A stretch of 64,000 nt of DNA. Source: Siculibacillus lacustris (lineage in GTDB: Bacteria > Pseudomonadota > Alphaproteobacteria > Rhizobiales > Ancalomicrobiaceae). The stretch spans positions 223,700 to 287,699 of the forward strand of contig NZ_SJFN01000001.1 of the NCBI RefSeq assembly GCF_004328075.1, in the 5' to 3' direction. Positions 1-64,000 of the stretch are shown piece by piece. The translations under genes and the position numbers were made by a program. The notes under the pieces were generated by a model that saw only the letters and a program-made list of their open reading frames with translations, had not been told where the DNA came from and ran no database searches. Each line of letters starts with the position of its first letter. The first letter of the stretch is position 1.

Positions 1-431
1 TGACGGTGATCACCGCCGGGCGCGGTCCCGAGGCGCGCGGCCTGACCGCGACCGCGGTGTGCTCGGTCGCGGCCTCGCCGCCGACGCTGCTGATCTGCGT
101 CAACCGATCCGGCGAAGCGCACGATGCGATCGCCCGCACCGAGGCCTTCTGCGTCAACGTCCTCGCCGACCGCAGCCGCACCGTCGCCGATCGCTTCGCC
201 GGTCGCTTCGGCAACCTCGGGGCCGAGAAATTCGCCGACGCCGCGTGGTCGAGCCTGGTCACCGGCGCGCCGGCCCTCGACGAAGCCCTGGTCGCCATCG
301 ATTGCCGGCTCGCCGAGACGGTCGAGGCCCACAGCCACACGGTGTTCTTCGGCACCGTGGTCGGGGTCCGCCTGGGCGCGGCGCTGCCTCCCTTGCTCCA
401 TTTCGATCGCGCCTATCGCACGCTGAGTTGA
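1..431 (+). CDS. Flavin reductase family protein (5' end outside window)
   Basis: The reading frame is open from the first bases and ends at TGA 429-431, so the N-terminus lies upstream. The visible 140 or so residues match the flavin-reductase (FMN-binding split-barrel) family: a GLTATAVCSVAASPP segment, the LLICVNRS strand, the FCVNVLA strand and a C-terminal HTVFFGTVVGV strand ending in an LLHFDRAYR-like tail. Such proteins reduce FMN or FAD with NAD(P)H and supply it to a two-component monooxygenase. It ends 40 bases before nicX on the same strand, so it probably serves a ring-hydroxylating partner upstream. The partner is not visible. Confidence 0.8.
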   Translation, partial: TVITAGRGPEARGLTATAVCSVAASPPTLLICVNRSGEAHDAIARTEAFCVNVLADRSRTVADRFAGRFGNLGAEKFADAAWSSLVTGAPALDEALVAIDCRLAETVEAHSHTVFFGTVVGVRLGAALPPLLHFDRAYRTLS

Positions 432-471
432 GCCGCCGTCCGGCGGGATCTGCGAACACGAGGGTTTCCCC

Positions 472-1518
472 ATGGCAATCAGCGATTCGGCACTGGTCGA
501 GGCCTGGAAGGACGTTCTCGCCCTGTCCAGGCTGGTCCCCGGTGAACAGGTCACCCTGCTCGCCAGCGACGACAGCAACCCCCAACTGATCGCCACGGCG
601 CGGATCGCGGTGGCCCAGCTCGGGGCGATCCTGACCATCGTCACCCTGCCGCCGATGAACGGCGACGTCGCGCTCAGCCGCGACAAGTCGGGCTTCGTCG
701 GCCGCACCGCGCTGGAGGGCAACCGCCCGGCGCTGGAGGCGATGAAACATTCCGATCTGGTGATCGACACCATGCTGCTGTTGTTCTCGCCGGAGCAGGA
801 GCAGGTGCTGAAGGGTGGCGCCCGCATGCTGCTGGCGGTCGAGCCGGCCGAGATCCTGCTGCGGATGAAACCCGACGCCAGCGACTCGCGCCGGGCCGGC
901 GCCGCCGCGGCGCGGCTGGCGCGGGCCAAGGTGATGACCGTCACCTCCAAGGCCGGGACCGAATTCCGCTGCGAGCTCGGGCAGTATCCGGTGCTGAAGC
1001 AACAGGGCTATCCCGATGCGCCGGGCGCCTGGGACCACTGGCCGAGCTGTCTGGTCGCAACCTGGCCGAACGAGGGCAGCGCCGAGGGCACGCTGGTGAT
1101 CGACACCGGCGACATCCTGCTGCCGTTCAAGCGCTATGCCCGCGATCCCATTCGCCTGACCGTCGAGGGCGGTTACATCCGCCGGATCGTGGGCGGTTTC
1201 GAAGCCGAATATCTCAAGAGCTACATCGACCGGTTCGACGACCCGGAAGCCTATGCCATGGCCCATGTCGGCTGGGGCCTGCACGACCGGGCCCATTGGA
1301 CGGCGCTCGGCCTCTACGACCGCGAGGCCGGGATCGGCATGGACGCGCGCTCCTATCTCGGCAACTTCCTGTGGTCGAGCGGCCCCAACACCGAGGCCGG
1401 CGGCACGCGCAACACCCCGTGTCACATGGACATTCCGCTGCGCGGCTGCTCGTTGTCGCTCGACGGCGAGCCGATGACCATCGACGGCCGGGTGATCCCG
1501 GCGGACCAGACGTCGTGA
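472..1518 (+). CDS. nicX: 2,5-dihydroxypyridine 5,6-dioxygenase (NicX)
   Basis: This 348-residue protein closely resembles Pseudomonas putida NicX, the iron-dependent extradiol-type dioxygenase that opens 2,5-dihydroxypyridine to N-formylmaleamate in nicotinate and pyridine catabolism. The fold is related to M29 aminopeptidases. The NicX metal ligands are present at the same numbers, His265 (AHVGWGLH), His318 and Asp320 (TPCHMDIPLR). Family segments DTMLLLFSPEQEQ, WDHWPS and GGFEAEYL are also seen. The start is preceded by GAGGG. The flavin reductase lies just upstream, and the downstream genes run convergent. The other nic genes (amidase, isomerase, 6-hydroxynicotinate hydroxylase) are not in the window, so the upstream substrate could be nicotinate, 3-hydroxypyridine or another pyridine. 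Confidence 0.93.
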   Translation: MAISDSALVEAWKDVLALSRLVPGEQVTLLASDDSNPQLIATARIAVAQLGAILTIVTLPPMNGDVALSRDKSGFVGRTALEGNRPALEAMKHSDLVIDTMLLLFSPEQEQVLKGGARMLLAVEPAEILLRMKPDASDSRRAGAAAARLARAKVMTVTSKAGTEFRCELGQYPVLKQQGYPDAPGAWDHWPSCLVATWPNEGSAEGTLVIDTGDILLPFKRYARDPIRLTVEGGYIRRIVGGFEAEYLKSYIDRFDDPEAYAMAHVGWGLHDRAHWTALGLYDREAGIGMDARSYLGNFLWSSGPNTEAGGTRNTPCHMDIPLRGCSLSLDGEPMTIDGRVIPADQTS

Positions 1519-1539
1519 CGGGGCGGCCGCAGCGGCGAC

Positions 1540-1558
1540 CGACCCGCCCGGCGGGTCG
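1540..1558. terminator. Bidirectional hairpin between convergent genes
   Basis: CGACCCGCC and GGCGGGTCG form a 9-base inverted repeat around one base, between the stops of nicX (+) and the decarboxylase-like gene (-). No T-run follows, so termination is inferred from position and GC-rich pairing. Confidence 0.5.
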
Positions 1559-1559
1559 C

Positions 1560-1961
1560 TCAGCCGGCGGTGGCCGGTGCGGCATTGCGATCGAGCTCGG
1601 CGAAGACCTCGCGGGCGACGCGGAAGCTGTCGAGGGCGGCGGGAACGCCGGCGTAGATCGCCACCTGGAGCAGAACCTCGCGGATCTCGTCGCGGGTGAC
1701 GCCGTTGGTCAACGCCCCGCGGACGTGGAGCTTGAGCTCGTGCGGCCGGTTGAGGGCGGAGATCATCGCCAGATTGATCAGCGAGCGGTCGCGCCGTTCG
1801 AGCCCGGGGCGGGCCCACACGTCGCCCCAGCAATAGCGGGTGATCAGTTCCTGCAAGGGACGGGTGAAGTCGTCGGCCTCGGCCAGCGATTTGTCGACAT
1901 AGGCGCTGCCGACCACGGCACGACGGATTTCCAAACCACGGTCATAGAGGGCGTCGGTCAT
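1560..1961 (-). CDS. Carboxymuconolactone decarboxylase family protein (PcaC-like)
   Basis: This 133-residue all-helical protein has the PcaC signature: CWGDVWARPGL, then RPHELKLHVRGALTNG, then EIREVLLQVAIYAGVPAA. PcaC converts 4-carboxymuconolactone to 3-oxoadipate enol-lactone in the protocatechuate branch of the beta-ketoadipate pathway. The start codon overlaps the stop of the upstream GntR gene by 4 bases, so the two are translationally coupled. An alpha/beta hydrolase like PcaD lies further upstream in the same operon. Because pcaB and pcaGH are absent and nicX is next door, it may act on another ring-cleavage lactone; that is inference. Confidence 0.85.
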   Translation of the reverse strand: MTDALYDRGLEIRRAVVGSAYVDKSLAEADDFTRPLQELITRYCWGDVWARPGLERRDRSLINLAMISALNRPHELKLHVRGALTNGVTRDEIREVLLQVAIYAGVPAALDSFRVAREVFAELDRNAAPATAG

Positions 1962-2659
1962 TGAGTGAGCTCCGGATGCGAGGGGGTGACGTCGAAGGAG
2001 GTCAGCGCGACGGCGGCCGCCGCGGCGACGTGGCGTTCGGCGAGTTCGGCTGCCGCCGCCCCGTCGCGACGCTCGAGGGCGTCGATCAGCGCCGCGATCT
2101 CGGCGAGCGAGGCAGCGCGGCGACGCGGATCGGCCAGCGACCGGCGGCGCAGAAGCCCGGCGCGCGAGTCGAGGCGGGCCAGGAGCTCCAGACTCAATTC
2201 GTTGCGGGCGCCGAGGGCGAGGCGGCGGTAGAAGGCCCGCTTGGCCTCGAGCGCGGCGGCGAGATCGTCGTCGCCATAGGCCCGGGCGAGGTCGGCGGAG
2301 GCGGCGCGCAGCGACACCACGTCGTCGGCGTCGGCGCGTTCGCAGAACTGCCGCGCCATCAGGGCTTCGAGTGCGGCGCGCACCGCATAGAGGTTCTCGG
2401 CCTCGGCGCGGTCGAGCCGGGTGACGAACAGGCCGCGCGCGCCGGCGCTGACCAGCCCCTCGGATTCGAGCTCGCGCAGGGCCTCGCGCAAGACGGTGCG
2501 GCTGACCGCCAGTTCGGCGCAGAGATCCTTTTCGATCAGCCGCTCGCCGGCGGCGAGTGCGCCGGTTTCGATCGATCGACGCAGCGCCGCGACGAGGCGA
2601 CGGCGCAGCGGGGCACTCTCCTGGACGAGCGGGGCGATGCCGAGCGGGCCGGTGGTCAT
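1958..2659 (-). CDS. GntR-family (FadR/FCD subfamily) transcriptional regulator
   Basis: This 233-residue protein has an N-terminal winged helix (about residues 15-75, containing IEKDLCAELAVSRTVLREAL) and a C-terminal helical FCD effector domain with ENLYAVRAALEALMARQF and a late RHVAAA segment. FCD regulators usually repress catabolic genes until an acid or aromatic breakdown product binds. It sits between the hydrolase and the PcaC-like gene on the minus strand. The perfect inverted repeat at 3519-3541 between the divergent units is the best candidate for its operator. Confidence 0.88.
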   Translation of the reverse strand: MTTGPLGIAPLVQESAPLRRRLVAALRRSIETGALAAGERLIEKDLCAELAVSRTVLREALRELESEGLVSAGARGLFVTRLDRAEAENLYAVRAALEALMARQFCERADADDVVSLRAASADLARAYGDDDLAAALEAKRAFYRRLALGARNELSLELLARLDSRAGLLRRRSLADPRRRAASLAEIAALIDALERRDGAAAAELAERHVAAAAAVALTSFDVTPSHPELTQ

Positions 2660-2686
2660 CGGGGCAGGATCTCCGGGGCCGAAGGG

Positions 2687-3457
2687 TCAGGCGAACAGGA
2701 ACGGATCGATCGCCGCATGGAAGCCCTCGGGTCGATCGAGGTTGGCGAGATGACGCGCGCCGTCGATGGCGCGGAAGTCGGCGCCGGGGATCAGTGCGGC
2801 GATGGCCTCGGAGAGATGCGGCGGGGTGCGCTGGTCGCGCGACCCGACGACGACGCGGGTCGGCACCCGGATCGCCTTCATCAACTCGACCACGTCGGCT
2901 GTGAACACCGACTGCGCCGCCTCGATGTAGGCCTCCGCGGTCATGCCGGCGATGCTCGCCGCCAGGGTCTCGAACAGCGCCGGCTCGGCGTCCTCGACCA
3001 GGGTGTCGGCGGCATAGGCGCGGCCGAAGGCTTCCAGCGAGCCGCCGCGGATGGTCGCGGCGATGGTCGCGGCACGGGCGGCGCCGGCTTCGCCCTGGGT
3101 GGCGAAACTGTCGGCGATCACCAGACGCTTCACCAATTCCGGCGCGAGATCGACGAGATGGGCGGCGATCGGCCCGCCCATCGAGATCGCCACCACCCGC
3201 GCCGGGCCGAGCCCGAGGGCGGCGATCACCGCGGCGAGGTCGGAGGCGACGGCGCGGACCGTGAAGCCGCCGTTGCGGCTGGAGCGGCCATGGCCGCGGG
3301 CGTCGACGGCGATCACGTCGAAGCGCGTCGACCAGCGGCGGATCTGCTCGCGCCACAGCCAGGCGGCGGTGCCGAGGCTGTGGATCAACACCAGCGGCGC
3401 GCCGCGGCCGGCGCGGTCGTAGCCCAGGCTCTCCCCATCGACGTCGATCTGCGGCAC
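2687..3457 (-). CDS. Alpha/beta hydrolase, 3-oxoadipate enol-lactonase-like
   Basis: This 256-residue alpha/beta hydrolase has the oxyanion region LIHSLGT, the nucleophile elbow ISMGGP (Ser92), an acid near GSRDQRTPP and a C-terminal His in GARHLANLDRP. Family and length fit PcaD-type enol-lactonases. NicD, the N-formylmaleamate deformylase acting after NicX, belongs to the same superfamily, so this gene could instead remove formate from the NicX product. The elbow is SMGG as in PcaD, whereas the NicD sequence I recall has SMGA, which mildly favours a lactonase. It is the first gene of the minus-strand operon that continues to the GntR and PcaC-like genes. Confidence 0.8.
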   Translation of the reverse strand: MPQIDVDGESLGYDRAGRGAPLVLIHSLGTAAWLWREQIRRWSTRFDVIAVDARGHGRSSRNGGFTVRAVASDLAAVIAALGLGPARVVAISMGGPIAAHLVDLAPELVKRLVIADSFATQGEAGAARAATIAATIRGGSLEAFGRAYAADTLVEDAEPALFETLAASIAGMTAEAYIEAAQSVFTADVVELMKAIRVPTRVVVGSRDQRTPPHLSEAIAALIPGADFRAIDGARHLANLDRPEGFHAAIDPFLFA

Positions 3458-3518
3458 GGGCGGTCTCCTCGTCCTCGGGCGCGGCGCCGTCGCGGGACGG
3501 GCGCCTCGGTGGTTTATC

Positions 3519-3541
3519 GTATGACCGTCGTAACGTCATAC
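3519..3541. promoter_or_regulatory. Candidate GntR operator in divergent promoter
   Basis: GTATGAC (3519-3525) and GTCATAC (3535-3541) are a perfect 7-base inverted repeat with a 9-base spacer. They lie in the AT-richer part of the 188-base gap between the hydrolase (-) and the crotonase (+). Size, dyad symmetry and place suit a dimeric FCD-type GntR protein, and the GntR gene is in the adjacent operon. Binding is inferred. Confidence 0.6.
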
Positions 3542-3645
3542 ATTGTTTCCGTCAAGCCGACGGTCCGATCGGGCGGGCGCGCCGCGGCCCGGGCGCGGCC
3601 CGCTTCCGGATCCCATCCCCTTCCCCATCCCCTTCGGAGAGCGAC

Positions 3646-4362
3646 ATGAAGATCGACGATCACGGCGACGGCATTCTCGGCGTCGAATTCACGCGGAGCG
3701 CCGACGACAACACCATCTCCTCGGCCGGTCTCCTCGACTTCGCCGCGACCCTCGACACGGTCATCGCCACGCCGGGACTCCGGGCGGTGGTGGTGTCGGG
3801 CGAGGGCGGGCATTTCTGTAAGGGGCGGGTCGGCGCCAAGGGTCTGACGCAAGCCGCGGCGATCCGCGACGACCTCGACTTTATCCTCCAGGTCAACGCG
3901 CGGCTGCGGGCCTCGCCGGTGCCTTTCGTCGCGGCGGTCGAAGGCCGGGCCTTCGGCTTCGGCTGCGGCTTCGCCACCCAGTGCGACGTGACGATCGCCG
4001 CAGCCGACGCGGTCTTCGCCCTGCCGGAAATGTCCCACCGCCTGCCGCCGCTGGTGGTGCTGTCCTATTTCGGCAAGTTCGTGCCGTTCAAGAAGGCCTT
4101 CGAACTGGCGCTGACCAGCCGGCCCGTCCCGGCGTCGGAAGCCCTCGCGATCGGCATGGTCACCGAGCTCGTCGATCCGGGCCGGGCCTTCGCCCGCGCG
4201 CTCGAGTTCGCGCGTCTGATCGCCGCGCTCGATGCCGACTCGGTGCGGCTGCTGCGCGGCTTCGCTCGGCGGATGGCCGGCCTCCACGACGACATCGACG
4301 CCCGCACCGGCGTCGCCGACATGGCGATCATGCTGGCCGCCGCCGCGACCCGTCCCCATTGA
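3646..4362 (+). CDS. Enoyl-CoA hydratase/isomerase (crotonase) family protein
   Basis: This 238-residue crotonase-fold protein has the CoA/oxyanion segments VVVSGEGGHFCKGR and AAVEGRAFGFGCGFATQCD, and ALPEMSHRLPP at the substrate site. Crotonases hydrate, isomerise or cleave acyl-CoA thioesters. It is somewhat short for the family (about 255-270 residues), mostly at the C-terminus. GGAGA stands just before the start. It is co-directional with the dehydrogenase 53 bases downstream and shares a divergent control region with the hydrolase, GntR and PcaC-like operon, so a role in the same catabolic route is likely. The substrate is unknown. Confidence 0.8.
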   Translation: MKIDDHGDGILGVEFTRSADDNTISSAGLLDFAATLDTVIATPGLRAVVVSGEGGHFCKGRVGAKGLTQAAAIRDDLDFILQVNARLRASPVPFVAAVEGRAFGFGCGFATQCDVTIAAADAVFALPEMSHRLPPLVVLSYFGKFVPFKKAFELALTSRPVPASEALAIGMVTELVDPGRAFARALEFARLIAALDADSVRLLRGFARRMAGLHDDIDARTGVADMAIMLAAAATRPH

Positions 4363-4415
4363 CCGGACCTGCGCCGGGTCCCGGTGCGCCCCATCCCCCG
4401 AACGGAGGAACCGAC

Positions 4416-5279
4416 ATGGCCGACGACGTGTTGTTCATCGGAGCCGGCCGCATGGGAGCCTTGATGGCGCGACGGCTGCTCGACGGCGGCGTCGCCCTCG
4501 CCGTCGCAGACGTCGTACCGGCGGCGCTGGAGCCCTTCGCCGCCCGGGGCGTGGCGACCGCGGCGCACGGCGCCGACCTGCTCGGCACGATCGTGCTGAC
4601 CATGTTGCCGACCGATCGCCACGTCCGCGAGGCGCTGCTCGGGCCCGGCGGCGCCTGCACGGTGCGCCCCCGCGCCGTGGTGATCGACATGTCGACCGCC
4701 ACGCCGGCCCACACGAGAGCGCTCGCCGCCGACCTCGCGGCGCGCGGCACCGTGCTCCTCGATGCGCCGGTCAGCGGCGGCATGGCCGGGGCCGGCGACG
4801 GTCGCCTGACCACCATGGTCGGCGGCGACGCGGCGGCGCTGGCCCGCTGCCTGCCGATTCTCCGGCTGATGTGCGCCGACGTCACGCGGGTCGGGCCGGT
4901 CGGATCGGGCCATGCGGTCAAGGCGCTCAACAACTATCTCTCGGCCGCCACCTTGTGGACCGCGACCGAGGCGTTGGTGATCGGCCGCCGGCTCGGACTC
5001 GATGCCGCGACCATGCTCGCGGTGTGGAGCGCCGGCTCGGGGCGCAGCCACGCCACCGAGGTCAAGCTGCCGCGCCACGTCGTGACCGGCACCCTCGACT
5101 TCGGCCAGTCGCTCGAGTTGTTCTGCAAGGACATCGCCATCGCCGCCGAGCTCGCCCGCGAGACCGGGACCACCACCCCGGCCCTCGACCACCTGCTCGC
5201 CCTGTGGCGCTCGGCCCGCGACACCCTCGGCCCGCAGGCCGACATCACGCGCATCGAGCCGCTGCTCGACGACCGCTGA
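4416..5279 (+). CDS. NAD(P)-dependent beta-hydroxyacid dehydrogenase (3-hydroxyisobutyrate dehydrogenase family)
   Basis: This 287-residue protein has an N-terminal Rossmann motif GAGRMG, the substrate-binding signature DAPVSGG (about residues 116-122) and the catalytic lysine in GHAVKALNN (Lys169). The family includes 3-hydroxyisobutyrate dehydrogenase, tartronate semialdehyde reductase and 2-(hydroxymethyl)glutarate dehydrogenase, the last acting in anaerobic nicotinate breakdown. The start is chosen for the strong CGGAGGA ribosome site. It follows the crotonase in the same direction, suggesting they handle consecutive intermediates. The exact substrate cannot be read from the sequence. Confidence 0.85.
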   Translation: MADDVLFIGAGRMGALMARRLLDGGVALAVADVVPAALEPFAARGVATAAHGADLLGTIVLTMLPTDRHVREALLGPGGACTVRPRAVVIDMSTATPAHTRALAADLAARGTVLLDAPVSGGMAGAGDGRLTTMVGGDAAALARCLPILRLMCADVTRVGPVGSGHAVKALNNYLSAATLWTATEALVIGRRLGLDAATMLAVWSAGSGRSHATEVKLPRHVVTGTLDFGQSLELFCKDIAIAAELARETGTTTPALDHLLALWRSARDTLGPQADITRIEPLLDDR

Positions 5280-5306
5280 GCGGCGGCTTGCGATTCGGGC
5301 CGCGCT

Positions 5307-5786
5307 TCAGAAATCGAGCGCGGCGGCGTCGATGATCTCCTTCATCACGAAGAAGGTGCGGGTCTGGCGCACGCCCGGCAGGGCGATCAGCAATTCGCCG
5401 TGCAGGCGGTTGAAGTCGGCGATGTCGCGCACCCGGATCTTCAGGAAGAAATCGAAGTCGCCGGCCACCAGATGGCAGTCGAGCACGAAGGGCAGCCTGC
5501 GCACCGCCGTGGCGAAGTCGGCGAAGCTCTCCGGCGTCGAGCGGTCGAGCTCGACCCCGACGATCACCAGCGTGCCGCGATCGACGGCGCGCGGCTCGAT
5601 CTCGGCACGGAAGCCGCGGATGCAGCCCGCCTCGACCAGCCGCCGGACGCGGCGGTGGCAGGTCGCCGGGCTGACGTGGACCGCCTCGGCGAGATCGGCA
5701 TTGGCCATGCGGCCATCCCCCTGGAGCAGGTGGAGAATGCGGCGGTCGACGCGGTCGAGTTCGATCTCGGTGAAAGAATCTTTCAT
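5307..5786 (-). CDS. acdR: Lrp/AsnC-family regulator, probably AcdR
   Basis: This 159-residue Lrp-type regulator has an N-terminal helix-turn-helix ([20 protein letters not shown], then [13 protein letters not shown]) and a C-terminal RAM effector domain ending in [13 protein letters not shown]. It is transcribed away from acdS across a 137-base gap. That is the classic acdR-acdS arrangement, in which AcdR activates acdS in response to ACC. An in-frame codon 93 bases upstream would give a longer protein, but the ATG at 5786 gives the standard Lrp length. Family and neighbour evidence are strong; the name is inferred from context. Confidence 0.85.
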
Positions 5787-5923
5787 ATTTCCGATCCGTT
5801 CGGACGTCGGTTTTCGTTTTCCTAGCATCGCTCGAGGTATTCGCCAAATTCTGGCCGCCACTTCGGGAGGACCTTTCACGGCGGAGGATGTTAGCCTCGC
5901 GGTCGATCAACCCGGAGACGACC

Positions 5924-6943
5924 ATGCTGCGCCTCGACAAATTCGAACGTTTCCCGCTGACCTTCGGCCCCTCCCCGATCGAGCGTCTGCCGCGCCTGAC
6001 CGCGGCGCTCGGCGGCGACGTGGAGATCTGGGCCAAGCGTGACGACTGCAACTCCGGCCTCGCCATGGGCGGCAACAAGCTGCGCAAGCTCGAATACATC
6101 GTGCCCGACGCGATCGCGTCGGGTGCCGACACGCTGGTGTCGATCGGTGGGGTGCAGTCCAACCACACCCGGATGGTCGCCGCCACCGCCGCCAAGATCG
6201 GCATGAAATGCGTGGTGGTGCAGGAATCCTGGGTGCCGCACGAGGACGCGGTCTACGACCGGGTCGGCAACATCCTGCTGACCCGCCTGATGGGCGCCGA
6301 CAGCCGGATCGTCGACGACGGTTTCGACATCGGCATCCGCAAGAGCTGGGAGGACGCGATCCAGTCGGTGATCGACGCCGGCGGCAAACCCTACGGCATC
6401 CCGGCCGGCGCCTCGGTGCACAAATTCGGCGGCCTCGGCTACGTCGGCTTCGCCGAAGAGGTGCGCGATCAGGAGGCCGAGCTCGGCTTCACATTCGATT
6501 ACATCATCGTCTGCGTGGTCACCGGCTCGACCCAGGGCGGGATGATCGTCGGCTTCGCCGCCGACGGCCGCGCCGACAAGGTGATCGGCATCGACGCTTC
6601 CGGCACCCCGGCCCAGACCCGCGCCCAGGTCCGCGCGATCGTCGACCGCACCGCCGAGTTGGTCGAACTCGGCCGTCCGGTGCGCGACGACGAAATCGTC
6701 ATCCTCGAAGACTACGCCTACCCGGCCTATGGCGTGCCGAGCGCCGAGACCAACGCGGCGATCCGGCTGGCCGCCCGCACCGAGGCGATGATCACCGACC
6801 CGGTCTACGAGGGCAAGTCGATGCAGGGCCTGATCGACCTGGTGAAGAAGGGCTTCTTCCCCAAGGGATCGAAGGTGCTCTACGCCCATCTCGGCGGCGC
6901 CCCGGCGCTCAACGGCTACAGCTACACCTATCGCAACGGCTGA
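5924..6943 (+). CDS. acdS: 1-aminocyclopropane-1-carboxylate (ACC) deaminase
   Basis: This 339-residue PLP enzyme of the tryptophan-synthase-beta fold opens ACC, the plant ethylene precursor, to 2-oxobutyrate and ammonia. It follows the AcdS sequence end to end ([59 protein letters not shown]). The PLP lysine is Lys52 and the nucleophile Ser79. The residues that separate true ACC deaminases from D-cysteine desulfhydrases are present: Tyr295, Glu296 and Leu323 (294, 295 and 322 in the Pseudomonas UW4 enzyme). Bacteria with acdS lower stress ethylene in roots, which points to a plant-associated lifestyle. Confidence 0.95.
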
Positions 6944-6953
6944 GCGGACGAGA

Positions 6954-6979
6954 GCCGGAGGCCGATCGCGGCCTCCGGC
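6954..6979. terminator. Bidirectional terminator hairpin
   Basis: GCCGGAGGCC and GGCCTCCGGC form a perfect 10-base stem with a 6-base loop, centred between the convergent ends of acdS and the M20 peptidase gene. A short CT-rich stretch follows on the plus strand. Confidence 0.7.
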
Positions 6980-6989
6980 GCCACCCTCT

Positions 6990-8141
6990 TCAGTCGGCGA
7001 GGCCGGCGACGGTGACGGCGAGCGCCTGGGCGCGCGGCACCAGGGTGTCGAGCCGGCACCATTCGCGTTCGGTGTGGGCCGCGCCGCCGACCGGTCCGAG
7101 GCCGCACAACGACGGCACGCCGAGCGCCGCGGTGAAGCCGGAATCGGCGCAGCCACCGGTGAACTCACCATCGACCGCGAAACCGACCGCCGCGGCGGCC
7201 GCGCGGTAGCGCTCGAACAGCGCCGCGGAGCGCTCCGCCTCGAGCGGCATGAAGACCGGTCCGCGGGTGTAGGTCGCGACGGTGTCGGGCACGTCGTCCT
7301 CGGCCAGGATCGCCTCGATGCGGGCGAGGATGCCGTCGAGTTCGGCGACCGCCAGGAAGCGGATGTCGACTTCCGCCGCGGCGAAGTCGGCGACGGTGTT
7401 GTGGGTGCGGCCGCCGCGGATCACCCCGACGTTGGTGGTGGTGCCGGTGGCATAGTCGGTCAGGGCATGGATCGCGGTGATCTTGGCGGCGAGCGCACCG
7501 ATGGCGCTGCGACCCTCGGCATGGGCGACGCCGGAATGGGCGGCCCGGCCCCGCACCTCGATGTCGAGCGTGACGCCGCCTTTGCGGCCGGTGACGACAT
7601 TGCCCGAGGCGCGGCCCGGTTCGGCATTGAAGGCGGCGCGGGCGCCGGTCGCTTCGCGTTCGATCACCGCGCGGCCGGAGGGCGAGCCGACCTCCTCGTC
7701 GGCGGTGAACAGCGCGACCACCGGGAAATCGAGCCCGCCCACGGCCTTGATCGCCCGGAGCACGAAGACGTCGACGACCAGCCCGCCCTTCATGTCGGCG
7801 ACGCCGGGGCCGAAGGCGGTGTCGCCGTCGCGGCTGAACGGGCGGGTGGCGACCGTGCCCTTCGGGAACACCGTGTCGCGGTGGCCCATCAGCAGAACCG
7901 GCGCGCCGCCGCTCCGACCCGGCACTTCGGCGCGGATCGCCCCGCCCCAGGTGGCGTTCGGAAACCGCGTGACGGCGATGCCGTCGGCTTCCAGGCTCGC
8001 GGCCAGCGCCTCGCCGACCGCGTCGATGCCGACGGCGTCGCGGCTGCCGGAATCGATGTCGACGATGCGGGCGAGGAGCGCCTCCATCTCGGCGCGACGC
8101 GGCGCGAGCCAGTCCTTCAGAGCGATTGCGGTCGGGGTCAT
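6990..8141 (-). CDS. M20 family metallopeptidase (carboxypeptidase G2/deacylase type)
   Basis: This 383-residue M20 hydrolase has the zinc-site motifs GHRDTVFPKGT, GPGVADMKGG and ADEEVGSPSG (catalytic Glu of the EE pair) and a dimerisation lid domain (GRAAHSGVAHAEGRSAIGAL). The family removes acyl or glutamyl groups from small amide substrates: dipeptides, N-acyl amino acids, folates. No signal peptide is seen, so it is cytoplasmic. Its ATG overlaps the stop of the preceding M20 gene by 4 bases. It is the last gene of the nine-gene operon, and its role is probably to hydrolyse what the amino-acid-type ABC transporter brings in. The substrate is not known. Confidence 0.85.
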   Translation of the reverse strand: MTPTAIALKDWLAPRRAEMEALLARIVDIDSGSRDAVGIDAVGEALAASLEADGIAVTRFPNATWGGAIRAEVPGRSGGAPVLLMGHRDTVFPKGTVATRPFSRDGDTAFGPGVADMKGGLVVDVFVLRAIKAVGGLDFPVVALFTADEEVGSPSGRAVIEREATGARAAFNAEPGRASGNVVTGRKGGVTLDIEVRGRAAHSGVAHAEGRSAIGALAAKITAIHALTDYATGTTTNVGVIRGGRTHNTVADFAAAEVDIRFLAVAELDGILARIEAILAEDDVPDTVATYTRGPVFMPLEAERSAALFERYRAAAAAVGFAVDGEFTGGCADSGFTAALGVPSLCGLGPVGGAAHTEREWCRLDTLVPRAQALAVTVAGLAD

Positions 8142-9556
8142 GCGCGGCGCGCCTCCTTGATGGCGGCGCCGGTCTCGCCGAGGTCCCAGAACAGGCCGGT
8201 CATGATGCGGAGCGCCTCTTCGGCGACCGAGCCGAGCAGGTGCTCGTCGGGGGCGTGCTGCGAACAGGCCGGATAGGAATGGGGCACCCACAGGGTCGGC
8301 AGGCCGAGGAGCTCGGAGAACACGTCGTTGGGGATCGAGCCGCCGAGATTGGGCAACAAGGCCGGCTTCTTGCCGGTGGTGCGGGCGAGCGAGGCGAGCG
8401 CCCAGTCGACCCAGGGGTCGGTCGGATCGAGTCGGGTGGCGGCGAAGACCTCCATGCGGCCCGGGGTCACCGTCACGTCGCGCAGGCCGACCGCCTCGAG
8501 GTGATCGCGGATCGCGTCGATCACCCGACTCGGATCGGTGCCGACCACGAAGCGCAGTTGCAGCGCCGCCTTGGCCGAGGCCGGCACGGCATTGACCGGG
8601 GCGCTCGGGGTCCCGCATTCGAAGGCCAGGACCTCGAGGCTGTTCCAGCCGAACACCCGCTCTTCGGGGGTGAGGCCCGGTTCACCCCAGTCGCGATCGA
8701 TCACCGGATCGTTCACGCCGCCGCCGACCGAGAGATCGGCGAGCGCGGCGCGGACGGCCGGCGGGATCGCCGGCGGGCGCAGGGCGTGCAGGCGGATCCG
8801 GCCGCGGCCGTCGACCAGCACGGCGATGGCGTTGGCGAGCACGATGCCGGGATTGGCGAGCAGCCCGCCCCAATTGCCGGAATGATGGGCGCCTTCGCGC
8901 AGGTTCACCGTCAATTCGAAGTCGAGGGTGCCGCGCGAGCCGAGGAACACGGTCGGCCGCTCGGCGCCGACCCGCGGTCCGTCGGAGGCGATCAGCACGT
9001 CGGCGGCGAGTGCGGCGCGATGGGTCTCGGCGAGCGCCCGCAGGCCGGGCGAGCCGGTCTCCTCGCCCATCTCGATCAGGATCTTGGCGTTGAAGCCGAG
9101 AGTTCCGCGCTCGGCGACGACCTGGGCGAGGGCGGCGATGTTGATCGAATGCTGGCCCTTGTTGTCGGCGGTGCCGCGGCCGTACCAGCGATCGCCGTCG
9201 ACGGTGACCTCCCAGGGGCTGCGGCCGTCGCGCCAGCGGCCCTCGTGACCGAGCACCACGTCGCCGTGGCCGTAGATCAGGACGGTCGGCAGGTGGTCGC
9301 CTTCGTGCCGCTCGGCGAGCAGGAAGGGGCCGTGGCCGATCACCGCATTGGGCATGACGGTGGCGGAAAAACCCAGCGCATCGAGGCTCGGCATCATCTC
9401 TTCGGTGAGATAGGCGCGCAGCTCGACCGCGCGGTCGGGCGCCTGGCTTTCGGTCTTCATCGCGACGCGGCGGCCGAGATCGGCGCGGAAGGCGCCGGAG
9501 GCGAAATGATCGGCGGCGCGGGCGATCGCGCCTTCGCGGGTGGCGACGGGGGGCAT
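8138..9556 (-). CDS. M20 family dipeptidase
   Basis: This 472-residue M20 peptidase of the longer CNDP/ArgE-like type has YGHGDVVLGHE, WYGRGTADNKGQH and IEMGEETGSPGL for the two-metal site and an HHSGNWGG lid segment. It differs from the next gene in length and motif wording, so the two are separate enzymes rather than a recent duplication. An upstream in-frame GTG at 9586 exists, but the ATG at 9556 sits next to the conserved start and is preferred. It overlaps the downstream M20 gene by 4 bases and follows the RraA-like gene by 106 bases. Confidence 0.85.
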   Translation of the reverse strand: MPPVATREGAIARAADHFASGAFRADLGRRVAMKTESQAPDRAVELRAYLTEEMMPSLDALGFSATVMPNAVIGHGPFLLAERHEGDHLPTVLIYGHGDVVLGHEGRWRDGRSPWEVTVDGDRWYGRGTADNKGQHSINIAALAQVVAERGTLGFNAKILIEMGEETGSPGLRALAETHRAALAADVLIASDGPRVGAERPTVFLGSRGTLDFELTVNLREGAHHSGNWGGLLANPGIVLANAIAVLVDGRGRIRLHALRPPAIPPAVRAALADLSVGGGVNDPVIDRDWGEPGLTPEERVFGWNSLEVLAFECGTPSAPVNAVPASAKAALQLRFVVGTDPSRVIDAIRDHLEAVGLRDVTVTPGRMEVFAATRLDPTDPWVDWALASLARTTGKKPALLPNLGGSIPNDVFSELLGLPTLWVPHSYPACSQHAPDEHLLGSVAEEALRIMTGLFWDLGETGAAIKEARRA

Positions 9557-9662
9557 GGGCGGCTTCTCTGTGCGGACGCCCCGCACCGAGGGGCGCGGGG
9601 CCGTCGCGTGACGATGCGCCCGAGATACAGCAACGCGGCCGGCGCGGCGAGAGGGTCGACGC

Positions 9663-10337
9663 TCAGGCGATGTCGGGCGAGACCTGCCAGATCGCCTGGA
9701 GCTTCTCGCCGGCGAGGACGCGGTCGCGGGCCGCCGCCTCGTCGCGGCCGAGCCGGTCGGCCTCGTCGGCGACCGCAGCGACCATCGCCTTGGGGATCAC
9801 CACCACGCCGTCGACGTCGGCGAAGATCACGTCGCCCGGTTCGACCCGGACCCCGGCGACGGTGATCGGCACCTGCGATCGCTTGGGTTCCATCTTGCCG
9901 GACACCGACACCGGGCTGCGGGCGCGGCCGAACAGCGGATAGCCGAGGGCCTGGACCTGCGCGGTGTCGCGGACCGTGCCGTCGACGATGGTGGCGACCG
10001 CGCCGTGGGTCTTGGCGCCGGACGACATCAGTTCGCCCGAGCAGGAGCCCGGCGCGCAGGAGGCGTCGACGACCAGGATCGCGCCTGCCGGCACGTTGTC
10101 GATGGCGTGGTGATAGACGTCCTGGGGCTGGCCCTTGCGCGGGCTCGGGGCGAACTGCACGGTCACCGCGGGCCCACAGACCACCTGACCGGGGGCGAGC
10201 CGGCCCTGGAGGGTGATGCCGGCGAGATGGCCGAAGCCGCCGAGGCGTTCCAGACTGTCGTGGACGTCGCCGGAATACCAACGCGACAAGCGGCGGACGG
10301 CGTCCCAATCGGTCTGCGAATAGTCCCATTCGGTCAT
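9663..10337 (-). CDS. RraA-like protein (HMG/CHA aldolase superfamily)
   Basis: This 224-residue protein has the RraA fold signatures: an N-terminal VHDSLERLGG segment, GAILVVDASCAPG, the central ATIVDGTVRDT (Arg and Asp of the aldolase site) and VEPGDVIFADVDGVVVIP. Members include 4-hydroxy-4-methyl-2-oxoglutarate/4-carboxy-4-hydroxy-2-oxoadipate aldolases, oxaloacetate decarboxylases and the RNase E inhibitor RraA. In a catabolic operon an aldolase or decarboxylase is far more likely than RNA regulation. The start overlaps the stop of the GntR gene by 4 bases. Confidence 0.8.
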   Translation of the reverse strand: MTEWDYSQTDWDAVRRLSRWYSGDVHDSLERLGGFGHLAGITLQGRLAPGQVVCGPAVTVQFAPSPRKGQPQDVYHHAIDNVPAGAILVVDASCAPGSCSGELMSSGAKTHGAVATIVDGTVRDTAQVQALGYPLFGRARSPVSVSGKMEPKRSQVPITVAGVRVEPGDVIFADVDGVVVIPKAMVAAVADEADRLGRDEAAARDRVLAGEKLQAIWQVSPDIA

Positions 10338-11110
10338 CGATTCGACTCTCTGCGTTGGAGGGCGGCGTTGGCGAGGATGACCCCGAGGTAGTCCGAACTA
10401 CGGTCGATCTGATCGCGGATCGCCGCGACGGCGCCCGCGGCGTCGCCGCGGATGATCAGTCGGTAGATGTCCTCGTGTTCGGCGAAGCCCTCGGCGAGCG
10501 ACTTCGGCGGGACCCGGCTGGACACCCGGATGATGTCGACGATGATCGAAAACAGGTTGTCGTAGAGGACGTTGAGGATCTGGTTGCCGACCGCGCGGAC
10601 CAGCGCGAGGTGGAAGGCGGCGTCGCCGTCGGTGAAGGCGCTCTGGTCGCCGGCGGTCGCCGCGGTCGCCATCTGGGCGAGCGCCGCCTCGACCTCGCGG
10701 ATCGGCCGACCGAGGGTGGCGAGGCGGAGCACCACCTCGCTCTCGAGGATCCGCCGCACGTCCATCAGCTGGACGAGATAGTCCGGCCGGTCGGCGAAGA
10801 GCTGCTTCACCGTGACCGCGAGCGAGCCGAGGAACTCGTCGACGTCGTCGCGCACCACCATCGCCCGCTCGCCGTGGCGGCGGCGCACGAAGCCCTTGGT
10901 CTCGAGGATCTGCAGGGCTTCGCGGACCGAGCGGGTGCTGACGTTGTGGATCCGCGCGATCTCGGCCTCGGAGGGCAGACGCTCGCCGACCTTCAGGGCG
11001 CCGGACAGCACCTGGGCCTCGAGCGCCTGCACCACCGAGACGTGGAGCTTGTCGCGCTCGATGCCGCGTCGCGCGGCGCGCCCGCCGCCCTCGGGGAGAG
11101 CCCGTGTCAC
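10334..11110 (-). CDS. GntR-family (FadR/FCD subfamily) regulator inside the operon
   Basis: This 258-residue regulator starts at a GTG that overlaps the TGA of the SDR gene (GTGA). The N-terminal wHTH (about residues 15-85: VGERLPSEAEIARIHNVSTRSVREALQILETKGFVRRR) is followed by a helical FCD effector domain (VRRILESEV, FHLALVRAVGN, EHEDIYRLIIRGD). The N-terminus shows the P-S-E-x-E-I-A pattern of classical GntR. It is embedded mid-operon between SDR and RraA-like genes, which suggests autoregulation of the whole transport and catabolism unit. Confidence 0.88.
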   Translation of the reverse strand: MTRALPEGGGRAARRGIERDKLHVSVVQALEAQVLSGALKVGERLPSEAEIARIHNVSTRSVREALQILETKGFVRRRHGERAMVVRDDVDEFLGSLAVTVKQLFADRPDYLVQLMDVRRILESEVVLRLATLGRPIREVEAALAQMATAATAGDQSAFTDGDAAFHLALVRAVGNQILNVLYDNLFSIIVDIIRVSSRVPPKSLAEGFAEHEDIYRLIIRGDAAGAVAAIRDQIDRSSDYLGVILANAALQRRESNR

Positions 11111-11925
11111 CAAGCCGTGAATCCTCCGTCGACCACCACGTTGGATCCGGTCATGTAGGTCGAGGCGTCGGAGGCGAGGAACTGCACGACCCCGCCGAAC
11201 TCCTCGATCTCGGCCTGACGCCCCATCGGCACCCGCTCGAGGAAGGCGTCGATGAACTCCTTGTCGAAGGTCGCGGTCTTGACCCCGCCGAAGGTGACGA
11301 GATTGACCCGGACGTTCTTGGGCGCCCAGTAGGTGCCGAGATAGCGGGTCAGGTTGAGCAGGCCGGCCTTGGAGGCGGCGTAGGAGATCGCCTTGACGAA
11401 GGGTTTGCCGTCGCGCTTCTCGCGGTAGGCGTAGAGCGCCTGATTGGGCGAGACCATGCCGTACATCGAGCCGACGTTGATGATGCTGCCGCGGCGTTCC
11501 TCGGCCATGCGCGAGCCGACCACCTGACAGCACAGCATCACGCCGGTCAGGTTGGTGTCGATGATCTCGTCCCAATATTGCTTCGGGTAGACCTCGAAGG
11601 GGGCGTTCTGATCGGCCGAGCCGGAGGGCTTGGAATCGATGCCGGCATTGTTGACGAGGATGTGCGGCACGCCCCATTCGGCGATCAACGCCGCGGTCGC
11701 CGCTTCCAGCGCCTCCTTGTCGGTGACGCTGGCGACATGGACGCGGATGCGGTCGGTCAGACCGGGAAACTTGGCCTCGAGCAGCGCCGGCTCGGCCGGG
11801 CGGCGGCTGAAGATCGCCACCTTGGCGCCGGCGCCGGCGAGCGTGCGACAGAACTCCGTGCCGAGTTGGCCGAGACCGCCGGTGACGATCGCAACCTTGT
11901 CCTGAACGCTGAATGGATCTTTCAT
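11107..11925 (-). CDS. Short-chain dehydrogenase/reductase
   Basis: This 272-residue classical SDR has a coenzyme motif TGGLGQLG, NNAG at about residues 92-95, and the catalytic pair Tyr182-x3-Lys186 in SYAASKAG. The C-terminus MTGSNVVVDGGFTAW is typical. A small insertion (YREKRDGKPFVKAI) precedes the catalytic Tyr, as in SDRs related to the sugar-modification PtmA group. A GTG one codon upstream is possible; ATG at 11925 is preferred. It is the first enzyme gene after the binding-protein gene and overlaps the GntR gene. It probably oxidises the imported compound or a product. Confidence 0.85.
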   Translation of the reverse strand: MKDPFSVQDKVAIVTGGLGQLGTEFCRTLAGAGAKVAIFSRRPAEPALLEAKFPGLTDRIRVHVASVTDKEALEAATAALIAEWGVPHILVNNAGIDSKPSGSADQNAPFEVYPKQYWDEIIDTNLTGVMLCCQVVGSRMAEERRGSIINVGSMYGMVSPNQALYAYREKRDGKPFVKAISYAASKAGLLNLTRYLGTYWAPKNVRVNLVTFGGVKTATFDKEFIDAFLERVPMGRQAEIEEFGGVVQFLASDASTYMTGSNVVVDGGFTAW

Positions 11926-11951
11926 CACACGAGTTCCGAGCTTTCGGTGTG

Positions 11952-11991
11952 GGCGGCCGAGCGGCCGCCTGACGGGGGCGCGAACGCCCCC
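11952..11991 (-). other. Two tandem GC hairpins downstream of the binding-protein gene
   Basis: GGCGGCC/GGCCGCC (11952-11969, loop GAGC) and GGGGGCG/CGCCCCC (11974-11991, loop CGAA) lie between the binding-protein stop and the SDR start. No T-run follows. They could be a partial terminator or a 3' stabiliser that lifts binding-protein mRNA above that of the downstream genes. Confidence 0.55.
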
Positions 11992-12013
11992 GGGCGGAGT
12001 GCGGGGACCTCGA

Positions 12014-12829
12014 TCAGCGCGGCGGATCCATCTCCTGGAGGCGCTTCGGATCGAGCTTGGCGTTCTGGAACTTCTCGTAGATCGCCACCAGCTTGCCGTT
12101 GTCGAGGTTGGTGCGGATCCACTGGTTGATCGCCTGGGTCAGAGCGGTCTCGCCCTTGCGGATGGCGACGCCGATCGGATAGGCCTGGGCGACGAACTTC
12201 TCTTCGAGATCGACCTTGGGGTTGGCCTTGATCAGCGCCTGCAGGAGCGGCCGCGAGGTCGCGTAGTTGGCGAACTGGCCGGAGGTGACGGCGGCGCTGG
12301 CGGTCGGATCGTCCTCGAAGCGGACGATCTGGACACCGGCGACATTGGCGGTGCTCTCGGTCAGGCGGGTGTCGTTGACCGTGCCGCGGGTGACCGCGAC
12401 CGACTTGCCGGCGAGATCGGCGTAGGTCTTGATCGGCGCGGACTTGGGCGCGGCGACGACGATGCTGGTCTCGCTGTAGGGGATCGAGAAATCGACCACC
12501 TTGAGCCGTTCGGCGGTGATCGACAGGGTCGACAGGGCGATGTCGGCCTTGCCGGAGACGATGAACTGGATGCGGCCGGAAGTCGGCACGCTGATCAGTT
12601 CGATCTTCACGCCGAGGTCCTTGGCGAGGAGCTCGGCGGTCTCGACCTCGGAGCCGGTCGGCTTGAAGGCGGCGTCCATCATCGCGTAGGGCGGATTGCC
12701 GAGGTCGATGGCGACCTTCAGCACGCCGCGCGCCTTGATGTCGGCGAGCACGTCGGCGCTGGCCGGCGCGACGAGGGCGCCGCTCAGGGCGAGGCCGAGG
12801 CCGAGTACGACGAAATCTCTGCGTTTCAT
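12014..12829 (-). CDS. Polar amino-acid ABC transporter, periplasmic binding protein (SBP family 3)
   Basis: This 271-residue protein has a signal peptide (MKRRDF, a hydrophobic core, then APASADV, cleaved near residue 25). The mature chain follows family 3: GVLKVAIDLGNPPYAMMD, then DIALSTLSITAERLKVVDFSIPY, then DLAGKSVAVTRGTVND. It captures an amino acid or amino-acid-like compound in the periplasm and feeds the adjacent permease pair. GAGGAAC precedes the start. The downstream M20, SDR and RraA-like enzymes suggest a modified amino acid, dipeptide or opine-like ligand rather than a common amino acid; this is inference. Confidence 0.9.
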   Translation of the reverse strand: MKRRDFVVLGLGLALSGALVAPASADVLADIKARGVLKVAIDLGNPPYAMMDAAFKPTGSEVETAELLAKDLGVKIELISVPTSGRIQFIVSGKADIALSTLSITAERLKVVDFSIPYSETSIVVAAPKSAPIKTYADLAGKSVAVTRGTVNDTRLTESTANVAGVQIVRFEDDPTASAAVTSGQFANYATSRPLLQALIKANPKVDLEEKFVAQAYPIGVAIRKGETALTQAINQWIRTNLDNGKLVAIYEKFQNAKLDPKRLQEMDPPR

Positions 12830-12875
12830 GGGTGTTCCTCCACTGTCAGGCTCGGCGGGGTGTCCCGCTCTTGTT

Positions 12876-13604
12876 CTAGTGCCGCGATCCGACGAAGGTG
12901 CGCAGTTCCGGGGTCTGGGGATCGGCGAGCAGCGTGCGCGGCCCCTCCTCCCAGACCCGGCCCTGGTGCATGAAGACGATCCGGTCGGCGATGCGCTGGG
13001 CGAAGGCCATCTCGTGGGTGACGAGCAGCATGGTCATGCCGCCGCGCGCCAGATCCTCGATGACCTTCAACACCTCGCCGGTCAGTTCCGGGTCGAGTGC
13101 CGAGGTGACCTCGTCGAACAACATCACCTTCGGCTTCATGGCGAGCGATCGGGCGATGGCGACGCGCTGTTGCTGGCCGCCCGACAGCTGTTCCGGATAG
13201 GCGTCGATCTTCTCCTCAAGGCCGACCTGACGCAGCACCTGCAAAGCTTCGGCGCGGGCGGTCGCCCGGTCGACCTTCTTCACCCAGCGCGGGGCCAGCG
13301 TGATGTTCTGCTCGACCGTCAGGTGGGGGAACAAGTTGTAGCTCTGGAAGACGATGCCGACGTCCTGGCGCAGGGCGCGCAGGTCGAGCTTGGGGTCGGA
13401 GATCGAGCGGCCGCAGACGACGATGTCGCCGCCGTTGATCCGCTCCAGGCGATCGACGCAGCGCAGCGCGGTGCTCTTGCCCGAGCCGCTGCGGCCGATC
13501 AGGACCAGCACTTCCCCCTTCTGGACCTCGAAGCTGATGCCCTTCAGCACCTTCAGGGCCCCGAAGCTCAGGTGGACGTCGTCGAACTTAACGATGGCTG
13601 ACAC
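12876..13604 (-). CDS. Polar amino-acid ABC transporter, ATP-binding protein
   Basis: This 242-residue ABC ATPase has Walker A GRSGSGKST, Q-loop FQSYNLFPH, signature LSGGQQQRVAIARSLAMKP, Walker B VMLFDEVTSALDPE and switch LVTHEMAFA. The wording is that of the GlnQ/HisP amino-acid group. The GTG start overlaps the end of the upstream permease gene by 17 bases, so the genes are translationally coupled. Confidence 0.93.
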   Translation of the reverse strand: MSAIVKFDDVHLSFGALKVLKGISFEVQKGEVLVLIGRSGSGKSTALRCVDRLERINGGDIVVCGRSISDPKLDLRALRQDVGIVFQSYNLFPHLTVEQNITLAPRWVKKVDRATARAEALQVLRQVGLEEKIDAYPEQLSGGQQQRVAIARSLAMKPKVMLFDEVTSALDPELTGEVLKVIEDLARGGMTMLLVTHEMAFAQRIADRIVFMHQGRVWEEGPRTLLADPQTPELRTFVGSRH

Positions 13605-14241
13605 TGTAGGCCCTTTCGAAGCGACGGCTCAGCACCGAGAGCGGATAGCACAGGCAGAAGTAGAGGACGGCGATCACCAGATAGGTGGTGAAGGGCTGGA
13701 AGGTCGCGGCGTTGACCTGCTTGCCGACATAGGTGACGTCGACGACGCCGATCACCGAAGCGAGCGAGGTGTTCTTGACGATCTGGACCATGAAGCCGAC
13801 GGTCGGCGGCGTGGCGATGCGGATCGCCTGGGGCAGGATCACCAGACCCATGCGCTGGGCATAGGTCAGGGCCAGACAGTCGGCGCCTTCCCACTGGGTC
13901 TTCGGCACCGATTGCAGGCTGGCGCGCCAGATGGTGCCGAGATAGGCGCTGGAGAACAGCACCAGGGCGATGCCGGCGGCGGTCAGCGAGCCCACTTCGA
14001 CGCCGAGGATCGGCAGGCCGAAGTAGATCACGAACATGATGATCAGCACCGGCGAGCCCTGGATCAGCGCGACATAGGTGGCGATGGTCCGCGACACCCA
14101 GCGCACCTTCGACACCCCTGCGAGCGCCAGGGCGAAGCCGATCAGGCCACCGAAGACGAAGCTGATCAGCGACAGCACCACCGTCCAGATCAGTCCGCCG
14201 AGCAGCACCTGAACGTGGATGAGGGCGAAATTGGTGAACAT
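13588..14241 (-). CDS. Polar amino-acid ABC transporter, permease
   Basis: This 217-residue HisM/GlnP-family membrane protein has about five transmembrane segments. The conserved EAA-loop region reads GTIWRASLQSVPKTQWEGADCLALTYAQRMGLVILPQAIRIATPP. The N-terminal segment MFTNFALIHVQVLLGGLIWT fits the family. It is separated by 8 bases from the other permease gene and overlaps the ATPase gene. It should form a heterodimer with its neighbour. Confidence 0.92.
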   Translation of the reverse strand: MFTNFALIHVQVLLGGLIWTVVLSLISFVFGGLIGFALALAGVSKVRWVSRTIATYVALIQGSPVLIIMFVIYFGLPILGVEVGSLTAAGIALVLFSSAYLGTIWRASLQSVPKTQWEGADCLALTYAQRMGLVILPQAIRIATPPTVGFMVQIVKNTSLASVIGVVDVTYVGKQVNAATFQPFTTYLVIAVLYFCLCYPLSVLSRRFERAYSVSHR

Positions 14242-14249
14242 CGCGGCCT

Positions 14250-14933
14250 CTAGAGGTTGGTGCCGAGGCGCCGCAGGCGCGGGAAGAGGACGAGGCCGAG
14301 CAGGCGCAGCAGGCCGCGCATGCCGAAGGACAGCACCAGATAGACCCCGAGGATCACCAGATAGACCTCGAAGGAGCGGAAGGTCATCGACTGGATGCGC
14401 GAAGCGGCACCGGTCAATTCTTCCGCAGAGATCTGCGAGGTGATGCTGGTGCCGAGCATCAAGAGGACATATTGGCTGACCAGCGCCGGATAGACCTTCT
14501 CGAAGGCCGGCGGCAGCATCACCCCGGCGAGCACCTGGAGCCGCGAAAACCCCAGCGTATCGGCCGCCTCGATCTGGCCGCGGTGGATCGCTTCGAGGCC
14601 GGCGCGGATGATCTCGCTCGAATAGGCGCCGACGTTGATGGTCAGGCCGATCAGCGCCGAGGTCTCGGCGGAGAAGCGGAGCCCGAGCGACGACAGGCCG
14701 AAATAGACCAGGAACAGTTGGACCAGCAGCGGCGTGTTGCGGATCGCCTCGACATAGACGGCGACGAGGTTGCGTAGGACGGCGATGCGGCTGGTGCTGG
14801 CGACGGCGCAGAGCGTGCCGAAGACGAAGCCGCTGCAGGTGACGATCACCGACATGCGGATGGTCGCGACCGTGCCCCAGAACAGGAGCGGCCAATAGTC
14901 GGCGAGGAACGAGAAGTCGAACTGGTAGCTCAT
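14250..14933 (-). CDS. Polar amino-acid ABC transporter, permease (first gene of operon)
   Basis: This 227-residue family permease has the EAA region SSEIIRAGLEAIHRGQIEAADTLGFSRLQVLAGVMLPPAFEK and an N-terminal aromatic-rich stretch (YQFDFSFLADYWPLLFWGT). It is the first gene of the minus-strand operon. The bases just before the ATG carry no clear Shine-Dalgarno sequence, so initiation may be weak or the start may need checking. Confidence 0.92.
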   Translation of the reverse strand: MSYQFDFSFLADYWPLLFWGTVATIRMSVIVTCSGFVFGTLCAVASTSRIAVLRNLVAVYVEAIRNTPLLVQLFLVYFGLSSLGLRFSAETSALIGLTINVGAYSSEIIRAGLEAIHRGQIEAADTLGFSRLQVLAGVMLPPAFEKVYPALVSQYVLLMLGTSITSQISAEELTGAASRIQSMTFRSFEVYLVILGVYLVLSFGMRGLLRLLGLVLFPRLRRLGTNL

Positions 14934-15241
14934 CGGGAGGCGACCTCGGGCGACCGGACGTCACACCGCCGCCCGACCCGGGAGGCGCGCAATTCGAGAG
15001 TGCCGGAGGCGGAACCGACCGGAGGATGCGACTTCGCGATCGGTGTCGAGCCGGCGACGCCGGCCATCGCCGATCCGCGAACGGACTCAGGCGGCCGACA
15101 CGCCGGCGCGATCGTGGCGATGTCTCGATGTGCGGTGGTCGAGGTCGAAACTACGTGCTCGCGGAATCATGTCCGGCACACCTCCCCGATGTTCTTGGTG
15201 CCGACTTTCTGCCGGCTTGAGGGGATCGTAGGCCGCACTCA

Positions 15242-15253
15242 TGACACATGTCA
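15242..15253. promoter_or_regulatory. Candidate GntR dyad upstream of the ABC operon
   Basis: TGACACATGTCA has arms TGACA/TGTCA around two bases, about 310 bases before the first permease start. Short TGAC/GTCA dyads suit FadR-subfamily proteins, and one is encoded in the operon. The link is inference. Confidence 0.3.
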
Positions 15254-15309
15254 ACTGCGGACGCGGAGGTGTTCAGGGCCATCGCGTTTAGAACCAACCC
15301 GACCCCGGG

Positions 15310-15443
15310 CCGTCATCCCCGGCCGGAGCGCCGAAGGCGCGCAGGGGAAGGGGATCCAGGGGGTATGCTGGTAGGCTTTCGGCGTTTCCCGTGTGGCCTC
15401 CGGGTCCCCTTCCCTCGCCCTTCGGGCTCGCCGGGGACGACGG
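15310..15443. repeat. Palindromic intergenic repeat element
   Basis: The ends CCGTCATCCCCGGC (15310-15323) and GCCGGGGACGACGG (15430-15443) are inverted repeats with one mismatch. The interior includes paired GC-rich segments such as AGGGGAAGGGGATCC against GGGTCCCCTTCCC. The GTCATCCCCGGC terminus is typical of dispersed palindromic units in alphaproteobacterial genomes. Only one copy is visible here. Confidence 0.65.
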
Positions 15444-15498
15444 CAGGGGCAAGATGTGATCGATTGGGAGGATGTGGGTTTCGACGAAATCCAAAATG

Positions 15499-15532
15499 CG
15501 ATCGCCCTGCGGGCGCGTCCGCAGGGCGATCG
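15499..15532. other. Perfect 14-base-pair hairpin upstream of kdp
   Basis: CGATCGCCCTGCGG and CCGCAGGGCGATCG pair perfectly around GCGCGT. On the minus strand it is followed by a weakly T-rich CATTTTGGATTTC. It could stop antisense readthrough, act as a leader structure for kdp, or be a separate repeat. No gene ends nearby. Confidence 0.6.
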
Positions 15533-15696
15533 AACCGGGTGAGGATCCGCGGCTCTGGCGGCGGGCGCGGCTCCACGCGACCGGCCGCCCCGTCCTTATG
15601 ACTCCCTTATATCCCGGCCCCACCTTCCCGATCGATCCCTGACGCGCTTCGGGCGCAGAAACGACGTCGACCAACGTCGTTCCCGGAGGCTCCCCC

Positions 15697-15780
15697 ATGC
15701 TCGATTTCGTGTTTCTCGCCCTGGCGCTCGGCCTGTTCGCCGCCGCCGGCCTCTATGCTCGCGCCTGCGACCGGCTGTGA
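15697..15780 (+). CDS. Micro-ORF upstream of kdpF, 27-residue membrane peptide
   Basis: ATG 15697 is preceded by GGAGG at 15685-15689 with 7-base spacing. It encodes MLDFVFLALALGLFAAAGLY followed by ARACDRL: one hydrophobic helix and a short Arg/Cys/Asp tail. It stops 10 bases before kdpF on the same strand. Small single-helix peptides ending in C(D/E)RL before kdpF are known from other proteobacterial kdp operons, from memory, and are rarely annotated. A role in Kdp assembly or stability, like KdpF, is inference. Confidence 0.7.
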   Translation: MLDFVFLALALGLFAAAGLYARACDRL

Positions 15781-15790
15781 GGCGACGATC

Positions 15791-15877
15791 ATGACCGAAC
15801 CGATCGTCGCCCTGGTGATCGCCGTGGCCCTCGGCGTCTACCTCCTCCACACGCTGCTGCGCCCCGAGAAGTACTGA
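15791..15877 (+). CDS. kdpF: KdpF, small subunit of the K+-transporting ATPase
   Basis: This 28-residue peptide ([20 protein letters not shown], then TLLRPEKY) is one transmembrane helix ending in the KdpF hallmark LLRPE(K/R)(F/Y). KdpF sits beside KdpA and stabilises the KdpFABC complex. It is 34 bases before kdpA and follows a second tiny membrane ORF. The gene is too short for most automatic callers, but position and tail motif make it clear. Confidence 0.9.
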
Positions 15878-15911
15878 GCGCCGCAGTCCCTCGCCTCTTC
15901 GGAGATCCGCC

Positions 15912-17621
15912 ATGACCGCCATCGGCTGGCTGCAGTGTCTCGTCGTCGTCGCCCTCGTCCTCGCCTCGGTGGTGCCGCTCGGCACCCACATGGCGCGGGT
16001 CTATGCGGGCGAACGCACCTTCCTCTCCCCGGTGTTCGGGCCGCTGGAGCGCGGCTTCCTCCATCTCGCCGGCGAGCGCGCCGTCCGACCCCAGTCGTGG
16101 CTCGGCTATACGCTGGCGATGCTGGTGTTCAACGCCGCCGGTTTCCTGCTGCTCTATGCGATCCTGCGCATCCAGGGCGTGCTGCCCTTGAACCCGCAGG
16201 GCTTCGACGGGGTCGATCCGGCGCTGGCCTTCAACACCGCGGTGAGCTTCGTCACCAACACCAACTGGCAAGCCTACGGCGGCGAGACCACGATGAGCCA
16301 TCTGACCCAGATGGTCGGCCTCACCGTCCAGAACTTCCTGTCGGCGGCGACCGGCATGGCGCTGGCGGCGGCGATGATCCGCGCCTTCGCCAAGACCGGA
16401 CGCGAGGCGCTCGGCAATTTCTGGGTCGATCTGACCCGTTCGACGCTCTACGTGCTGCTGCCGCTGTCGATCGTCCTGGCGCTCGCCTTCGTCGCGTTCG
16501 GCATGCCGCAGACGCTCGCCGGCTCAGTCGAGGCGACGACGCTCGAAGGCGCCAAACAGATCATCGCCCTCGGGCCGGTCGCCTCCCAGGAGGCGATCAA
16601 GGAACTCGGCACCAACGGCGGCGGCTTCTTCAACGCCAACGCCGCCCATCCCTTCGAGAACCCGACGGCGATCACCAATGCCCTGGAGATCTGGGCGCTG
16701 CTGGCGATCTCGGCGGCGCTGACCCACACCTTCGGCCGGATGGTCGGCGACAAGCGTCAGGGCTGGGCGATCCTCACGGTGATGGCGATCATCCTCGGCG
16801 GCGCCCTGGTGGTCGCCTATTGGGCGGAAGCCGGCGGCAACCCGCTCCTGACCGCGCTCGGCGTCGATCCGACGATGGGCAACATGGAGGGCAAGGAGGT
16901 CCGCTTCGGCACCGCCGCCTCGAGCCTCTATGCGATCGCCACCACCGGCACCTCGACCGGCGCGGTCAATGCGATGCACGAGAGCTTCATGCCGCTCGGC
17001 GGGTTCATGCCGCTGCTGCTGATCAAGCTCGGCGAGATCGTCCCCGGCGGCGTCGGCTCGGGCCTGTTCGGCATCCTGGTGATCGCCGTGCTGACCGTGT
17101 TCATCGCCGGGCTGATGGTCGGCCGCACCCCGGAATATCTCGGCAAGAAGATCGAGGTGAAGGAGATGAAGCTGGCGATGCTCGCCCAGCTGATCCTGCC
17201 CCTGTCGATCCTCGGCTTCACCGCGGTGGCGGCGATGCTGCCGACGGCGCTGGCCAGTCTCGCCAATGCCGGCCCGCACGGACTGACCGAGCTGCTCTAC
17301 GCCTATGCCTCGGCGACCGGCAACAACGGCTCGGCCTTCGCCGGCCTCTCCGCCAACACGCCTTGGTTCAATTCGACGCTCGGCATCGCCATGTTCCTCG
17401 GCCGCTTCGGCTACGTCGTGCCGGTGATGGCGATGGCCGGATCGCTGGTGGTCAAGACCCGGGGTACCGCCTCGGCCGGCACCTTCCCGACCGACGGGCC
17501 GCTGTTCGTCGGCCTGGTGGTGGCGGTGATCCTGATCCTGGGGGGCCTGCAGTTCTTCCCGGCCTTCGCGCTCGGACCGATCGTCGAGCACCTGCTGATG
17601 GCCACCGGCCGCACCTTCTGA
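15912..17621 (+). CDS. kdpA: K+-transporting ATPase subunit A, channel-like subunit
   Basis: This 569-residue polytopic membrane protein is the potassium-binding subunit of KdpFABC, related to KtrB/TrkH channels. It has about ten membrane segments and four selectivity-loop regions, including [62 protein letters not shown] and [20 protein letters not shown]. Length and motifs match the family. GGAG precedes the ATG. The operon order F-A-B-C-D-E is canonical for high-affinity K+ uptake under K+ limitation. Confidence 0.97.
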
Positions 17622-17639
17622 CCTCGCGAGGACCGTTCC

Positions 17640-19691
<2,052 letters not shown>

Positions 19692-19702
19692 GGACACCTC
19701 CC

Positions 19703-20308
19703 ATGATCGCTCATCTGCGCCCCGCCTTCGTGCTCCTCACCGGGCTGACCGTTCTCACCGGCGTCGTCTATCCGCTGGCGATCACCGGCCTCTCCGCCGT
19801 CGCCCTGCCGCGGCAGGCCGGCGGCAGCCTGATCCGCGCCGGCGACACCGTGGTCGGCTCGACCCTGATCGGCCAGAGCTTCACCGATCCCAAATGGTTC
19901 CACGGCCGCCCCTCGGCGACCTCGGCGCCGGACCCGGCCGACTCCTCCAAGACGGTCGACGCGCCCTACAATGCCGGCAATTCCTCGGGCTCGAACCTCG
20001 GGCCGCTGGCGGCCAAGCTGATCGACCGGGTCAAGGCCGACACCGAGGCGCTGATCGCCGAGAGCGGGGCGACCACCGTGCCCGCCGACGCGGTAACCAC
20101 CTCGGCGAGCGGGCTCGATCCCGACATCTCGCCGGCCTTCGCGCGCCTGCAGGTCAAACGCATCGCCGCGACGCGGGGCCTCGCCCCCGACCGGATCGAG
20201 GCGCTGATCGCCGGAAGCGTCCGGGGCCGCGACCTCGGAATCTTCGGCGAACCGCGGGTCAACGTGCTCGAGCTCAACCTCGCCCTCGATCGCCTGACGC
20301 GGTCGTGA
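19703..20308 (+). CDS. kdpC: K+-transporting ATPase subunit C
   Basis: This 201-residue protein has one N-terminal membrane helix (RPAFVLLTGLTVLTGVVYPL) and a soluble domain with YNAGNSSGSNLGP and the C-terminal VNVLELNLAL typical of KdpC. It anchors the complex and increases the ATP affinity of KdpB. The signature SGLDPDISP is present. kdpD follows after 4 bases, so pump and sensor genes are likely one transcript. Confidence 0.96.
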   Translation: MIAHLRPAFVLLTGLTVLTGVVYPLAITGLSAVALPRQAGGSLIRAGDTVVGSTLIGQSFTDPKWFHGRPSATSAPDPADSSKTVDAPYNAGNSSGSNLGPLAAKLIDRVKADTEALIAESGATTVPADAVTTSASGLDPDISPAFARLQVKRIAATRGLAPDRIEALIAGSVRGRDLGIFGEPRVNVLELNLALDRLTRS

Positions 20309-20312
20309 CAGG

Positions 20313-23036
20313 ATGGCGGCCATGACCGACTCCACCTCCTCCCGCGATGGGCGACCCTGTCCCGATGCGCTGCTGGCGTTGGCCCAGCGGGAGGAGCGGG
20401 GCCGGCTCAAGATCCACCTCGGGGCGGCGCCGGGGGTCGGCAAGACCTTCGCCATGCTGACCAACGCCCGACGGCTGGCGGCCGACGGTGTCGACGTGGT
20501 GGTGGGGCTCGCCGAGACCCACGGCCGCGCCGAGACCGCGGCGCTGATCGAGGACCTTGAGGTGCTGGCGCGGCGGCCGGTGGTCCATCGCGGCCGCACG
20601 CTGATGGAGTTCGACATCGACGCGGCGCTGGCCCGCCGGCCGGCGCTGCTGATCGTCGACGAGCTCGCCCACACCAACGCCCCCGGCTCGCGCCATCCGA
20701 AACGTTTCCAGGACGTCGAGGAACTGCTCGACGCCGGCATCGACGTGTGGACGGCGCTGAACATCCAGCATCTCGAGAGCCTGTCCGACGTGGTCGGCCG
20801 GATCACCGGCGTGACCATCCGCGAGACGGTGCCCGACCGGATGCTGGAGCGCGCCGACGAGGTGGTGCTGGTCGACCTGACCCCCGACGAGCTGATCGAG
20901 CGGCTGAAGGAGGGCAAGGTCTATGTCGCCGAGAACGCCGCCCGGGCGATCGACAACTTCTTCCGGCCGTCGAATCTCACGGCGCTGCGCGAGTTGGCGC
21001 TGCGGCGCACCGCGGCGCGGGTCGACGACCAGATGCTCCAGTATCTGCGCCAGAACGCCATCGAAGGGCCGTGGCCGACCGCCGAGCGGCTGCTGGTCTG
21101 CGTCGGCGCCGACGAACATTCCGACGCGGTGGTGCGGGTCGCCGCCCGCCTCGCCAAGGCGCTCAACGCCACCTGGACGGCGCTGCACGTCGATCGTCCC
21201 GACAGGGCGGCGACCGACGAGGCGAGCATCCGCCGGCTCGACGCGACGATGCATCTGGCCGAACGGCTGGGCGCGGAGCGGGTGCGGGTGATCGGCACCG
21301 ATCTGGTCACCGAGATCCTGCGCTGGGCGCGGCGCGAGAACGTGTCGCAGATCGTCATCGGCCGCTCGGTGCGCCCGCCCTGGTGGCGCCGGGCGTGGCG
21401 CCGCGGCCTGTCGGAAGAGCTGGTCGCCCAGGCCGCCGACATTTCGGTGCAGGTGGTGACCGGGGCGAGCGATCGGCCGCGCAAGGCGACGCCGCCGCGT
21501 GGTCCGGATCCTCGGCGGCTCGCGGTCGGGCTCGGCGTGGCGCTCGCCGCGGTCGCGCTGTCGGTCGGGGTCGGCATCGGGCTGACCCATGTCGTCGATC
21601 TGCCCAACGTGTCGATGGTGTTCCTGTCGGCGGTGGTGTTGTGCGCGCTGCGCTTCGGCCGGGCGAGCGCGGTCGCGGCGGCAGTGCTGTCGTTCCTCGC
21701 CTACAATTTCTTCTTCATCGAGCCGCTCTACAGCTTCACCGTGGCCAAGCCGCACGAGCTCTTCGCCCTGGTGGTGTTCCTGTTCGTCGCCGCCACGGTC
21801 GGCAGCCTCGCCGGCCGCGCCCACGAACAGGCGGTGGCGGCCCTGGCGCGGGCCCGCAGCACGCGGGCACTCTACGAATATTCGCGCAAGATCTCCGGCG
21901 TTTCGGCGCTCGAGCCCTTGATGTGGGCGGCGGTCACGCAGGTCGCCGGGGCGATCCAGGGATCGGCGGTGGCGCTGCTGGCGACCGGCGGCGATCTCCA
22001 TCTGATCGGCGCCTTCCCGCCCGACGTCGAGATGGGGGTGACCGAATGGGGCGCGGCGCGCTGGGCCTTCCAGCGCGGCGAGGTCGCCGGTCGGCGGTCG
22101 CCGACCTTGCCCAATGCCGAACTGCAGTTCCGGCCGTTGGTCACCGCGAGCGGCACGGTCGGGGTGATCGGCTACGCCGCGAGCGATCCCGATCACGGCC
22201 TGTCGGAGGACGACGAGCGCTTCCTCGCCTCGCTCGCCGACCAGACGGCGATCGCCGCCGAGCGCATCCAGCTCGGCGACCGGGCCACCGCGGCGGCGGC
22301 GAGCGCCGAGAGCGAGCGGCTGCGTTCGGCGCTCCTGTCCTCGATCTCCCACGATCTCAGGACCCCGCTCGCCTCGATCCTCGGCTCGGTCACCAGCCTC
22401 GCCGATTTCGGCGACCGGCTCGACGAGGCGACCCGCAAGGACCTCCTGAAGGCGATCGAGGAGGAGACCCGACGCCTGTCGCAGTTCGTGGTCAACCTGC
22501 TCGACATGACCCGGCTCGAGGCCGGCAATCTCGAGCTGACCGTCGACTGGGTCGATCTCGCCGACGTCGCGCGGGCGGCAGTCGCCCGCGCCGCGCGGCT
22601 CTACCCCGGCCGCACCCTGGTGCTGGCCGGCGGCGATCGCCCCCTGGTGCTGGAGGGCAACGCCACGCTGCTCGAGCAGGTGCTGTTCAATCTGATCGAC
22701 AATGCCATGAAGTTCTCCGACCCGCCCGGCGTCACCCGCCTCCGTCTCGCGCCCCGCGACGGCACCGCGGTGATCGAGGTCGAGGACGACGGCATCGGCA
22801 TTCCGCCCGACCAGCTGGAGCGGGTGTTCGACAAGTTCCACCGGGTCGCCGCCGGCGACGGGCGCGCCGCCGGAACCGGCCTCGGCCTGTCGATCTGCCG
22901 CGGCGTGGTCACCGCCATGGGCGGGACGATCACCGCCGCGAGCCCGATCGCCGACGGCCGAGGCACCCGGATCACCGTCGAGCTGCCGCTTCCCGCCGCC
23001 GGCCCCGGCCCCGAGATCGAGGAGACCGCGTCATGA
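20313..23036 (+). CDS. kdpD: KdpD sensor histidine kinase
   Basis: This is a 907-residue full-length KdpD. It has an N-terminal KdpD domain with Walker A GAAPGVGKT (residues 37-45) and Walker B VDELAHTN, a USP-like domain (about 250-390, LLVCVGADEHSD to IGRSVRPPWW), four membrane helices (about 400-500) and a GAF-like region. The kinase core follows: phospho-acceptor His680 in SSISHDLRTPLASI, N-box NLIDNAMKFS, G-boxes DDGIGIP and GTGLGLSI. Two starts are possible, 20313 and 20322. It senses K+ limitation and phosphorylates KdpE, whose ATG overlaps the kdpD stop. Confidence 0.96.
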   Translation: MAAMTDSTSSRDGRPCPDALLALAQREERGRLKIHLGAAPGVGKTFAMLTNARRLAADGVDVVVGLAETHGRAETAALIEDLEVLARRPVVHRGRTLMEFDIDAALARRPALLIVDELAHTNAPGSRHPKRFQDVEELLDAGIDVWTALNIQHLESLSDVVGRITGVTIRETVPDRMLERADEVVLVDLTPDELIERLKEGKVYVAENAARAIDNFFRPSNLTALRELALRRTAARVDDQMLQYLRQNAIEGPWPTAERLLVCVGADEHSDAVVRVAARLAKALNATWTALHVDRPDRAATDEASIRRLDATMHLAERLGAERVRVIGTDLVTEILRWARRENVSQIVIGRSVRPPWWRRAWRRGLSEELVAQAADISVQVVTGASDRPRKATPPRGPDPRRLAVGLGVALAAVALSVGVGIGLTHVVDLPNVSMVFLSAVVLCALRFGRASAVAAAVLSFLAYNFFFIEPLYSFTVAKPHELFALVVFLFVAATVGSLAGRAHEQAVAALARARSTRALYEYSRKISGVSALEPLMWAAVTQVAGAIQGSAVALLATGGDLHLIGAFPPDVEMGVTEWGAARWAFQRGEVAGRRSPTLPNAELQFRPLVTASGTVGVIGYAASDPDHGLSEDDERFLASLADQTAIAAERIQLGDRATAAAASAESERLRSALLSSISHDLRTPLASILGSVTSLADFGDRLDEATRKDLLKAIEEETRRLSQFVVNLLDMTRLEAGNLELTVDWVDLADVARAAVARAARLYPGRTLVLAGGDRPLVLEGNATLLEQVLFNLIDNAMKFSDPPGVTRLRLAPRDGTAVIEVEDDGIGIPPDQLERVFDKFHRVAAGDGRAAGTGLGLSICRGVVTAMGGTITAASPIADGRGTRITVELPLPAAGPGPEIEETAS

Positions 23037-23731
23037 CCACCGCCGCCCGCGTCCTGGTCGTCGACGACGAACCGCAGATCCACCGCTTCCTCAAGCCGGC
23101 GCTGGAGGCCTCGGGCTACACCGTGGTGACCGCCGAAGACGGCGCCACGGCGATCCGCGCGGCGGCGGCGAGTGCGCCCGACGTGATCCTGCTCGACCTC
23201 GGCCTGCCCGACATGGACGGCAAGGAGGTGATCCGGGCGGTGCGCGGCTGGTCGAAGACGCCGATCATCATCCTGTCGGCGCGCGACCGCGAGAGCGAGA
23301 AGATCGCCGCCCTCGATCTCGGCGCCGACGACTACGTCAACAAGCCGTTCGGGGTCGGGGAACTCCTGGCGCGGGTGCGCACGGCGCTGCGCCATGCCGC
23401 GACCAGCGGCGGCGAGGCGAGCGTGGTCGAGACCGGCGATCTGGTCGTCGACACGCTGAAGCGCACCGTCACCAAGGCCGGCGAACGGCTGCGCCTGACC
23501 CCCAAGGAATACGACCTGCTCCATGTTCTCGCCCGCAACGCCGGCAAGGTGGTGACCCATCGCCAATTGCTGTCCGCAGTGTGGGGCAGCGCCCATACGG
23601 CGGACGCCCAGTATCTCCGGGTGTTCATCAGCCAGTTGCGCCAGAAGGTCGACGCGAGCGACGCCGCAGCCTCGGTGATCGAAACCGAGCCCGGGGTCGG
23701 CTATCGCCTGCGCGAGCAGGATCCGACCTGA
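23033..23731 (+). CDS. kdpE: KdpE response regulator
   Basis: This 232-residue OmpR-family regulator has a receiver domain with acidic pair Asp11/Asp12, phospho-acceptor Asp55 in LLDLGLPDMDG and Lys104 in YVNKPF. It is followed by a winged-helix DNA-binding domain (LTPKEYDLLHVLARNAGKVVTHRQLL to VGYRLRE). The start overlaps the kdpD stop (ATGA). It should activate the kdp promoter when phosphorylated. Confidence 0.96.
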   Translation: MTTAARVLVVDDEPQIHRFLKPALEASGYTVVTAEDGATAIRAAAASAPDVILLDLGLPDMDGKEVIRAVRGWSKTPIIILSARDRESEKIAALDLGADDYVNKPFGVGELLARVRTALRHAATSGGEASVVETGDLVVDTLKRTVTKAGERLRLTPKEYDLLHVLARNAGKVVTHRQLLSAVWGSAHTADAQYLRVFISQLRQKVDASDAAASVIETEPGVGYRLREQDPT

Positions 23732-23756
23732 TGTCCCTGTCCAACCGAGATCGCCG

Positions 23757-24209
23757 ATGACCTTGTCCGTCCATCTGAAACCCGAAGCCGTCGTGCTCGG
23801 GTTGGCCGCCCGCACCCGCAACGACGTCCTGCGCGGGCTCGCCGAGCGCTGCGCCACGGCGCTCGGAGGCGAGCCGGCGACGATTCTGCGGGCGCTTTCC
23901 GATCGCGAGGCGCTCGGCTCGACCGGGGTCGGCCACGGCGTGGCGATGCCCCATGCGGCGATCGCCGGCCTCGCCGCGCCCTTCGCGCTCGCGGCCCGTC
24001 TCGCCGCGCCGATCGACTGGCAGGCGATCGACGATCAGCCGGTCGATCTGGTGGTGGTGGTTTTGTCCCCGAGCGAGGGGCCGGCGGGGTCGCCGAACCC
24101 GATCGCCAAGTTCGCGCGCCGCCTGCGGGCGCCCGAAACCCGGGCGCGGCTGCGCGCCGCACCGACGGCGGCGGCCTTCCACGCCGCATTGACCGGGCCG
24201 ATCGACTGA
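23757..24209 (+). CDS. ptsN: PTS EIIA-Ntr-like regulatory protein (PtsN family) in the kdp operon
   Basis: This 150-residue EIIA (fructose/nitrogen type) has the phosphorylation-site segment GVGHGVAMPHAAI with His66. EIIA-Ntr is phosphorylated by the EI-Ntr/NPr relay. In E. coli its unphosphorylated form binds KdpD and TrkA, tying K+ uptake to nitrogen and carbon status. It begins 25 bases after kdpE, co-directional, and is followed by a terminator. A dedicated copy in the kdp operon implies local control of KdpD. It is probably a paralogue, since the housekeeping ptsN usually sits near rpoN; that gene is not in the window. Confidence 0.88.
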   Translation: MTLSVHLKPEAVVLGLAARTRNDVLRGLAERCATALGGEPATILRALSDREALGSTGVGHGVAMPHAAIAGLAAPFALAARLAAPIDWQAIDDQPVDLVVVVLSPSEGPAGSPNPIAKFARRLRAPETRARLRAAPTAAAFHAALTGPID

Positions 24210-24213
24210 GCGG

Positions 24214-24234
24214 CGTTTCCCCGGGCGGGAAACG
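24214..24234. terminator. Bidirectional terminator hairpin
   Basis: CGTTTCCC (24214-24221) and GGGAAACG (24227-24234) form an 8-base stem with a 5-base loop, midway between the convergent ends of the ptsN-like gene and the small membrane ORF. Confidence 0.7.
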
Positions 24235-24245
24235 TCGCCGTACGG

Positions 24246-24377
24246 TCAATCGCCGGCGAGCCCTCCGCCGATCGACAGCGCGATCGCGATGAGCGTGGCC
24301 GCGACCACGGCCAGGAGAAGCAAGACGAGCAGGTCGCCTCGGGACGCTGCGGCCGGATCCGGGCCTCGCTCGCTCAT
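24246..24377 (-). CDS. 43-residue single-helix membrane peptide coupled to the glycosyltransferase
   Basis: The ATG at 24377 overlaps the TGA of the glycosyltransferase gene (ATGA). The product starts MSERGPDPAAASRGD and continues as a strongly hydrophobic helix (LLVLLLLAVVAATLIAIALS) ending IGGGLAGD. The polar N-terminus with one transmembrane helix suggests a small accessory membrane protein. Translational coupling and placement before a terminator support it as a real gene. Function is unknown; it may stabilise or modulate the glycosyltransferase. Confidence 0.65.
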   Translation of the reverse strand: MSERGPDPAAASRGDLLVLLLLAVVAATLIAIALSIGGGLAGD

Positions 24378-25966
24378 CGCATGATCTCCTCCGCTCGGTC
24401 ATCCTCGATCTCTGCCGAGCGGCGCTGCGGGTCGGTGCCGGCGACCGCATCGGGCAGGCGCATCACGAAGCGGACTTCGAGCGGGGCGAGCGGGGTGGCG
24501 CGCCAGACCTTCGAAACCGCGGCGGTCGCTTCGATCGCCGCCGGGCCGAACAACGTCCGGGCGGAGTCGAGGCACGGTTCGTCGGTCACGCGACAGACCG
24601 CGAGCGCCCCTTCGCGGGCGATCCGCGCGGCATCGATCCACGGCGAATGGCCGAAGTCGAACGTCTGGAGTTCCGAGGGCGCCGACGGACCGTAGAAGGC
24701 GATGCTGCCGGCCAGCAGTTCGTCGCCGGTGACGATCGCCAGCGGCGCATCGGAGACGGTCTGCCGCCACACCGCGGTCGCCGCCTCGGCGACTTCGGCG
24801 AGCGGCAAGGTCGCCTCCTCGTTCCCCGCCGCGACTTCGGCGGCGTTGAGGAAGGGCGCGGCGGCGACGAGGATCGCGCCGAGGGCGGCGAGGACACCCA
24901 TCACACGGGCGCGATCGACGTCCGAAACCGTGACGCCCGGGGCGGTGAGCAGGGCCCAGCCGGTCAACATCCACAGCGGCTCACCCCACAGCGCCGGCAG
25001 GCGCGAAAAGGCGAGGAGACCGAGGATCATCGTCGCGACGAAGGGGCCGAGGGCGAGGATCAGGATGCGGCGGCGCCAGGGATCGCCGCGGTCGATGCGC
25101 AGGACCCCGAGCAGGGCGCGCGAGCGGCGCAGGCCGAGCGCGACGACGGCGCCGATCCCCACCGGCAGCAGGAACAGAAATTCGGCGATCGGAAAGGTGG
25201 CGATCGACGCGAGGGTGCGGGCGACGCCGTCGTTGCGGGCATGCCCGGCGTAGACGAAGGGCTCGAAGTCGCTCGCCACCACCCAGGCGAGGTTGGGCGA
25301 GATCAGCAGCAGACCGGTCACCGTCGCGGTCAGAGCCGCCGGCGAGCGGAGCAGACGGCGACGATCCGGCTCGGTCGCGACCACCGCCAGCATCGCGAGA
25401 ACCAGGGTCGCGGTGTAGTACTTGCCGAGCATGGCGATCGCCAGAAAGGCCCCGAGGCGCAGGCCGTTGCGCGCGGACGGGGACTCCAGGGCCTTCAGAA
25501 AGGCCCACATCGCCCAGGGCCAGGTGGCGATCGAGATGGTGTTGGCGTTGAACTTCAGCGCATGGAACCCGTAGAGCGGCGACAGCACCAGGATCGCAGT
25601 GGCGACGAGGCGGCGCGAGCCGGTCTCGCGGCAGCCGATGGTCATCCAGGTCCCGGCGAGGCCGACCGCCACGCTGGTCTCGGCGAGCAGGTAATAGGCC
25701 CAGTCGGCGCGCGGAAACACCTGGAACCACGCCCCCACCACCCAGGCGAACAGGGGCGGATGCTTGAAGTAGCCGAGTTGGAATTCCTTCCCCCAGACCC
25801 AGTTCTCGACCATGTTGGTGCTGGTCGAGAGGTTGTCGTGCGACAGCGTCGCAAACAGTGTGAACACCGCGACGTAGGCCGTCAGGAAGACGAGGAATCG
25901 GGCGGTATCGCCGAATTCCGTGCTTCGGCTGACGCGAAGCGGGGGACACAGGGAGAAATCGGTCAT
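24374..25966 (-). CDS. Integral membrane glycosyltransferase (GT39/GT83, ArnT/PMT-like)
   Basis: This 530-residue polytopic GT-C enzyme is of the PMT_2/ArnT type. The first periplasmic loop (NMVENWVWGKEFQLGYFKHPPLFAWVVGAWF) has the acidic and GYxxHPPL elements of this family, followed by about ten hydrophobic helices and a soluble C-terminal domain. Such enzymes transfer a sugar from a polyprenyl-phosphate donor to lipid A, glycans or proteins. ATG 25966 is preferred over GTG 25981. It lies downstream of a two-component pair on the same strand, which recalls PmrAB/BasRS control of lipid A modification; that parallel is inference. Confidence 0.85.
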   Translation of the reverse strand: MTDFSLCPPLRVSRSTEFGDTARFLVFLTAYVAVFTLFATLSHDNLSTSTNMVENWVWGKEFQLGYFKHPPLFAWVVGAWFQVFPRADWAYYLLAETSVAVGLAGTWMTIGCRETGSRRLVATAILVLSPLYGFHALKFNANTISIATWPWAMWAFLKALESPSARNGLRLGAFLAIAMLGKYYTATLVLAMLAVVATEPDRRRLLRSPAALTATVTGLLLISPNLAWVVASDFEPFVYAGHARNDGVARTLASIATFPIAEFLFLLPVGIGAVVALGLRRSRALLGVLRIDRGDPWRRRILILALGPFVATMILGLLAFSRLPALWGEPLWMLTGWALLTAPGVTVSDVDRARVMGVLAALGAILVAAAPFLNAAEVAAGNEEATLPLAEVAEAATAVWRQTVSDAPLAIVTGDELLAGSIAFYGPSAPSELQTFDFGHSPWIDAARIAREGALAVCRVTDEPCLDSARTLFGPAAIEATAAVSKVWRATPLAPLEVRFVMRLPDAVAGTDPQRRSAEIEDDRAEEIMR

Positions 25967-26157
25967 TCGTCCTCGAACCACTGGGCGAGGCGTCGATCGA
26001 CCGTCGTCGGTGTGTCGTCACCGCCGGATCGAGCCGGTTTCGCTCGCCCGGACGATCTCCACGCCCACGCAGGAGGAGATCGCGGCCTCGCCGGCTCGCA
26101 CCGATCGATGGCGTTCCATAGGACGGCGGACCTGACGTTGGCCTGACTCGCGCGGCG

Positions 26158-27531
26158 TCACGGACGATGAACGGGAAAAAACACCCGGAAGACGGCGCCC
26201 TCGGCGTGGCCGACCTCGATCGTCGCCTCGTGCAGACGAGCGATTTCCGCGACGATCGCCAGACCCAGGCCGGTGCCTTCGTCGCGGGCGCCGGGGCCGC
26301 GGTAGAAGCGGCGGAAGATCGCCTCGCGCTCGCCCTCGGGCACCCCCGGTCCGTCGTCGGAGACCTCGAGCCGGACCCGATCGCCGTCGGTGCGCACCGA
26401 CACCCCGACGTGGCCGCCGGTCGGGGCGTGACGCAGGGCGTTGTCGAACAGATTGGCGATGAGCTCGCGCAACAACCAACGGCGGCCGAGGATCGGCCCG
26501 GGTTCGAGATCGAAGACGATCTCGACGGCTTTCGCCTCGGCGCGATCGTACCACTCGGAGGCGGCGTCCTCGGCGACCGAGGCGAGGTCGACCGGTTCGG
26601 CCGGCCGATCGACGTTGGCGTCGGCGGCCGATCGGGCGAGCGCCAACAATTGCCGCACCAGATGGATCAGGCGCTTCAACGAGCTCTGGAGGTTCTCGGC
26701 CCGCCCGCGCTCGCTCGGCGGCAGACCGTCGATCAGCAGTTCCATCTGCGTCGACAGCGCGGTCAGCGGCGTCCGCATCTGATGAGCGGCATCGGCGAGA
26801 AAGGCCCGTTGGGCGGTCGATGCCGCGGTCAGGCCGACCAGCAGCCGGTTCATCGCTTCGACCAGCGGCCGCGCCTCGAGCGGCACCGTCTCGGCGTCGA
26901 GCGCCGAGAAGTCGTCGACCCGCCGGCCGCGGATCATCGCGCCCAGGCGATCGAGCGGCCCGAGGCCGCGTCCGACGCTGATGAACACCGCGAAGATCGT
27001 CACCAACAGCACCGAGAGGTTGGGAAGGATCGAGGCGAGCAGGAAATCGCTGTGGGCCTGTCGACGTTTGACCGTCGTCTCGGCGAAGGCCAGCATCACC
27101 GGCCCCGCGGCGGTCGCCAGACGATAGCTGGCCTTGTGCACCGGTCGGCCGCGGAAGTCTTCGGCGGTGACCAGGGGCGGTCCGGGCGGCACGTCTTCGG
27201 CCCGCAGATCGGCATCGCCGCCGAGCAGCTCGCCGTTCGGCCCGCGCACCGAAAAGAACTCCTCGTCGAGGGGGTCGGTCCGCAGGATCTCCTCGGCGGG
27301 CGCCGGCAGATCGAGGGTCAGCACGCCGTTCGCATCGACCTCGACCTGCGCCGCGAGGGTGACGACATCGGTGGCGGTGCCGTGATCGAAGGCCGCGTCG
27401 GTGGTGCGGGTGGCGACGATGTGGGCGCCCGCGAAACCGATCGCCGCGATCGTCACCAGCGCCGGAACCAGGCCCAGCAACAGGCGGCCGCGCAACGAAT
27501 AGGGCGTGAGGAGGGGGCGATCAGTCTTCAT
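26158..27531 (-). CDS. Sensor histidine kinase (TctE/QseC-like)
   Basis: This 457-residue kinase has a membrane helix at about residues 18-40, a periplasmic domain (about 41-165, TctE-type sensor N-terminal family), a second helix (ILPNLSVLLVTIFAVFISV), a HAMP-like linker, phospho-acceptor His250 in DAAHQMRTPLTAL, N-box NLFDNALRHAP, and G-boxes DDGPGVP and GTGLGLAI. It overlaps the response-regulator gene by 11 bases. The signal is unknown. The next gene on the strand is the membrane glycosyltransferase, a plausible target. Confidence 0.92.
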   Translation of the reverse strand: MKTDRPLLTPYSLRGRLLLGLVPALVTIAAIGFAGAHIVATRTTDAAFDHGTATDVVTLAAQVEVDANGVLTLDLPAPAEEILRTDPLDEEFFSVRGPNGELLGGDADLRAEDVPPGPPLVTAEDFRGRPVHKASYRLATAAGPVMLAFAETTVKRRQAHSDFLLASILPNLSVLLVTIFAVFISVGRGLGPLDRLGAMIRGRRVDDFSALDAETVPLEARPLVEAMNRLLVGLTAASTAQRAFLADAAHQMRTPLTALSTQMELLIDGLPPSERGRAENLQSSLKRLIHLVRQLLALARSAADANVDRPAEPVDLASVAEDAASEWYDRAEAKAVEIVFDLEPGPILGRRWLLRELIANLFDNALRHAPTGGHVGVSVRTDGDRVRLEVSDDGPGVPEGEREAIFRRFYRGPGARDEGTGLGLAIVAEIARLHEATIEVGHAEGAVFRVFFPVHRP

Positions 27532-28186
27532 CCAGGCGATATCCGATGCCGCGAATGGTGCGGATCCGCACGCCGCAGCCCTCGATCTTGGTGCGCAGCC
27601 GCGACACGTAGAGTTCGATGGCGTTGGCGGTCAATTCGTTGTCCCAGGAACTGAGGCCCTCGACCAGCTTGCGCTTCGACAGCACCTCCGGCGCCGCCGA
27701 GACCAGCCGCTCCATGATGTCCCATTCGCGCAGGGTCAGCGGCACTTCGGTGTCGCCGTGGCGGACCTCGCGGCGGGCGAGATCGATGTCGAGCTCGCCG
27801 GCCCGCAGGCGCGTCGAACTGCCCTTGCGGCTCCGACGCACCAGCGCCCGGATGCGGGCGGCGACTTCGGTCAGTTCGAACGGTTTGACGAGGTGGTCGT
27901 CGGCACCGAAGTCGAGGCAGGCGACCTTGTCGTCCAGGTCGTCGCGGGCGGTCAGGACGAGGATCGGCACCGCGACCTGGCGCTCGCGGACCCGGCGGAT
28001 CAGATCGCGGCCGTCCATGTCCGGCAGGCCGAGGTCGATGATCGCCAGATCGTAGGCGATGCCGGTGAGGGCGAGAAAGCCGTCTTCCCCGGTCTCGGCG
28101 TGGTCGACCGCCAATCCGGTCCGTCCGAGCCCTTCGCGCAACCCGGCCGCCACGATGCGATCGTCTTCGACGATGAGCACTCTCAT
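27521..28186 (-). CDS. OmpR-family response regulator
   Basis: This 221-residue protein has a receiver domain with acidic pair Asp8/Asp9, phospho-acceptor Asp51 in AIIDLGLPDMDG and a VKPFEL lysine. The winged helix (LTLREWDIMERLVSAAPEVLSKRKLVEGL to GIGYRLDE) matches the TctD/QseB group. The ATG at 28186 is preceded by GGAAGGG and gives the normal length; a longer upstream frame is unlikely. It is the first gene of the pair with the kinase. Confidence 0.93.
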   Translation of the reverse strand: MRVLIVEDDRIVAAGLREGLGRTGLAVDHAETGEDGFLALTGIAYDLAIIDLGLPDMDGRDLIRRVRERQVAVPILVLTARDDLDDKVACLDFGADDHLVKPFELTEVAARIRALVRRSRKGSSTRLRAGELDIDLARREVRHGDTEVPLTLREWDIMERLVSAAPEVLSKRKLVEGLSSWDNELTANAIELYVSRLRTKIEGCGVRIRTIRGIGYRLDED

Positions 28187-28320
28187 GGGGATCCCTTCCA
28201 TCGCGTCGCCGTGTCGGCGGTCCCGCAGGAGCGACACGATACCCGCCGGGGCGGCCCGTCAAGTTTCGATCGGGGTGCCCGACGGCGAGGTCCGCCGGCG
28301 GCGCCGGCCCCAGACGGACG

Positions 28321-28351
28321 AATCCCGCCGCTCGGGCCGAGCGGCGGGATT
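28321..28351 (-). terminator. Strong hairpin terminator
   Basis: AATCCCGCCGCTCG and CGAGCGGCGGGATT form a 14-base perfect stem with a 3-base loop, 29 bases after the stop of the small acidic ORF. A-rich and T-rich stem ends suit a rho-independent terminator with a short U-tract. Confidence 0.75.
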
Positions 28352-28380
28352 TCCTGGACGTCGGCGGCGTGAGACGCGGC

Positions 28381-28563
28381 TCACGCCCGCTTGTCGACCT
28401 GCGCACCCATGCCGGGAGGGGCGGCGGCCGGCGCGGCGGCGGACTTGGCGGCAGCCCCGTCGTCACCGTCGCCATCGGCGACGCGTTCGGGGCCGGGGCC
28501 TTCGGCCGCCTCGGCGGAGGGACGGACGCGCGAGGCGGCGACGGGGGGAATCGACATGGCCAT
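28381..28563 (-). CDS. Small hypothetical protein, disordered, acidic (60 residues)
   Basis: The peptide starts MAMSIPPVAASRVRPSAEAA, has a central GPGPERVADGDGDD stretch and ends in an Ala/Pro-rich tail with GMGAQVDKRA. No membrane helix or signal is seen. An AGGAG site 9 bases upstream and a strong terminator downstream support expression as a single-gene unit. Short proteins with the same plan (a Ser/Pro start, a GPGP-D/R-DGD acidic core, a G-x-V-D end) are frequent in Hyphomicrobiales by recollection. No function is known. Confidence 0.65.
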   Translation of the reverse strand: MAMSIPPVAASRVRPSAEAAEGPGPERVADGDGDDGAAAKSAAAPAAAPPGMGAQVDKRA

Positions 28564-28897
28564 CTAGGTATCTCCTGTATCGGGAAAGCCACCATCAGTC
28601 GAATTCTCTTAATGTTTGGTAAATAGAGCGCTGATTGCACTTCATCTCGACAATATCGGTGCGCATTTGGCAGGTTCGTCAGGAAAACGACAGGTTCTGA
28701 CAGCCGATTCGACGTCGTCTGCTTTTGAACGTTTCTCCGCATTGCCGTCGAGCGGGCCGCTCCGAGGCGCCGATTCGCGCGAAGTGCAATGGTCCGGTCG
28801 GCGTGCGGTTCCTCCACCGACGGGAGCCTGTCGGCCCGTCCATCCTGCCGGTTGACCTCGACGCGGGATTGGCTTCCGATCGCCCGGGGAGGCGGAC
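28564..28897. other. Intergenic region, divergent promoters
   Basis: 334 bases between the small acidic ORF (-) and the SulP gene (+). The part next to the acidic ORF (about 28590-28690) is AT-richer and likely holds promoters. No gene or clear structure is seen. Confidence 0.6.
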
Positions 28898-30541
28898 ATG
28901 CGCGCAGGAGACGTCGTCGCCGGGATTTCGGTCGCCGGCCTGATGTTGCCGGAGGCCGTCGCCTATGCCGGGATCGCCGGGCTGCCGCCGCAACGCGCCA
29001 TCGTCGCGGCGATCGCCGGGTGTCTCGCCTATGCCGTGATCGGCCGCAGCCGCTTCGCGGTGGTCGCGCCGACCTCGTCCTCGGCGGCGATCCTGGCGGC
29101 AATCCTGGCGACCTTTCCCGGCGACGCGGCAGCCCGAGCCGGCATCGCCACGGTCGCCGTCGCGGCCGCCGGTGTGGTGTTCCTGATCGCCTGGGTCGCG
29201 CGCCTCGGGCTGCTGACCGGGTTCATCGCCCGGCCGGTGCTGCGCGGCTTCGCCTTCGGCCTGGCGGTGACCATCATCCTCCACCAGATCCCGACCATCA
29301 CCGGCGTGCCGATCGAGGCGCCCGACCTGCCGCGCTTCGCCGTCGCCCTGGCGCGGAGCGTCGGGGACTGGCAGCCGCTCGGGCTCGCCGCCGGCGGCCT
29401 CGCCCTGGCGGCGCTGATCGCCGCACGACGGGTGCCGATGGTGCCGGGTGCCTTCGTGGTGGTGGTGGTCGGATCGAGCCTCGCCTGGGCGTTCGATCTG
29501 CCGGGCCACGGGCTCGCCGTGGTCGGCCCGGTGACGCTGCTGCCGACCCTTCCGAGCCTGCCGGCGCTGTCCTGGCCGACGCTGTCGCACCTCGTGCAGA
29601 TGATCCTGCCCCTGGTGCTGATCCTGTTCGCCGAGAGCTGGGGTACCATGCGAACCCTGGCGCTGCGCCACGGCGACACGATCGTGCCCGACCGCGAACT
29701 CGCCGCGCTGGGGCTCGCCAATCTCGCCGCCGCCCTGGTCCAGGGGCTGCCGGTCGGCGCCGGCTTCTCGGCCGGCTCAGCCAACGAGACGGCGGGGGCG
29801 ACCAGCCGCTGGGCGGCGGTGATCGCGGCGATCGCCCTGGCGGCGCTGGTGGTGTCGGCGGCGCCGCTGATCGCCCACCTGCCCGAGGCGGTGTTGGCGG
29901 CGGTGGTGATCGCCGCCCTCGCCCATGCGCTCGATCCCGGACCGATCCTGCGGCTGTGGCGGATCGACCGCGACCAGTGGGTGGCGCTCGGCGCGGCGGT
30001 GGCGGTGATCCTGTTCGGGGTCGTCGACGGCATGATGCTGGCCGTGGTGTTCTCGGTCGGGGCGCTGCTGCGCCGCCTCGCGCTGCCGCAGATCACCCGT
30101 CTCGGCTGCCTGCCCGGGACGCGCGACTTCGCCGATCTCGCCCGCCATCCGGAGGCCAAGAGCCTCCCGCGGATCGGCATCTGGCGGCCGTCGGAGCCGC
30201 TGTTCTTCGCCAATGCCGAGCGGGTGCTCGGAACCATCGGCCGCGCCGCGGCGGCGGATCCCGACGTCCGCGTGGTGGTCCTCAGCCTCGAGGAGACCTT
30301 CGATCTCGACAGCACGGCGCTGGAAGCCCTGATCGAAGCCGATGCCCGCATCCGCGCCGGCGGCCGCGCGTTGCGGCTCGCCCGGGCCCGTGATCCGGTC
30401 CGCGATCTCCTCGTCGCCGCCGGCGCCGCCGACCTCGCGGCACGGTCGTCCTACAGCGTCGATGCCGCCGTCGCCGCCGCCCAGGCGGCGCTGCCGAAGA
30501 TCGCCGACGCGCCGTCGGCTGCGCCCTCCGACGACGCCTGA
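28898..30541 (+). CDS. SulP family inorganic anion transporter with STAS domain
   Basis: This 547-residue SLC26/SulP transporter has a membrane part (about residues 5-400, starting DVVAGISVAGLMLPEAVAYAGIAGLPPQ, with VGAGFSAGSANETAGATSRWAAV at the conserved second signature) and a C-terminal STAS domain (about 420-520, VVVLSLEETFDLDSTALEAL). SulP proteins carry sulfate, bicarbonate, molybdate or dicarboxylates by proton or sodium symport. The cytoplasmic N-terminus is very short. GGGAGGC precedes the start. An ABC transporter of the nitrate/sulfonate/bicarbonate class follows, which fits anion nutrition. Confidence 0.9.
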   Translation: MRAGDVVAGISVAGLMLPEAVAYAGIAGLPPQRAIVAAIAGCLAYAVIGRSRFAVVAPTSSSAAILAAILATFPGDAAARAGIATVAVAAAGVVFLIAWVARLGLLTGFIARPVLRGFAFGLAVTIILHQIPTITGVPIEAPDLPRFAVALARSVGDWQPLGLAAGGLALAALIAARRVPMVPGAFVVVVVGSSLAWAFDLPGHGLAVVGPVTLLPTLPSLPALSWPTLSHLVQMILPLVLILFAESWGTMRTLALRHGDTIVPDRELAALGLANLAAALVQGLPVGAGFSAGSANETAGATSRWAAVIAAIALAALVVSAAPLIAHLPEAVLAAVVIAALAHALDPGPILRLWRIDRDQWVALGAAVAVILFGVVDGMMLAVVFSVGALLRRLALPQITRLGCLPGTRDFADLARHPEAKSLPRIGIWRPSEPLFFANAERVLGTIGRAAAADPDVRVVVLSLEETFDLDSTALEALIEADARIRAGGRALRLARARDPVRDLLVAAGAADLAARSSYSVDAAVAAAQAALPKIADAPSAAPSDDA

Positions 30542-30743
30542 CGCGGCCATCCGGACGCCGTCGCGATTCGGTTCGGTGATCACGAGAGCGTGATTGGACC
30601 ACGGCCACCGACGGGTCCAAGAGGCCGACGACGCTCGCAATTCCGGCGTCGCCCTTCGTGTGAAAGCCCCATGGACAGCCACAGTCGACCTAGCCGCTGC
30701 CGCGCCCGACGCGCCGCCGACTGAGCCTCCGAGAGGTTCGTCC

Positions 30744-30763
30744 GGCCGCGTCGCGACGCGGCC
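30744..30763 (+). terminator. Hairpin in leader, possible attenuator
   Basis: GGCCGCGTCGCGACGCGGCC is a perfect palindrome followed by TTTCG. It can form an 8-base stem with a 4-base loop. It lies 177 bases before the permease start. It may end SulP transcription or act as an attenuator for the ABC operon. Confidence 0.5.
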
Positions 30764-30778
30764 TTTCGAGGACGAGCC

Positions 30779-30925
30779 ATGATCCTTCCCCTCCTTCCAT
30801 TCGACGGTCCGTCGCTCGGCCTCGCCGACGACCGTCATGCTCTCTTCACGACTCTCTGGTCGATGCGACGATCACGCAGGCCCTCGGCCCTGCCGGTTGT
30901 TCGTCCCTCGCATCGACCCGCGTGA
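30779..30925 (+). CDS. Candidate leader ORF before the ABC permease (48 residues)
   Basis: ATG 30779 has GAGGA upstream with suitable spacing. The frame runs MILPLLPFDGPSLGLADD and on through an Arg/Pro-rich tail to TGA 30923-30925, whose first bases overlap the GTG alternative start of the permease and lie beside its AGAGAGG site. No family is recognised. Translation could couple to, or mask, the permease start. It is a weak candidate. Confidence 0.3.
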   Translation: MILPLLPFDGPSLGLADDRHALFTTLWSMRRSRRPSALPVVRPSHRPA

Positions 30926-30939
30926 AGAGAGGTTTTCCG

Positions 30940-32673
30940 ATGGTGTTCCACCGGGTCGTTCCCCCGGCCGTCGGCCGTTCCTATGTGCCCAACGTGTTCG
31001 ATCTGGTCGCGCTGTTGATGGTGCTCGGCGCGCTGGTGCTGGTCGCCCATGGGGCGCGCGAGACCGTCGAGCCGCTGGCGGTGCTCGAGCACACGCCGAT
31101 CGTACTCGACTGGCGGCTGTTGCCGGAATATGCGCTGCGCACCACGCTGCGGATGCTCGCGGCGATCGTCGGGTCGCTGCTCTTCACCTTCGTCTATGCG
31201 ACGGCGGCGGCGAAGAGCCGGCGCGCCGAGATCGTGCTGATCCCGATCCTCGACGTGTTGCAGTCGGTGCCGATCCTCGGCTTCCTGACCTTCACCGTGG
31301 TGTTCTTCATGGGCCTGTTTCCCGGCCGGGTGCTCGGGGCGGAGCTGGCGAGCGTCTTCGCGATCTTCACCAGCCAGGCCTGGAACATGACCTTCTCGAT
31401 GTACCAGTCGCTGCGCAGCGTGCCGAAGGACCTCGAAGAGGCCTCGGCGAGCTTCCATCTGTCGCGGTGGCAGCAATTCTGGCGGCTCGACGTGCCCTTC
31501 GCCATGCCCGGGTTGGTGTGGAACACCATGATGTCGATGTCGGGCGGGTGGTTCTTCGTGGTCGCCTCCGAGGCGATCACCGTCGGCGACACCACGGTGA
31601 CGCTGCCGGGGATCGGCGCCTGGGTGGCGCTGGCGATCCGCGAACAGAACCTCGCCGCGGTGGGCCTCGCGGTGCTGACCATGCTGGTGATCATCGTCGC
31701 CTATGACCAGCTGCTGTTCCGGCCGGTGGTCGCCTGGGCCGACAAGTTCCGCTTTGAGCAGACCGCGTCGAGCGAGGCGCCGACCTCGTGGTTGCTCGAT
31801 CTGTTCCGCCGCACCCGGGCGCTCCGGGCGCTGTCGGTCGCCGTGTCGTCGACGTTCCACCACTCGCTCGGCGTCCGCCTGCCGCTCCCGAGGCTGCCGC
31901 AGATCCGCCTGTCGCTCGGAATCCCGGAACGGGTGGTCGATGCGGTCTGGCTGGTGATCGTCGTCGCCGCCGGCGCCTGGGTCGGCTGGGAGGTGATCGA
32001 CTTCGTCGGAACTTCGCTCGGATGGGCCGACGTCGGCGAGGCGCTGGGCAAGGGCCTCCTCACCCTCATCCGGGTGGTGGTGCTGATGACCTTCGCCACG
32101 CTGGTGTGGGTGCCGATCGGGGTGTGGGTGGGCCTCCGGCCGCGGATCGCCGAGAAAGTGCAGCCGGTCGCCCAGTTCCTGGCGGCGTTCCCGGCCAACA
32201 TCGCCTTTCCCGCCGCGGTGGTGCTGATCGTCCACTTTCACCTGAACGCCGACGTCTGGCTGAGCCCGCTGATGATTCTCGGCACCCAGTGGTACATCCT
32301 GTTCAACGTCATCGCCGGGACCGCGGCCTTCCCCTCGGATCTCAAAGAGGCGGCGCAGAGCTTCCACGTCGCCGGCTGGCGCTGGTGGGTCAACGTCATC
32401 CTGCCGGGCATCTTCCCCTATTACATCACCGGGGCGATCACCGCCTCGGGTGGGTCGTGGAACGCCGCGATCGTCGCCGAAGTGGCGAGTTGGGGCGACG
32501 TCAAGCTGACCGCCACGGGGCTCGGCTCCTACATCGCCCAGGCGACGGAGGCCGGCGACTTTCCCCGCGTGGTGCTCGGCATCGCGGTGATGTCGATGTT
32601 CGTCACCCTGTTCAATCGCCTGTTGTGGCGGCCGCTCTACGCCTTCGCCGAAACCCGCCTGCGCCTCGGCTGA
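30940..32673 (+). CDS. ABC transporter permease, fused double permease (NitT/TauT type)
   Basis: This 577-residue protein consists of two tandem BPD-type permease halves (about residues 55-270 and 340-570). Each half has an EAA loop: DLEEASASFHLSRWQQFWRLDVPFAMPGL in the first and DLKEAAQSFHVAGWRWWVNVILPGIFPY in the second. The related wording (EAxxSFH) shows internal duplication. ATG 30940 follows AGAGAGG; GTG 30922 is an alternative. It pairs with the ATPase 21 bases downstream. No periplasmic binding protein gene is nearby, which is usual for this double-permease group but leaves the substrate open. Confidence 0.88.
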   Translation: MVFHRVVPPAVGRSYVPNVFDLVALLMVLGALVLVAHGARETVEPLAVLEHTPIVLDWRLLPEYALRTTLRMLAAIVGSLLFTFVYATAAAKSRRAEIVLIPILDVLQSVPILGFLTFTVVFFMGLFPGRVLGAELASVFAIFTSQAWNMTFSMYQSLRSVPKDLEEASASFHLSRWQQFWRLDVPFAMPGLVWNTMMSMSGGWFFVVASEAITVGDTTVTLPGIGAWVALAIREQNLAAVGLAVLTMLVIIVAYDQLLFRPVVAWADKFRFEQTASSEAPTSWLLDLFRRTRALRALSVAVSSTFHHSLGVRLPLPRLPQIRLSLGIPERVVDAVWLVIVVAAGAWVGWEVIDFVGTSLGWADVGEALGKGLLTLIRVVVLMTFATLVWVPIGVWVGLRPRIAEKVQPVAQFLAAFPANIAFPAAVVLIVHFHLNADVWLSPLMILGTQWYILFNVIAGTAAFPSDLKEAAQSFHVAGWRWWVNVILPGIFPYYITGAITASGGSWNAAIVAEVASWGDVKLTATGLGSYIAQATEAGDFPRVVLGIAVMSMFVTLFNRLLWRPLYAFAETRLRLG

Positions 32674-32694
32674 TCCTTCTCGGAGACCCGCGTC

Positions 32695-34026
32695 ATGGTC
32701 GACATCACCTCTGCCACCGCCACCTTCGCCCCCGAAACCCCGCTGATCGAAATCCGCGCGGTCGACCGTTCGTTCCCCAAGGCCAACGGCGAGGACCTGA
32801 TCGTCCTCGAGAACGTCGACCTGACCATCCGCGCCGGCGAGATCGTCGGGCTGCTCGGGCGCTCGGGCTCGGGCAAGTCGACGCTGCTGCGGATCATCGC
32901 CGGCCTCTCCGCCCCGTCCTCGGGCGACGCGCTGTGGCAGGGCGAACCGATCGACGGCCCGCCGATGGGCGTGGCGATGGTGTTCCAGTCCTTCGCGCTG
33001 TTTCCCTGGCTGACGGTGCTGCAGAACGTCGAGCTCGGGCTCGAGGCGATCGGCATCGAACGCGAGGAGCGGCGCAAGCGGGCGCTGCAGGCGATCGACC
33101 TGATCGGTCTCGACGGTTTCGAGAGCGCCTACCCGAAGGAGCTGTCCGGCGGCATGCGCCAGCGGGTCGGCTTCGCCCGCGCCCTGGTAGTCCATCCGGA
33201 CCTGCTGCTGATGGACGAGCCCTTCTCGGCCCTCGACGTGCTGACCGCCGAGACGCTGCGCACCGACCTGATCGACCTGTGGGTCGAAGGGCGCCTGCCG
33301 ATGAAGTCGGTGCTGATGGTCACCCACAACATCGAGGAGGCGGTGCTGATGTGCGACCGCGTCCTGGTGTTCTCGTCGAACCCGGGACGGATCGCCTCCG
33401 AGCTCCGCGTCGACCTCGCCCATCCGCGCAACCGCCTCGATCCGATCTTCCGCCAGATGGTCGACCGGATCTACGCGCTGATGACCAAGCGGCCGGAGCC
33501 GCGGCCGGCGACCGCCGAGGGCATTCCGGGGACCGGGGTCGGCATGGTGCTGAACCACGTTTCGACCAACGTGCTGGCCGGTCTGATCGAAGCGGTGGCG
33601 GCCGAGCCGTTCCACGGCCGCGCCGATCTGCCGGTGCTCGCCGACCGGCTGCAGATGGAGGCCGACGAGCTGTTCCACCTCGCCGAGGCGCTGCAGCTCC
33701 TGCGGCTCGGCTCGCTGACCGAGGGCGATCTGCTGCTCACCGACGCCGGGCGCGGCTTCGCCGATCTCGACACCGACGCGCGCAAGACGCTGTTCGCCCG
33801 GCAGTTGATCGACCATGTGCCGATCATCGGCCTGATCCGGCGGGTGCTCGAGGAGCGGCCCAAGCACACCGCCCCGGCGGCGCGCTTCCGCAACGAACTC
33901 GAGGACTACATGTCGGAGGAATATGCCGACGAGACGCTGGAGACCGTGGTCTCCTGGGCGCGCTACGCCGAGCTCTTCGCCTATGACGAGAAGGCCGAGA
34001 TGTTCAGCCTCGAAAACCCGCAGTGA
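32695..34026 (+). CDS. ABC transporter ATP-binding protein with C-terminal AAA-associated domain (nitrate/sulfonate/bicarbonate type)
   Basis: This 443-residue protein has an N-terminal ABC domain (Walker A GRSGSGKST, signature LSGGMRQRVGFARALVVHP, Walker B LLLMDEPFSALD, switch VTHNIEEAVLM). It is followed by about 160 extra residues (from about 280: LNHVSTNVLAGLIEAVAAEPFHGRADLPVLADRLQ) matching the AAA-associated C-terminal domain often fused to NitT/TauT-class ATPases. The extra domain has a winged-helix-like look and may sense a ligand or regulate transport. The GGAG site and 21-base spacing put it in one operon with the double permease. Confidence 0.9.
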   Translation: MVDITSATATFAPETPLIEIRAVDRSFPKANGEDLIVLENVDLTIRAGEIVGLLGRSGSGKSTLLRIIAGLSAPSSGDALWQGEPIDGPPMGVAMVFQSFALFPWLTVLQNVELGLEAIGIEREERRKRALQAIDLIGLDGFESAYPKELSGGMRQRVGFARALVVHPDLLLMDEPFSALDVLTAETLRTDLIDLWVEGRLPMKSVLMVTHNIEEAVLMCDRVLVFSSNPGRIASELRVDLAHPRNRLDPIFRQMVDRIYALMTKRPEPRPATAEGIPGTGVGMVLNHVSTNVLAGLIEAVAAEPFHGRADLPVLADRLQMEADELFHLAEALQLLRLGSLTEGDLLLTDAGRGFADLDTDARKTLFARQLIDHVPIIGLIRRVLEERPKHTAPAARFRNELEDYMSEEYADETLETVVSWARYAELFAYDEKAEMFSLENPQ

Positions 34027-34035
34027 GGGCGCGCA

Positions 34036-34055
34036 CGGCGCCCGCGCGGGCGCCG
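34036..34055 (+). terminator. GC palindrome downstream of ABC ATPase
   Basis: A 20-base palindrome CGGCGCCCGCGCGGGCGCCG begins 10 bases after the ATPase stop. No T-run follows directly (a CTCCTCTTG tract comes later). It is a probable terminator by position. Confidence 0.5.
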
Positions 34056-34130
34056 GGACGGCGGCTCCTCTTGTGAAGTGCGCGCGGCGGTGAAACCATC
34101 GCCGTCCCACCCCGGCACGGACATCGCCCC

Positions 34131-35078
34131 ATGAAGATCGCTCTCCTCGACGACCCGCTCGACGCCGCCCGCACGTCCGCCGATTGGGAGCGGCTCGGAC
34201 CCGATGCCGAGATCGTGGTGTTCGAACGCCCCTTCGCCGATCGCGCGGCGGTCCTCGCGGCGCTCGGCGGTTTCGAGGTGATCGTGGCGATGCGCGAGCG
34301 CACGCCGCTCGATGCCGAGACCATCGCCGGGCTCGGCGCCCTGCGGCTGATCGTGACCACCGGAATGCGCAATGCGGCGATCGACCTCGCGGCGGCGCGG
34401 GCGCGCGGCATCCCGGTGTGCGGCACCGAGATGTTCCCGTCGCCGACCGCCGAGCTCGCCTGGGGCCTGATCCTGGCGCTCGCCCGGCGGCTGCCCGAAC
34501 AGCAGGCGTCGCTGCGGCGGGGAACTTGGCAATCGGCGCTCGGGACGATGCTCGCCGGCAAACGGCTCGGCCTCGTGGGCTTGGGCAAGCTCGGCAGCCG
34601 GATGGCGCGGATCGGCGCAGCCTTCGAGATGGAGCCGGTCGCCTGGAGCCCCAACCTCACCGACGAGCGCGCCGCGGCCGGCGGCGCGCGGCGGGTCGAC
34701 AAGGCCGAGCTGTTCGCCACCTCGGACGTGATCAGCCTGCACCTGGTGCTGTCGGAGCGCAGCCGCGGCGTGGTCGGGGCGGCGGAGATCGGCGCGATGA
34801 AGCCCTCGGCCTATCTGGTCAACACCTCGCGGGCGGGTCTGGTCGACGCAGAGGCGCTGGGCGCGGCGCTGCGGGCGGGGACAATCGCCGGCGCCGGTCT
34901 CGACGTCTTCGCCGGCGAGCCGCTGCCGCCCGACGATCCGGTGCTCGGCTGGCCGAACACCGTGCTGACCCCGCATCTCGGCTACGTCACCGCCGAGACC
35001 TGGCGGCTCACCTATGGCCAGGCGCTCGAAGACATCGAGGCCTGGGCGGCCGGCACGTTGTTGCGCCGGATCGACTGA
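34131..35078 (+). CDS. D-isomer-specific 2-hydroxyacid dehydrogenase
   Basis: This 315-residue NAD-dependent dehydrogenase has a Rossmann motif GLGKLGSRMARIG (about residues 147-159), a catalytic Arg in NTSRAGLVD, Glu in LDVFAGEPLPPDDP and His in TPHLGYVT. The family covers glycerate, phosphoglycerate, hydroxypyruvate and related 2-oxoacid reductases. It stands alone between the ABC operon (+) and the convergent end of the rhamnose operon 14 bases away. The substrate cannot be assigned. No strong Shine-Dalgarno sequence is seen. Confidence 0.87.
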   Translation: MKIALLDDPLDAARTSADWERLGPDAEIVVFERPFADRAAVLAALGGFEVIVAMRERTPLDAETIAGLGALRLIVTTGMRNAAIDLAAARARGIPVCGTEMFPSPTAELAWGLILALARRLPEQQASLRRGTWQSALGTMLAGKRLGLVGLGKLGSRMARIGAAFEMEPVAWSPNLTDERAAAGGARRVDKAELFATSDVISLHLVLSERSRGVVGAAEIGAMKPSAYLVNTSRAGLVDAEALGAALRAGTIAGAGLDVFAGEPLPPDDPVLGWPNTVLTPHLGYVTAETWRLTYGQALEDIEAWAAGTLLRRID

Positions 35079-35092
35079 ACGTCGCGACGAGC

Positions 35093-36130
35093 TCAGCCGC
35101 GCGGATTGCCCTCGCGGCGGCGCTCGAGCGCGAGGCGCAGACGGCGCACGACGATCGGCGTGGCGATGGCGGCGATCAGCAGCGTGCCGGTGACGATCGA
35201 CATGATGATGCCGGGGACGTTGATCAGGCCGAGGCCGAAGCTCAGCATGCCGAAGACGAAGGTCGCCAGCACCACGCCGGGAATGGTGCCCGAGCCGCCC
35301 ATGATCGCGACGCCGCCGAGCACCGCGGTGGCCACCACTTCGAGCTCCCAGCCCTGCGCCATGTTGGGCCGGACCGCCCCGACCCGCGAGGTGAACAGCA
35401 CCGCGGCGAGCCCCGCCATGGCGCCGGAGAGGGTGAACACCAGGAAGCGGTAGTTCTGCACGCGGATGCCGGAATAGCGCGCGGCCTGAGCGTTGTTGCC
35501 GATCGCGAAGAGGTCGCGGCCGAACACCGTGCGGTGGAGGAAGACGGCGAAGACCGCGGCCATCGCCAAGTAGATCAGGAATTCCCACGGCACGTAGCCG
35601 CCGAGCGTGCCTTGGCCGAGTTCGGCGAAGCTCTCGGGGAAGCGGGTATAGGCCTGATCGCCGAGCACGATGTAGGAGATGCCGCGGAACAGCGACATGG
35701 TGCCGATGGTGACGACGATCGCCGGCACCTGGAAGCGGACGATGACGCCGCCGTTGAAGGCGCCGCAGGCGGTGCCGACGGCGATGCCGCCGACCACCAG
35801 CCAGGGCGTGGCGACGCCGTGGAGCGCCAGGAAGCCGACGAAGGTGCCGGTCAGGGCGATGATCGAGGCGACCGACAGGTCGATGTCGCCGGTGATGACG
35901 ATCAGCGTCATCGACAGCACCAGCAGCCCCTTCTCCGAGAAGATCTGGGTCGAATCGAACAGATTGTGAAGATCGAGGAAATAGGGCGAAGCGGCGGTGT
36001 TGAGCCCGCAGATGACCACCAGGATCACCACCAGGGCGGTCTCCCAGCGCGCCGCCAGCGCCAGCAACCGGGTCTCGAACGCGGACTTCGGCATGGGTCT
36101 CACCGGTCTCGAAGGATGGGTCAGGGTCAT
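35093..36130 (-). CDS. rhaQ: L-rhamnose ABC transporter permease RhaQ
   Basis: This 345-residue RbsC/AraH-class sugar permease has about nine helices. Signatures: LVLSMTLIVITGDIDLSVASIIALTG, VTIGTMSLFRGISYI, GRDLFAIGNNAQAARYSGI and GGVAIMGGSGTIPGV. The start at 36130 overlaps the rhaP stop and has GGGAG upstream; an internal ATG at 36094 is a second choice. As the last gene of the rha operon it pairs with RhaP, RhaT and RhaS, following the Rhizobium leguminosarum RhaSTPQ plan. Confidence 0.88.
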   Translation of the reverse strand: MTLTHPSRPVRPMPKSAFETRLLALAARWETALVVILVVICGLNTAASPYFLDLHNLFDSTQIFSEKGLLVLSMTLIVITGDIDLSVASIIALTGTFVGFLALHGVATPWLVVGGIAVGTACGAFNGGVIVRFQVPAIVVTIGTMSLFRGISYIVLGDQAYTRFPESFAELGQGTLGGYVPWEFLIYLAMAAVFAVFLHRTVFGRDLFAIGNNAQAARYSGIRVQNYRFLVFTLSGAMAGLAAVLFTSRVGAVRPNMAQGWELEVVATAVLGGVAIMGGSGTIPGVVLATFVFGMLSFGLGLINVPGIIMSIVTGTLLIAAIATPIVVRRLRLALERRREGNPRG

Positions 36131-37125
36131 GACGCCGCTCCCGCCACGGGCGCGGCCTCGGTCCGCCGCAGGATCAGCTTGCCGAGTGGCCGATCGCCGC
36201 GCGAATTGAGGATCACCGCGGCCAGGATGACGAAGCCGGAGATCGCCTGTTGCCAGAAGGGCGAGACGTCGATGATCGGCAGGGCGTTGAAGATGATCAC
36301 CAGGAACAGCGCCCCGAGCAGGCAGCCGAGCACCGAGCCGCGGCCGCCGGCCATGCCGACCCCGCCGATGACGCAGGCCGCGACGGTGTTGAGTTCGAAA
36401 CCGAGCGCGATCTCGGTATAGGCGACGGCGTAGCGCGCCACCCACAGATAGCCGCACAGGCCGGCCACCAGACCGATGATCGCATAGACCAACATCAGGT
36501 TGTGGGTATCGTCGATGCCGACGTAGCGCGCCGCCACGGGATTGCCGCCGAGCGCATAGAGTTCGCGACCCTTGCGCACGTGGGCGAGGAAGGCCCAGCC
36601 GATCAGGATCACCAGTGCGGCGATCCACACGATCGAGGTCAGGCCGAACAGGCGGGCGGTCGGGAACCCGATGAAGCCGGGACCCATCTCGTGGGCGTTG
36701 ACCCAGGCGCCGCCGCTGACCTGGAACACCAGGCCGCGGAACACGCTCATGGTGCCGAGCGTCACGACGATCGGGGGGATGCGGACATAGGCGATGAGGA
36801 CGCCGTTGATCGCCCCGAGGAGCAGGCCGAGGCCGAGCGCCAGGGCCATCGTCAGGCCGACCGCCATGTCGGGATGGGCGCGCGACAGGAGCGCCACCAC
36901 CATGCCGGTCAGCGCCATGTTGGCCGAGACCGACAGGTCGATGCCGCGGGTCAGGATCGCCAGCATCTGCACCAGGGCCATCATCGACAGGATCGCCCCG
37001 TCGGTGACGATGGTGTCGAGGCTGCCCATCGACAGGAACACCGGCGCGCGCAGGGTGATCAGACCGACCAGCCCGGCGATGATCAGCGCGAGCGCCGCCT
37101 CACGGGCGCGCAACAGTTTACGCAT
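36127..37125 (-). CDS. rhaP: L-rhamnose ABC transporter permease RhaP
   Basis: This 332-residue sugar ABC permease of the RbsC class has LVQMLAILTRGIDLSVSANMALTGM, VTLGTMSVFRGLVF, GRELYALGGNPVAARYVGI and GGVGMAGGRGSVLG. The ATG overlaps the rhaT stop (ATGCGTAA) and follows AGGAG with 7-base spacing. Longer upstream frames are not needed. It forms the membrane channel together with RhaQ. Confidence 0.9.
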   Translation of the reverse strand: MRKLLRAREAALALIIAGLVGLITLRAPVFLSMGSLDTIVTDGAILSMMALVQMLAILTRGIDLSVSANMALTGMVVALLSRAHPDMAVGLTMALALGLGLLLGAINGVLIAYVRIPPIVVTLGTMSVFRGLVFQVSGGAWVNAHEMGPGFIGFPTARLFGLTSIVWIAALVILIGWAFLAHVRKGRELYALGGNPVAARYVGIDDTHNLMLVYAIIGLVAGLCGYLWVARYAVAYTEIALGFELNTVAACVIGGVGMAGGRGSVLGCLLGALFLVIIFNALPIIDVSPFWQQAISGFVILAAVILNSRGDRPLGKLILRRTEAAPVAGAAS

Positions 37126-38653
37126 GACGCTTCTCCTGGAGCCGTCCGAGGCCGGTGGCCGCGGCGACGATGGTCTCGGCATCGAAGTCGGCGCGCGCCA
37201 GTTCGCGCACCGTGTGACCCTGATGCATGACGATGATGCGGTCGGACATGCCCATCAGCTCGGGGAGCTCGGAGCTGACCATGATCACCGACAGGCCGTC
37301 GCGGACCAGTTCGGCGATGAAGGCGTGGACCGCCGATTTCGATCCCACGTCGATGCCCTTGGTCGGCTCGTCGAGGATGATCACCCCGGGGTGGGTGGCC
37401 AGCCATTTGCCGATCACCACCTTCTGCTGATTGCCGCCGGAGAGCTCCGAGACCTTCTGATCGAGGGAAGCGCATTTGATCGACAGGCGCTCGCGGAAGC
37501 GGTTGCCCACCGCCTGCTCGGCGCGATCGTTGAGGAACACCCCGTTCTTGGCCAGCGCCCGGGTCAGCGGCAAGGTGAGGTTGTCGCGGATCGACATCGG
37601 CAGGATGACCCCGGCGTGCTGGCGATCCTCGGGCACATAGACGATGCCCTGATCGATGACCTCGCGAGGGCTGCCGTGCGGCATCGGCTTGCCGTTCATC
37701 CGCATTTCGCCGCGGTCGATCGGCTTCAGGCCGAAGATCGCCTCCATCACCTCGGTGCGGCCGGCACCGACCAGACCGTAGAAGCCGAGCACTTCGCCCT
37801 TGTGGAGGGTGAAGGAGATGCCGTCGAATTCACGCGCGTTGCCGAGCCCCGAGATCTCCAGCACCGCCTCGCCGATCGTCACCTCGGGCTTGGGGAACAG
37901 TTGCGCCACCGAGCGGCCGACCATCAGGCGGACGAGATCGTCCTCGGTGACGTCGGCGATGCGGCCCTGGCCGACCCAGGCGCCGTCGCGGAAACAGGTC
38001 CAGCGGTCGGCGATGGCGAAGATCTCGTCGAACTTGTGGGAGATGTAGAGGATCGCCTTGCCCTGGGCCTGCCAGCGCCGGATGATTCCGTAGAGCTCGT
38101 GGATCTCGGCCTGGGAGAGCGCGGCGGTCGGCTCGTCGAGGATCATCACCCGGCTGTCGTGGGACAGGGCGCGAGCGATCTCGACCATGTGTTTCTGAGC
38201 GACCGAGAGGGTGTTCATCGCGGCATCGGCGTCGATGTCCGATTCGAGCTCGCGCAGGATCTCGGCGGCGCGGCGGCGCATGCCCTTCCAGTCGAGGAAG
38301 CCGCCGGCCCGGCGCTCCAGATGGCCCATGAAGATGTTCTCGGCGACCGACAGGTCCTCGAACATCACCGTCTCCTGGTGGACGGCGGTGATGCCGTGGC
38401 GCCAGGCGTCCCGGGTGTCGTGCACCTCGACCTCCTCGCCGGCGACGAAGATGCGGCCGGCGTCGGGGCGGTAGATGCCGGTCATGATCTTGACCGCGGT
38501 CGACTTGCCGGCGCCGTTCTCGCCGATCAGCGCCACCACTTCGCCGGGGTAGAGGTCGAGGTCGACGCCGTCGAGCGCCTTGACGCCGCCGAAGTGCTTC
38601 TTGATGCCCTGGAGCGAGAGGATCGGGCGATCGGTCTCGGATTGCGAGGTCAT
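37118..38653 (-). CDS. rhaT: L-rhamnose ABC transporter ATPase RhaT (two ABC domains)
   Basis: This 511-residue sugar-type (CUT2) ATPase has two ABC domains. The N-terminal one has Walker A GENGAGKST, signature LSVAQKHMVEIARAL and Walker B MILDEPTAALS. The C-terminal one has the usual degenerate Walker A GLVGAGRTE, LSGGNQQKVVIGKWL and VIILDEPTKGIDVGSK. A GTG three codons upstream is possible. It follows rhaS with an intervening GC hairpin and overlaps rhaP by 8 bases. Confidence 0.92.
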   Translation of the reverse strand: MTSQSETDRPILSLQGIKKHFGGVKALDGVDLDLYPGEVVALIGENGAGKSTAVKIMTGIYRPDAGRIFVAGEEVEVHDTRDAWRHGITAVHQETVMFEDLSVAENIFMGHLERRAGGFLDWKGMRRRAAEILRELESDIDADAAMNTLSVAQKHMVEIARALSHDSRVMILDEPTAALSQAEIHELYGIIRRWQAQGKAILYISHKFDEIFAIADRWTCFRDGAWVGQGRIADVTEDDLVRLMVGRSVAQLFPKPEVTIGEAVLEISGLGNAREFDGISFTLHKGEVLGFYGLVGAGRTEVMEAIFGLKPIDRGEMRMNGKPMPHGSPREVIDQGIVYVPEDRQHAGVILPMSIRDNLTLPLTRALAKNGVFLNDRAEQAVGNRFRERLSIKCASLDQKVSELSGGNQQKVVIGKWLATHPGVIILDEPTKGIDVGSKSAVHAFIAELVRDGLSVIMVSSELPELMGMSDRIIVMHQGHTVRELARADFDAETIVAAATGLGRLQEKRHA

Positions 38654-38685
38654 GGCGGTCACCGCACGCGAGGACGGGAGGCGAA

Positions 38686-38715
38686 GGGCGGGAGCCGGGG
38701 GCCGGGCCCCCGCCC
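38686..38715 (-). other. GC hairpin between rhaS and rhaT
   Basis: GGGCGGG (38686-38692) and CCCGCCC (38709-38715) enclose a further CGGGGGCC/GGCCCCCG pair. It lies 17 bases after the rhaS stop. It probably attenuates transcription or protects the rhaS message, giving more binding protein than membrane subunits. Confidence 0.6.
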
Positions 38716-38732
38716 TGAGATCGCGAGGCGCG

Positions 38733-39749
38733 TCAGAAGATCTTGGCGAACTTGTCGACGTTGGTCTTGTCGAACACGTAGGGCTCCGACATCGCCGCCT
38801 CGCCCGACGCGTCGATGGCGATCGACTTCATGCGGCCGACCTCGATCGTGCTGTTCGGGGCGCCGGTCGCCTTCTTGGTGGCGAGCTGGAAGGCGGCATA
38901 GGTCGCGGTGTAGCCGAGGTCGATCGGGTTCCAGATGGCGAAAGTGTCGACCGCGCCGGAATGGACGTGGCCGGCCATCTCGGAGGGCAGGCCGAGGCCG
39001 GTGACGAAGACCTTGCCGACCAGCTTCTGGTCGGTGACGGCCTTGGCCGAGGCGGTGATGCCGACGGTGGTCGGGGCGATGATCGCCTTCAGGTCGGGAT
39101 GCTTGCGGAACAGGCCGATGGCTTCGCGATAGCTCTTGTCGGACTGGTCGTCACCGTAGACCACGTCGACCAGCTTCAGATCCTTGTAGGCCGGCTCGGC
39201 CAGCACCTTCTTCATCTCGGCGATCCAGATGTTCTGGTTGGTCGCCTGGGCGGTCGCCGAGAGGATGGCGATCTCGCCCTTGCCGCCGAGGGTCTTGGCG
39301 GCCATCTCGATCTGCTTGCGGCCGATCAGGTCGGCCTTAGACGGATTGAGCTGGAAGACGCGGCCGGCGGGGGCGACGCCGGCGTCGAAGGACATCACGG
39401 TGATGCCGCGGGCCATGGCCTTCTTGGCGACCGGGACCAGCGCGTCGGGATCGTTGGCGGAGATGACGATGGCGTTGACGTTCTGGGCGATCAACGAGTT
39501 GATGATGTCGATCTGGCCTTCGGCGGTCGGGGTGGTGGGTCCGGTATAGATCAGCTTGGCGCCGGGCAGCGCCTTGATCGCCTCTTCGCCGCCTTCGTGG
39601 GCGGCGTCGAAGAAGCCGTTGCCGAGGTTCTTGACGACCATGGCGATGCGCACGTCGTCGGCGCGGGCGGCGAGGCTCGCGCCCAACACGGACGCGGCGG
39701 CGAGGATCGTGGCGGCGGCCAACTTGCCGAAATGGAGCTTCACACTCAT
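38733..39749 (-). CDS. rhaS: L-rhamnose ABC transporter periplasmic binding protein RhaS
   Basis: This 338-residue periplasmic-binding-protein type I (RbsB-like) has a signal peptide (about residues 1-30, ending LAARADD). The core reads RIAMVVKNLGNGFFDAAHEGGEEA, IDIINSLIAQNVNAIVISANDPDAL, ITVMSFDAGV and TVGITASAKAV. ATG 39749 is chosen because GGAGG is 8-9 bases before it; the ATG two codons earlier is too close to that site. It is 106 bases after the mutarotase gene, long enough for an extra promoter. Note that in enterobacteria the name rhaS means an AraC regulator instead. Confidence 0.9.
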   Translation of the reverse strand: MSVKLHFGKLAAATILAAASVLGASLAARADDVRIAMVVKNLGNGFFDAAHEGGEEAIKALPGAKLIYTGPTTPTAEGQIDIINSLIAQNVNAIVISANDPDALVPVAKKAMARGITVMSFDAGVAPAGRVFQLNPSKADLIGRKQIEMAAKTLGGKGEIAILSATAQATNQNIWIAEMKKVLAEPAYKDLKLVDVVYGDDQSDKSYREAIGLFRKHPDLKAIIAPTTVGITASAKAVTDQKLVGKVFVTGLGLPSEMAGHVHSGAVDTFAIWNPIDLGYTATYAAFQLATKKATGAPNSTIEVGRMKSIAIDASGEAAMSEPYVFDKTNVDKFAKIF

Positions 39750-39855
39750 CTGCATTTCCTCCGTTTTCTTGCTCTTCGTCGTCTTCTTCGTCGTTCGGGA
39801 TCGCGGGTCTCGATCCGGCCGGGCGCTCCGCAGGCGGGACGCGGCGGCGGTCGGA

Positions 39856-40170
39856 TCAAGCGAGGTGGAAGACCTCGACGAGGTCTTCGGAGACCGGGCT
39901 GCCGTCGGGGTTCGACGGCATGATGTCGGCCATGAACGCCCACCAGCGGCGGCACACGTCGGTGGCGGCCACCGCCGCCCAGCGCTCTTCGCTGTCGATC
40001 TCGACCTGGGCGAACAGCAGGCTGCGTTTCGCATCGAGCCAGATCGAATAGTTCGAAGCGCCGTGGGCGGAGAGTACCGCCGCGAGCTCCGGCCAGATCG
40101 CGTCGTGGCGGCGGCGATATTCGTCGTGGGCCGCCGGATCGACGGCCATCAGGAAGGCCTTGCGGGTCAT
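39856..40170 (-). CDS. rhaM: L-rhamnose mutarotase
   Basis: This 104-residue protein has the same length as E. coli RhaM, with the [12 protein letters not shown] motif that includes the catalytic His22 and the C-terminal [17 protein letters not shown] stretch. It interconverts alpha and beta anomers of L-rhamnose before the isomerase step. It is called rhaU in rhizobia, where it was found to be needed for rhamnose growth. The ATG overlaps the rhaD stop by 4 bases. Confidence 0.95.
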
Positions 40171-41030
40171 GCGCGCACCACCTTCGGTGCGAGGTGCCAA
40201 CCGTCGCGGGCCATCGCCTCGGCCTGCGGCACGACGCGGAAGCGGGCGGCGAGATCGATCAGGTTCTGCGTCGCCATCGACTGGAACGGGCCGCCCATCG
40301 AGATCACCTTGACCAGGATCTCGGCCGACTTCTCGGCGGTGTCGATCAGGCCAAAGGCGTCGTCGAGCGTCGGCCCGGCGCCGAACACGCCGTGGAACGG
40401 CCACAGGGTCAGCGGCCGGCGGCCGAGGGCTTCCGCCGTGGCGTCCCCGATGACGTCGGTGCCCGGCACCAGCCAGGGGATCGTCGCCACGCCTTCGGGG
40501 AACACCACCAGACATTCGGTCGAGCCCTCCCACAGCGCCCGGGTGACGTTGGCGTCGGTCCAGGCGAGGACATAGGTCAGCGCGATCAGATTGGTGGCGT
40601 GGCAGTGCATGATCACCCGGTCGCGGCCGGCCGTCGCCTTCTGGCGGGCGAGATGCGACTTGAAGTGGGCCGGCAGTTCCGAGGTCGGGCCGCCGCCGTC
40701 GGAATAGCCCCACAGCACCTCGACCGCGGCGCCGTCGGCGGTCACCCGGATGACCCCGAGATTGGCGGCGGGATCGATCTGGACGTTGCGGAAGAACTTG
40801 CCGGTGCCGGTGACGATGTAGCTCTGACCGGCGATCTCGGGGATCGCCTCGGTCATCGGCAGGCGGCGGGTCTCGCCGATGCCGGCGAGATACGGTGCGA
40901 CGTCGGCGTCGGTCAGGCGCAGGCTGACGTTGCCGCCGTTGCGTTCGTCCCAGCCCTTCTCCCACATGTCGGTGGTCGCCTTGACCATCGCCGCGACGAA
41001 CCAGGCATCGTTCATGGTCGCGGTCATCAT
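40167..41030 (-). CDS. rhaD: Rhamnulose-1-phosphate aldolase, E. coli-type class II
   Basis: This 287-residue zinc aldolase splits L-rhamnulose-1-phosphate to dihydroxyacetone phosphate and L-lactaldehyde. The zinc ligands His142 and His144 ([10 protein letters not shown]) and His213 (WPFHGVFG), with catalytic Glu118 (TSELP), match E. coli residues 141, 143, 212 and 117 with an offset of one. MM at the start leaves two ATG choices, both served by GGGAGG. It overlaps rhaA and rhaM. A second, fused aldolase for the same step lies at 47501-49597. Confidence 0.95.
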
Positions 41031-42301
41031 GCCGCCTCCCGCTCGCTGAGAATCTTCGCCTCGTAGGCCTTCACCACGTCGAGCCAACGGCCGCCGACCG
41101 GCACGCCGCGGCTCAGGCAGTAGTGGTCCCAGACCGCGGTCCAGGGCCCGGACTTGTGTTCCTCGAACAGCGCCAGACGGGTGGCGAAGTCGCCGGCGGC
41201 TTCCGCGGCGCGCAGCGCGGCGCGCGGCTCGAGCAGGGCCTTGAGCAGCGCCTTGCGCATGTTGCGGGTGCCGATCACCCAGGCGGCGATGCGATTGATC
41301 GAGGCATCGAAATAGTCGAGGCCGATCGCCACCCGATCGGTGACGTCGCCGCGCACGATCTCCGAGGCGATCGCCTGGGTCTCGTCGTCGAACAGCACGA
41401 CGTGGTCGCTGTCCCAGCGCATCGGCCGCGACACGTGCAGCAGCACCTCGTCGACCAGCGCCAGCACCGCCGACAGCTTGTCGGAGACCACTTCGGTCGG
41501 ATGGAAATGGCCGGCGTCGAGGCACAGCATGGTGCCGCGGGCGGCGGCATAGGCGAGGTAGAATTCGTTCGAGCCGACGGTATAGGCCTCGGCGCCGATG
41601 CCGAACAACTTGCCCTCGACCGCGTCCTTGTGGAAGGCCTTGTCGATCGGCGTGGCGAGGATCTCGTCGAGAGCGTCGCGCAGGCGCAGGCGCGGCGAGA
41701 ATCGGTCGGCGGGCAGGTCCTTGGAGCCGTCGGGGATCCAGATGTTCATCACCGAGGGCGTGCCCAGCGCCCGGCCGAAGGATTCCGAGACCCGACGCGA
41801 GGCCTTGCAGTGATCGATCCAGAAGCGACGGATGCCGGCGTCGGGATGGGACAGGGTGCGGTTGTCGGCGCTCAGCGGATGGGAGAAGCAGGTCGGGTTG
41901 AAGTCGAGGCCGATGCCGCGGGCCCTGGCCCAGTCGACCCAGTTGCGGAAATGCACCGGCTCGATTTCGTCGCGGCCCACCGGGCGGTCGGCCTCGAGGT
42001 AGATCGCGTGGAGATTGAGCCGCTTGGGGCCGGGGATCAGCGACATCGCGAGGTCGAGGTCGGCGCGCAGTTGGCCAGGCGTGGCGGCGCGGCCGGGATG
42101 GTTGCCGGTGACCTGGATGCCGCCGGTCAGTTCGCCCGCGGCGGTCTCGAAGCCGCGCACGTCGTCGCCCTGCCAGCAGTGCATCGAGATCGGCACGCCG
42201 TCGAGCCGGGCAAGGGCGGCGTCGACGTCGATGCCGCCGGCCGCGAAGCGATCGCGTGCCGCCTGATAGGCCGCGCGGACGGACGTTTCGGTGATCGTCA
42301 C
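41027..42301 (-). CDS. rhaA: L-rhamnose isomerase, E. coli-type RhaA
   Basis: This 424-residue isomerase converts L-rhamnose to L-rhamnulose. It follows E. coli RhaA throughout: [79 protein letters not shown]. The Mn2+ ligands are His265, Asp297 and Asp299 (262, 294 and 296 in E. coli). It is not the shorter Pseudomonas/rhizobial RhaI type. The GTG start overlaps the rhaB stop (GTGA) and has AGGAG 8 bases upstream. Confidence 0.96.
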
Positions 42302-43767
42302 GGCTGTGTCTCCTGTGGGTGGCGCCGGCCGACCGAGCGGAAGCGGCGCCGGACCGGATCGGGGACCGATCCGCGGGGTTCGAAGTCTTCGACGGCGAAG
42401 GAGCGGCGGACCAGGGTGCGGGCCTCGTCGACGTCCCGCAGCGCCCCGAGCGCGATCATCTGGACGCAGACGTTGCCGAGCGCCGAGGTCTCGACCGGCC
42501 CGGCGGAGACCGGGAGGTCGCAGGCGTCGGCGGCGAGCTGGTCGAGGAAGCGGTTGCGGCTGCCGCCGCCGACGATGCGCAGCCGCGCGAAGGGCCGCCC
42601 GCGCAGATCTTCGAGGGCGCGCTTCACCTCGGCATAGGACAGCGCCAGACTCTCGAAGACGCAGCGCGCCAGGGCGCCGAGGCCTTCGGGGCGCGGCTCG
42701 CCGGTCTCGGCGCAGGCGGCTTCGACCGCGGCGGTCATCGAGGGCGGCGACAGGAAGCGCTCGTCGTCGAGATCGACCAGCGAGCGCCAGGGTTCGGCAG
42801 CCTCCGCGGCGGCGATGAGTCTCTCCCAGGACGGGTTGCCGGCCTCGTCGCGGATCCGTTGGATCGGCCACATACCCGCGATGTTCTTCAACACGCGGAA
42901 GCGGCGGCCCCAGCCGCCTTCGTTGGAGACGCCGAGGCGCAGAGCCTTGGGCGAGGTGAAGGCTTTCGGGCTCTCGAAGCCCATCAGCGACCAGGTGCCG
43001 GAGCTGACGAAGAGATCGTCGGGCGAGGAGAGCGGGGCGGCGACCACCGCCGACGCGGTGTCGTGGCTGGCCACCGCGATCACCGCGACCGATCGCGCCG
43101 GGTCGGCCGACGAGGGAATGGTGCCGAGGATGGTGCCGGGTTCGACCGGGCGACCGGCGAGCGGCAGCCGCCCGAGGCCGAGGGCGGCGAGCAGGCCGCG
43201 GTCCCAGTCGTCGCCGTGCAGCCCGTAGAACTGGGTGGTGGTGGCGTTGGTGTATTCGTTGGCGAGGAACCCGGAGAGGCGGAAGATCAGGTAGTCCGGC
43301 ACCATCAGGAAATGGCGGGCGCGCGCGAGCAGGTCGGGCTGCAGGCGGGCCAGCGCCGTCAGCTGATAGAGGGTGTTGAAGGGCAGGAACTGGATGCCGG
43401 TGCGGCGCCAGATTTCGGCGCGGGACACTTCGGCGAAGACCCGCTCGCGCTCGCCGTCGGTGCGATGGTCGCGATAAGCCCAGACCGGGCCGAGGCGGCG
43501 GAAGTCGGCGTCGAGCAGGACGTGGTCGACGGCCCAGCCGTCGATACCGAAGCCGTCGATCGGCCCGGCGGCCTCGGCAGCGGCGAGGCCCTTGCGGATC
43601 TCGGCTTCGATCAGGTCGACGTCCCAGGTCCACGAGCCGGCGGCGGGACCGGCGACCATCGGCGAGGCGAAGCGATGGACCTCGTCGATCACCAGGCGAT
43701 CGGCGCGCCGTTCTCCGACGATCACCCGCCCACTGCCGGCGCCCAGGTCCACGGCCGCACAACGCAT
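42298..43767 (-). CDS. rhaB: L-rhamnulokinase
   Basis: This 489-residue FGGY kinase phosphorylates L-rhamnulose at O1 and has the same length as E. coli RhaB. Matching segments: [80 protein letters not shown] and [21 protein letters not shown] precedes ATG 43767. It is the first gene of the eight-gene minus-strand operon rhaB-A-D-M-S-T-P-Q. Its upstream region carries repeats likely to be regulatory. Confidence 0.95.
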
Positions 43768-43865
43768 CCCGTCGTCTCCTCCGTCGGGGCGACCTCGGCG
43801 GGTCCCATCCTTCGACGATGGGAGAAGCTTAGCATCGGGTACGGGGGGCATTCCTCGAGAGCGCG

Positions 43866-43915
43866 GCGTCAAAATCGCTCATCGGCGGTCGAAAATCGAA
43901 GATCGGCGATGAGCG
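43866..43915 (-). promoter_or_regulatory. Repeat-rich control region of the rhaB operon
   Basis: Reading toward rhaB, TGAGCGATTTTGACGC (complement of 43866-43881) resembles the TGATCG-N4-TGATCG boxes at the other rha promoters. There is also an imperfect tandem repeat (43868-43887 and 43888-43908, sharing GTC, AAAATCG and ATCGGCG) and an inverted repeat CGCTCATCG/CGATGAGCG (43876-43884, 43907-43915). It starts about 100 bases before rhaB, so both RhaR and the AraC-type activator could bind here. Confidence 0.55.
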
Positions 43916-43952
43916 CGGTCCGACGACGGCGAAGGAGCCTTCGCGCAAACGA

Positions 43953-43977
43953 GAAGGGCGGCCGCCGGCCGCCCTTC
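43953..43977 (-). terminator. Terminator of fucO
   Basis: GAAGGGCGGCC and GGCCGCCCTTC form a perfect 11-base stem with loop GCC, 41 bases after the fucO stop. On the minus strand the stem is followed by TCTCGTTTGCG. Confidence 0.8.
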
Positions 43978-44018
43978 CATCGACGTCTGCAGAGCCGCGG
44001 ATCCGCGGCAGCGGCGCA

Positions 44019-45167
44019 TCACATCGCTTCGCGGAACAGCGCCAGGACCTGATCGTCGTTCATCGGCACCGGATTGCCCGGGGCGCAGGGATCCTTCTGG
44101 GCCTTGGCGACGAAGGTCGGGAGATCCGCCTCGGTGACGCCGAGTTCGCCGAAGCCGTGGGGGATGCCGACCTTCGCCGACAGATCGCGGATCGCGGCGA
44201 TGGCGGCGAGCGAGGCGGCTTCCTCGGACAGACCGGCGGTGTCGACGCCCATCGCCTGGGCGATGCGGGCGAAGCGGGCGACGGCGTGCGGCCGGTTGAA
44301 GGCCTCGACGATCGGCAGCAGGATGGCGTTGCACACGCCGTGCGGCAGATCCTTCACGGCACCGGGCTGATGGGCCATGGCGTGGACATAGCCGAGGCCG
44401 GCGGAGTTGAAGGCGAGACCGGCGATGAACTGGCCGTAGGCCATCATCTCGCGGGCTTCGAGGTCGTGACCGTCGGCCACGGCGCGCGGCAGGAAGGCGG
44501 CGATCAGGCGGATCGCCTCGAGCGCCGAGAAGTCGGTGAGCACGTGGTGGCCGAGCGAGACATAGGCCTCGATCGCATGGGTCAGGGCGTCCATGCCGGT
44601 CGCGGCGGTGGTCGCGGCGGGAATCCCGAGCATCATCGAGGCGTCGTTGACCGACACGTCCGGAATGATATTGGCGTCGATGATGACCATCTTCACCTGC
44701 GCCGCCGGGTCGGTGATGACGGCGTTGGAGGTGACTTCCGCGGCGGTGCCGGCGGTGGTGTTGACGGCGATCAGGAAGGCCCCGACTTTTCCGACCTTGC
44801 CGACGCCGTTGTAGAGGGTGATCGGGCCGGGGTTGGCGGAGAGAATGCGCACCGCCTTGCCGGTGTCGATCGGGCTGCCGCCACCGACCGCGACGATCGA
44901 ATCACAGCCTTCGGCCTGGAAGATCGCGAAGGCCGCCTCGACCTGGATGACGGTCGGATTGGGGACCACGCCGTCGTAGATCGCCGGGGTGAGGCCGGCG
45001 GCCTTCAGGCCGTCGACCAGCGGCTGGACCACGCCGAGCCGGGTGAGCGTCGAGTCCGTGACGATCAGCGGCTTGACGCAGCCGTGGGCGACGAGCTCGG
45101 CCGGGACGTCGGCGAGAGCGCCGGCACCGGAGAGATTGATCTTGGGGAAACACAGGCGAAAGGTCAT
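44019..45167 (-). CDS. fucO: Iron-dependent lactaldehyde reductase (FucO-like)
   Basis: This 382-residue group III iron-dependent alcohol dehydrogenase has the same length as E. coli FucO. It has the NAD motif GGGSPIDTGKA and metal ligands Asp193, His197 (GMDALTHAIEAYVS), His262 and His276 (GYVHAMAHQPGAVKDLPHGVCNA). It reduces L-lactaldehyde from rhamnulose-1-phosphate cleavage to L-1,2-propanediol, or could run in the oxidative direction. GAGG precedes ATG 45167. It lies 156 bases downstream of rhaR on the same strand and has its own terminator. Confidence 0.88.
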   Translation of the reverse strand: MTFRLCFPKINLSGAGALADVPAELVAHGCVKPLIVTDSTLTRLGVVQPLVDGLKAAGLTPAIYDGVVPNPTVIQVEAAFAIFQAEGCDSIVAVGGGSPIDTGKAVRILSANPGPITLYNGVGKVGKVGAFLIAVNTTAGTAAEVTSNAVITDPAAQVKMVIIDANIIPDVSVNDASMMLGIPAATTAATGMDALTHAIEAYVSLGHHVLTDFSALEAIRLIAAFLPRAVADGHDLEAREMMAYGQFIAGLAFNSAGLGYVHAMAHQPGAVKDLPHGVCNAILLPIVEAFNRPHAVARFARIAQAMGVDTAGLSEEAASLAAIAAIRDLSAKVGIPHGFGELGVTEADLPTFVAKAQKDPCAPGNPVPMNDDQVLALFREAM

Positions 45168-45323
45168 GGGTCGTTCCTCGTGCGGCGGAACGCGTTGTTG
45201 CACCGGGCGTCGGCCCGGCGGGGCGAGCGGAAGGGCGTCGGACCGCGGCGTTCCGCCTGCGTGGCCCGATCGGTCGTCTCCCTTCCGTTCGAATGGGGTC
45301 GATTGCGGCGCCGCACGCGCCGA

Positions 45324-46226
45324 TCATCCGTCGAAGGCGAAGGCCACGGCATCGCCGCCACGACCACCGCCGATGCGGGCGCCTTCGGCGCGCTCGCGAT
45401 CGTCGACGGCCGGCGTGTCGGCGGCGCGCCACTGGACCGGGGGCCGGGTGCCGGCGGTCTCGACGACGGTGACGGCGACACCGGCCTGGGTCAGCATAGC
45501 CACCGTGCGCTCGTCGACGCCGTCGTCGGTGACCACCCGGTTCACGCGGTTCAGCGGGCACATGATCATGCCGCCGTGGAGCCGAAACTTGCTCGAATCG
45601 ACCAGCAGCACCACTTCGGCGGCGCGACGCATCATCTTCTGCGAGGCGCGCACCAGGAGCGGGTCGCCGTCCATGGCGCCGAAGGCGCCGACGCCCATGG
45701 CGCCGATGAACACCTTCTGGGCGAGGAAATTGTCGAGACTGTCGTGTTCGAAGGGGCTGAGCACCAAGTTGTGCTCGCGGTAGACCTCGCCGCCGGCCAG
45801 GATCACCCGTCCGTCGCCCTCGGCGATCAGCGGCAGGGCGACGGCGAGCGAATTGGTCAGCACGTTGACCGGGCGGCCGATGAGATATTCGACCATGCCG
45901 CGGGTGGTGGTGCCGCCGCCGATCATCACCGTCTCGTGGTCGTTGCACAGCGCCGCCGCCTCGCGGGCGATGGCCCGCTTCTGCGCAGCGGCGATCGCCG
46001 AGGTGGCGGCCCAGCCGCGGGTCGACAGACGATCCGGCGTGGCGTCGTCGAGCCGCTCGGCGCCGCCATGGACCTTGCGCAGCAGACGGGCGTCGGACAT
46101 GTCGGAAATGTCGCGCCGGATGGTCGCCTCCGAAGCGCCGGTCGAGCGGGTCAGCGCCGCGACCGTGACCACCCGCGTCTCCGTGAGCGCTCTGAGAATG
46201 GCCTGACGCCGTTCGATCTGATGCAC
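45324..46226 (-). CDS. rhaR: DeoR-family regulator of rhamnose genes, RhaR (rhizobial type)
   Basis: This 300-residue DeoR/GlpR-type protein has an N-terminal HTH (IERRQAILRALTETRVVTVAALTRSTGASEATIRRDI, residues 3-40) and a sugar-phosphate-sensing domain (IGGGTTTRGM, VLTNSLAV, VFIGAMGVGAFGAMDGD, VLLVDSSKFRLHG). The GTG start has GGAGG at good spacing. The last 40 or so residues after VAVTVVE form an unusual low-complexity tail not expected in the family. It is divergent from the AraC-type gene, and TGATCG boxes lie in the shared gap. In R. leguminosarum a DeoR-type RhaR represses rha genes. Confidence 0.85.
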   Translation of the reverse strand: MHQIERRQAILRALTETRVVTVAALTRSTGASEATIRRDISDMSDARLLRKVHGGAERLDDATPDRLSTRGWAATSAIAAAQKRAIAREAAALCNDHETVMIGGGTTTRGMVEYLIGRPVNVLTNSLAVALPLIAEGDGRVILAGGEVYREHNLVLSPFEHDSLDNFLAQKVFIGAMGVGAFGAMDGDPLLVRASQKMMRRAAEVVLLVDSSKFRLHGGMIMCPLNRVNRVVTDDGVDERTVAMLTQAGVAVTVVETAGTRPPVQWRAADTPAVDDRERAEGARIGGGRGGDAVAFAFDG

Positions 46227-46275
46227 GTTCCACGCCTCCGAGGGTCGCCGTCAGTCATAGCCGGCGCGGGTCGAG

Positions 46276-46291
46276 CGATCAAGTTCGATCA
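46276..46291 (-). promoter_or_regulatory. RhaR box 1 (rhaR promoter)
   Basis: Read on the minus strand the site is TGATCGAACTTGATCG: two TGATCG copies 10 bases apart, so on the same helix face. It lies 50 bases upstream of the rhaR start in the divergent gap. Confidence 0.6.
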
Positions 46292-46338
46292 TATACGTCG
46301 AAACATCTAAGGAAACCGCGCGTGTTTTGCGCTGGCTA

Positions 46339-46354
46339 TGATCGCTTTTGCGCG
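46339..46354 (+). promoter_or_regulatory. Degenerate RhaR box (AraC-gene side)
   Basis: TGATCGCTTTTGCGCG matches TGATCGATTTTGATCG at 13 of 16 positions, 125 bases before the AraC-type gene. It may let RhaR also control the activator gene. Confidence 0.4.
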
Positions 46355-46478
46355 ATATGGTCGGCGACTGCGAAGTCGAATGGGGACATCAGATCCACCC
46401 CGGAACGCCGCGCGAACCTCTGCGGAGGGGCTGCACGTCGCTTTCCGCGTCGACGCGCAACGTCCAGGGAGGCGACAC

Positions 46479-47360
46479 ATGAACCGGGCCGGACACGCTC
46501 CTTTCGGAATGCGGCTGACGTCGCGCGATTTCTTCGCTTCGTCCGATCAGGCGATCGCCGTCGAACCGCGCAACCCCCAAGACGAATTCCCACTGCACGA
46601 CCACGACTTCGACGAGATCGTCATCGTCATGTCGGGCAACGGCTGGCACATTCTCAACGACGCCTCGCATTACATCACCTGCGGCGAGATCTTCTACATC
46701 GACGCCAAGGATCATCATCAGTTCTGCCAGGTCTCCGACCTCAAGCTGACCAACATCCTCTACCGCTTCGACCGGCTGTCGATCGCCAATCCCAGCATCC
46801 TGCCGTTGCTCGGCGGCGGCGAGGCGCAGCCCGATCGCCTGCGCCATTGGCAGATCTCCGAGGACGTCCTGGCGCGGGTCCAGCCGCTGGTCGCCGCCCT
46901 CGAGACCGAGAGCACCCGCCCCGACGCGCTGTCGCAGACCCTGTCGGAAGCGCTCTTCGTGCAGTTGCTGATCCTCTTGGCGCGCAATCGCTTTCCGGTG
47001 CTCGGCGGTGAACTGCACCGCGGCGCCAAGCTCGGCCACGTGCTGAGCTGGCTGCGCCACCGCTGCACCGAGCCGGTCGATTTCGACGACGTGGCGCGGT
47101 CGCTCGGCTGTTCGACCCGCAGCCTCAATCGCCAGTTCCGCGAGGTGATCGGCGCATCGCCCAACCAGTATCTCGGCTGCCTGCGGCTCAATCGGGCGAT
47201 GAACGCGCTGCGCAGCAGCGATCGCAGCATCTGCGAAGTGGCCTTCGACTCCGGCTACAACGACAGCAACTATTTCTCCTTCTGTTTCAGCCGGACCACC
47301 GGCATGTCGCCGCGCGAGTACCGCCGCAGCGCCGGCGGGCTCCGGTCCGTGGCGGCGTGA
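46479..47360 (+). CDS. AraC-family activator related to E. coli RhaS/RhaR
   Basis: This 293-residue protein has an N-terminal cupin domain (VEPRNPQDEFPLHDHDFDEIVIVMSGNG, TCGEIFYIDAKDHH, LKLTNILYRFDRL) and a C-terminal pair of AraC HTH motifs (DFDDVARSLGCSTRSLNRQFREVIGASPNQYL; ICEVAFDSGYNDSNYFSFCFSRTTGMSPREYR). The cupin wording closely follows E. coli RhaS and RhaR (VAIEPR, DF..H.HDF.EIVIV, LTN.LYR). ATG 46479 follows AGGGAGG and gives the expected length. It lies next to rhaR and 140 bases before the fused rhaD. It probably activates the rha genes in response to L-rhamnose. Confidence 0.88.
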   Translation: MNRAGHAPFGMRLTSRDFFASSDQAIAVEPRNPQDEFPLHDHDFDEIVIVMSGNGWHILNDASHYITCGEIFYIDAKDHHQFCQVSDLKLTNILYRFDRLSIANPSILPLLGGGEAQPDRLRHWQISEDVLARVQPLVAALETESTRPDALSQTLSEALFVQLLILLARNRFPVLGGELHRGAKLGHVLSWLRHRCTEPVDFDDVARSLGCSTRSLNRQFREVIGASPNQYLGCLRLNRAMNALRSSDRSICEVAFDSGYNDSNYFSFCFSRTTGMSPREYRRSAGGLRSVAA

Positions 47361-47398
47361 GCGGCGCGGCGGCGCAGCGAGGCCGTCGCGCCGAGCAA

Positions 47399-47424
47399 TG
47401 ATCGATTTTGATCGATCATGATTG
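47399..47424 (+). promoter_or_regulatory. RhaR box 2 (fused rhaD promoter), three phased repeats
   Basis: Three hexamers, TGATCG, TGATCG and TGATTG, start at 47399, 47409 and 47419, exactly one helical turn apart. The first two overlap a 9-base inverted repeat ATGATCGAT/ATCGATCAT (47398-47419). The site is about 76 bases before the rhaD start. Confidence 0.7.
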
Positions 47425-47500
47425 ACTTCGGCGGAAACGCCCTGTCCTATGCGCGCAAACACCGACGCCGCGCGCGGCGATCCTCCAGGGAGAAGCACCC

Positions 47501-49597
47501 ATGACCGTCACCGGATCCCGGCTCGCCGACCTGTGGGACGACGGCCTCGCGGCGTCGATGTCGGAGGCCGAGCGGCTGCGCTACCGCTCCAACCTGCTCG
47601 GCTCGGATCGCCGCATCACCAATTTCGGCGGCGGCAACACCTCGGCCAAGATCGTCGAGACCGATCCGTTGACCGGGGCGGCGGTCGAGGTGTTGTGGGT
47701 CAAGGGCTCGGGCGGCGACATCGGGACGATCGGTCTCGACGGCTTCGCCACGCTCTACATGGACAAGCTCGCGCTGCTGAAGGGCCTGCACCGCGGTCCC
47801 GCCCACGAGGACGAGACCGTCGAGCGGCTCGCCCACTGCACCTTCGGGCTCAACCCCCGCGCCGCGTCGATCGACACGCCGCTGCATGCCTTCGTGCCGT
47901 TCTGCCATGTCGACCACATGCACCCGGATGCGGTGATCGCGCTGGCCGCGTCGAAGGACGGCGAGGCGGCGACCGCGGCGATCTTCGGGTCGGAGATCGG
48001 CTGGTTGCCGTGGCGGCGACCGGGCTTCGAACTGGGGTTGACGCTCGAGCGCTTCGTGCGCGACCACCCGCAGGCGGTCGGGGTGATCCTGGAGAGCCAC
48101 GGGCTGTTCACCTGGGCCGACAGCGCGAAGGCCTGCTACGCGACGACGATCCGCATCGTCAACCGGGCGATCGAGGCGATCGCAGCGGCGACCGCCGGAC
48201 GGCCGGCTTTCGGCGGGCCGGCGCGGCGGGCGCTGGCGCCCGCAGAGCGGCGAGAGGTGGCGGCGGTGCTGATGCCGGCGATCCGCGGGCTGATCTCGGC
48301 CGACGAGGCCAAGGTCGGTCATTTCGACGACGGCGACACGGTGCTCGACTTCGTGACCTCGGCCGAGTTGCACTCCCTGGCCGCGCTCGGCACCAGCTGT
48401 CCCGACCATTTTCTCCGCACCAAGATTCGGCCGCTGGTGATCGACTTCGACCCCGAATCTCCGGATCTCGCCGCGACGATCGGCGGGCTCGCCGCGGCGG
48501 TCGCCGCCTATCGCGACGACTATGCCGCCTATTACGACCGCTGCCGGCACCCCGACAGCCCGGCGCGGCGCGACGCCAATGCGATCGTCCATCTGGTGCC
48601 CGGCGTCGGCATGATCACCTTCGCCAAGGACAAGGCCACCGCCCGCATCGCCGGCGAGTTCTATGTGAATGCGATCAACGTGATGCGCGACGCTGCGCGG
48701 CTGTCCGCCTACGTCGGTCTGCCCGAGAGAGAAGCCTTCGACATCGAATATTGGGCGCTGGAAGAGGCCAAGCTCCGGCGGATGCCGAAACCGCGGCGGC
48801 TCGCCGGCAAGATCGCCCTGGTGACCGGCGGGGCCGGCGGGATCGGCCGGGCGGTCGCCGAGCGGTTGCTGCGCGACGGCGCCTGCGTGATGCTCGCCGA
48901 CGTCGACGCGCCGTCGCTTCTCGCCGCCGAGGCGGAGCTCGCGGCACGGCATTCGGCCGACGTGGTGCGCGGCGTGACCCTCGACGTGACGCGGGAAGAT
49001 CAGGTCGCGGCGGCCTTCGCGGCGACTGCGGTGGCCTTCGGCGGTCTCGACATCCTGGTGTCGAACGCCGGCATCGCCTCCTCGGCGCCGATCGACGAGA
49101 CCGATCTGGCGCTGTGGAACCGCAACATGGACATCCTGTCGACCGGCTATTTCCTGGTGTCGCGCCAGGCCTTCCGGCTGATGAAGACCCAGAAGATCGG
49201 CGGGGCGATCGTCTTCGTCGCCTCCAAGAACGGGCTGGCGGCGTCCCCCAATGCCGCCGCCTATTGCACCGCCAAGGCCGCCGAGATCCACCTCGCCCGC
49301 TGCCTCGCGCTCGAGGGGGCGGAGTTCGCGATCCGCGTCAACACCGTCAATCCCGACATGGTGCTGCGCGGCTCGAAGATCTGGAGCGGCGAATGGCGAG
49401 CCCAGCGCGCCGCCGCCTATGCCGCCGACCCGGCCGATCTGGAAGAACTCTACCGCAAGCGCTCGCTGTTGAAGCGCAGCGTCTTCCCCGAAGACGTCGC
49501 CGAGGCGGTGGCCTTCTTCGTCGGCGACGAATCGTCGAAGTCGACCGGCAACATCCTCAACGTCGACGCCGGCAACGCCCAGGCATTCCCGCGCTGA
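47501..49597 (+). CDS. rhaD: Bifunctional rhamnulose-1-phosphate aldolase/lactaldehyde dehydrogenase (rhizobial RhaD)
   Basis: This 698-residue fusion has an N-terminal class II aldolase (about residues 1-420: NFGGGNTSAK, LHAFVPFCHVDHMHPDAV, ILESHGLF) and a C-terminal SDR (from about 434: ALVTGGAGGIGRAVAE, NAGIASSAP, catalytic Tyr588-x3-Lys592 in YCTAKAAE). This is the RhaD form of rhizobia and some bacilli, which cleaves rhamnulose-1-phosphate and oxidises L-lactaldehyde to L-lactate. GGGAGA precedes the ATG. It duplicates the aldolase step of the 287-residue RhaD and offers an oxidative fate for lactaldehyde beside fucO. Confidence 0.95.
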   Translation: MTVTGSRLADLWDDGLAASMSEAERLRYRSNLLGSDRRITNFGGGNTSAKIVETDPLTGAAVEVLWVKGSGGDIGTIGLDGFATLYMDKLALLKGLHRGPAHEDETVERLAHCTFGLNPRAASIDTPLHAFVPFCHVDHMHPDAVIALAASKDGEAATAAIFGSEIGWLPWRRPGFELGLTLERFVRDHPQAVGVILESHGLFTWADSAKACYATTIRIVNRAIEAIAAATAGRPAFGGPARRALAPAERREVAAVLMPAIRGLISADEAKVGHFDDGDTVLDFVTSAELHSLAALGTSCPDHFLRTKIRPLVIDFDPESPDLAATIGGLAAAVAAYRDDYAAYYDRCRHPDSPARRDANAIVHLVPGVGMITFAKDKATARIAGEFYVNAINVMRDAARLSAYVGLPEREAFDIEYWALEEAKLRRMPKPRRLAGKIALVTGGAGGIGRAVAERLLRDGACVMLADVDAPSLLAAEAELAARHSADVVRGVTLDVTREDQVAAAFAATAVAFGGLDILVSNAGIASSAPIDETDLALWNRNMDILSTGYFLVSRQAFRLMKTQKIGGAIVFVASKNGLAASPNAAAYCTAKAAEIHLARCLALEGAEFAIRVNTVNPDMVLRGSKIWSGEWRAQRAAAYAADPADLEELYRKRSLLKRSVFPEDVAEAVAFFVGDESSKSTGNILNVDAGNAQAFPR

Positions 49598-49911
49598 GCG
49601 TCCGGCTTCGCGGCCGAGATCGGCAGACGACGCCGGCCTCGGCCCTCCACCGACGCGTCTTCGACCGCCGGGGATGGAGATTGCGTAGCAAGCTTGAGAT
49701 GACGTTACGTCATGTCGAGTAGGATTCCATCCCTGACGCAACATCACTGTGCCACTGACCCAGATTTTCTGCCGTATCTGCAAAGTCGTGCGGCCTTCTA
49801 CTCCTGTTTTTATGAGATTTTTTACGCCTATTGTCCGTTAACTCGACCGGTGAAAGCGGGCACCCGGATCGACGCCTCAGGCGCCTTCGGTGGACAGGGC
49901 TGAGACTGAGA
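49598..49911. other. Intergenic region with hairpin, dyad and AT-rich promoter stretch
   Basis: It contains the hairpin at 49612-49644, the dyad ATGACG-TTA-CGTCAT (49699-49713) and an AT-rich stretch around 49795-49840 (TTTTTATGAGATTTTTTACG) that is the likely promoter of the HD-GYP gene. No gene is seen. Confidence 0.6.
49612..49644 (+). terminator. Hairpin after fused rhaD
   Basis: GGCCGAG (49612-49618) pairs with CTCGGCC (49638-49644), and an inner CGGC/GCCG pair is separated by a 2-base internal loop. It starts 15 bases after the stop. The following bases CTCCAC are not T-rich. Confidence 0.5.
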
Positions 49912-51441
49912 ATGCGCATCTCGATCAAGATCTCCCTGATGGTCGGCATGGCCCTGTCGGTCGGATTTCTGGTGGGCCAAGCCGCCATGGCGGTGTCGAT
50001 GCTGCGTCAGGTCCACACCACCAACACCGCCATCGCCACCGATTGGCTGCCGTCGGTGCGCGTGCTCGGCGAGATCAATCTGCACGCGACGCGCTATCGC
50101 CTGCGGGCGGCGCGTCACGTGATGAACGTCTACGACACCCACGTGCCGGAGATCGAGGCGCAACTCGCCGAGGAGGCCGCACAACTCCAGCAGGATTTCG
50201 CGAGTTACGAGCCGTTGATCTCGGACGAGGGCGAGCGCCGGGCGTGGACCGATTTCCGCGGCGACTGGAATCTCTACACCGCCGCTCAGGACGAGGTTCT
50301 GGCGGCGAGCCGGCGCGGCGACAAGGTGCGGGCCGCCGAGATCATCGAAGAGAGCCGCGACCTGTTCCTCGGCGCCATCGCCAAATTGACCCGGGAGATC
50401 GACACCAACAACGGCTATGTCGCCGCCGCGACGGTCGCCGCCGAACAAACCTATGCGCGCGCGCTGATCGCGGTCGTCGCCCTGGCGGTGATCGCGGTGA
50501 TCTTCGGACTGGCGGTGTGGCGCTTCGTCGTGGTCACCGCCGCGACTGCCCTCGATCGGCTGATCGGGGCGATGAAGTCGATCGCCGCGGGGGACTTCGG
50601 CACGGCGATCCCGTCGCGCGAGCGCCGGGACGAGATCGGCGACATGGCCCAGACCCTGGTGGTGTTCCGCGACGGCCTCGCCGAAGCCGAACGCCTGCGC
50701 GCCGAGCAGGCGGCCCTCGACCTCGCCAATCTGCGGCTGATGCGCGAGGCCGAACAGAATCTGTCGGCCCTGGCGGAACGGCTCGACGCGGAGGTGACCC
50801 AGAAGACCCGCGACCTCGCCGAGCGCGAGCGCGAGATCATCTGGCGCCTGTCGCGCGCCACCGAACGGCGCGACAGCGACACCGGCGACCACATCGCCCG
50901 GATGGCGCGGATCGCCGGTCTGGTCGCCGAGGCGATGGGCCTGCCCGACGCCGACCGTCGCCTGATCGAACTCGCCGCCCAGATGCACGACATCGGCAAG
51001 GTCGGCATTCCCGACGACATCCTGTTCAAACCCGGCGCCTTCATGCCGGACGAACGACGGGTGATGGAGACCCATGCCCTGCTCGGCTGGGACATCCTCA
51101 AGGGCTCGGAATCGCGGCTAATCCAGATGGCCGCCGACGTGGCGGTCAGCCACCACGAGAAGTGGGACGGCAGCGGCTATCCCCGCGGCCTCGCCGGCGA
51201 GGCCATCCCACTGTGCGGCCGCATCGCCGCGGTCGCCGACGTGTTCGACGCGCTGCTGTCGCGCCGCGCCTACAAGGCCGAGTGGCCGATCGAAGAGGCG
51301 CGCGCCTACATCGCCGACAATGCCGGCCGGCATTTCGATCCGGCCTGCGTCGACGCCTTCTTCGCGCGCTGGGACGAAATCGCCGCGATCGCCGGGGTCT
51401 CCGCCTCCGAAGTCGCCGCCTCGGCGTCGGCCGCGGCCTGA
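49912..51441 (+). CDS. HD-GYP cyclic-di-GMP phosphodiesterase with chemoreceptor-like sensor
   Basis: This 509-residue protein has a membrane helix (about residues 8-30), a periplasmic four-helix-bundle sensor (about 31-180, with TDWLPSVRVLGEI), a second helix (ALIAVVALAVIAVIFGLAVW) and a HAMP domain. A coiled linker ([23 protein letters not shown]) follows, then an HD-GYP domain with HD in QMHDIGKVGIPDDILFKPG (about 357-375), HHEKWDGSGYPRGL (about 414-427) and a conserved GRIAAVADVFDAL. The intact HD and GYP residues predict active c-di-GMP hydrolysis. Its sensor, HAMP and linker resemble those of the adjacent chemoreceptor. Confidence 0.92.
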   Translation: MRISIKISLMVGMALSVGFLVGQAAMAVSMLRQVHTTNTAIATDWLPSVRVLGEINLHATRYRLRAARHVMNVYDTHVPEIEAQLAEEAAQLQQDFASYEPLISDEGERRAWTDFRGDWNLYTAAQDEVLAASRRGDKVRAAEIIEESRDLFLGAIAKLTREIDTNNGYVAAATVAAEQTYARALIAVVALAVIAVIFGLAVWRFVVVTAATALDRLIGAMKSIAAGDFGTAIPSRERRDEIGDMAQTLVVFRDGLAEAERLRAEQAALDLANLRLMREAEQNLSALAERLDAEVTQKTRDLAEREREIIWRLSRATERRDSDTGDHIARMARIAGLVAEAMGLPDADRRLIELAAQMHDIGKVGIPDDILFKPGAFMPDERRVMETHALLGWDILKGSESRLIQMAADVAVSHHEKWDGSGYPRGLAGEAIPLCGRIAAVADVFDALLSRRAYKAEWPIEEARAYIADNAGRHFDPACVDAFFARWDEIAAIAGVSASEVAASASAAA

Positions 51442-51873
51442 GGATCGGGTCGGCACGTCGCGTTCGGCGTGTTCGCGCCGGTTCGCCCCCGTCCCGCGGC
51501 GCCTCGACAGTCTCCGCCAAGTCGCCGAAGCCTTTCCAACTTGGAAACATTCACCGCTTGCGATCAAGTCGCCGGCGACGTCGCCGTTTCGCTTCGATCG
51601 TATTGCGGTCATCCGCCATCCATTCCCCGGTGACGTGAAAATATTCTTATTCAACAGACATCGTCTTACGCGACGTAATTTCGATTTGTTCTTCTGATAT
51701 GGTATCGCTTCAACTGGCATTACAATCAATTCTCGCGATTATCGACAATGCCACCATCTTGTTTCATTGGTCATTTCTTAACCAGGCCCATCTAGGATTG
51801 CTCTCACCACCCTGTCTCAAGCCGGCCCGGCGTTTCGAGGTCCGGTCGACATTCGACGTCGGAGAAGACTGCA
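51442..51873. other. AT-rich intergenic region before the chemoreceptor
   Basis: 432 bases without a convincing gene. From about 51595 to 51800 it is clearly lower in GC than the rest of the window (for example GAAAATATTCTTATTCAAC near 51636). It likely holds the chemoreceptor promoter and perhaps an untranslated leader. No sigma-factor consensus or RNA family was identified. Confidence 0.55.
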
Positions 51874-53550
51874 ATGAAAATCTCGGTCAAGGCATCGCTG
51901 ATGGCGATCGTCGTCGTCCTGGTCGGCTTCCTGCTCGGCGAAGGCGTCGTCGCGATCTTCAATCTGAAGGCCATCCGGGCCACCACGGCCGAGATCACCG
52001 ACGACTGGCTGCCCTCGGTGCGGGCGCTCGGCGAGATCAAATACGGAGTGACCCGTTACCGGCTCGCCGGCTCGCGCCATGTGATGAACGGCGACGAAGC
52101 GACCAAGAAGGAGATCGACGGGGTCCTCAAGGACTATCTCGCCCAGATCGAGAAGAGCTTCGCGGTCTACGAACCGCTGGTCACCAGCGCCGAGGAACGC
52201 GCCCTGTGGAGCGCGGTCAAGTCCAAGTGGGCGGCCTATGTCGCGGTGCAGGAGAAGACCCAGGCGCTGAGCAATTCCAAGGAGGCCGACAAGGCCACCC
52301 AGATGTTCAACGCCGCCAAGACCGAGTTCAATGCCGCGCTCGCCGATCTCGACCGGGGCGTCGAGATCAACAACAAGGGCGCGCTCGAGGCCACCCGCCG
52401 TGCCCAGACGACCTTCGACGCCGCCTTCGCCCAGATCCTGGTTCTCGCCGGCATCGCCGTGGCGGTCGGAGTCGGGGCCGGATTGTTCGTCGCGCTCGGC
52501 ATCTCCGCCCCGTTGCAGCGCCTGACCGGCGCCATGCAGAAGGTGGCCGGCGGACAGCTCAAAGCCGACATCCCGTCGGTGACCCGCGGCGACGAGATCG
52601 GCGACATGGCGCGCACCCTGATCGTGTTCCGCGACGGTCTCGCCGAGACCGAACGCCTGCGCGCCGAAGAGGCCACGCGGGAAAAGGCCGCGGCCGAGCG
52701 AATGGTCGCCGAACGCCATCGCATCGCCGACCGCTTCCAGGAATCGATGGGGGCACTCGCCGAGGGCTTCGTCAATTCCTCGGCCGAGGTCGCCGACGCG
52801 GCCCGCAACCTCGCCGCCACCGCCGAAGAGACCTCGCGCCAAGCCGGCGCGGTCGCCGAAGCCGCCGAGACGGCGTCGGGCAACGTCGAGACCGTCGCCG
52901 CCTCGACCGAGGAGATGGCCGCCTCGGTGCGCGAGATCAACGAGCGCGTCTGCGATTCGACCCGGATCGCCAAGGTCGCGGCCGACGAAGCCGAGGCCAC
53001 CCAAGAGAACATCCGATCGCTCTCCGGGGCCGCCGACCGCATCGGCGACGTGGTCAACCTGATCAAGGACATCGCCGGCCAGACCAACCTGCTGGCGCTC
53101 AATGCGACGATCGAGGCGGCACGCGCCGGCGAAGCCGGCAAGGGTTTCGCGGTGGTCGCCTCGGAAGTGAAGCAGCTCGCCGCCCAGACCGCCTCGGCGA
53201 CCGACGAGATCGCCTCGACGGTCGGCCGGATCCAGGCGGCGACCGCCGAGACGGTGGCCTCGATCAGCCGCATCGTCGCGACCATCGGGACCATCCAGGA
53301 AGTGTCGGCGTCGATCGCCGGCGCCGTCCAGCAACAGGGTGCGGCGACGCACGAGATCTCCAGCAACACCCATCGCGCCGCCGAAGGCACCGCCCACGTC
53401 TCGCAGAACATTTCGGGCGTCGGCCATGCCGCCGAGATGACCGGTTCGGCGGCGACCCAGTTGATGGGTCTGTCCGGCGCCCTGTCGTCGGAAGCCGACC
53501 GTCTGACCAAGGAAGTGAAGGGCTTCGTGGCGACGTTGCGCGCCGGCTGA
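51874..53550 (+). CDS. Methyl-accepting chemotaxis protein
   Basis: This 558-residue chemoreceptor has a membrane helix (residues 8-30), a four-helix-bundle sensor with [14 protein letters not shown], a second helix (about 188-210), HAMP ([20 protein letters not shown]) and a cytoplasmic signalling domain. Its hairpin tip reads [38 protein letters not shown] (about 400-437). No C-terminal CheR-docking pentapeptide is seen; the protein ends FVATLRAG. It signals through CheW/CheA to the flagellar motor. The sensor is paralogous to that of the HD-GYP protein upstream. Confidence 0.95.
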
Positions 53551-53707
53551 GGCGCCGATCGACCGGGACGGCGCTCCTTCGGGCAGCCGTGCCGGAAAAT
53601 TGCGCTCGATCGCCGCGACGGGGCGTCGCATGCTGGCGCGGCGCGGGGCGTTCGAAACGATCGACGAGCCTCCGCGGCGAGGTGTGACGACGCGGCGGAG
53701 GCAGGAC

Positions 53708-54376
53708 GTGCAGGACGACGACCCGACGGACCGGCGCGAAGCGTCGATCGGCTTCGACTTCGGCCGCCTCTCCGGCCGCGAACGCTACAAGCTGCTGATC
53801 GGCGCGATCGTGCCGCGCCCGATCGCCCTGGTGACCACCGTCGACCGCGACGGCCGGGTCAATGCCGCGCCCTTCTCCTTCTTCAACTGCCTGTCGGCCG
53901 ATCCGGCGATCCTGGCGATCGGCGTCGAACGGCGCGGCGACGGGCGGCCCAAGGACACCGGCCGCAACATCCGCGACACCCAGGCCTTCACCGTCAACAT
54001 CGTGTCGCGGGCCCTGCTCGACGCGATGAACACCTGCGCCGTGGCCTTCGAGCCGGAAGTCGACGAGACCGTCGCCGCCGGACTGGCGCTGCGGCCCGGC
54101 GTGGCGGTGCCCTGCCCGTCGCTGCTCGCCTCGCCGGCGTCGTTCGAATGCCGCCACCACGTCACCCTGGCGATCGGCGGCAGCCGCGACATCGTGCTCG
54201 GCGAGGTGGTCCACGCCCACATCCACCGCGACTGCGTGAACGAGCGGCTGCACGTCGATCCGGTCGTCCTCGACGCGATCGGCCGCATGGGCGGCGACCT
54301 CTATGCCTCGACCCGCGACTTGTTCGAGCTGCCGACCCCGTCGGTCGCCGAGTGGCAGGCGGCGACGCGCCGATGA
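53708..54376 (+). CDS. Flavin reductase family protein
   Basis: This 222-residue FMN-binding split-barrel protein is of the DIM6/NTAB-like type: IGAIVPRPIALVTTVDRDGRVNAAPFSFFNCLSADPAILAIGV, then DTGRNIRDTQAFTVNIVSRALLDAMN and FECRHHVTLAIGG. It probably supplies reduced flavin or acts as a flavoprotein oxidoreductase. The start is a GTG with GGAGGCAGGAC upstream; the longer frame from 53600 is less likely. The stop overlaps the next ATG by 4 bases. It is not closely similar to the flavin reductase at the window start. Confidence 0.85.
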   Translation: MQDDDPTDRREASIGFDFGRLSGRERYKLLIGAIVPRPIALVTTVDRDGRVNAAPFSFFNCLSADPAILAIGVERRGDGRPKDTGRNIRDTQAFTVNIVSRALLDAMNTCAVAFEPEVDETVAAGLALRPGVAVPCPSLLASPASFECRHHVTLAIGGSRDIVLGEVVHAHIHRDCVNERLHVDPVVLDAIGRMGGDLYASTRDLFELPTPSVAEWQAATRR

Positions 54377-55986
54377 TCGACCGTCCCACGCTCGCCCCCT
54401 CCCCCGCCCTCGCCCGCTCGACCGGCGGCATGGTCACCAGCCCGCATGATCTCGCCAGCCGCGCCGGCGCCGAGGTCCTGGCGCGCGGCGGCAACGCCAT
54501 CGAGGCGGCGATCGCCATCGGCGCGGTGCTGGCGGTGACCTATCCCCATTTCTGCGGGCTCGGCGGCGATGCGATCTGGATCGTCGCCGATCGCTCGGGC
54601 CGGCGGCGGGTGTTCTCGGCGATCGGTCAGGCGGCGGCGCACCCGCCGGCTGCCGATCCGATCCCGACCCGCGGGCCGCTCGCGGCGCTGACCTCGGCGG
54701 CGGTGGTCGACGGCTGGGGCCACGCGCTCGACTGGTCGGCGCGCCATTGGGGCGGCCGGGAGACGCTGGCGCGCCTGATCGAGCCGGCGATCGTCCTGGC
54801 CGAAGAGGGCTTCCCGGTGTCGCCGTCGCAGGCCTTCTGGCTCGATTTCCGCAAGGCCGAGACCGCCGGCTGGCCGGGCTTCGCCTCCGTTTTCGGGGCC
54901 GCGCACAGCACGGGGACGCCGTTCAGGCAACCGCAACTCGCCGAGACCCTGAAGGCGATCGCCGCCGAGGGGGCGCGCGGGTTCTACGAGGGGGCGCTGG
55001 CCCGGCGCATCGCCGCGGGGCTCGCGGCGGCCGGATCGCCGCTCGACGCCGCCGATCTCGCCGCCACGCGGACGCGCGAGGAGACGCCGCTGGCGCTCGA
55101 CTACCGCGGCCTCACGCTGCTCGCCCCGCCGCCGCCCACGCAGGGCGTGACGACGCTGGGGATCATGGGGACGCTGGCGGCCTTCCCGATGGAGGCGATC
55201 GACGAAGGCGGGGCGGATTTCTACCATCTCTGCGTCGAGGCGGTGAAGGCGGCCTTCGACGACCGCCGCGGCCTCGCCGATCCCGATTTCGCGCCGCAGG
55301 CGGTCGAGGCGTGGCTGTCGGCGGGACGGCTCGCCGCCCATGCCGCCGGCATCGATCGTGACCGGGCGCGGCCGTGGCCGCCGAAGTTCCAGACCGGCGA
55401 CACGGTGTTCCTCGCCGCCGCCGACGCGGAGGGCGGTGCGGTGTCGGTGCTGCAGAGCCTCTACTACGACTGGGGCAGCGGCGTGGTCGCCGGCGACACC
55501 GGCATCCTGTGGCAGAACCGCGGCGCCGCCTTCGGCCGCCGGCCCGACGATCCCAATCGGCTGGCGCCGGGCAAACGGCCGTTCTACACGCTGAACCCCG
55601 GTCTGGCGCTCGACGGGGACCGGCCGCATCTCCTCTACGGCACGCAAGGGGCCGACGGCCAGCCGCAGACGCTCGCCGTGCTCTTGTCGCGGCTGATCGA
55701 CCACCGCCTCGATCCCGCCGAGGCGCTGCGGCGGCCGCGCTTCCTGCTCGGCCGCACCTTCTCCGACGGGCGCGACACGCTGAAGATCGAAGTGGACGCC
55801 GGCGAAGCGGTGATCGCCGACCTGATCCAGCGCGGCCATGAGGTGGCGCGACTGCCGGCGGGAAGCCCGCTCGCGGGTCAGGCCGGGGTGATCCGCATCG
55901 ACGCCGACGGCAGCGTGACCGGCGCCCACGATCCGCGCAGCGACGGCCGGGCGATCGGCGTCGACCGACCGGGAGCGCTGTCGTGA
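54373..55986 (+). CDS. Gamma-glutamyltransferase-like Ntn-hydrolase family protein
   Basis: This 537-residue protein of the GGT family is made as a proenzyme that cleaves itself before a threonine. The likely nucleophile is Thr344 in QTGDTVFLAAADAEGGAVSVLQS. Other GGT features: VTSPHDLASRAGAEVLARGGNAIEAAIAIGAVLAVTYPHFCGLGGDA near the N-terminus, and GVVAGDTGILWQNRGAAF after the cleavage site. No signal peptide is seen, unlike the periplasmic GGT of E. coli, so a cytoplasmic amide hydrolase is likely. Genes on both sides overlap by 4 bases, giving a tightly coupled three-gene operon. Confidence 0.87.
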   Translation: MIDRPTLAPSPALARSTGGMVTSPHDLASRAGAEVLARGGNAIEAAIAIGAVLAVTYPHFCGLGGDAIWIVADRSGRRRVFSAIGQAAAHPPAADPIPTRGPLAALTSAAVVDGWGHALDWSARHWGGRETLARLIEPAIVLAEEGFPVSPSQAFWLDFRKAETAGWPGFASVFGAAHSTGTPFRQPQLAETLKAIAAEGARGFYEGALARRIAAGLAAAGSPLDAADLAATRTREETPLALDYRGLTLLAPPPPTQGVTTLGIMGTLAAFPMEAIDEGGADFYHLCVEAVKAAFDDRRGLADPDFAPQAVEAWLSAGRLAAHAAGIDRDRARPWPPKFQTGDTVFLAAADAEGGAVSVLQSLYYDWGSGVVAGDTGILWQNRGAAFGRRPDDPNRLAPGKRPFYTLNPGLALDGDRPHLLYGTQGADGQPQTLAVLLSRLIDHRLDPAEALRRPRFLLGRTFSDGRDTLKIEVDAGEAVIADLIQRGHEVARLPAGSPLAGQAGVIRIDADGSVTGAHDPRSDGRAIGVDRPGALS

Positions 55987-57224
55987 GGGTCGATCTCCTG
56001 CTCCGGAACGCCCGGATCGCCGGCGCGGCCGGGCCGATCGACATCGCCGTGGTCGACGGCCGGATCGCCGCGCTCGCCCCGGACCTCGTCTGCGAGGCGG
56101 TCGAGAGCGAGGATCTCGGCGGCTGTTTCGCCTTCCCCGGCTTCGTCGAGACCCACATCCATCTCGACAAGGCCGGGATCCTCGGGCGCTGCCGGCTGTG
56201 CGAAGGCACGCTCGCCGAGGCGGTCGCCGAGACGGCGCGGGCCAAGGCGGGGTTCACCGAAGACGACGTCCATGCCCGCGCCTCACGGGTGGTCGCGGCG
56301 GCGATCCTCCACGGCACCACGCGGATGCGCACCTTCGTCGAGGTCGATCCGCGGGTGGGTCTGCGCTCCCTCGCGGCGATCCGGCGGGTGCGCGACGACT
56401 TCGCCGGAGCGATCGATCTGGAGATCTGCGCCTTCGCGCAAGAAGGCCTGACGCAGGAGCCCGAAACCGAGCGGCTGCTCGATGCGGCCCTCGCCGCCGG
56501 CGCCGATCTGATCGGCGGCTGTCCCTATACCGACCCCGATCCGGACGGCCACATCATCAGGATCTTCGCGCTGGCGCGACGCCACGGGGTCGACGTCGAT
56601 TTTCACCTCGATTTCGATCTCGATCCGTCGTGGTCGCATCTGCCACAGGTGATCGCCGAGACCGAGCGGAACGGCTGGGGCGGGCGGGTGACGGTCGGCC
56701 ACGTCACCAAACTGGCGATGGCGGCCCAGGACGAGGTGGAGGCCACCGCCCGCCGCCTCGCGGAGGCCGGGGTGGCGCTGACGGTGTTGCCGGCGACCGA
56801 CCTGTTCCTGACCGGCCGCGACCTCGATCGCGCCCGGCCGCGCGGGGTGGCGCCGGCCCACCTCCTGGCGGCGGCCGGGGTGGTGACGTCGATCGCCACC
56901 AACAACGTCTCGAACCCGTTCACGCCCTATGGCGACGCCTCGCTGCTGCGGATGGCCAATCTCTACGCCAATGTCGCGCAGCTCGCCTCCGACGACGATC
57001 TCGCCGGCGTCTTCGACATGGTCGGGGCGAGCGCGGCGAAGCTGGTGCGGCAGGACTGGGGGCTCAGGGTCGGCGGGCCGGCCGACGTGGTGGTGCTCGA
57101 CGCGCCCGATGCGGTGACCGCGCTGCGCGAGATCGCCCCGACCGTGGCGGGGTGGAAACGCGGCCGCAAGAGCTTCGAACGGCCGCGGGCGCGGCTGTTG
57201 CCGGGCGCCGGCGATCGGCGGTGA
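55983..57224 (+). CDS. Amidohydrolase, cytosine-deaminase-like
   Basis: This 413-residue metal-dependent hydrolase has an N-terminal beta-sandwich (VDLLLRNARIAGAAGPIDIAVVDGRIAAL), metal motif ETHIHLDKAG, then VDFHLDFDLD, VGHVTKLA and ATDLFLTGRD. The HLDK form and the late beta-sandwich return (GLRVGGPADVVVLDAPD) match the CodA/N-isopropylammelide group, which deaminates or hydrolyses N-heterocycles. The GTG start overlaps the GGT-like stop. It may open or deaminate a ring whose amide is cut by the GGT-like enzyme; the substrate is unknown. Confidence 0.85.
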   Translation: MRVDLLLRNARIAGAAGPIDIAVVDGRIAALAPDLVCEAVESEDLGGCFAFPGFVETHIHLDKAGILGRCRLCEGTLAEAVAETARAKAGFTEDDVHARASRVVAAAILHGTTRMRTFVEVDPRVGLRSLAAIRRVRDDFAGAIDLEICAFAQEGLTQEPETERLLDAALAAGADLIGGCPYTDPDPDGHIIRIFALARRHGVDVDFHLDFDLDPSWSHLPQVIAETERNGWGGRVTVGHVTKLAMAAQDEVEATARRLAEAGVALTVLPATDLFLTGRDLDRARPRGVAPAHLLAAAGVVTSIATNNVSNPFTPYGDASLLRMANLYANVAQLASDDDLAGVFDMVGASAAKLVRQDWGLRVGGPADVVVLDAPDAVTALREIAPTVAGWKRGRKSFERPRARLLPGAGDRR

Positions 57225-57379
57225 ACGCCGCTCGACGCGGCGCCGTCGCGCGGACGTGAAGAGACAGCGCCGCGGGAACGCGTCAGAAGCAACACCCGGC
57301 GCGCCCTCGCCCGCGCCGGATCGCGGCGGGCGTCTCGCACGCCCGGCAGTCGCTCGGCGACGGAACGGAGACCTCTGCC

Positions 57380-58360
57380 ATGGTGGCCTTGTCCATTCTC
57401 GATCTCGTCCGGGTGACCGAGGCGGTCGATGCGCGCGGCGCCCTCGACAATGCCCGCGACCTCGCGGCCAAGGCGGACGACTGGGGCTACACCCGCTTCT
57501 GGGTCGCCGAACATCACAACATGCCGGGCATCGCCAGCGCCGCCACCGCCGTGGTGATCGCCCACATCGCCGCGGGGTCCCGCCGCATCCGGGTCGGGGC
57601 CGGCGGCATCATGCTGCCCAACCATGCGCCGATCGTCGTCGCCGAGCAGTTCGGCACGCTCGCCCGCCTCTTCCCCGACCGCATCGACCTCGGCCTCGGG
57701 CGGGCGCCCGGCACCGATCCGGTCACCGTGCGGGCGCTCCGGCGCAGCCTCGAGAGCAGCGAGCAGTTCCCCCAGGACGTGTTGGAGCTGCAGGCCTATT
57801 TCGCGCCGGTCGGGCCGGGCCAGCGGGTCCAGGCGGTGCCGGCGGCGGGCACCGAGGTGCCGCTGTGGATCCTCGGCTCGAGCACCTATGGCGCGATGCT
57901 CGCCGCCCAGCTCGGCCTGCCCTATGCCTTCGCCTCGCATTTCGCGCCGGCGCAATTGCAGGCGGCGCTCGACCTCTATCGCGGCCGCTTTCGGCCGTCG
58001 GAGCAGGCGGCAAAGCCCCATGCGATGATTGGCGTCAACGTCATCGCCGCGGCGACCGACGCCGAGGCGCGGCGTCTGGCGACCACCCAGCAGATGGCGG
58101 TGACCGACATCTTCCGGGGAACGCGCGGGCTGAGCCGGGCGCCGATCGACGACATCGACACCTATTGGACACCGACCGAGAAGGCCCAGGCGCAGAACTG
58201 GCTCTCGTGTTCGGTGATCGGATCGCCCGACACGGTGCGGGCCGGCATCGCCGCACTGGTCGCCGAGACCGGTGCCGACGAGCTGATGATCGTCTCCGAC
58301 GTGTTCGATCACGCCGCACGGCTGCGCTCCTACGAGCTGATCGCCGCCGCGGTCGGTTGA
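57380..58360 (+). CDS. LLM class flavin-dependent oxidoreductase (MsnO8/YhbW-like)
   Basis: This 326-residue luciferase-like TIM barrel has [11 protein letters not shown] at the start, [69 protein letters not shown] and a C-terminal [12 protein letters not shown]. This is the single-subunit MsnO8/YhbW group. Its reaction is unknown; members use FMNH2 or F420-like flavins for monooxygenation. GGAG precedes the ATG. It follows the amidohydrolase by 155 bases in the same direction, and the flavin reductase three genes upstream could supply FMNH2; that pairing is inference. Confidence 0.85.
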
Positions 58361-58376
58361 CGGACGCCCCGCAGCG

Positions 58377-59435
58377 TCAGGTCATGCGGCCGCGGGCCAC
58401 CACCGGCCAGACCGCGGTTCCGCCGGGGGCGCCCAGCACATGGACGGCGTCGACCATGTTCGACACCACGCAGGCGTGGTTGGGGACGATGCGCAGACGA
58501 TCGCCGACCGCGAGCCCCAAGGGGCCGTCGGCGACGATCCGGCCGTGTTCCTCGGAGAGCTGGTCGATGCGCAGATCGGGCCGGCCGAGGACGTGGCCGT
58601 GGCCGGTCAGGCCGAACAGGTCGGAGGTCAGGATCTTGCTGCCGGCGTCGACGATGGCCCGCGACGCGTCCGGCACCGAGACCACGGTGGCGTGCACGGT
58701 CAGCGCACAGTCGTCCCAGCCGCACACGCCCCGCTCGACCAGCGACCGGTCGTTGTAGACATAGGTGCCCGGCCGATGCTCGGTGACCACGGCCACCTCG
58801 TGGGCGCGGAACATGTCGGGCGAGCCGCCCGAGGAGACCACCGCGACGGGCAGACCGGCGGCGTCGATCAATCGCGCGGCCTCCGCCAGGAAGGCCTGGA
58901 CCGCGGCGCCGCCGCCGGCCGGCGGGTAGGTCATCAGCCCGCCGAAGGTCAGGCCGGGCGCGCCGGCAATCGCCAGCGCGAGGTCGCGGGCCCGTTCGGG
59001 CGAGCCGACGCCGCAGCGCCGGGCGCCGGTGTCGCATTCGACCAGCACGGTCAGCGGCTGCGGGGCGTCGGCGAAAGCTCCGGCGAGGCCGGCGATCACC
59101 TCAGGCCCGTCGGCGACCACCGACAGGCGGACCCGGCCGGCCAGAGCGCGCAAGCGGGCGAGCTTGTCGGCACCGACGATGTCGTAGGTGATGAAGACGT
59201 CGCGGATCGCCGGGCTGGCGTCGATCATCGCCTCGGCCTCGGCGATCTTCTGGCAGGTGAGGCCGATCGCCCCGGCGGCGAGCTGGCGCTCGGCGATCGC
59301 CGGAATCTTGTGGGTCTTGATGTGCGGGCGGACGGCGAGGCCATGAGCGTCGGCATAGGCCTGGAAACGGCGGATGTTGGCCTCGACCACGGCCAAATCG
59401 ATCACGACGCAGGGCGTCGAGAAACTCTCGTCCAC
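58377..59435 (-). CDS. D-threonine aldolase-like / D-serine dehydratase-like PLP enzyme
   Basis: This 352-residue protein is a fold-type III PLP enzyme (alanine racemase N-terminal barrel) with the PLP lysine region RPHIKTHK (residues 36-43). The C-terminal D-serine dehydratase-like domain has a metal-site motif, LRIVPNHACVVSNM. The family cleaves D-3-hydroxyamino acids (D-threonine aldolase) or dehydrates D-serine. It starts at a GTG with GGAG upstream. It ends 16 bases from the convergent LLM gene and lies downstream of deoR on the minus strand with an 86-base gap. Confidence 0.85.
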   Translation of the reverse strand: MDESFSTPCVVIDLAVVEANIRRFQAYADAHGLAVRPHIKTHKIPAIAERQLAAGAIGLTCQKIAEAEAMIDASPAIRDVFITYDIVGADKLARLRALAGRVRLSVVADGPEVIAGLAGAFADAPQPLTVLVECDTGARRCGVGSPERARDLALAIAGAPGLTFGGLMTYPPAGGGAAVQAFLAEAARLIDAAGLPVAVVSSGGSPDMFRAHEVAVVTEHRPGTYVYNDRSLVERGVCGWDDCALTVHATVVSVPDASRAIVDAGSKILTSDLFGLTGHGHVLGRPDLRIDQLSEEHGRIVADGPLGLAVGDRLRIVPNHACVVSNMVDAVHVLGAPGGTAVWPVVARGRMT

Positions 59436-59521
59436 GTTTGTCTCTCCTCGATCGACGCGCCGCGCGGCCCTTCGCCGCGATATGAGCGCGGCGCGGCGCA
59501 GCCGTCAAACCGGGAGTCGGC

Positions 59522-60286
59522 TCACGGGGTGACGAGGCGGATGCCGCGGTCCTCGAAGAGGCGGCGGGTCTCGAAATCGACGGCGTCGGTGACGATCGCG
59601 TCGAAGGCGTCGACGTCGGCGAAATAGGCCGAGCGGACCTTGCCGAACTTGCTCGAGTCGACGACCAGATAGGTCGCCAGCGCCTTGCGCATCGCCTCCT
59701 GCTTGAAGCCGACCTCGTGGAAGTTCGAGCAGCTGACGCCGTGCGCCGGATGGACGCCGCCGGCGCTGAGGAAGGCCTTGTTGATGCCGATCCGGCGAAA
59801 ATGCTCGAGCGCCTCGGGGCTGTCGAAGGAGGCGCTGGAGCGGTGATAGACGCCGCCGAGCAGGACCAGCTTGATCTGCTCGAAGCGGCGGACGACGTCG
59901 GCGATGTTCAGCGAGTAACAGACCACCGTCAGGTCCTTGGCGTCGGCGAGGCGGCGGGCGAGATGGGGCGTCGTCGTGCCGCAGTCGATGAACACGGTAT
60001 CGCCCGGCTCCAGGAAGCCGACCGCCCGCTCGCAGGCGATCTTCTTGTTGCTGGAATGGGATTCGCGCTCGCGGTCGAGGACGTAACCGGTGCCGCTGCC
60101 GTTGCCCTGGGCACCGATGATGTGACCGCCGTAACAACTGAAGCGCTCGGGATGGGCCGCCACGTCGCGGCGGACGGTCATTTCCGAGACCTCCAGCAGG
60201 CTCGCCGCATCGGCGAGGCGCAGCGACCCGAAACTGTCGAGGGCGTCCGAAATCCGGTCCAGGCGCTGGGTCCGACGATCGTTCAT
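59522..60286 (-). CDS. deoR: DeoR transcriptional regulator
   Basis: This 254-residue protein is close to E. coli DeoR itself, not just the wider family: LRLADAASLLEVSEMTVRRDV (HTH), FIDCGTTTPHLA, LTVVCYSLN, SAGGVHPAHGVSCSNFHE and LVVDSSKFGKVRSAYFADV. DeoR senses deoxyribose-5-phosphate and represses deoxynucleoside catabolism. It is divergent from deoC. Within the 246-base gap, half-sites ATGTT (60435-60439) and AACAT (60473-60477) faintly recall the TGTTAGA/TCTAACA arms of the E. coli operator; this is weak evidence. Confidence 0.88.
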   Translation of the reverse strand: MNDRRTQRLDRISDALDSFGSLRLADAASLLEVSEMTVRRDVAAHPERFSCYGGHIIGAQGNGSGTGYVLDRERESHSSNKKIACERAVGFLEPGDTVFIDCGTTTPHLARRLADAKDLTVVCYSLNIADVVRRFEQIKLVLLGGVYHRSSASFDSPEALEHFRRIGINKAFLSAGGVHPAHGVSCSNFHEVGFKQEAMRKALATYLVVDSSKFGKVRSAYFADVDAFDAIVTDAVDFETRRLFEDRGIRLVTP

Positions 60287-60532
60287 GGCAAGTTCGGCCC
60301 TCTCGACCGAGGCCCCTCGCGACGCGAGGGACGGATGACGGTGACACGGGGTGCGTACGGCGGGCGCGGCGGGGCGGGGCGGCACGAGGGCGATGGAGCT
60401 CCTCAGAGTGAAATTCGACGGTCACGGCGCTGATATGTTCATGACGCCTATCCACCATAATGTGATCCTGCTAACATCGCTAGTGACACAAGGAACAAGT
60501 ACACCGTTCTCACGCGGTCGCCGGAGCGAATC

Positions 60533-61186
60533 ATGGACACGGTCGCCAACCTCCATTCCGTCATCGATCATACGATTCTGCGCCCGGATGCCCAGCGCGC
60601 CGAGGTCCTGCGCTTCTGCGCGGAGGCCCGCGCGCACGCGTTCTTCTCGGTCTGCGTCAACCCGGTGTGGATCCCGGTGGTCGCAGCGGCGCTGGCCGGC
60701 AGCGAGGTCGCGACCTGCTCGGTGATCGGCTTCCCGCTCGGGGCGATCCCGACCCCGGTCAAGGCGGCGGAAGCCGCCTGGGTGGTCGCCGCCGGCGCGA
60801 CCGAGGTCGACATGGTGATCGACATCGGCGCCCTGAAGGACGGCGATCTGGTCCAGGTCCAGGCCGACATCGCCGCGGTCAAGGCGGCCTGCGGGCCGGC
60901 GCTGCTCAAGGTGATCATCGAGACCTGCCTGCTCAGCGACGCCGAGAAGGTCGCGGCCTGCCACTGCGCGGTGGCCGCCGGGGCGAACTTCGTCAAGACC
61001 TCCACCGGTTTTTCGACCGGTGGCGCCACCGTCGCCGACGTCGCCCTGATGCGCGCCACGGTCGGACCGACCATCGGAGTCAAGGCTTCGGGCGGCATCC
61101 GCACCCGGGCCGACGCGCTGGCGATGCTCGCCGCCGGTGCTTCGCGGATCGGCGCCAGCGCCGGCCTCAAGATCATCTCGGAGTGA
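60533..61186 (+). CDS. deoC: Deoxyribose-phosphate aldolase
   Basis: This 217-residue class I (Schiff-base) aldolase cleaves 2-deoxy-D-ribose-5-phosphate to glyceraldehyde-3-phosphate and acetaldehyde. Segments [31 protein letters not shown] (Asp93), [14 protein letters not shown] (Schiff-base Lys155) and [10 protein letters not shown] (Lys184) are all conserved. GGAG precedes the ATG. It starts the operon that continues with the sugar ABC transporter, so the transported sugar is probably deoxyribose or a deoxynucleoside. Confidence 0.95.
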
Positions 61187-61269
61187 GGGAGGGCCAGATC
61201 ACCGAGACCTGACGGACGACCAAAAAACCAAGAACATCACCAGGGACTGAAACGTAAAGGAAAATGGCC

Positions 61270-62322
61270 ATGAAGAAGCTGTTCGCCACGATCTTGACGG
61301 TTGCGACTCTCGCCGCCGGTGCGGCGTTCGCCGCAGGAAACGGCCCAATCGACACCTCCGCCGTGCGCAAGGACATCACCGCCACCGCCGCCGGCAAGAA
61401 GTTCACCATCGCCACCGTGGTCAAGGTCGACGGCATCGCCTGGTTCGACCGCATGCGCGACGGAATCAAGCAGTACAAGGCCGACACCGGCCACGACACC
61501 TGGATGCTCGGACCGAGCCAGGCCGACGCCGCGGCGCAGGTGCAGATCATCGAGAGCCTGATCGCGCAAGGGGTGGACGCCATCTGCGTCGTGCCGTTCT
61601 CGGTAGAAGCGGTCGAGCCGGTGCTGAAGAAGGCCCGCGATCGCGGCATCATCGTCGTCGCCCACGAAGCCTCCAACATCAAGAACGTCGACTTCGTGCT
61701 CGAAGCGTTCGACAACAAGGCCTATGGCGCCAAGTTGATGGAAGTGCTCGGCAAGGCGATGGGCGGCGAAGGCAAGTACGTCGCCACCGTCGGCTCGCTG
61801 ACCTCCAAGTCGCAGAACGAATGGATCGACGGCGGCGTCGAATACCAGAAGGCGCATTTCCCCAAGATGCAGCAGGTCACGACTCGGCTCGAGACCTATG
61901 ACGACGCCAACACGGACTACACCAAGCTCAAGGAAGTGCTGACCACCTATCCGGATCTCAAGGGCGTGCTCGGCGGACCGATGCCGACCTCGGCCGGCGC
62001 CGGTCGTCTGGTCGCCGAACGCGGCCTCAACGGCAAGCTGTTCTTCGCCGGTACGGGCCTGGTCTCGGTCGCCGGTCAGTATCTGAAGAACGACAACATC
62101 CAGTACATCCAGTTCTGGGATCCGGCGGTCGCCGGCTATGCCATGAACGTCGTCGCCACCCTGGCGCTCGAGAAGAAGGGCGGCGAGGTCAAGGCCGGCG
62201 CCAACCTCGGCCTGCCCGGCTACACCAACCTGCTCGCGCCGGTCGCGGGCCAGCCGAACCTGCTCTACGGGGCCGGTTGGGTCGGCGTGACCAAGGCCAA
62301 CATGGGCGACTACAACTTCTGA
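61270..62322 (+). CDS. Sugar ABC transporter periplasmic binding protein (autoinducer-2-like class)
   Basis: This 350-residue type I periplasmic binding protein has a signal peptide (MKKLFATILTVATLAAGAAF, cleaved after AFA). The mature chain has TIATVVKVDGIAWFDRMRDGIKQY, QIIESLIAQGVDAICVVPFSVEAVEPVL and IVVAHEASNIKNVDFVLEAFDN. ATG 61270 has AGGA at 8 bases; ATG 61264 is too close to it. The family is often labelled autoinducer-2 or rhamnose binding, but the deoC-deoR context favours deoxyribose. It is 83 bases after deoC and followed by a strong hairpin. Confidence 0.88.
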   Translation: MKKLFATILTVATLAAGAAFAAGNGPIDTSAVRKDITATAAGKKFTIATVVKVDGIAWFDRMRDGIKQYKADTGHDTWMLGPSQADAAAQVQIIESLIAQGVDAICVVPFSVEAVEPVLKKARDRGIIVVAHEASNIKNVDFVLEAFDNKAYGAKLMEVLGKAMGGEGKYVATVGSLTSKSQNEWIDGGVEYQKAHFPKMQQVTTRLETYDDANTDYTKLKEVLTTYPDLKGVLGGPMPTSAGAGRLVAERGLNGKLFFAGTGLVSVAGQYLKNDNIQYIQFWDPAVAGYAMNVVATLALEKKGGEVKAGANLGLPGYTNLLAPVAGQPNLLYGAGWVGVTKANMGDYNF

Positions 62323-62338
62323 TCCGCCCTGCCGGCAA

Positions 62339-62363
62339 CGAGGGTGCCGTTTCGGCACCCTCG
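62339..62363 (+). other. Hairpin between binding-protein and ATPase genes
   Basis: CGAGGGTGCCG and CGGCACCCTCG form a perfect 11-base stem with loop TTT, 16 bases after the binding-protein stop. No T-run follows, so partial attenuation or mRNA protection is more likely than full termination. Confidence 0.7.
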
Positions 62364-62410
62364 ACGTCGCGCGCGGCCTCGCCTCTCCGAAACCCGAGCG
62401 GATCGCCCCC

Positions 62411-63910
62411 ATGTCGGACGTGTTCCTAGACCTGCGCAACGTCGTGAAACGATTTTCCGGCGTCGCGGCCCTCGACGACGTCTCGCTGACCATCCGGTCG
62501 GGCGAGATCCACTGCCTCGCCGGCGAGAACGGATCGGGCAAATCGACGGTCATCAAGGTGATGTCCGGCGTCTACCGCCCCGATTCCGGGTCGATCGCGA
62601 TCGACGGCCGGACCCATTCGCACCTGACCCCGATCGAGGCGATCCGCCACGGCATCCAGGTGATCTACCAGGACTTCTCGCTGTTCGGAAACCTCACGGT
62701 GGCCGAGAATCTGGCGCTCAACACCGAGCTGCGCAACAAGCGCAAGCTGGTGAACTGGCGCTCGGTGCGCGATCTGGCGCGGCGCGCCCTCGACCGTCTC
62801 GGCGTCGACATCGACCCGGAACAGGAAGTCGACGAACTGTCGACCGCCGGCCGCCAGCTGGTGGCGATCGCCCGCGCGCTGATGTCCGATCCGCGCCTGT
62901 TGATCATGGACGAGCCGACCACCGCGCTGACCCGCAAGGAGGTCGAGACGATGTTCCGCATCGTCCGCGACATCCAGGCGCACGGCATCTCGATCCTGTT
63001 CGTCTCCCACAAGATGCGCGAGATGCTGGAGATCTCGGAGCGTCTGTCGGTGATCCGCAACGGCCGCATGGTCGCCGAAGGTCCGACCTCGAATTTCGAC
63101 GAATCGACCATCGTCCGCCACATGACCGGCCACGACATCTCCAGCGAGACCTATCACTGGAAGGCCCCGGCGACGCCGACGCCGCCGCGCCTGGAGATCG
63201 CCGGGCTGACGCTCGCCGGCGCCTTCGAAGACTTGGCGCTGTCGGTCCATCCCGGCGAGATCGTCGGCCTGTCCGGCCTCCTCGGCTCGGGGCGCACCGA
63301 AGTGGCGCAGGCGCTGTTCGGGCTCGAACCCGGCCACACCGGCACCGTCCGCATCGACGGCGTGCCGGTGCCGCTCGACCGGGTGCAGACGGCGATCGAC
63401 GCCGGCATCGCCTATGTGCCGGAAGACCGCCTGACCGAGGGTCTGTTCCTGACCCAATCGATCGATCGCAACATTCTGGCGACGATCTACGAGCGGATCG
63501 CCGACTGGTCGGTGATCGATCGCCCCAAGGCGGCCAACCTCGCCGCGTCGTCGATCAAGGCGCTGCAGATCGCCACGCCCACCGGCGACAAGCCGGTCGG
63601 CGAGCTGTCGGGCGGCAATCAGCAGCGGGTGGTGCTCGCCCGCTGGCTGCTCACCGAGGCCAAGGTGCTGATCCTCAACGGCCCGACCGTCGGCGTCGAC
63701 GTCGGTTCGAAGGCCGAGATCCACCGGATCATCCGCGATCTGGCGGTCGAGAAGGGTCTGGCGGTGGTGATGATCTCCGACGACATCCTGGAGCTCGTCC
63801 AGAACTGCAATCGCATCGTCGTCATGCATCGCGGGCGGTTCGTCGAGACCTTCGAGACCGCCGACACGTCCGAACAACGGATCAGCGACATGCTGACGTC
63901 CTTCAAGTGA
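62411..63910 (+). CDS. Sugar ABC transporter ATP-binding protein (two ABC domains)
   Basis: This 499-residue CUT2-type ATPase has, in domain 1, Walker A GENGSGKST, a degenerate signature LSTAGRQLVAIARALM and Walker B LLIMDEPTTALT. Domain 2 has degenerate Walker A GLLGSGRTE, LSGGNQQRVVLARWL and a Walker B-like VLILNGPTVGVDVGSK. In the second Walker B the usual DEPT reads NGPT, losing the Asp and catalytic Glu, so only the first site is likely to hydrolyse ATP. It follows the binding protein by 88 bases and the permease gene starts 10 bases later. Confidence 0.92.
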   Translation: MSDVFLDLRNVVKRFSGVAALDDVSLTIRSGEIHCLAGENGSGKSTVIKVMSGVYRPDSGSIAIDGRTHSHLTPIEAIRHGIQVIYQDFSLFGNLTVAENLALNTELRNKRKLVNWRSVRDLARRALDRLGVDIDPEQEVDELSTAGRQLVAIARALMSDPRLLIMDEPTTALTRKEVETMFRIVRDIQAHGISILFVSHKMREMLEISERLSVIRNGRMVAEGPTSNFDESTIVRHMTGHDISSETYHWKAPATPTPPRLEIAGLTLAGAFEDLALSVHPGEIVGLSGLLGSGRTEVAQALFGLEPGHTGTVRIDGVPVPLDRVQTAIDAGIAYVPEDRLTEGLFLTQSIDRNILATIYERIADWSVIDRPKAANLAASSIKALQIATPTGDKPVGELSGGNQQRVVLARWLLTEAKVLILNGPTVGVDVGSKAEIHRIIRDLAVEKGLAVVMISDDILELVQNCNRIVVMHRGRFVETFETADTSEQRISDMLTSFK

Positions 63911-63920
63911 GGCTGGCCCC

Positions 63921-64000
63921 ATGACCCTTTTCCGCAGATCGGAAGTCGTCATCGCCGCCATCCTCCTGGTGGCGATGATCCTCATCGGCCTGGTCAATCC
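63921..64000 (+). CDS. Sugar ABC transporter permease (truncated by window end)
   Basis: ATG 63921 opens a frame MTLFRRSEVVIAAILLVAMI followed by LIGLVNP, the first helix of a CUT2-type permease, which runs off the window. Position right after the ATPase gene supports the call. Confidence 0.75.
   Translation, partial: MTLFRRSEVVIAAILLVAMILIGLVN

Follow-up and report, generated by a model that had tools for sequence, protein, structure and literature searches.

Which regulator reads the TGATCG boxes of the rha locus of Siculibacillus lacustris, and how many transcription units does it control? An earlier note had described boxes phased by 10 bases before fused rhaD (rhaEW), rhaR, an AraC-family gene and rhaB, and had proposed that they form a RhaR regulon. 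All of these boxes are present, with the sequences and at the coordinates given there, in the window, which is the whole stretch of 64,000 nucleotides that was analysed. The genes concerned are the following.

42298..43767, minus strand: rhaB, rhamnulokinase-like (NCBIfam rhamnulokinase models; start at 43767 from sequence reading)
44019..45203, minus strand: lactaldehyde reductase-like gene, fucO-like (NCBIfam lactal_redase, 480.5 bits, cut-off 523)
45324..46226, minus strand: rhaR, DeoR-family regulator of 300 aa (Pfam HTH_DeoR and DeoRC)
46479..47360, plus strand: araC, RhaS/RhaR-like AraC-family gene of 293 aa between the two predicted operators (NCBIfam RhaS, 231 bits)
47501..49597, plus strand: rhaEW (fused rhaD), rhamnulose-1-phosphate aldolase / short-chain dehydrogenase (NCBIfam)

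The rhaEW product scored above the cut-off of both NF006189 (1151 bits) and TIGR02632 (1030 bits). With the two rhamnulokinase models, the rhaB product scored 527 and 515 bits, below the respective cut-offs of 639 and 528. Before rhaB, a 9-bp inverted repeat (43876-43884 / 43907-43915) was noticed by eye. On the minus strand, the order is lactaldehyde reductase-like, rhamnulokinase-like, rhamnose isomerase and class II aldolase, and then the transporter genes, a rhamnose-type ABC substrate-binding protein and an ATPase. The rhaR gene is an orthologous DeoR-family gene. Its product is 37-47% identical to the regulators of relatives, and it has the relatives' consensus residue at 53% of positions in the HTH region and at slightly fewer, 45%, in the remainder. 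A search of solved structures with RhaR gave one chain, a deoxyribose operon repressor, which covered the sensor part only.

Exact TGATCG arrays and their rarity

Two arrays of exact boxes were found beside rhaR and rhaEW. The features are listed below.

46276..46291, minus strand: predicted RhaR operator before rhaR, TGATCGAACTTGATCG, an exact TGATCG-N4-TGATCG
47399..47424, plus strand: predicted RhaR operator before rhaEW, TGATCG-ATTT-TGATCG-ATCA-TGATTG
47422..47427, plus strand: TTGACT, a -35-like hexamer by sequence reading, which begins in the third box of the rhaEW array

The exact pair before rhaR is thus confirmed. The three copies described before rhaD are in fact two exact TGATCG boxes (the pair at 47399-47414, plus strand) and a third box at 47419-47424 that reads TGATTG. 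The rhaR-side array lies 50 bp upstream of the rhaR start, or 55 bp by the measure that gives a median of 52 in relatives. From the last box of the rhaEW array to the rhaEW start there are 82 bp, and the median of the relatives is 86. When this stretch was scanned for promoters under strict settings, none was returned, including at 47422..47427, so we infer the overlap of the third rhaEW box with a promoter.

The genome scan that had been suggested as a check was carried out over all 5,020,870 bases. The exact TGATCG-N4-TGATCG occurs three times, and two of the three lie before rhaR and rhaEW; the same pattern read backward, as a control, occurs nowhere in the genome. The third exact pair, on contig C45, precedes the conserved portion of a BrxA-domain ORF, which a BrxB ORF follows, and therefore has no link to sugar genes. 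When TGATYG boxes with at most one mismatch were allowed, 117 places appeared genome-wide, four of them exact. A lone degenerate pair therefore has little meaning, and the doubt expressed in the earlier note over its two weaker boxes was justified. Outside the rha sites, no further exact TGATYG-N4-TGATYG pair was found in the genome except the one by brxA/brxB. A wide RhaR regulon was rejected on this result, and the regulon looks local. Of the four arrays, the two strong ones thus clearly exceed chance, the one before araC is a borderline case, and the one before rhaB is indistinct from chance as a TGATCG motif.

Conservation in relatives and the predicted RhaR operators

A search of 297 genomes from the order matched the regulator in 81, of which 80 are other genomes (E<=1e-40). 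The nine weakest of these (E 2.5e-46 and weaker) were left out, and the remaining 71 genomes with two second loci (G186b and G000b) made a set of 73 loci. In 62 of the 73, rhaR is divergent from rhaEW. One of them (G167) was dropped for its partial rhaEW match, leaving 61 relatives with rhaR-rhaEW intergenic lengths of 153-487 bp.

The comparison of these promoters bore out the phasing. Same-strand TGAT[CT] pairs exactly 10 bp apart were counted 86 times in the 61 relatives, against a mean of 0.08 and a maximum of 1 in 200 base shuffles, which ignore the kinship of the relatives; another 30 pairs were 20 bp apart. GATTGAC is present toward rhaEW in 58/61 and toward rhaR in 49/61 relatives (shuffle mean 0.7). 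The promoter-proximal box of the relatives is mostly TGATTGAC(A), which carries the -35-like TTGAC(A), and a full TTGACA was found toward rhaEW in 41/61 and toward rhaR in 47/61. Seed scores of 13 or 14 out of 14 were reached on the rhaEW strand in 45/61 and on the rhaR strand in 32/61, and in none of 1220 dinucleotide shuffles. Three relatives from the window's own family (G230, G266 and G296) carry diverged boxes. Two or more direct repeats with a period of 10-11 bp stand upstream of rha genes both in the window and in the relatives.

A matrix was built from the relatives with no window sequence in it. The best site on each strand was taken, 122 in all; a seed score of 13 or more was reached by 77, and the 74 of these with full flanks were used. 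The relatives are not mutually independent. With this matrix, the window's rhaEW site came out on top of about 128,000 positions, at 44.3 bits. The next distinct locus was the rhaR site, with only 8.1 bits. Scores above 15 bits were obtained on the rhaEW strand in 57/61 and on the rhaR strand in 45/61 relatives, partly from the matrix's own training sites; 15 of the 61 had 8 bits or less on the rhaR side. In the background, 1 of 283 stretches exceeded 15 bits, with a score equal to that of the G243 site before rhaA. For Rhizobium leguminosarum the two scores were 50.3 and 44.9 bits, and for Sinorhizobium meliloti they were 50.4 and 44.5 bits; near relatives of both may be in the training set. 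Two genomes (G243 and G223) have the gene order rhaA-rhaD-rhaR, and there the best site is found ahead of rhaA, which comes first; in three further loci of this order the fetched stretch ended inside rhaA and showed no site. Seven other loci outside the training set have other layouts, and three of them (G103, G051 and G167) exceeded 15 bits. The other four (G122, G151, G186b and G000b) scored only 7.6-11.5 bits.

The layout agrees with published predictions. In the passages of Rodionova 2013 (PMC3870299) that concern these regulators, direct repeats of 10-11 bp were predicted for DeoR-type RhaR, Rhizobiales included. RhaR of R. leguminosarum is reported as a negative regulator of the rhamnose locus in PMC9025865 and PMC3870299. 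The passages of these papers on RhaR mention no footprint of the rhizobial motif. Because the arrays are conserved in relatives in which no AraC gene was found, are rare in the genome and follow the published 10-11 bp layout, there is strong support for RhaR operators before rhaEW and before rhaR. We conclude with high confidence that the arrays at 46276-46291 (minus) and 47399-47424 (plus) are the two operators of the DeoR-family RhaR (45324-46226), through which it would block transcription, with araC lying between them, most simply by insertion. Judged from sequence, rarity, conservation and position, they are very probably operators; we infer direct binding, occlusion and release by a ligand. 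The proposed regulon thus stands for rhaEW and rhaR, is weak but possible for araC, and is unsupported for rhaB.

In the proposed mechanism, each box would take one RhaR subunit, and all subunits would line up along a single helix face. Since the box nearest the promoter overlaps the -35-like sequence of rhaEW, bound RhaR would block RNA polymerase. Rhamnose or a rhamnose-derived ligand would release it. In the relatives, both operators share one short divergent region. In the window genome, a RhaS/RhaR-like araC stands between them, most simply through insertion, where the relatives have a PhaR-type palindrome.

The closest known system is the DeoR-type RhaR regulon of Rhizobiales (R. leguminosarum and S. 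meliloti). There, the same orthologous regulator is divergent from rhaEW, and the same 10-bp direct-repeat operators face both genes at similar distances. In contrast, the window has araC between the operators, and lactaldehyde reductase, rhaB, rhaA and rhaD between rhaR and the transporter genes, and its control region lacks the PhaR palindrome. The predicted operators are of an already published kind, set in what would be a rewired control region.

The araC gene and the weaker boxes

The best NCBIfam models for the AraC protein are RhaS and RhaR, as for the E. coli-type activators. However, it stays below both cut-offs (288 bits for RhaS, where it has 231, and 363 bits for the best RhaR model, where it has 219.6), so it does not qualify as an equivalog of either, and it is a single gene in a rhizobial-type rha locus. 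Within the order, araC was found in 1 of 297 genomes, the window genome itself. Searches of 384 other genomes of the class (E<=1e-30) and of 14 other genomes of the family (E<=1e-25) gave no match. In the phylum, 14 of 397 other genomes matched at E<=1e-30 with 30-41% identity. Each of the 14 carries a copy close to a rhaB homolog, as is the case at 23 of the 28 homolog loci, and 12 have the homologs as a tandem pair, a layout by which these genomes look enterobacterial. Named genomes were scanned with a pattern-based method; the top match shared 34% identity across most of the length, and rha-type genes were near several of the best ten matches. By such sequence comparisons, araC looks like a foreign insertion.

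The two loose boxes, at 46339-46354 before araC and at 43866-43881 (minus) before rhaB, overlap two candidate sites of another kind.

46325..46350, plus strand: candidate AraC-type site before araC, TTTT-N17-TTTTG, TTTTGCGCTGGCTATGATCGCTTTTG; overlaps the loose box 46339-46354 (suggestive)
43870..43895, minus strand: candidate AraC-type site before rhaB, TTTT-N17-TTTTG, TTTTCGACCGCCGATGAGCGATTTTG; overlaps the loose box 43866-43881 (suggestive)

Both TTTTGCGCTGGCTATGATCGCTTTTG and TTTTCGACCGCCGATGAGCGATTTTG hold a direct repeat with a period of 21 bp, and a 21-bp layout is given for AraC-type rhamnose regulators of other lineages in the passages of PMC3870299 on them. The loose boxes may be halves of an activator site through which AraC drives rhaB and itself, and we regard this as a serious possibility that falls somewhat short of probable. 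The 21-bp pattern, sought genome-wide with at most three mismatches, gave two exact places here, which is circular, and one other place with three mismatches. A score combining identity and repeat (periods 19-23) was reached by none of 2000 shuffles and by 3 of 1000 random window pairs, and all 14 matching genomes of the phylum have an AraC homolog close to one of rhaB. On the other hand, the layout was found post hoc. With periods of 9-30, the combined score was reached by 1 of 400 shuffles, and a shared araC/rhaB motif on identity alone was rejected as not significant, with 121 of 600 shuffles matching it. In a plain local alignment, the two regions matched best in a different stretch, a result that 385 of 600 shuffles reached. 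Identity being unremarkable and the repeat-counting score unusual, only the 21-bp-aware score stands out. At seven other AraC-homolog loci there was one weak case of the layout and no comparable repeat otherwise.

The inverted half-sites of RhaS/RhaR type also speak against an activator site here. According to the part of PMC3870299 that treats them, E. coli-type RhaS/RhaR operators are inverted repeats of 17-bp half-sites. A matrix of 20 half-sites from ten phylum loci scored poorly in the window; in three intergenic stretches its best places ranked 65 and 127 of about 128,000. A regex search for such half-sites gave no match, and this layout is accordingly a difference between the window and the E. 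coli type. The stretch GCGNTTTT, upstream of rhaB in AraC-homolog loci, was rejected as a conserved element, as just 3 stretches out of 25 had it, and some of the stretches share a genome.

The alternative of a single RhaR regulon of four transcription units, with the araC and rhaB boxes as weaker operators, is unlikely. The araC box has two mismatches against TGATCG-N4-TGATCG. When up to three mismatches were allowed, the window had 138 places and the rhaB box was not one of them, and it did not hold up as two good phased boxes. The relatives' matrix placed the araC box 13th of about 128,000 positions, with -8.5 bits, and the rhaB box 132nd, with -21.9 bits. In four other models, ranks ran from 4 to 20 for the araC stretch and, in the best register, from 13 to 50 for the rhaB stretch. 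The most favourable result for araC is that of the generic two-box model, with rank 4 of about 128,000, after the rhaEW and rhaR sites only; the three-box model gave rank 10 and the diverged-relative matrices 17 and 20. For rhaB, the two-box model gave rank 89 in its own register and 15 in a neighbouring one, the three-box model 27, and the diverged-relative matrices 13 and 50, the 13th place coming from a four-box matrix of ten diverged relatives. Unrelated places ranked higher in each, as they did for the araC stretch in the three-box and diverged-relative models. The TGAGCG of the rhaB box is a box variant in relatives, including G230 of the same family, but the second boxes are poor (TGCGCG and TGACGC), and both weak boxes overlap a common 26-bp layout that is dispensable for RhaR sites. 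From these ranks, the araC box is a possible, weak RhaR site and the rhaB box is unsupported. Both are more likely parts of AraC-type 21-bp repeats, or chance, than good RhaR sites.

It is very improbable that the AraC protein, and not RhaR, reads the TGATCG boxes. The araC gene does lie between both arrays, and ATGATCGATTTTGA at 47398-47411 matches the second half of the candidate AraC-type motif. However, phased boxes are carried by relatives in which no such gene was found. The gene was found in none of the 296 other genomes of the order and thus does not explain their boxes, and the 10-bp layout was published, in the passages of PMC3870299 concerned, for DeoR and not for AraC rhamnose regulators. 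AraC was therefore rejected as the TGATCG reader. That the strong arrays are chance repeats in GATC-rich sequence has next to no probability and is effectively refuted, for although the genome has many pairs (117) when one mismatch is allowed, exact pairs are rare in the genome and the boxes are conserved in sequence and position in the 61 relatives.

PhaR palindrome and a possible rewiring

TGCRNYGCA, the core of the PhaR motif, is present in the rhaR-rhaEW region of 43 of the 61 relatives, against a background of about 0.04 per 200 bp. In S. meliloti, weak EMSA binding of PhaR (AniA) to the rhaD-rhaR region is described in the pertinent part of PMC12542648. In contrast, the two intergenic stretches of the window hold no full palindrome, though the genome encodes a PhaR above the family cut-off. 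One short element may be left of it.

47395..47399, plus strand: GCAAT, a possible right-hand remnant of the PhaR-type palindrome, by eye against the relatives' GCAATATGATCG

As a tentative and rather doubtful proposal, the araC insertion would have removed the PhaR (carbon-storage) input and added a rhamnose activator that drives itself and rhaB through the 21-bp repeats, with RhaR still repressing rhaEW and rhaR. If true, a single sugar pathway would be under dual control by a repressor and an activator, as a rewiring in one lineage. An araC insertion with loss of the PhaR-type palindrome did not appear among the papers listed by full-text searches of open-licence PubMed Central articles. 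The locus would be a natural case in which a foreign-looking activator splits a conserved divergent control region, with the gain and the loss of an input together. The analysis also yields a clear consensus for a repressor operator that has so far been predicted in print for rhizobia. Relatives of RhaR are also borne on plasmids, with Rhizobium in 145 of 184 records, followed by Shinella, Paracoccus and others.

A PhaR-type palindrome in the relatives' control region

The PhaR-type palindrome TGCRNYGCA was found in the rhaR-rhaEW intergenic region of 43 of the 61 relatives (for example at loci L205 and L206), mostly between the two RhaR arrays, the phased boxes predicted as operators of RhaR. 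It is absent from the window's intergenic stretches at 46227-46478 and 47361-47500. The araC gene occupies the window region where the relatives carry this palindrome.

Box variants and further repeats

TGAGCG boxes flank a TGATTGACC core in the rhaEW promoters of G230, G050, G198, G150 and G121, and one of these genomes (G230) belongs to the same family as the window. The RhaR-site matrix built from the relatives scores this variant too low. An inverted repeat, CGCTCATCG-N22-CGATGAGCG, was spotted by eye 5' of rhaB at 43876-43915. Outside the rha locus, the exact pair TGATCG-N4-TGATCG has a single further copy genome-wide (L003:1501-1516, contig C45 of the same genome). It precedes the section of an ORF that encodes a BrxA domain, and a BrxB ORF (BREX defence) adjoins this ORF.

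Composition of the rha cluster and a second kinase locus

In the window cluster at 37118-45203, a class II aldolase is present in addition to the aldolase of the RhaEW fusion, together with rhamnulokinase-like and lactaldehyde reductase-like genes; this gene set gives the impression of two rhamnose pathways combined into one cluster. The window's rhaA and rhaD are 74-80% identical to their counterparts in G243 and G223, genomes with the gene order rhaA-rhaD-rhaR. Elsewhere in the window's genome, a second rhamnulokinase-like gene (57% identical) is located within the stretch 32005-42621 of contig C13 (L256), near a DeoR paralog (36% identical). A kinase gene of this kind and a DeoR paralog are also present in G266 and G296, on the same contig in each.
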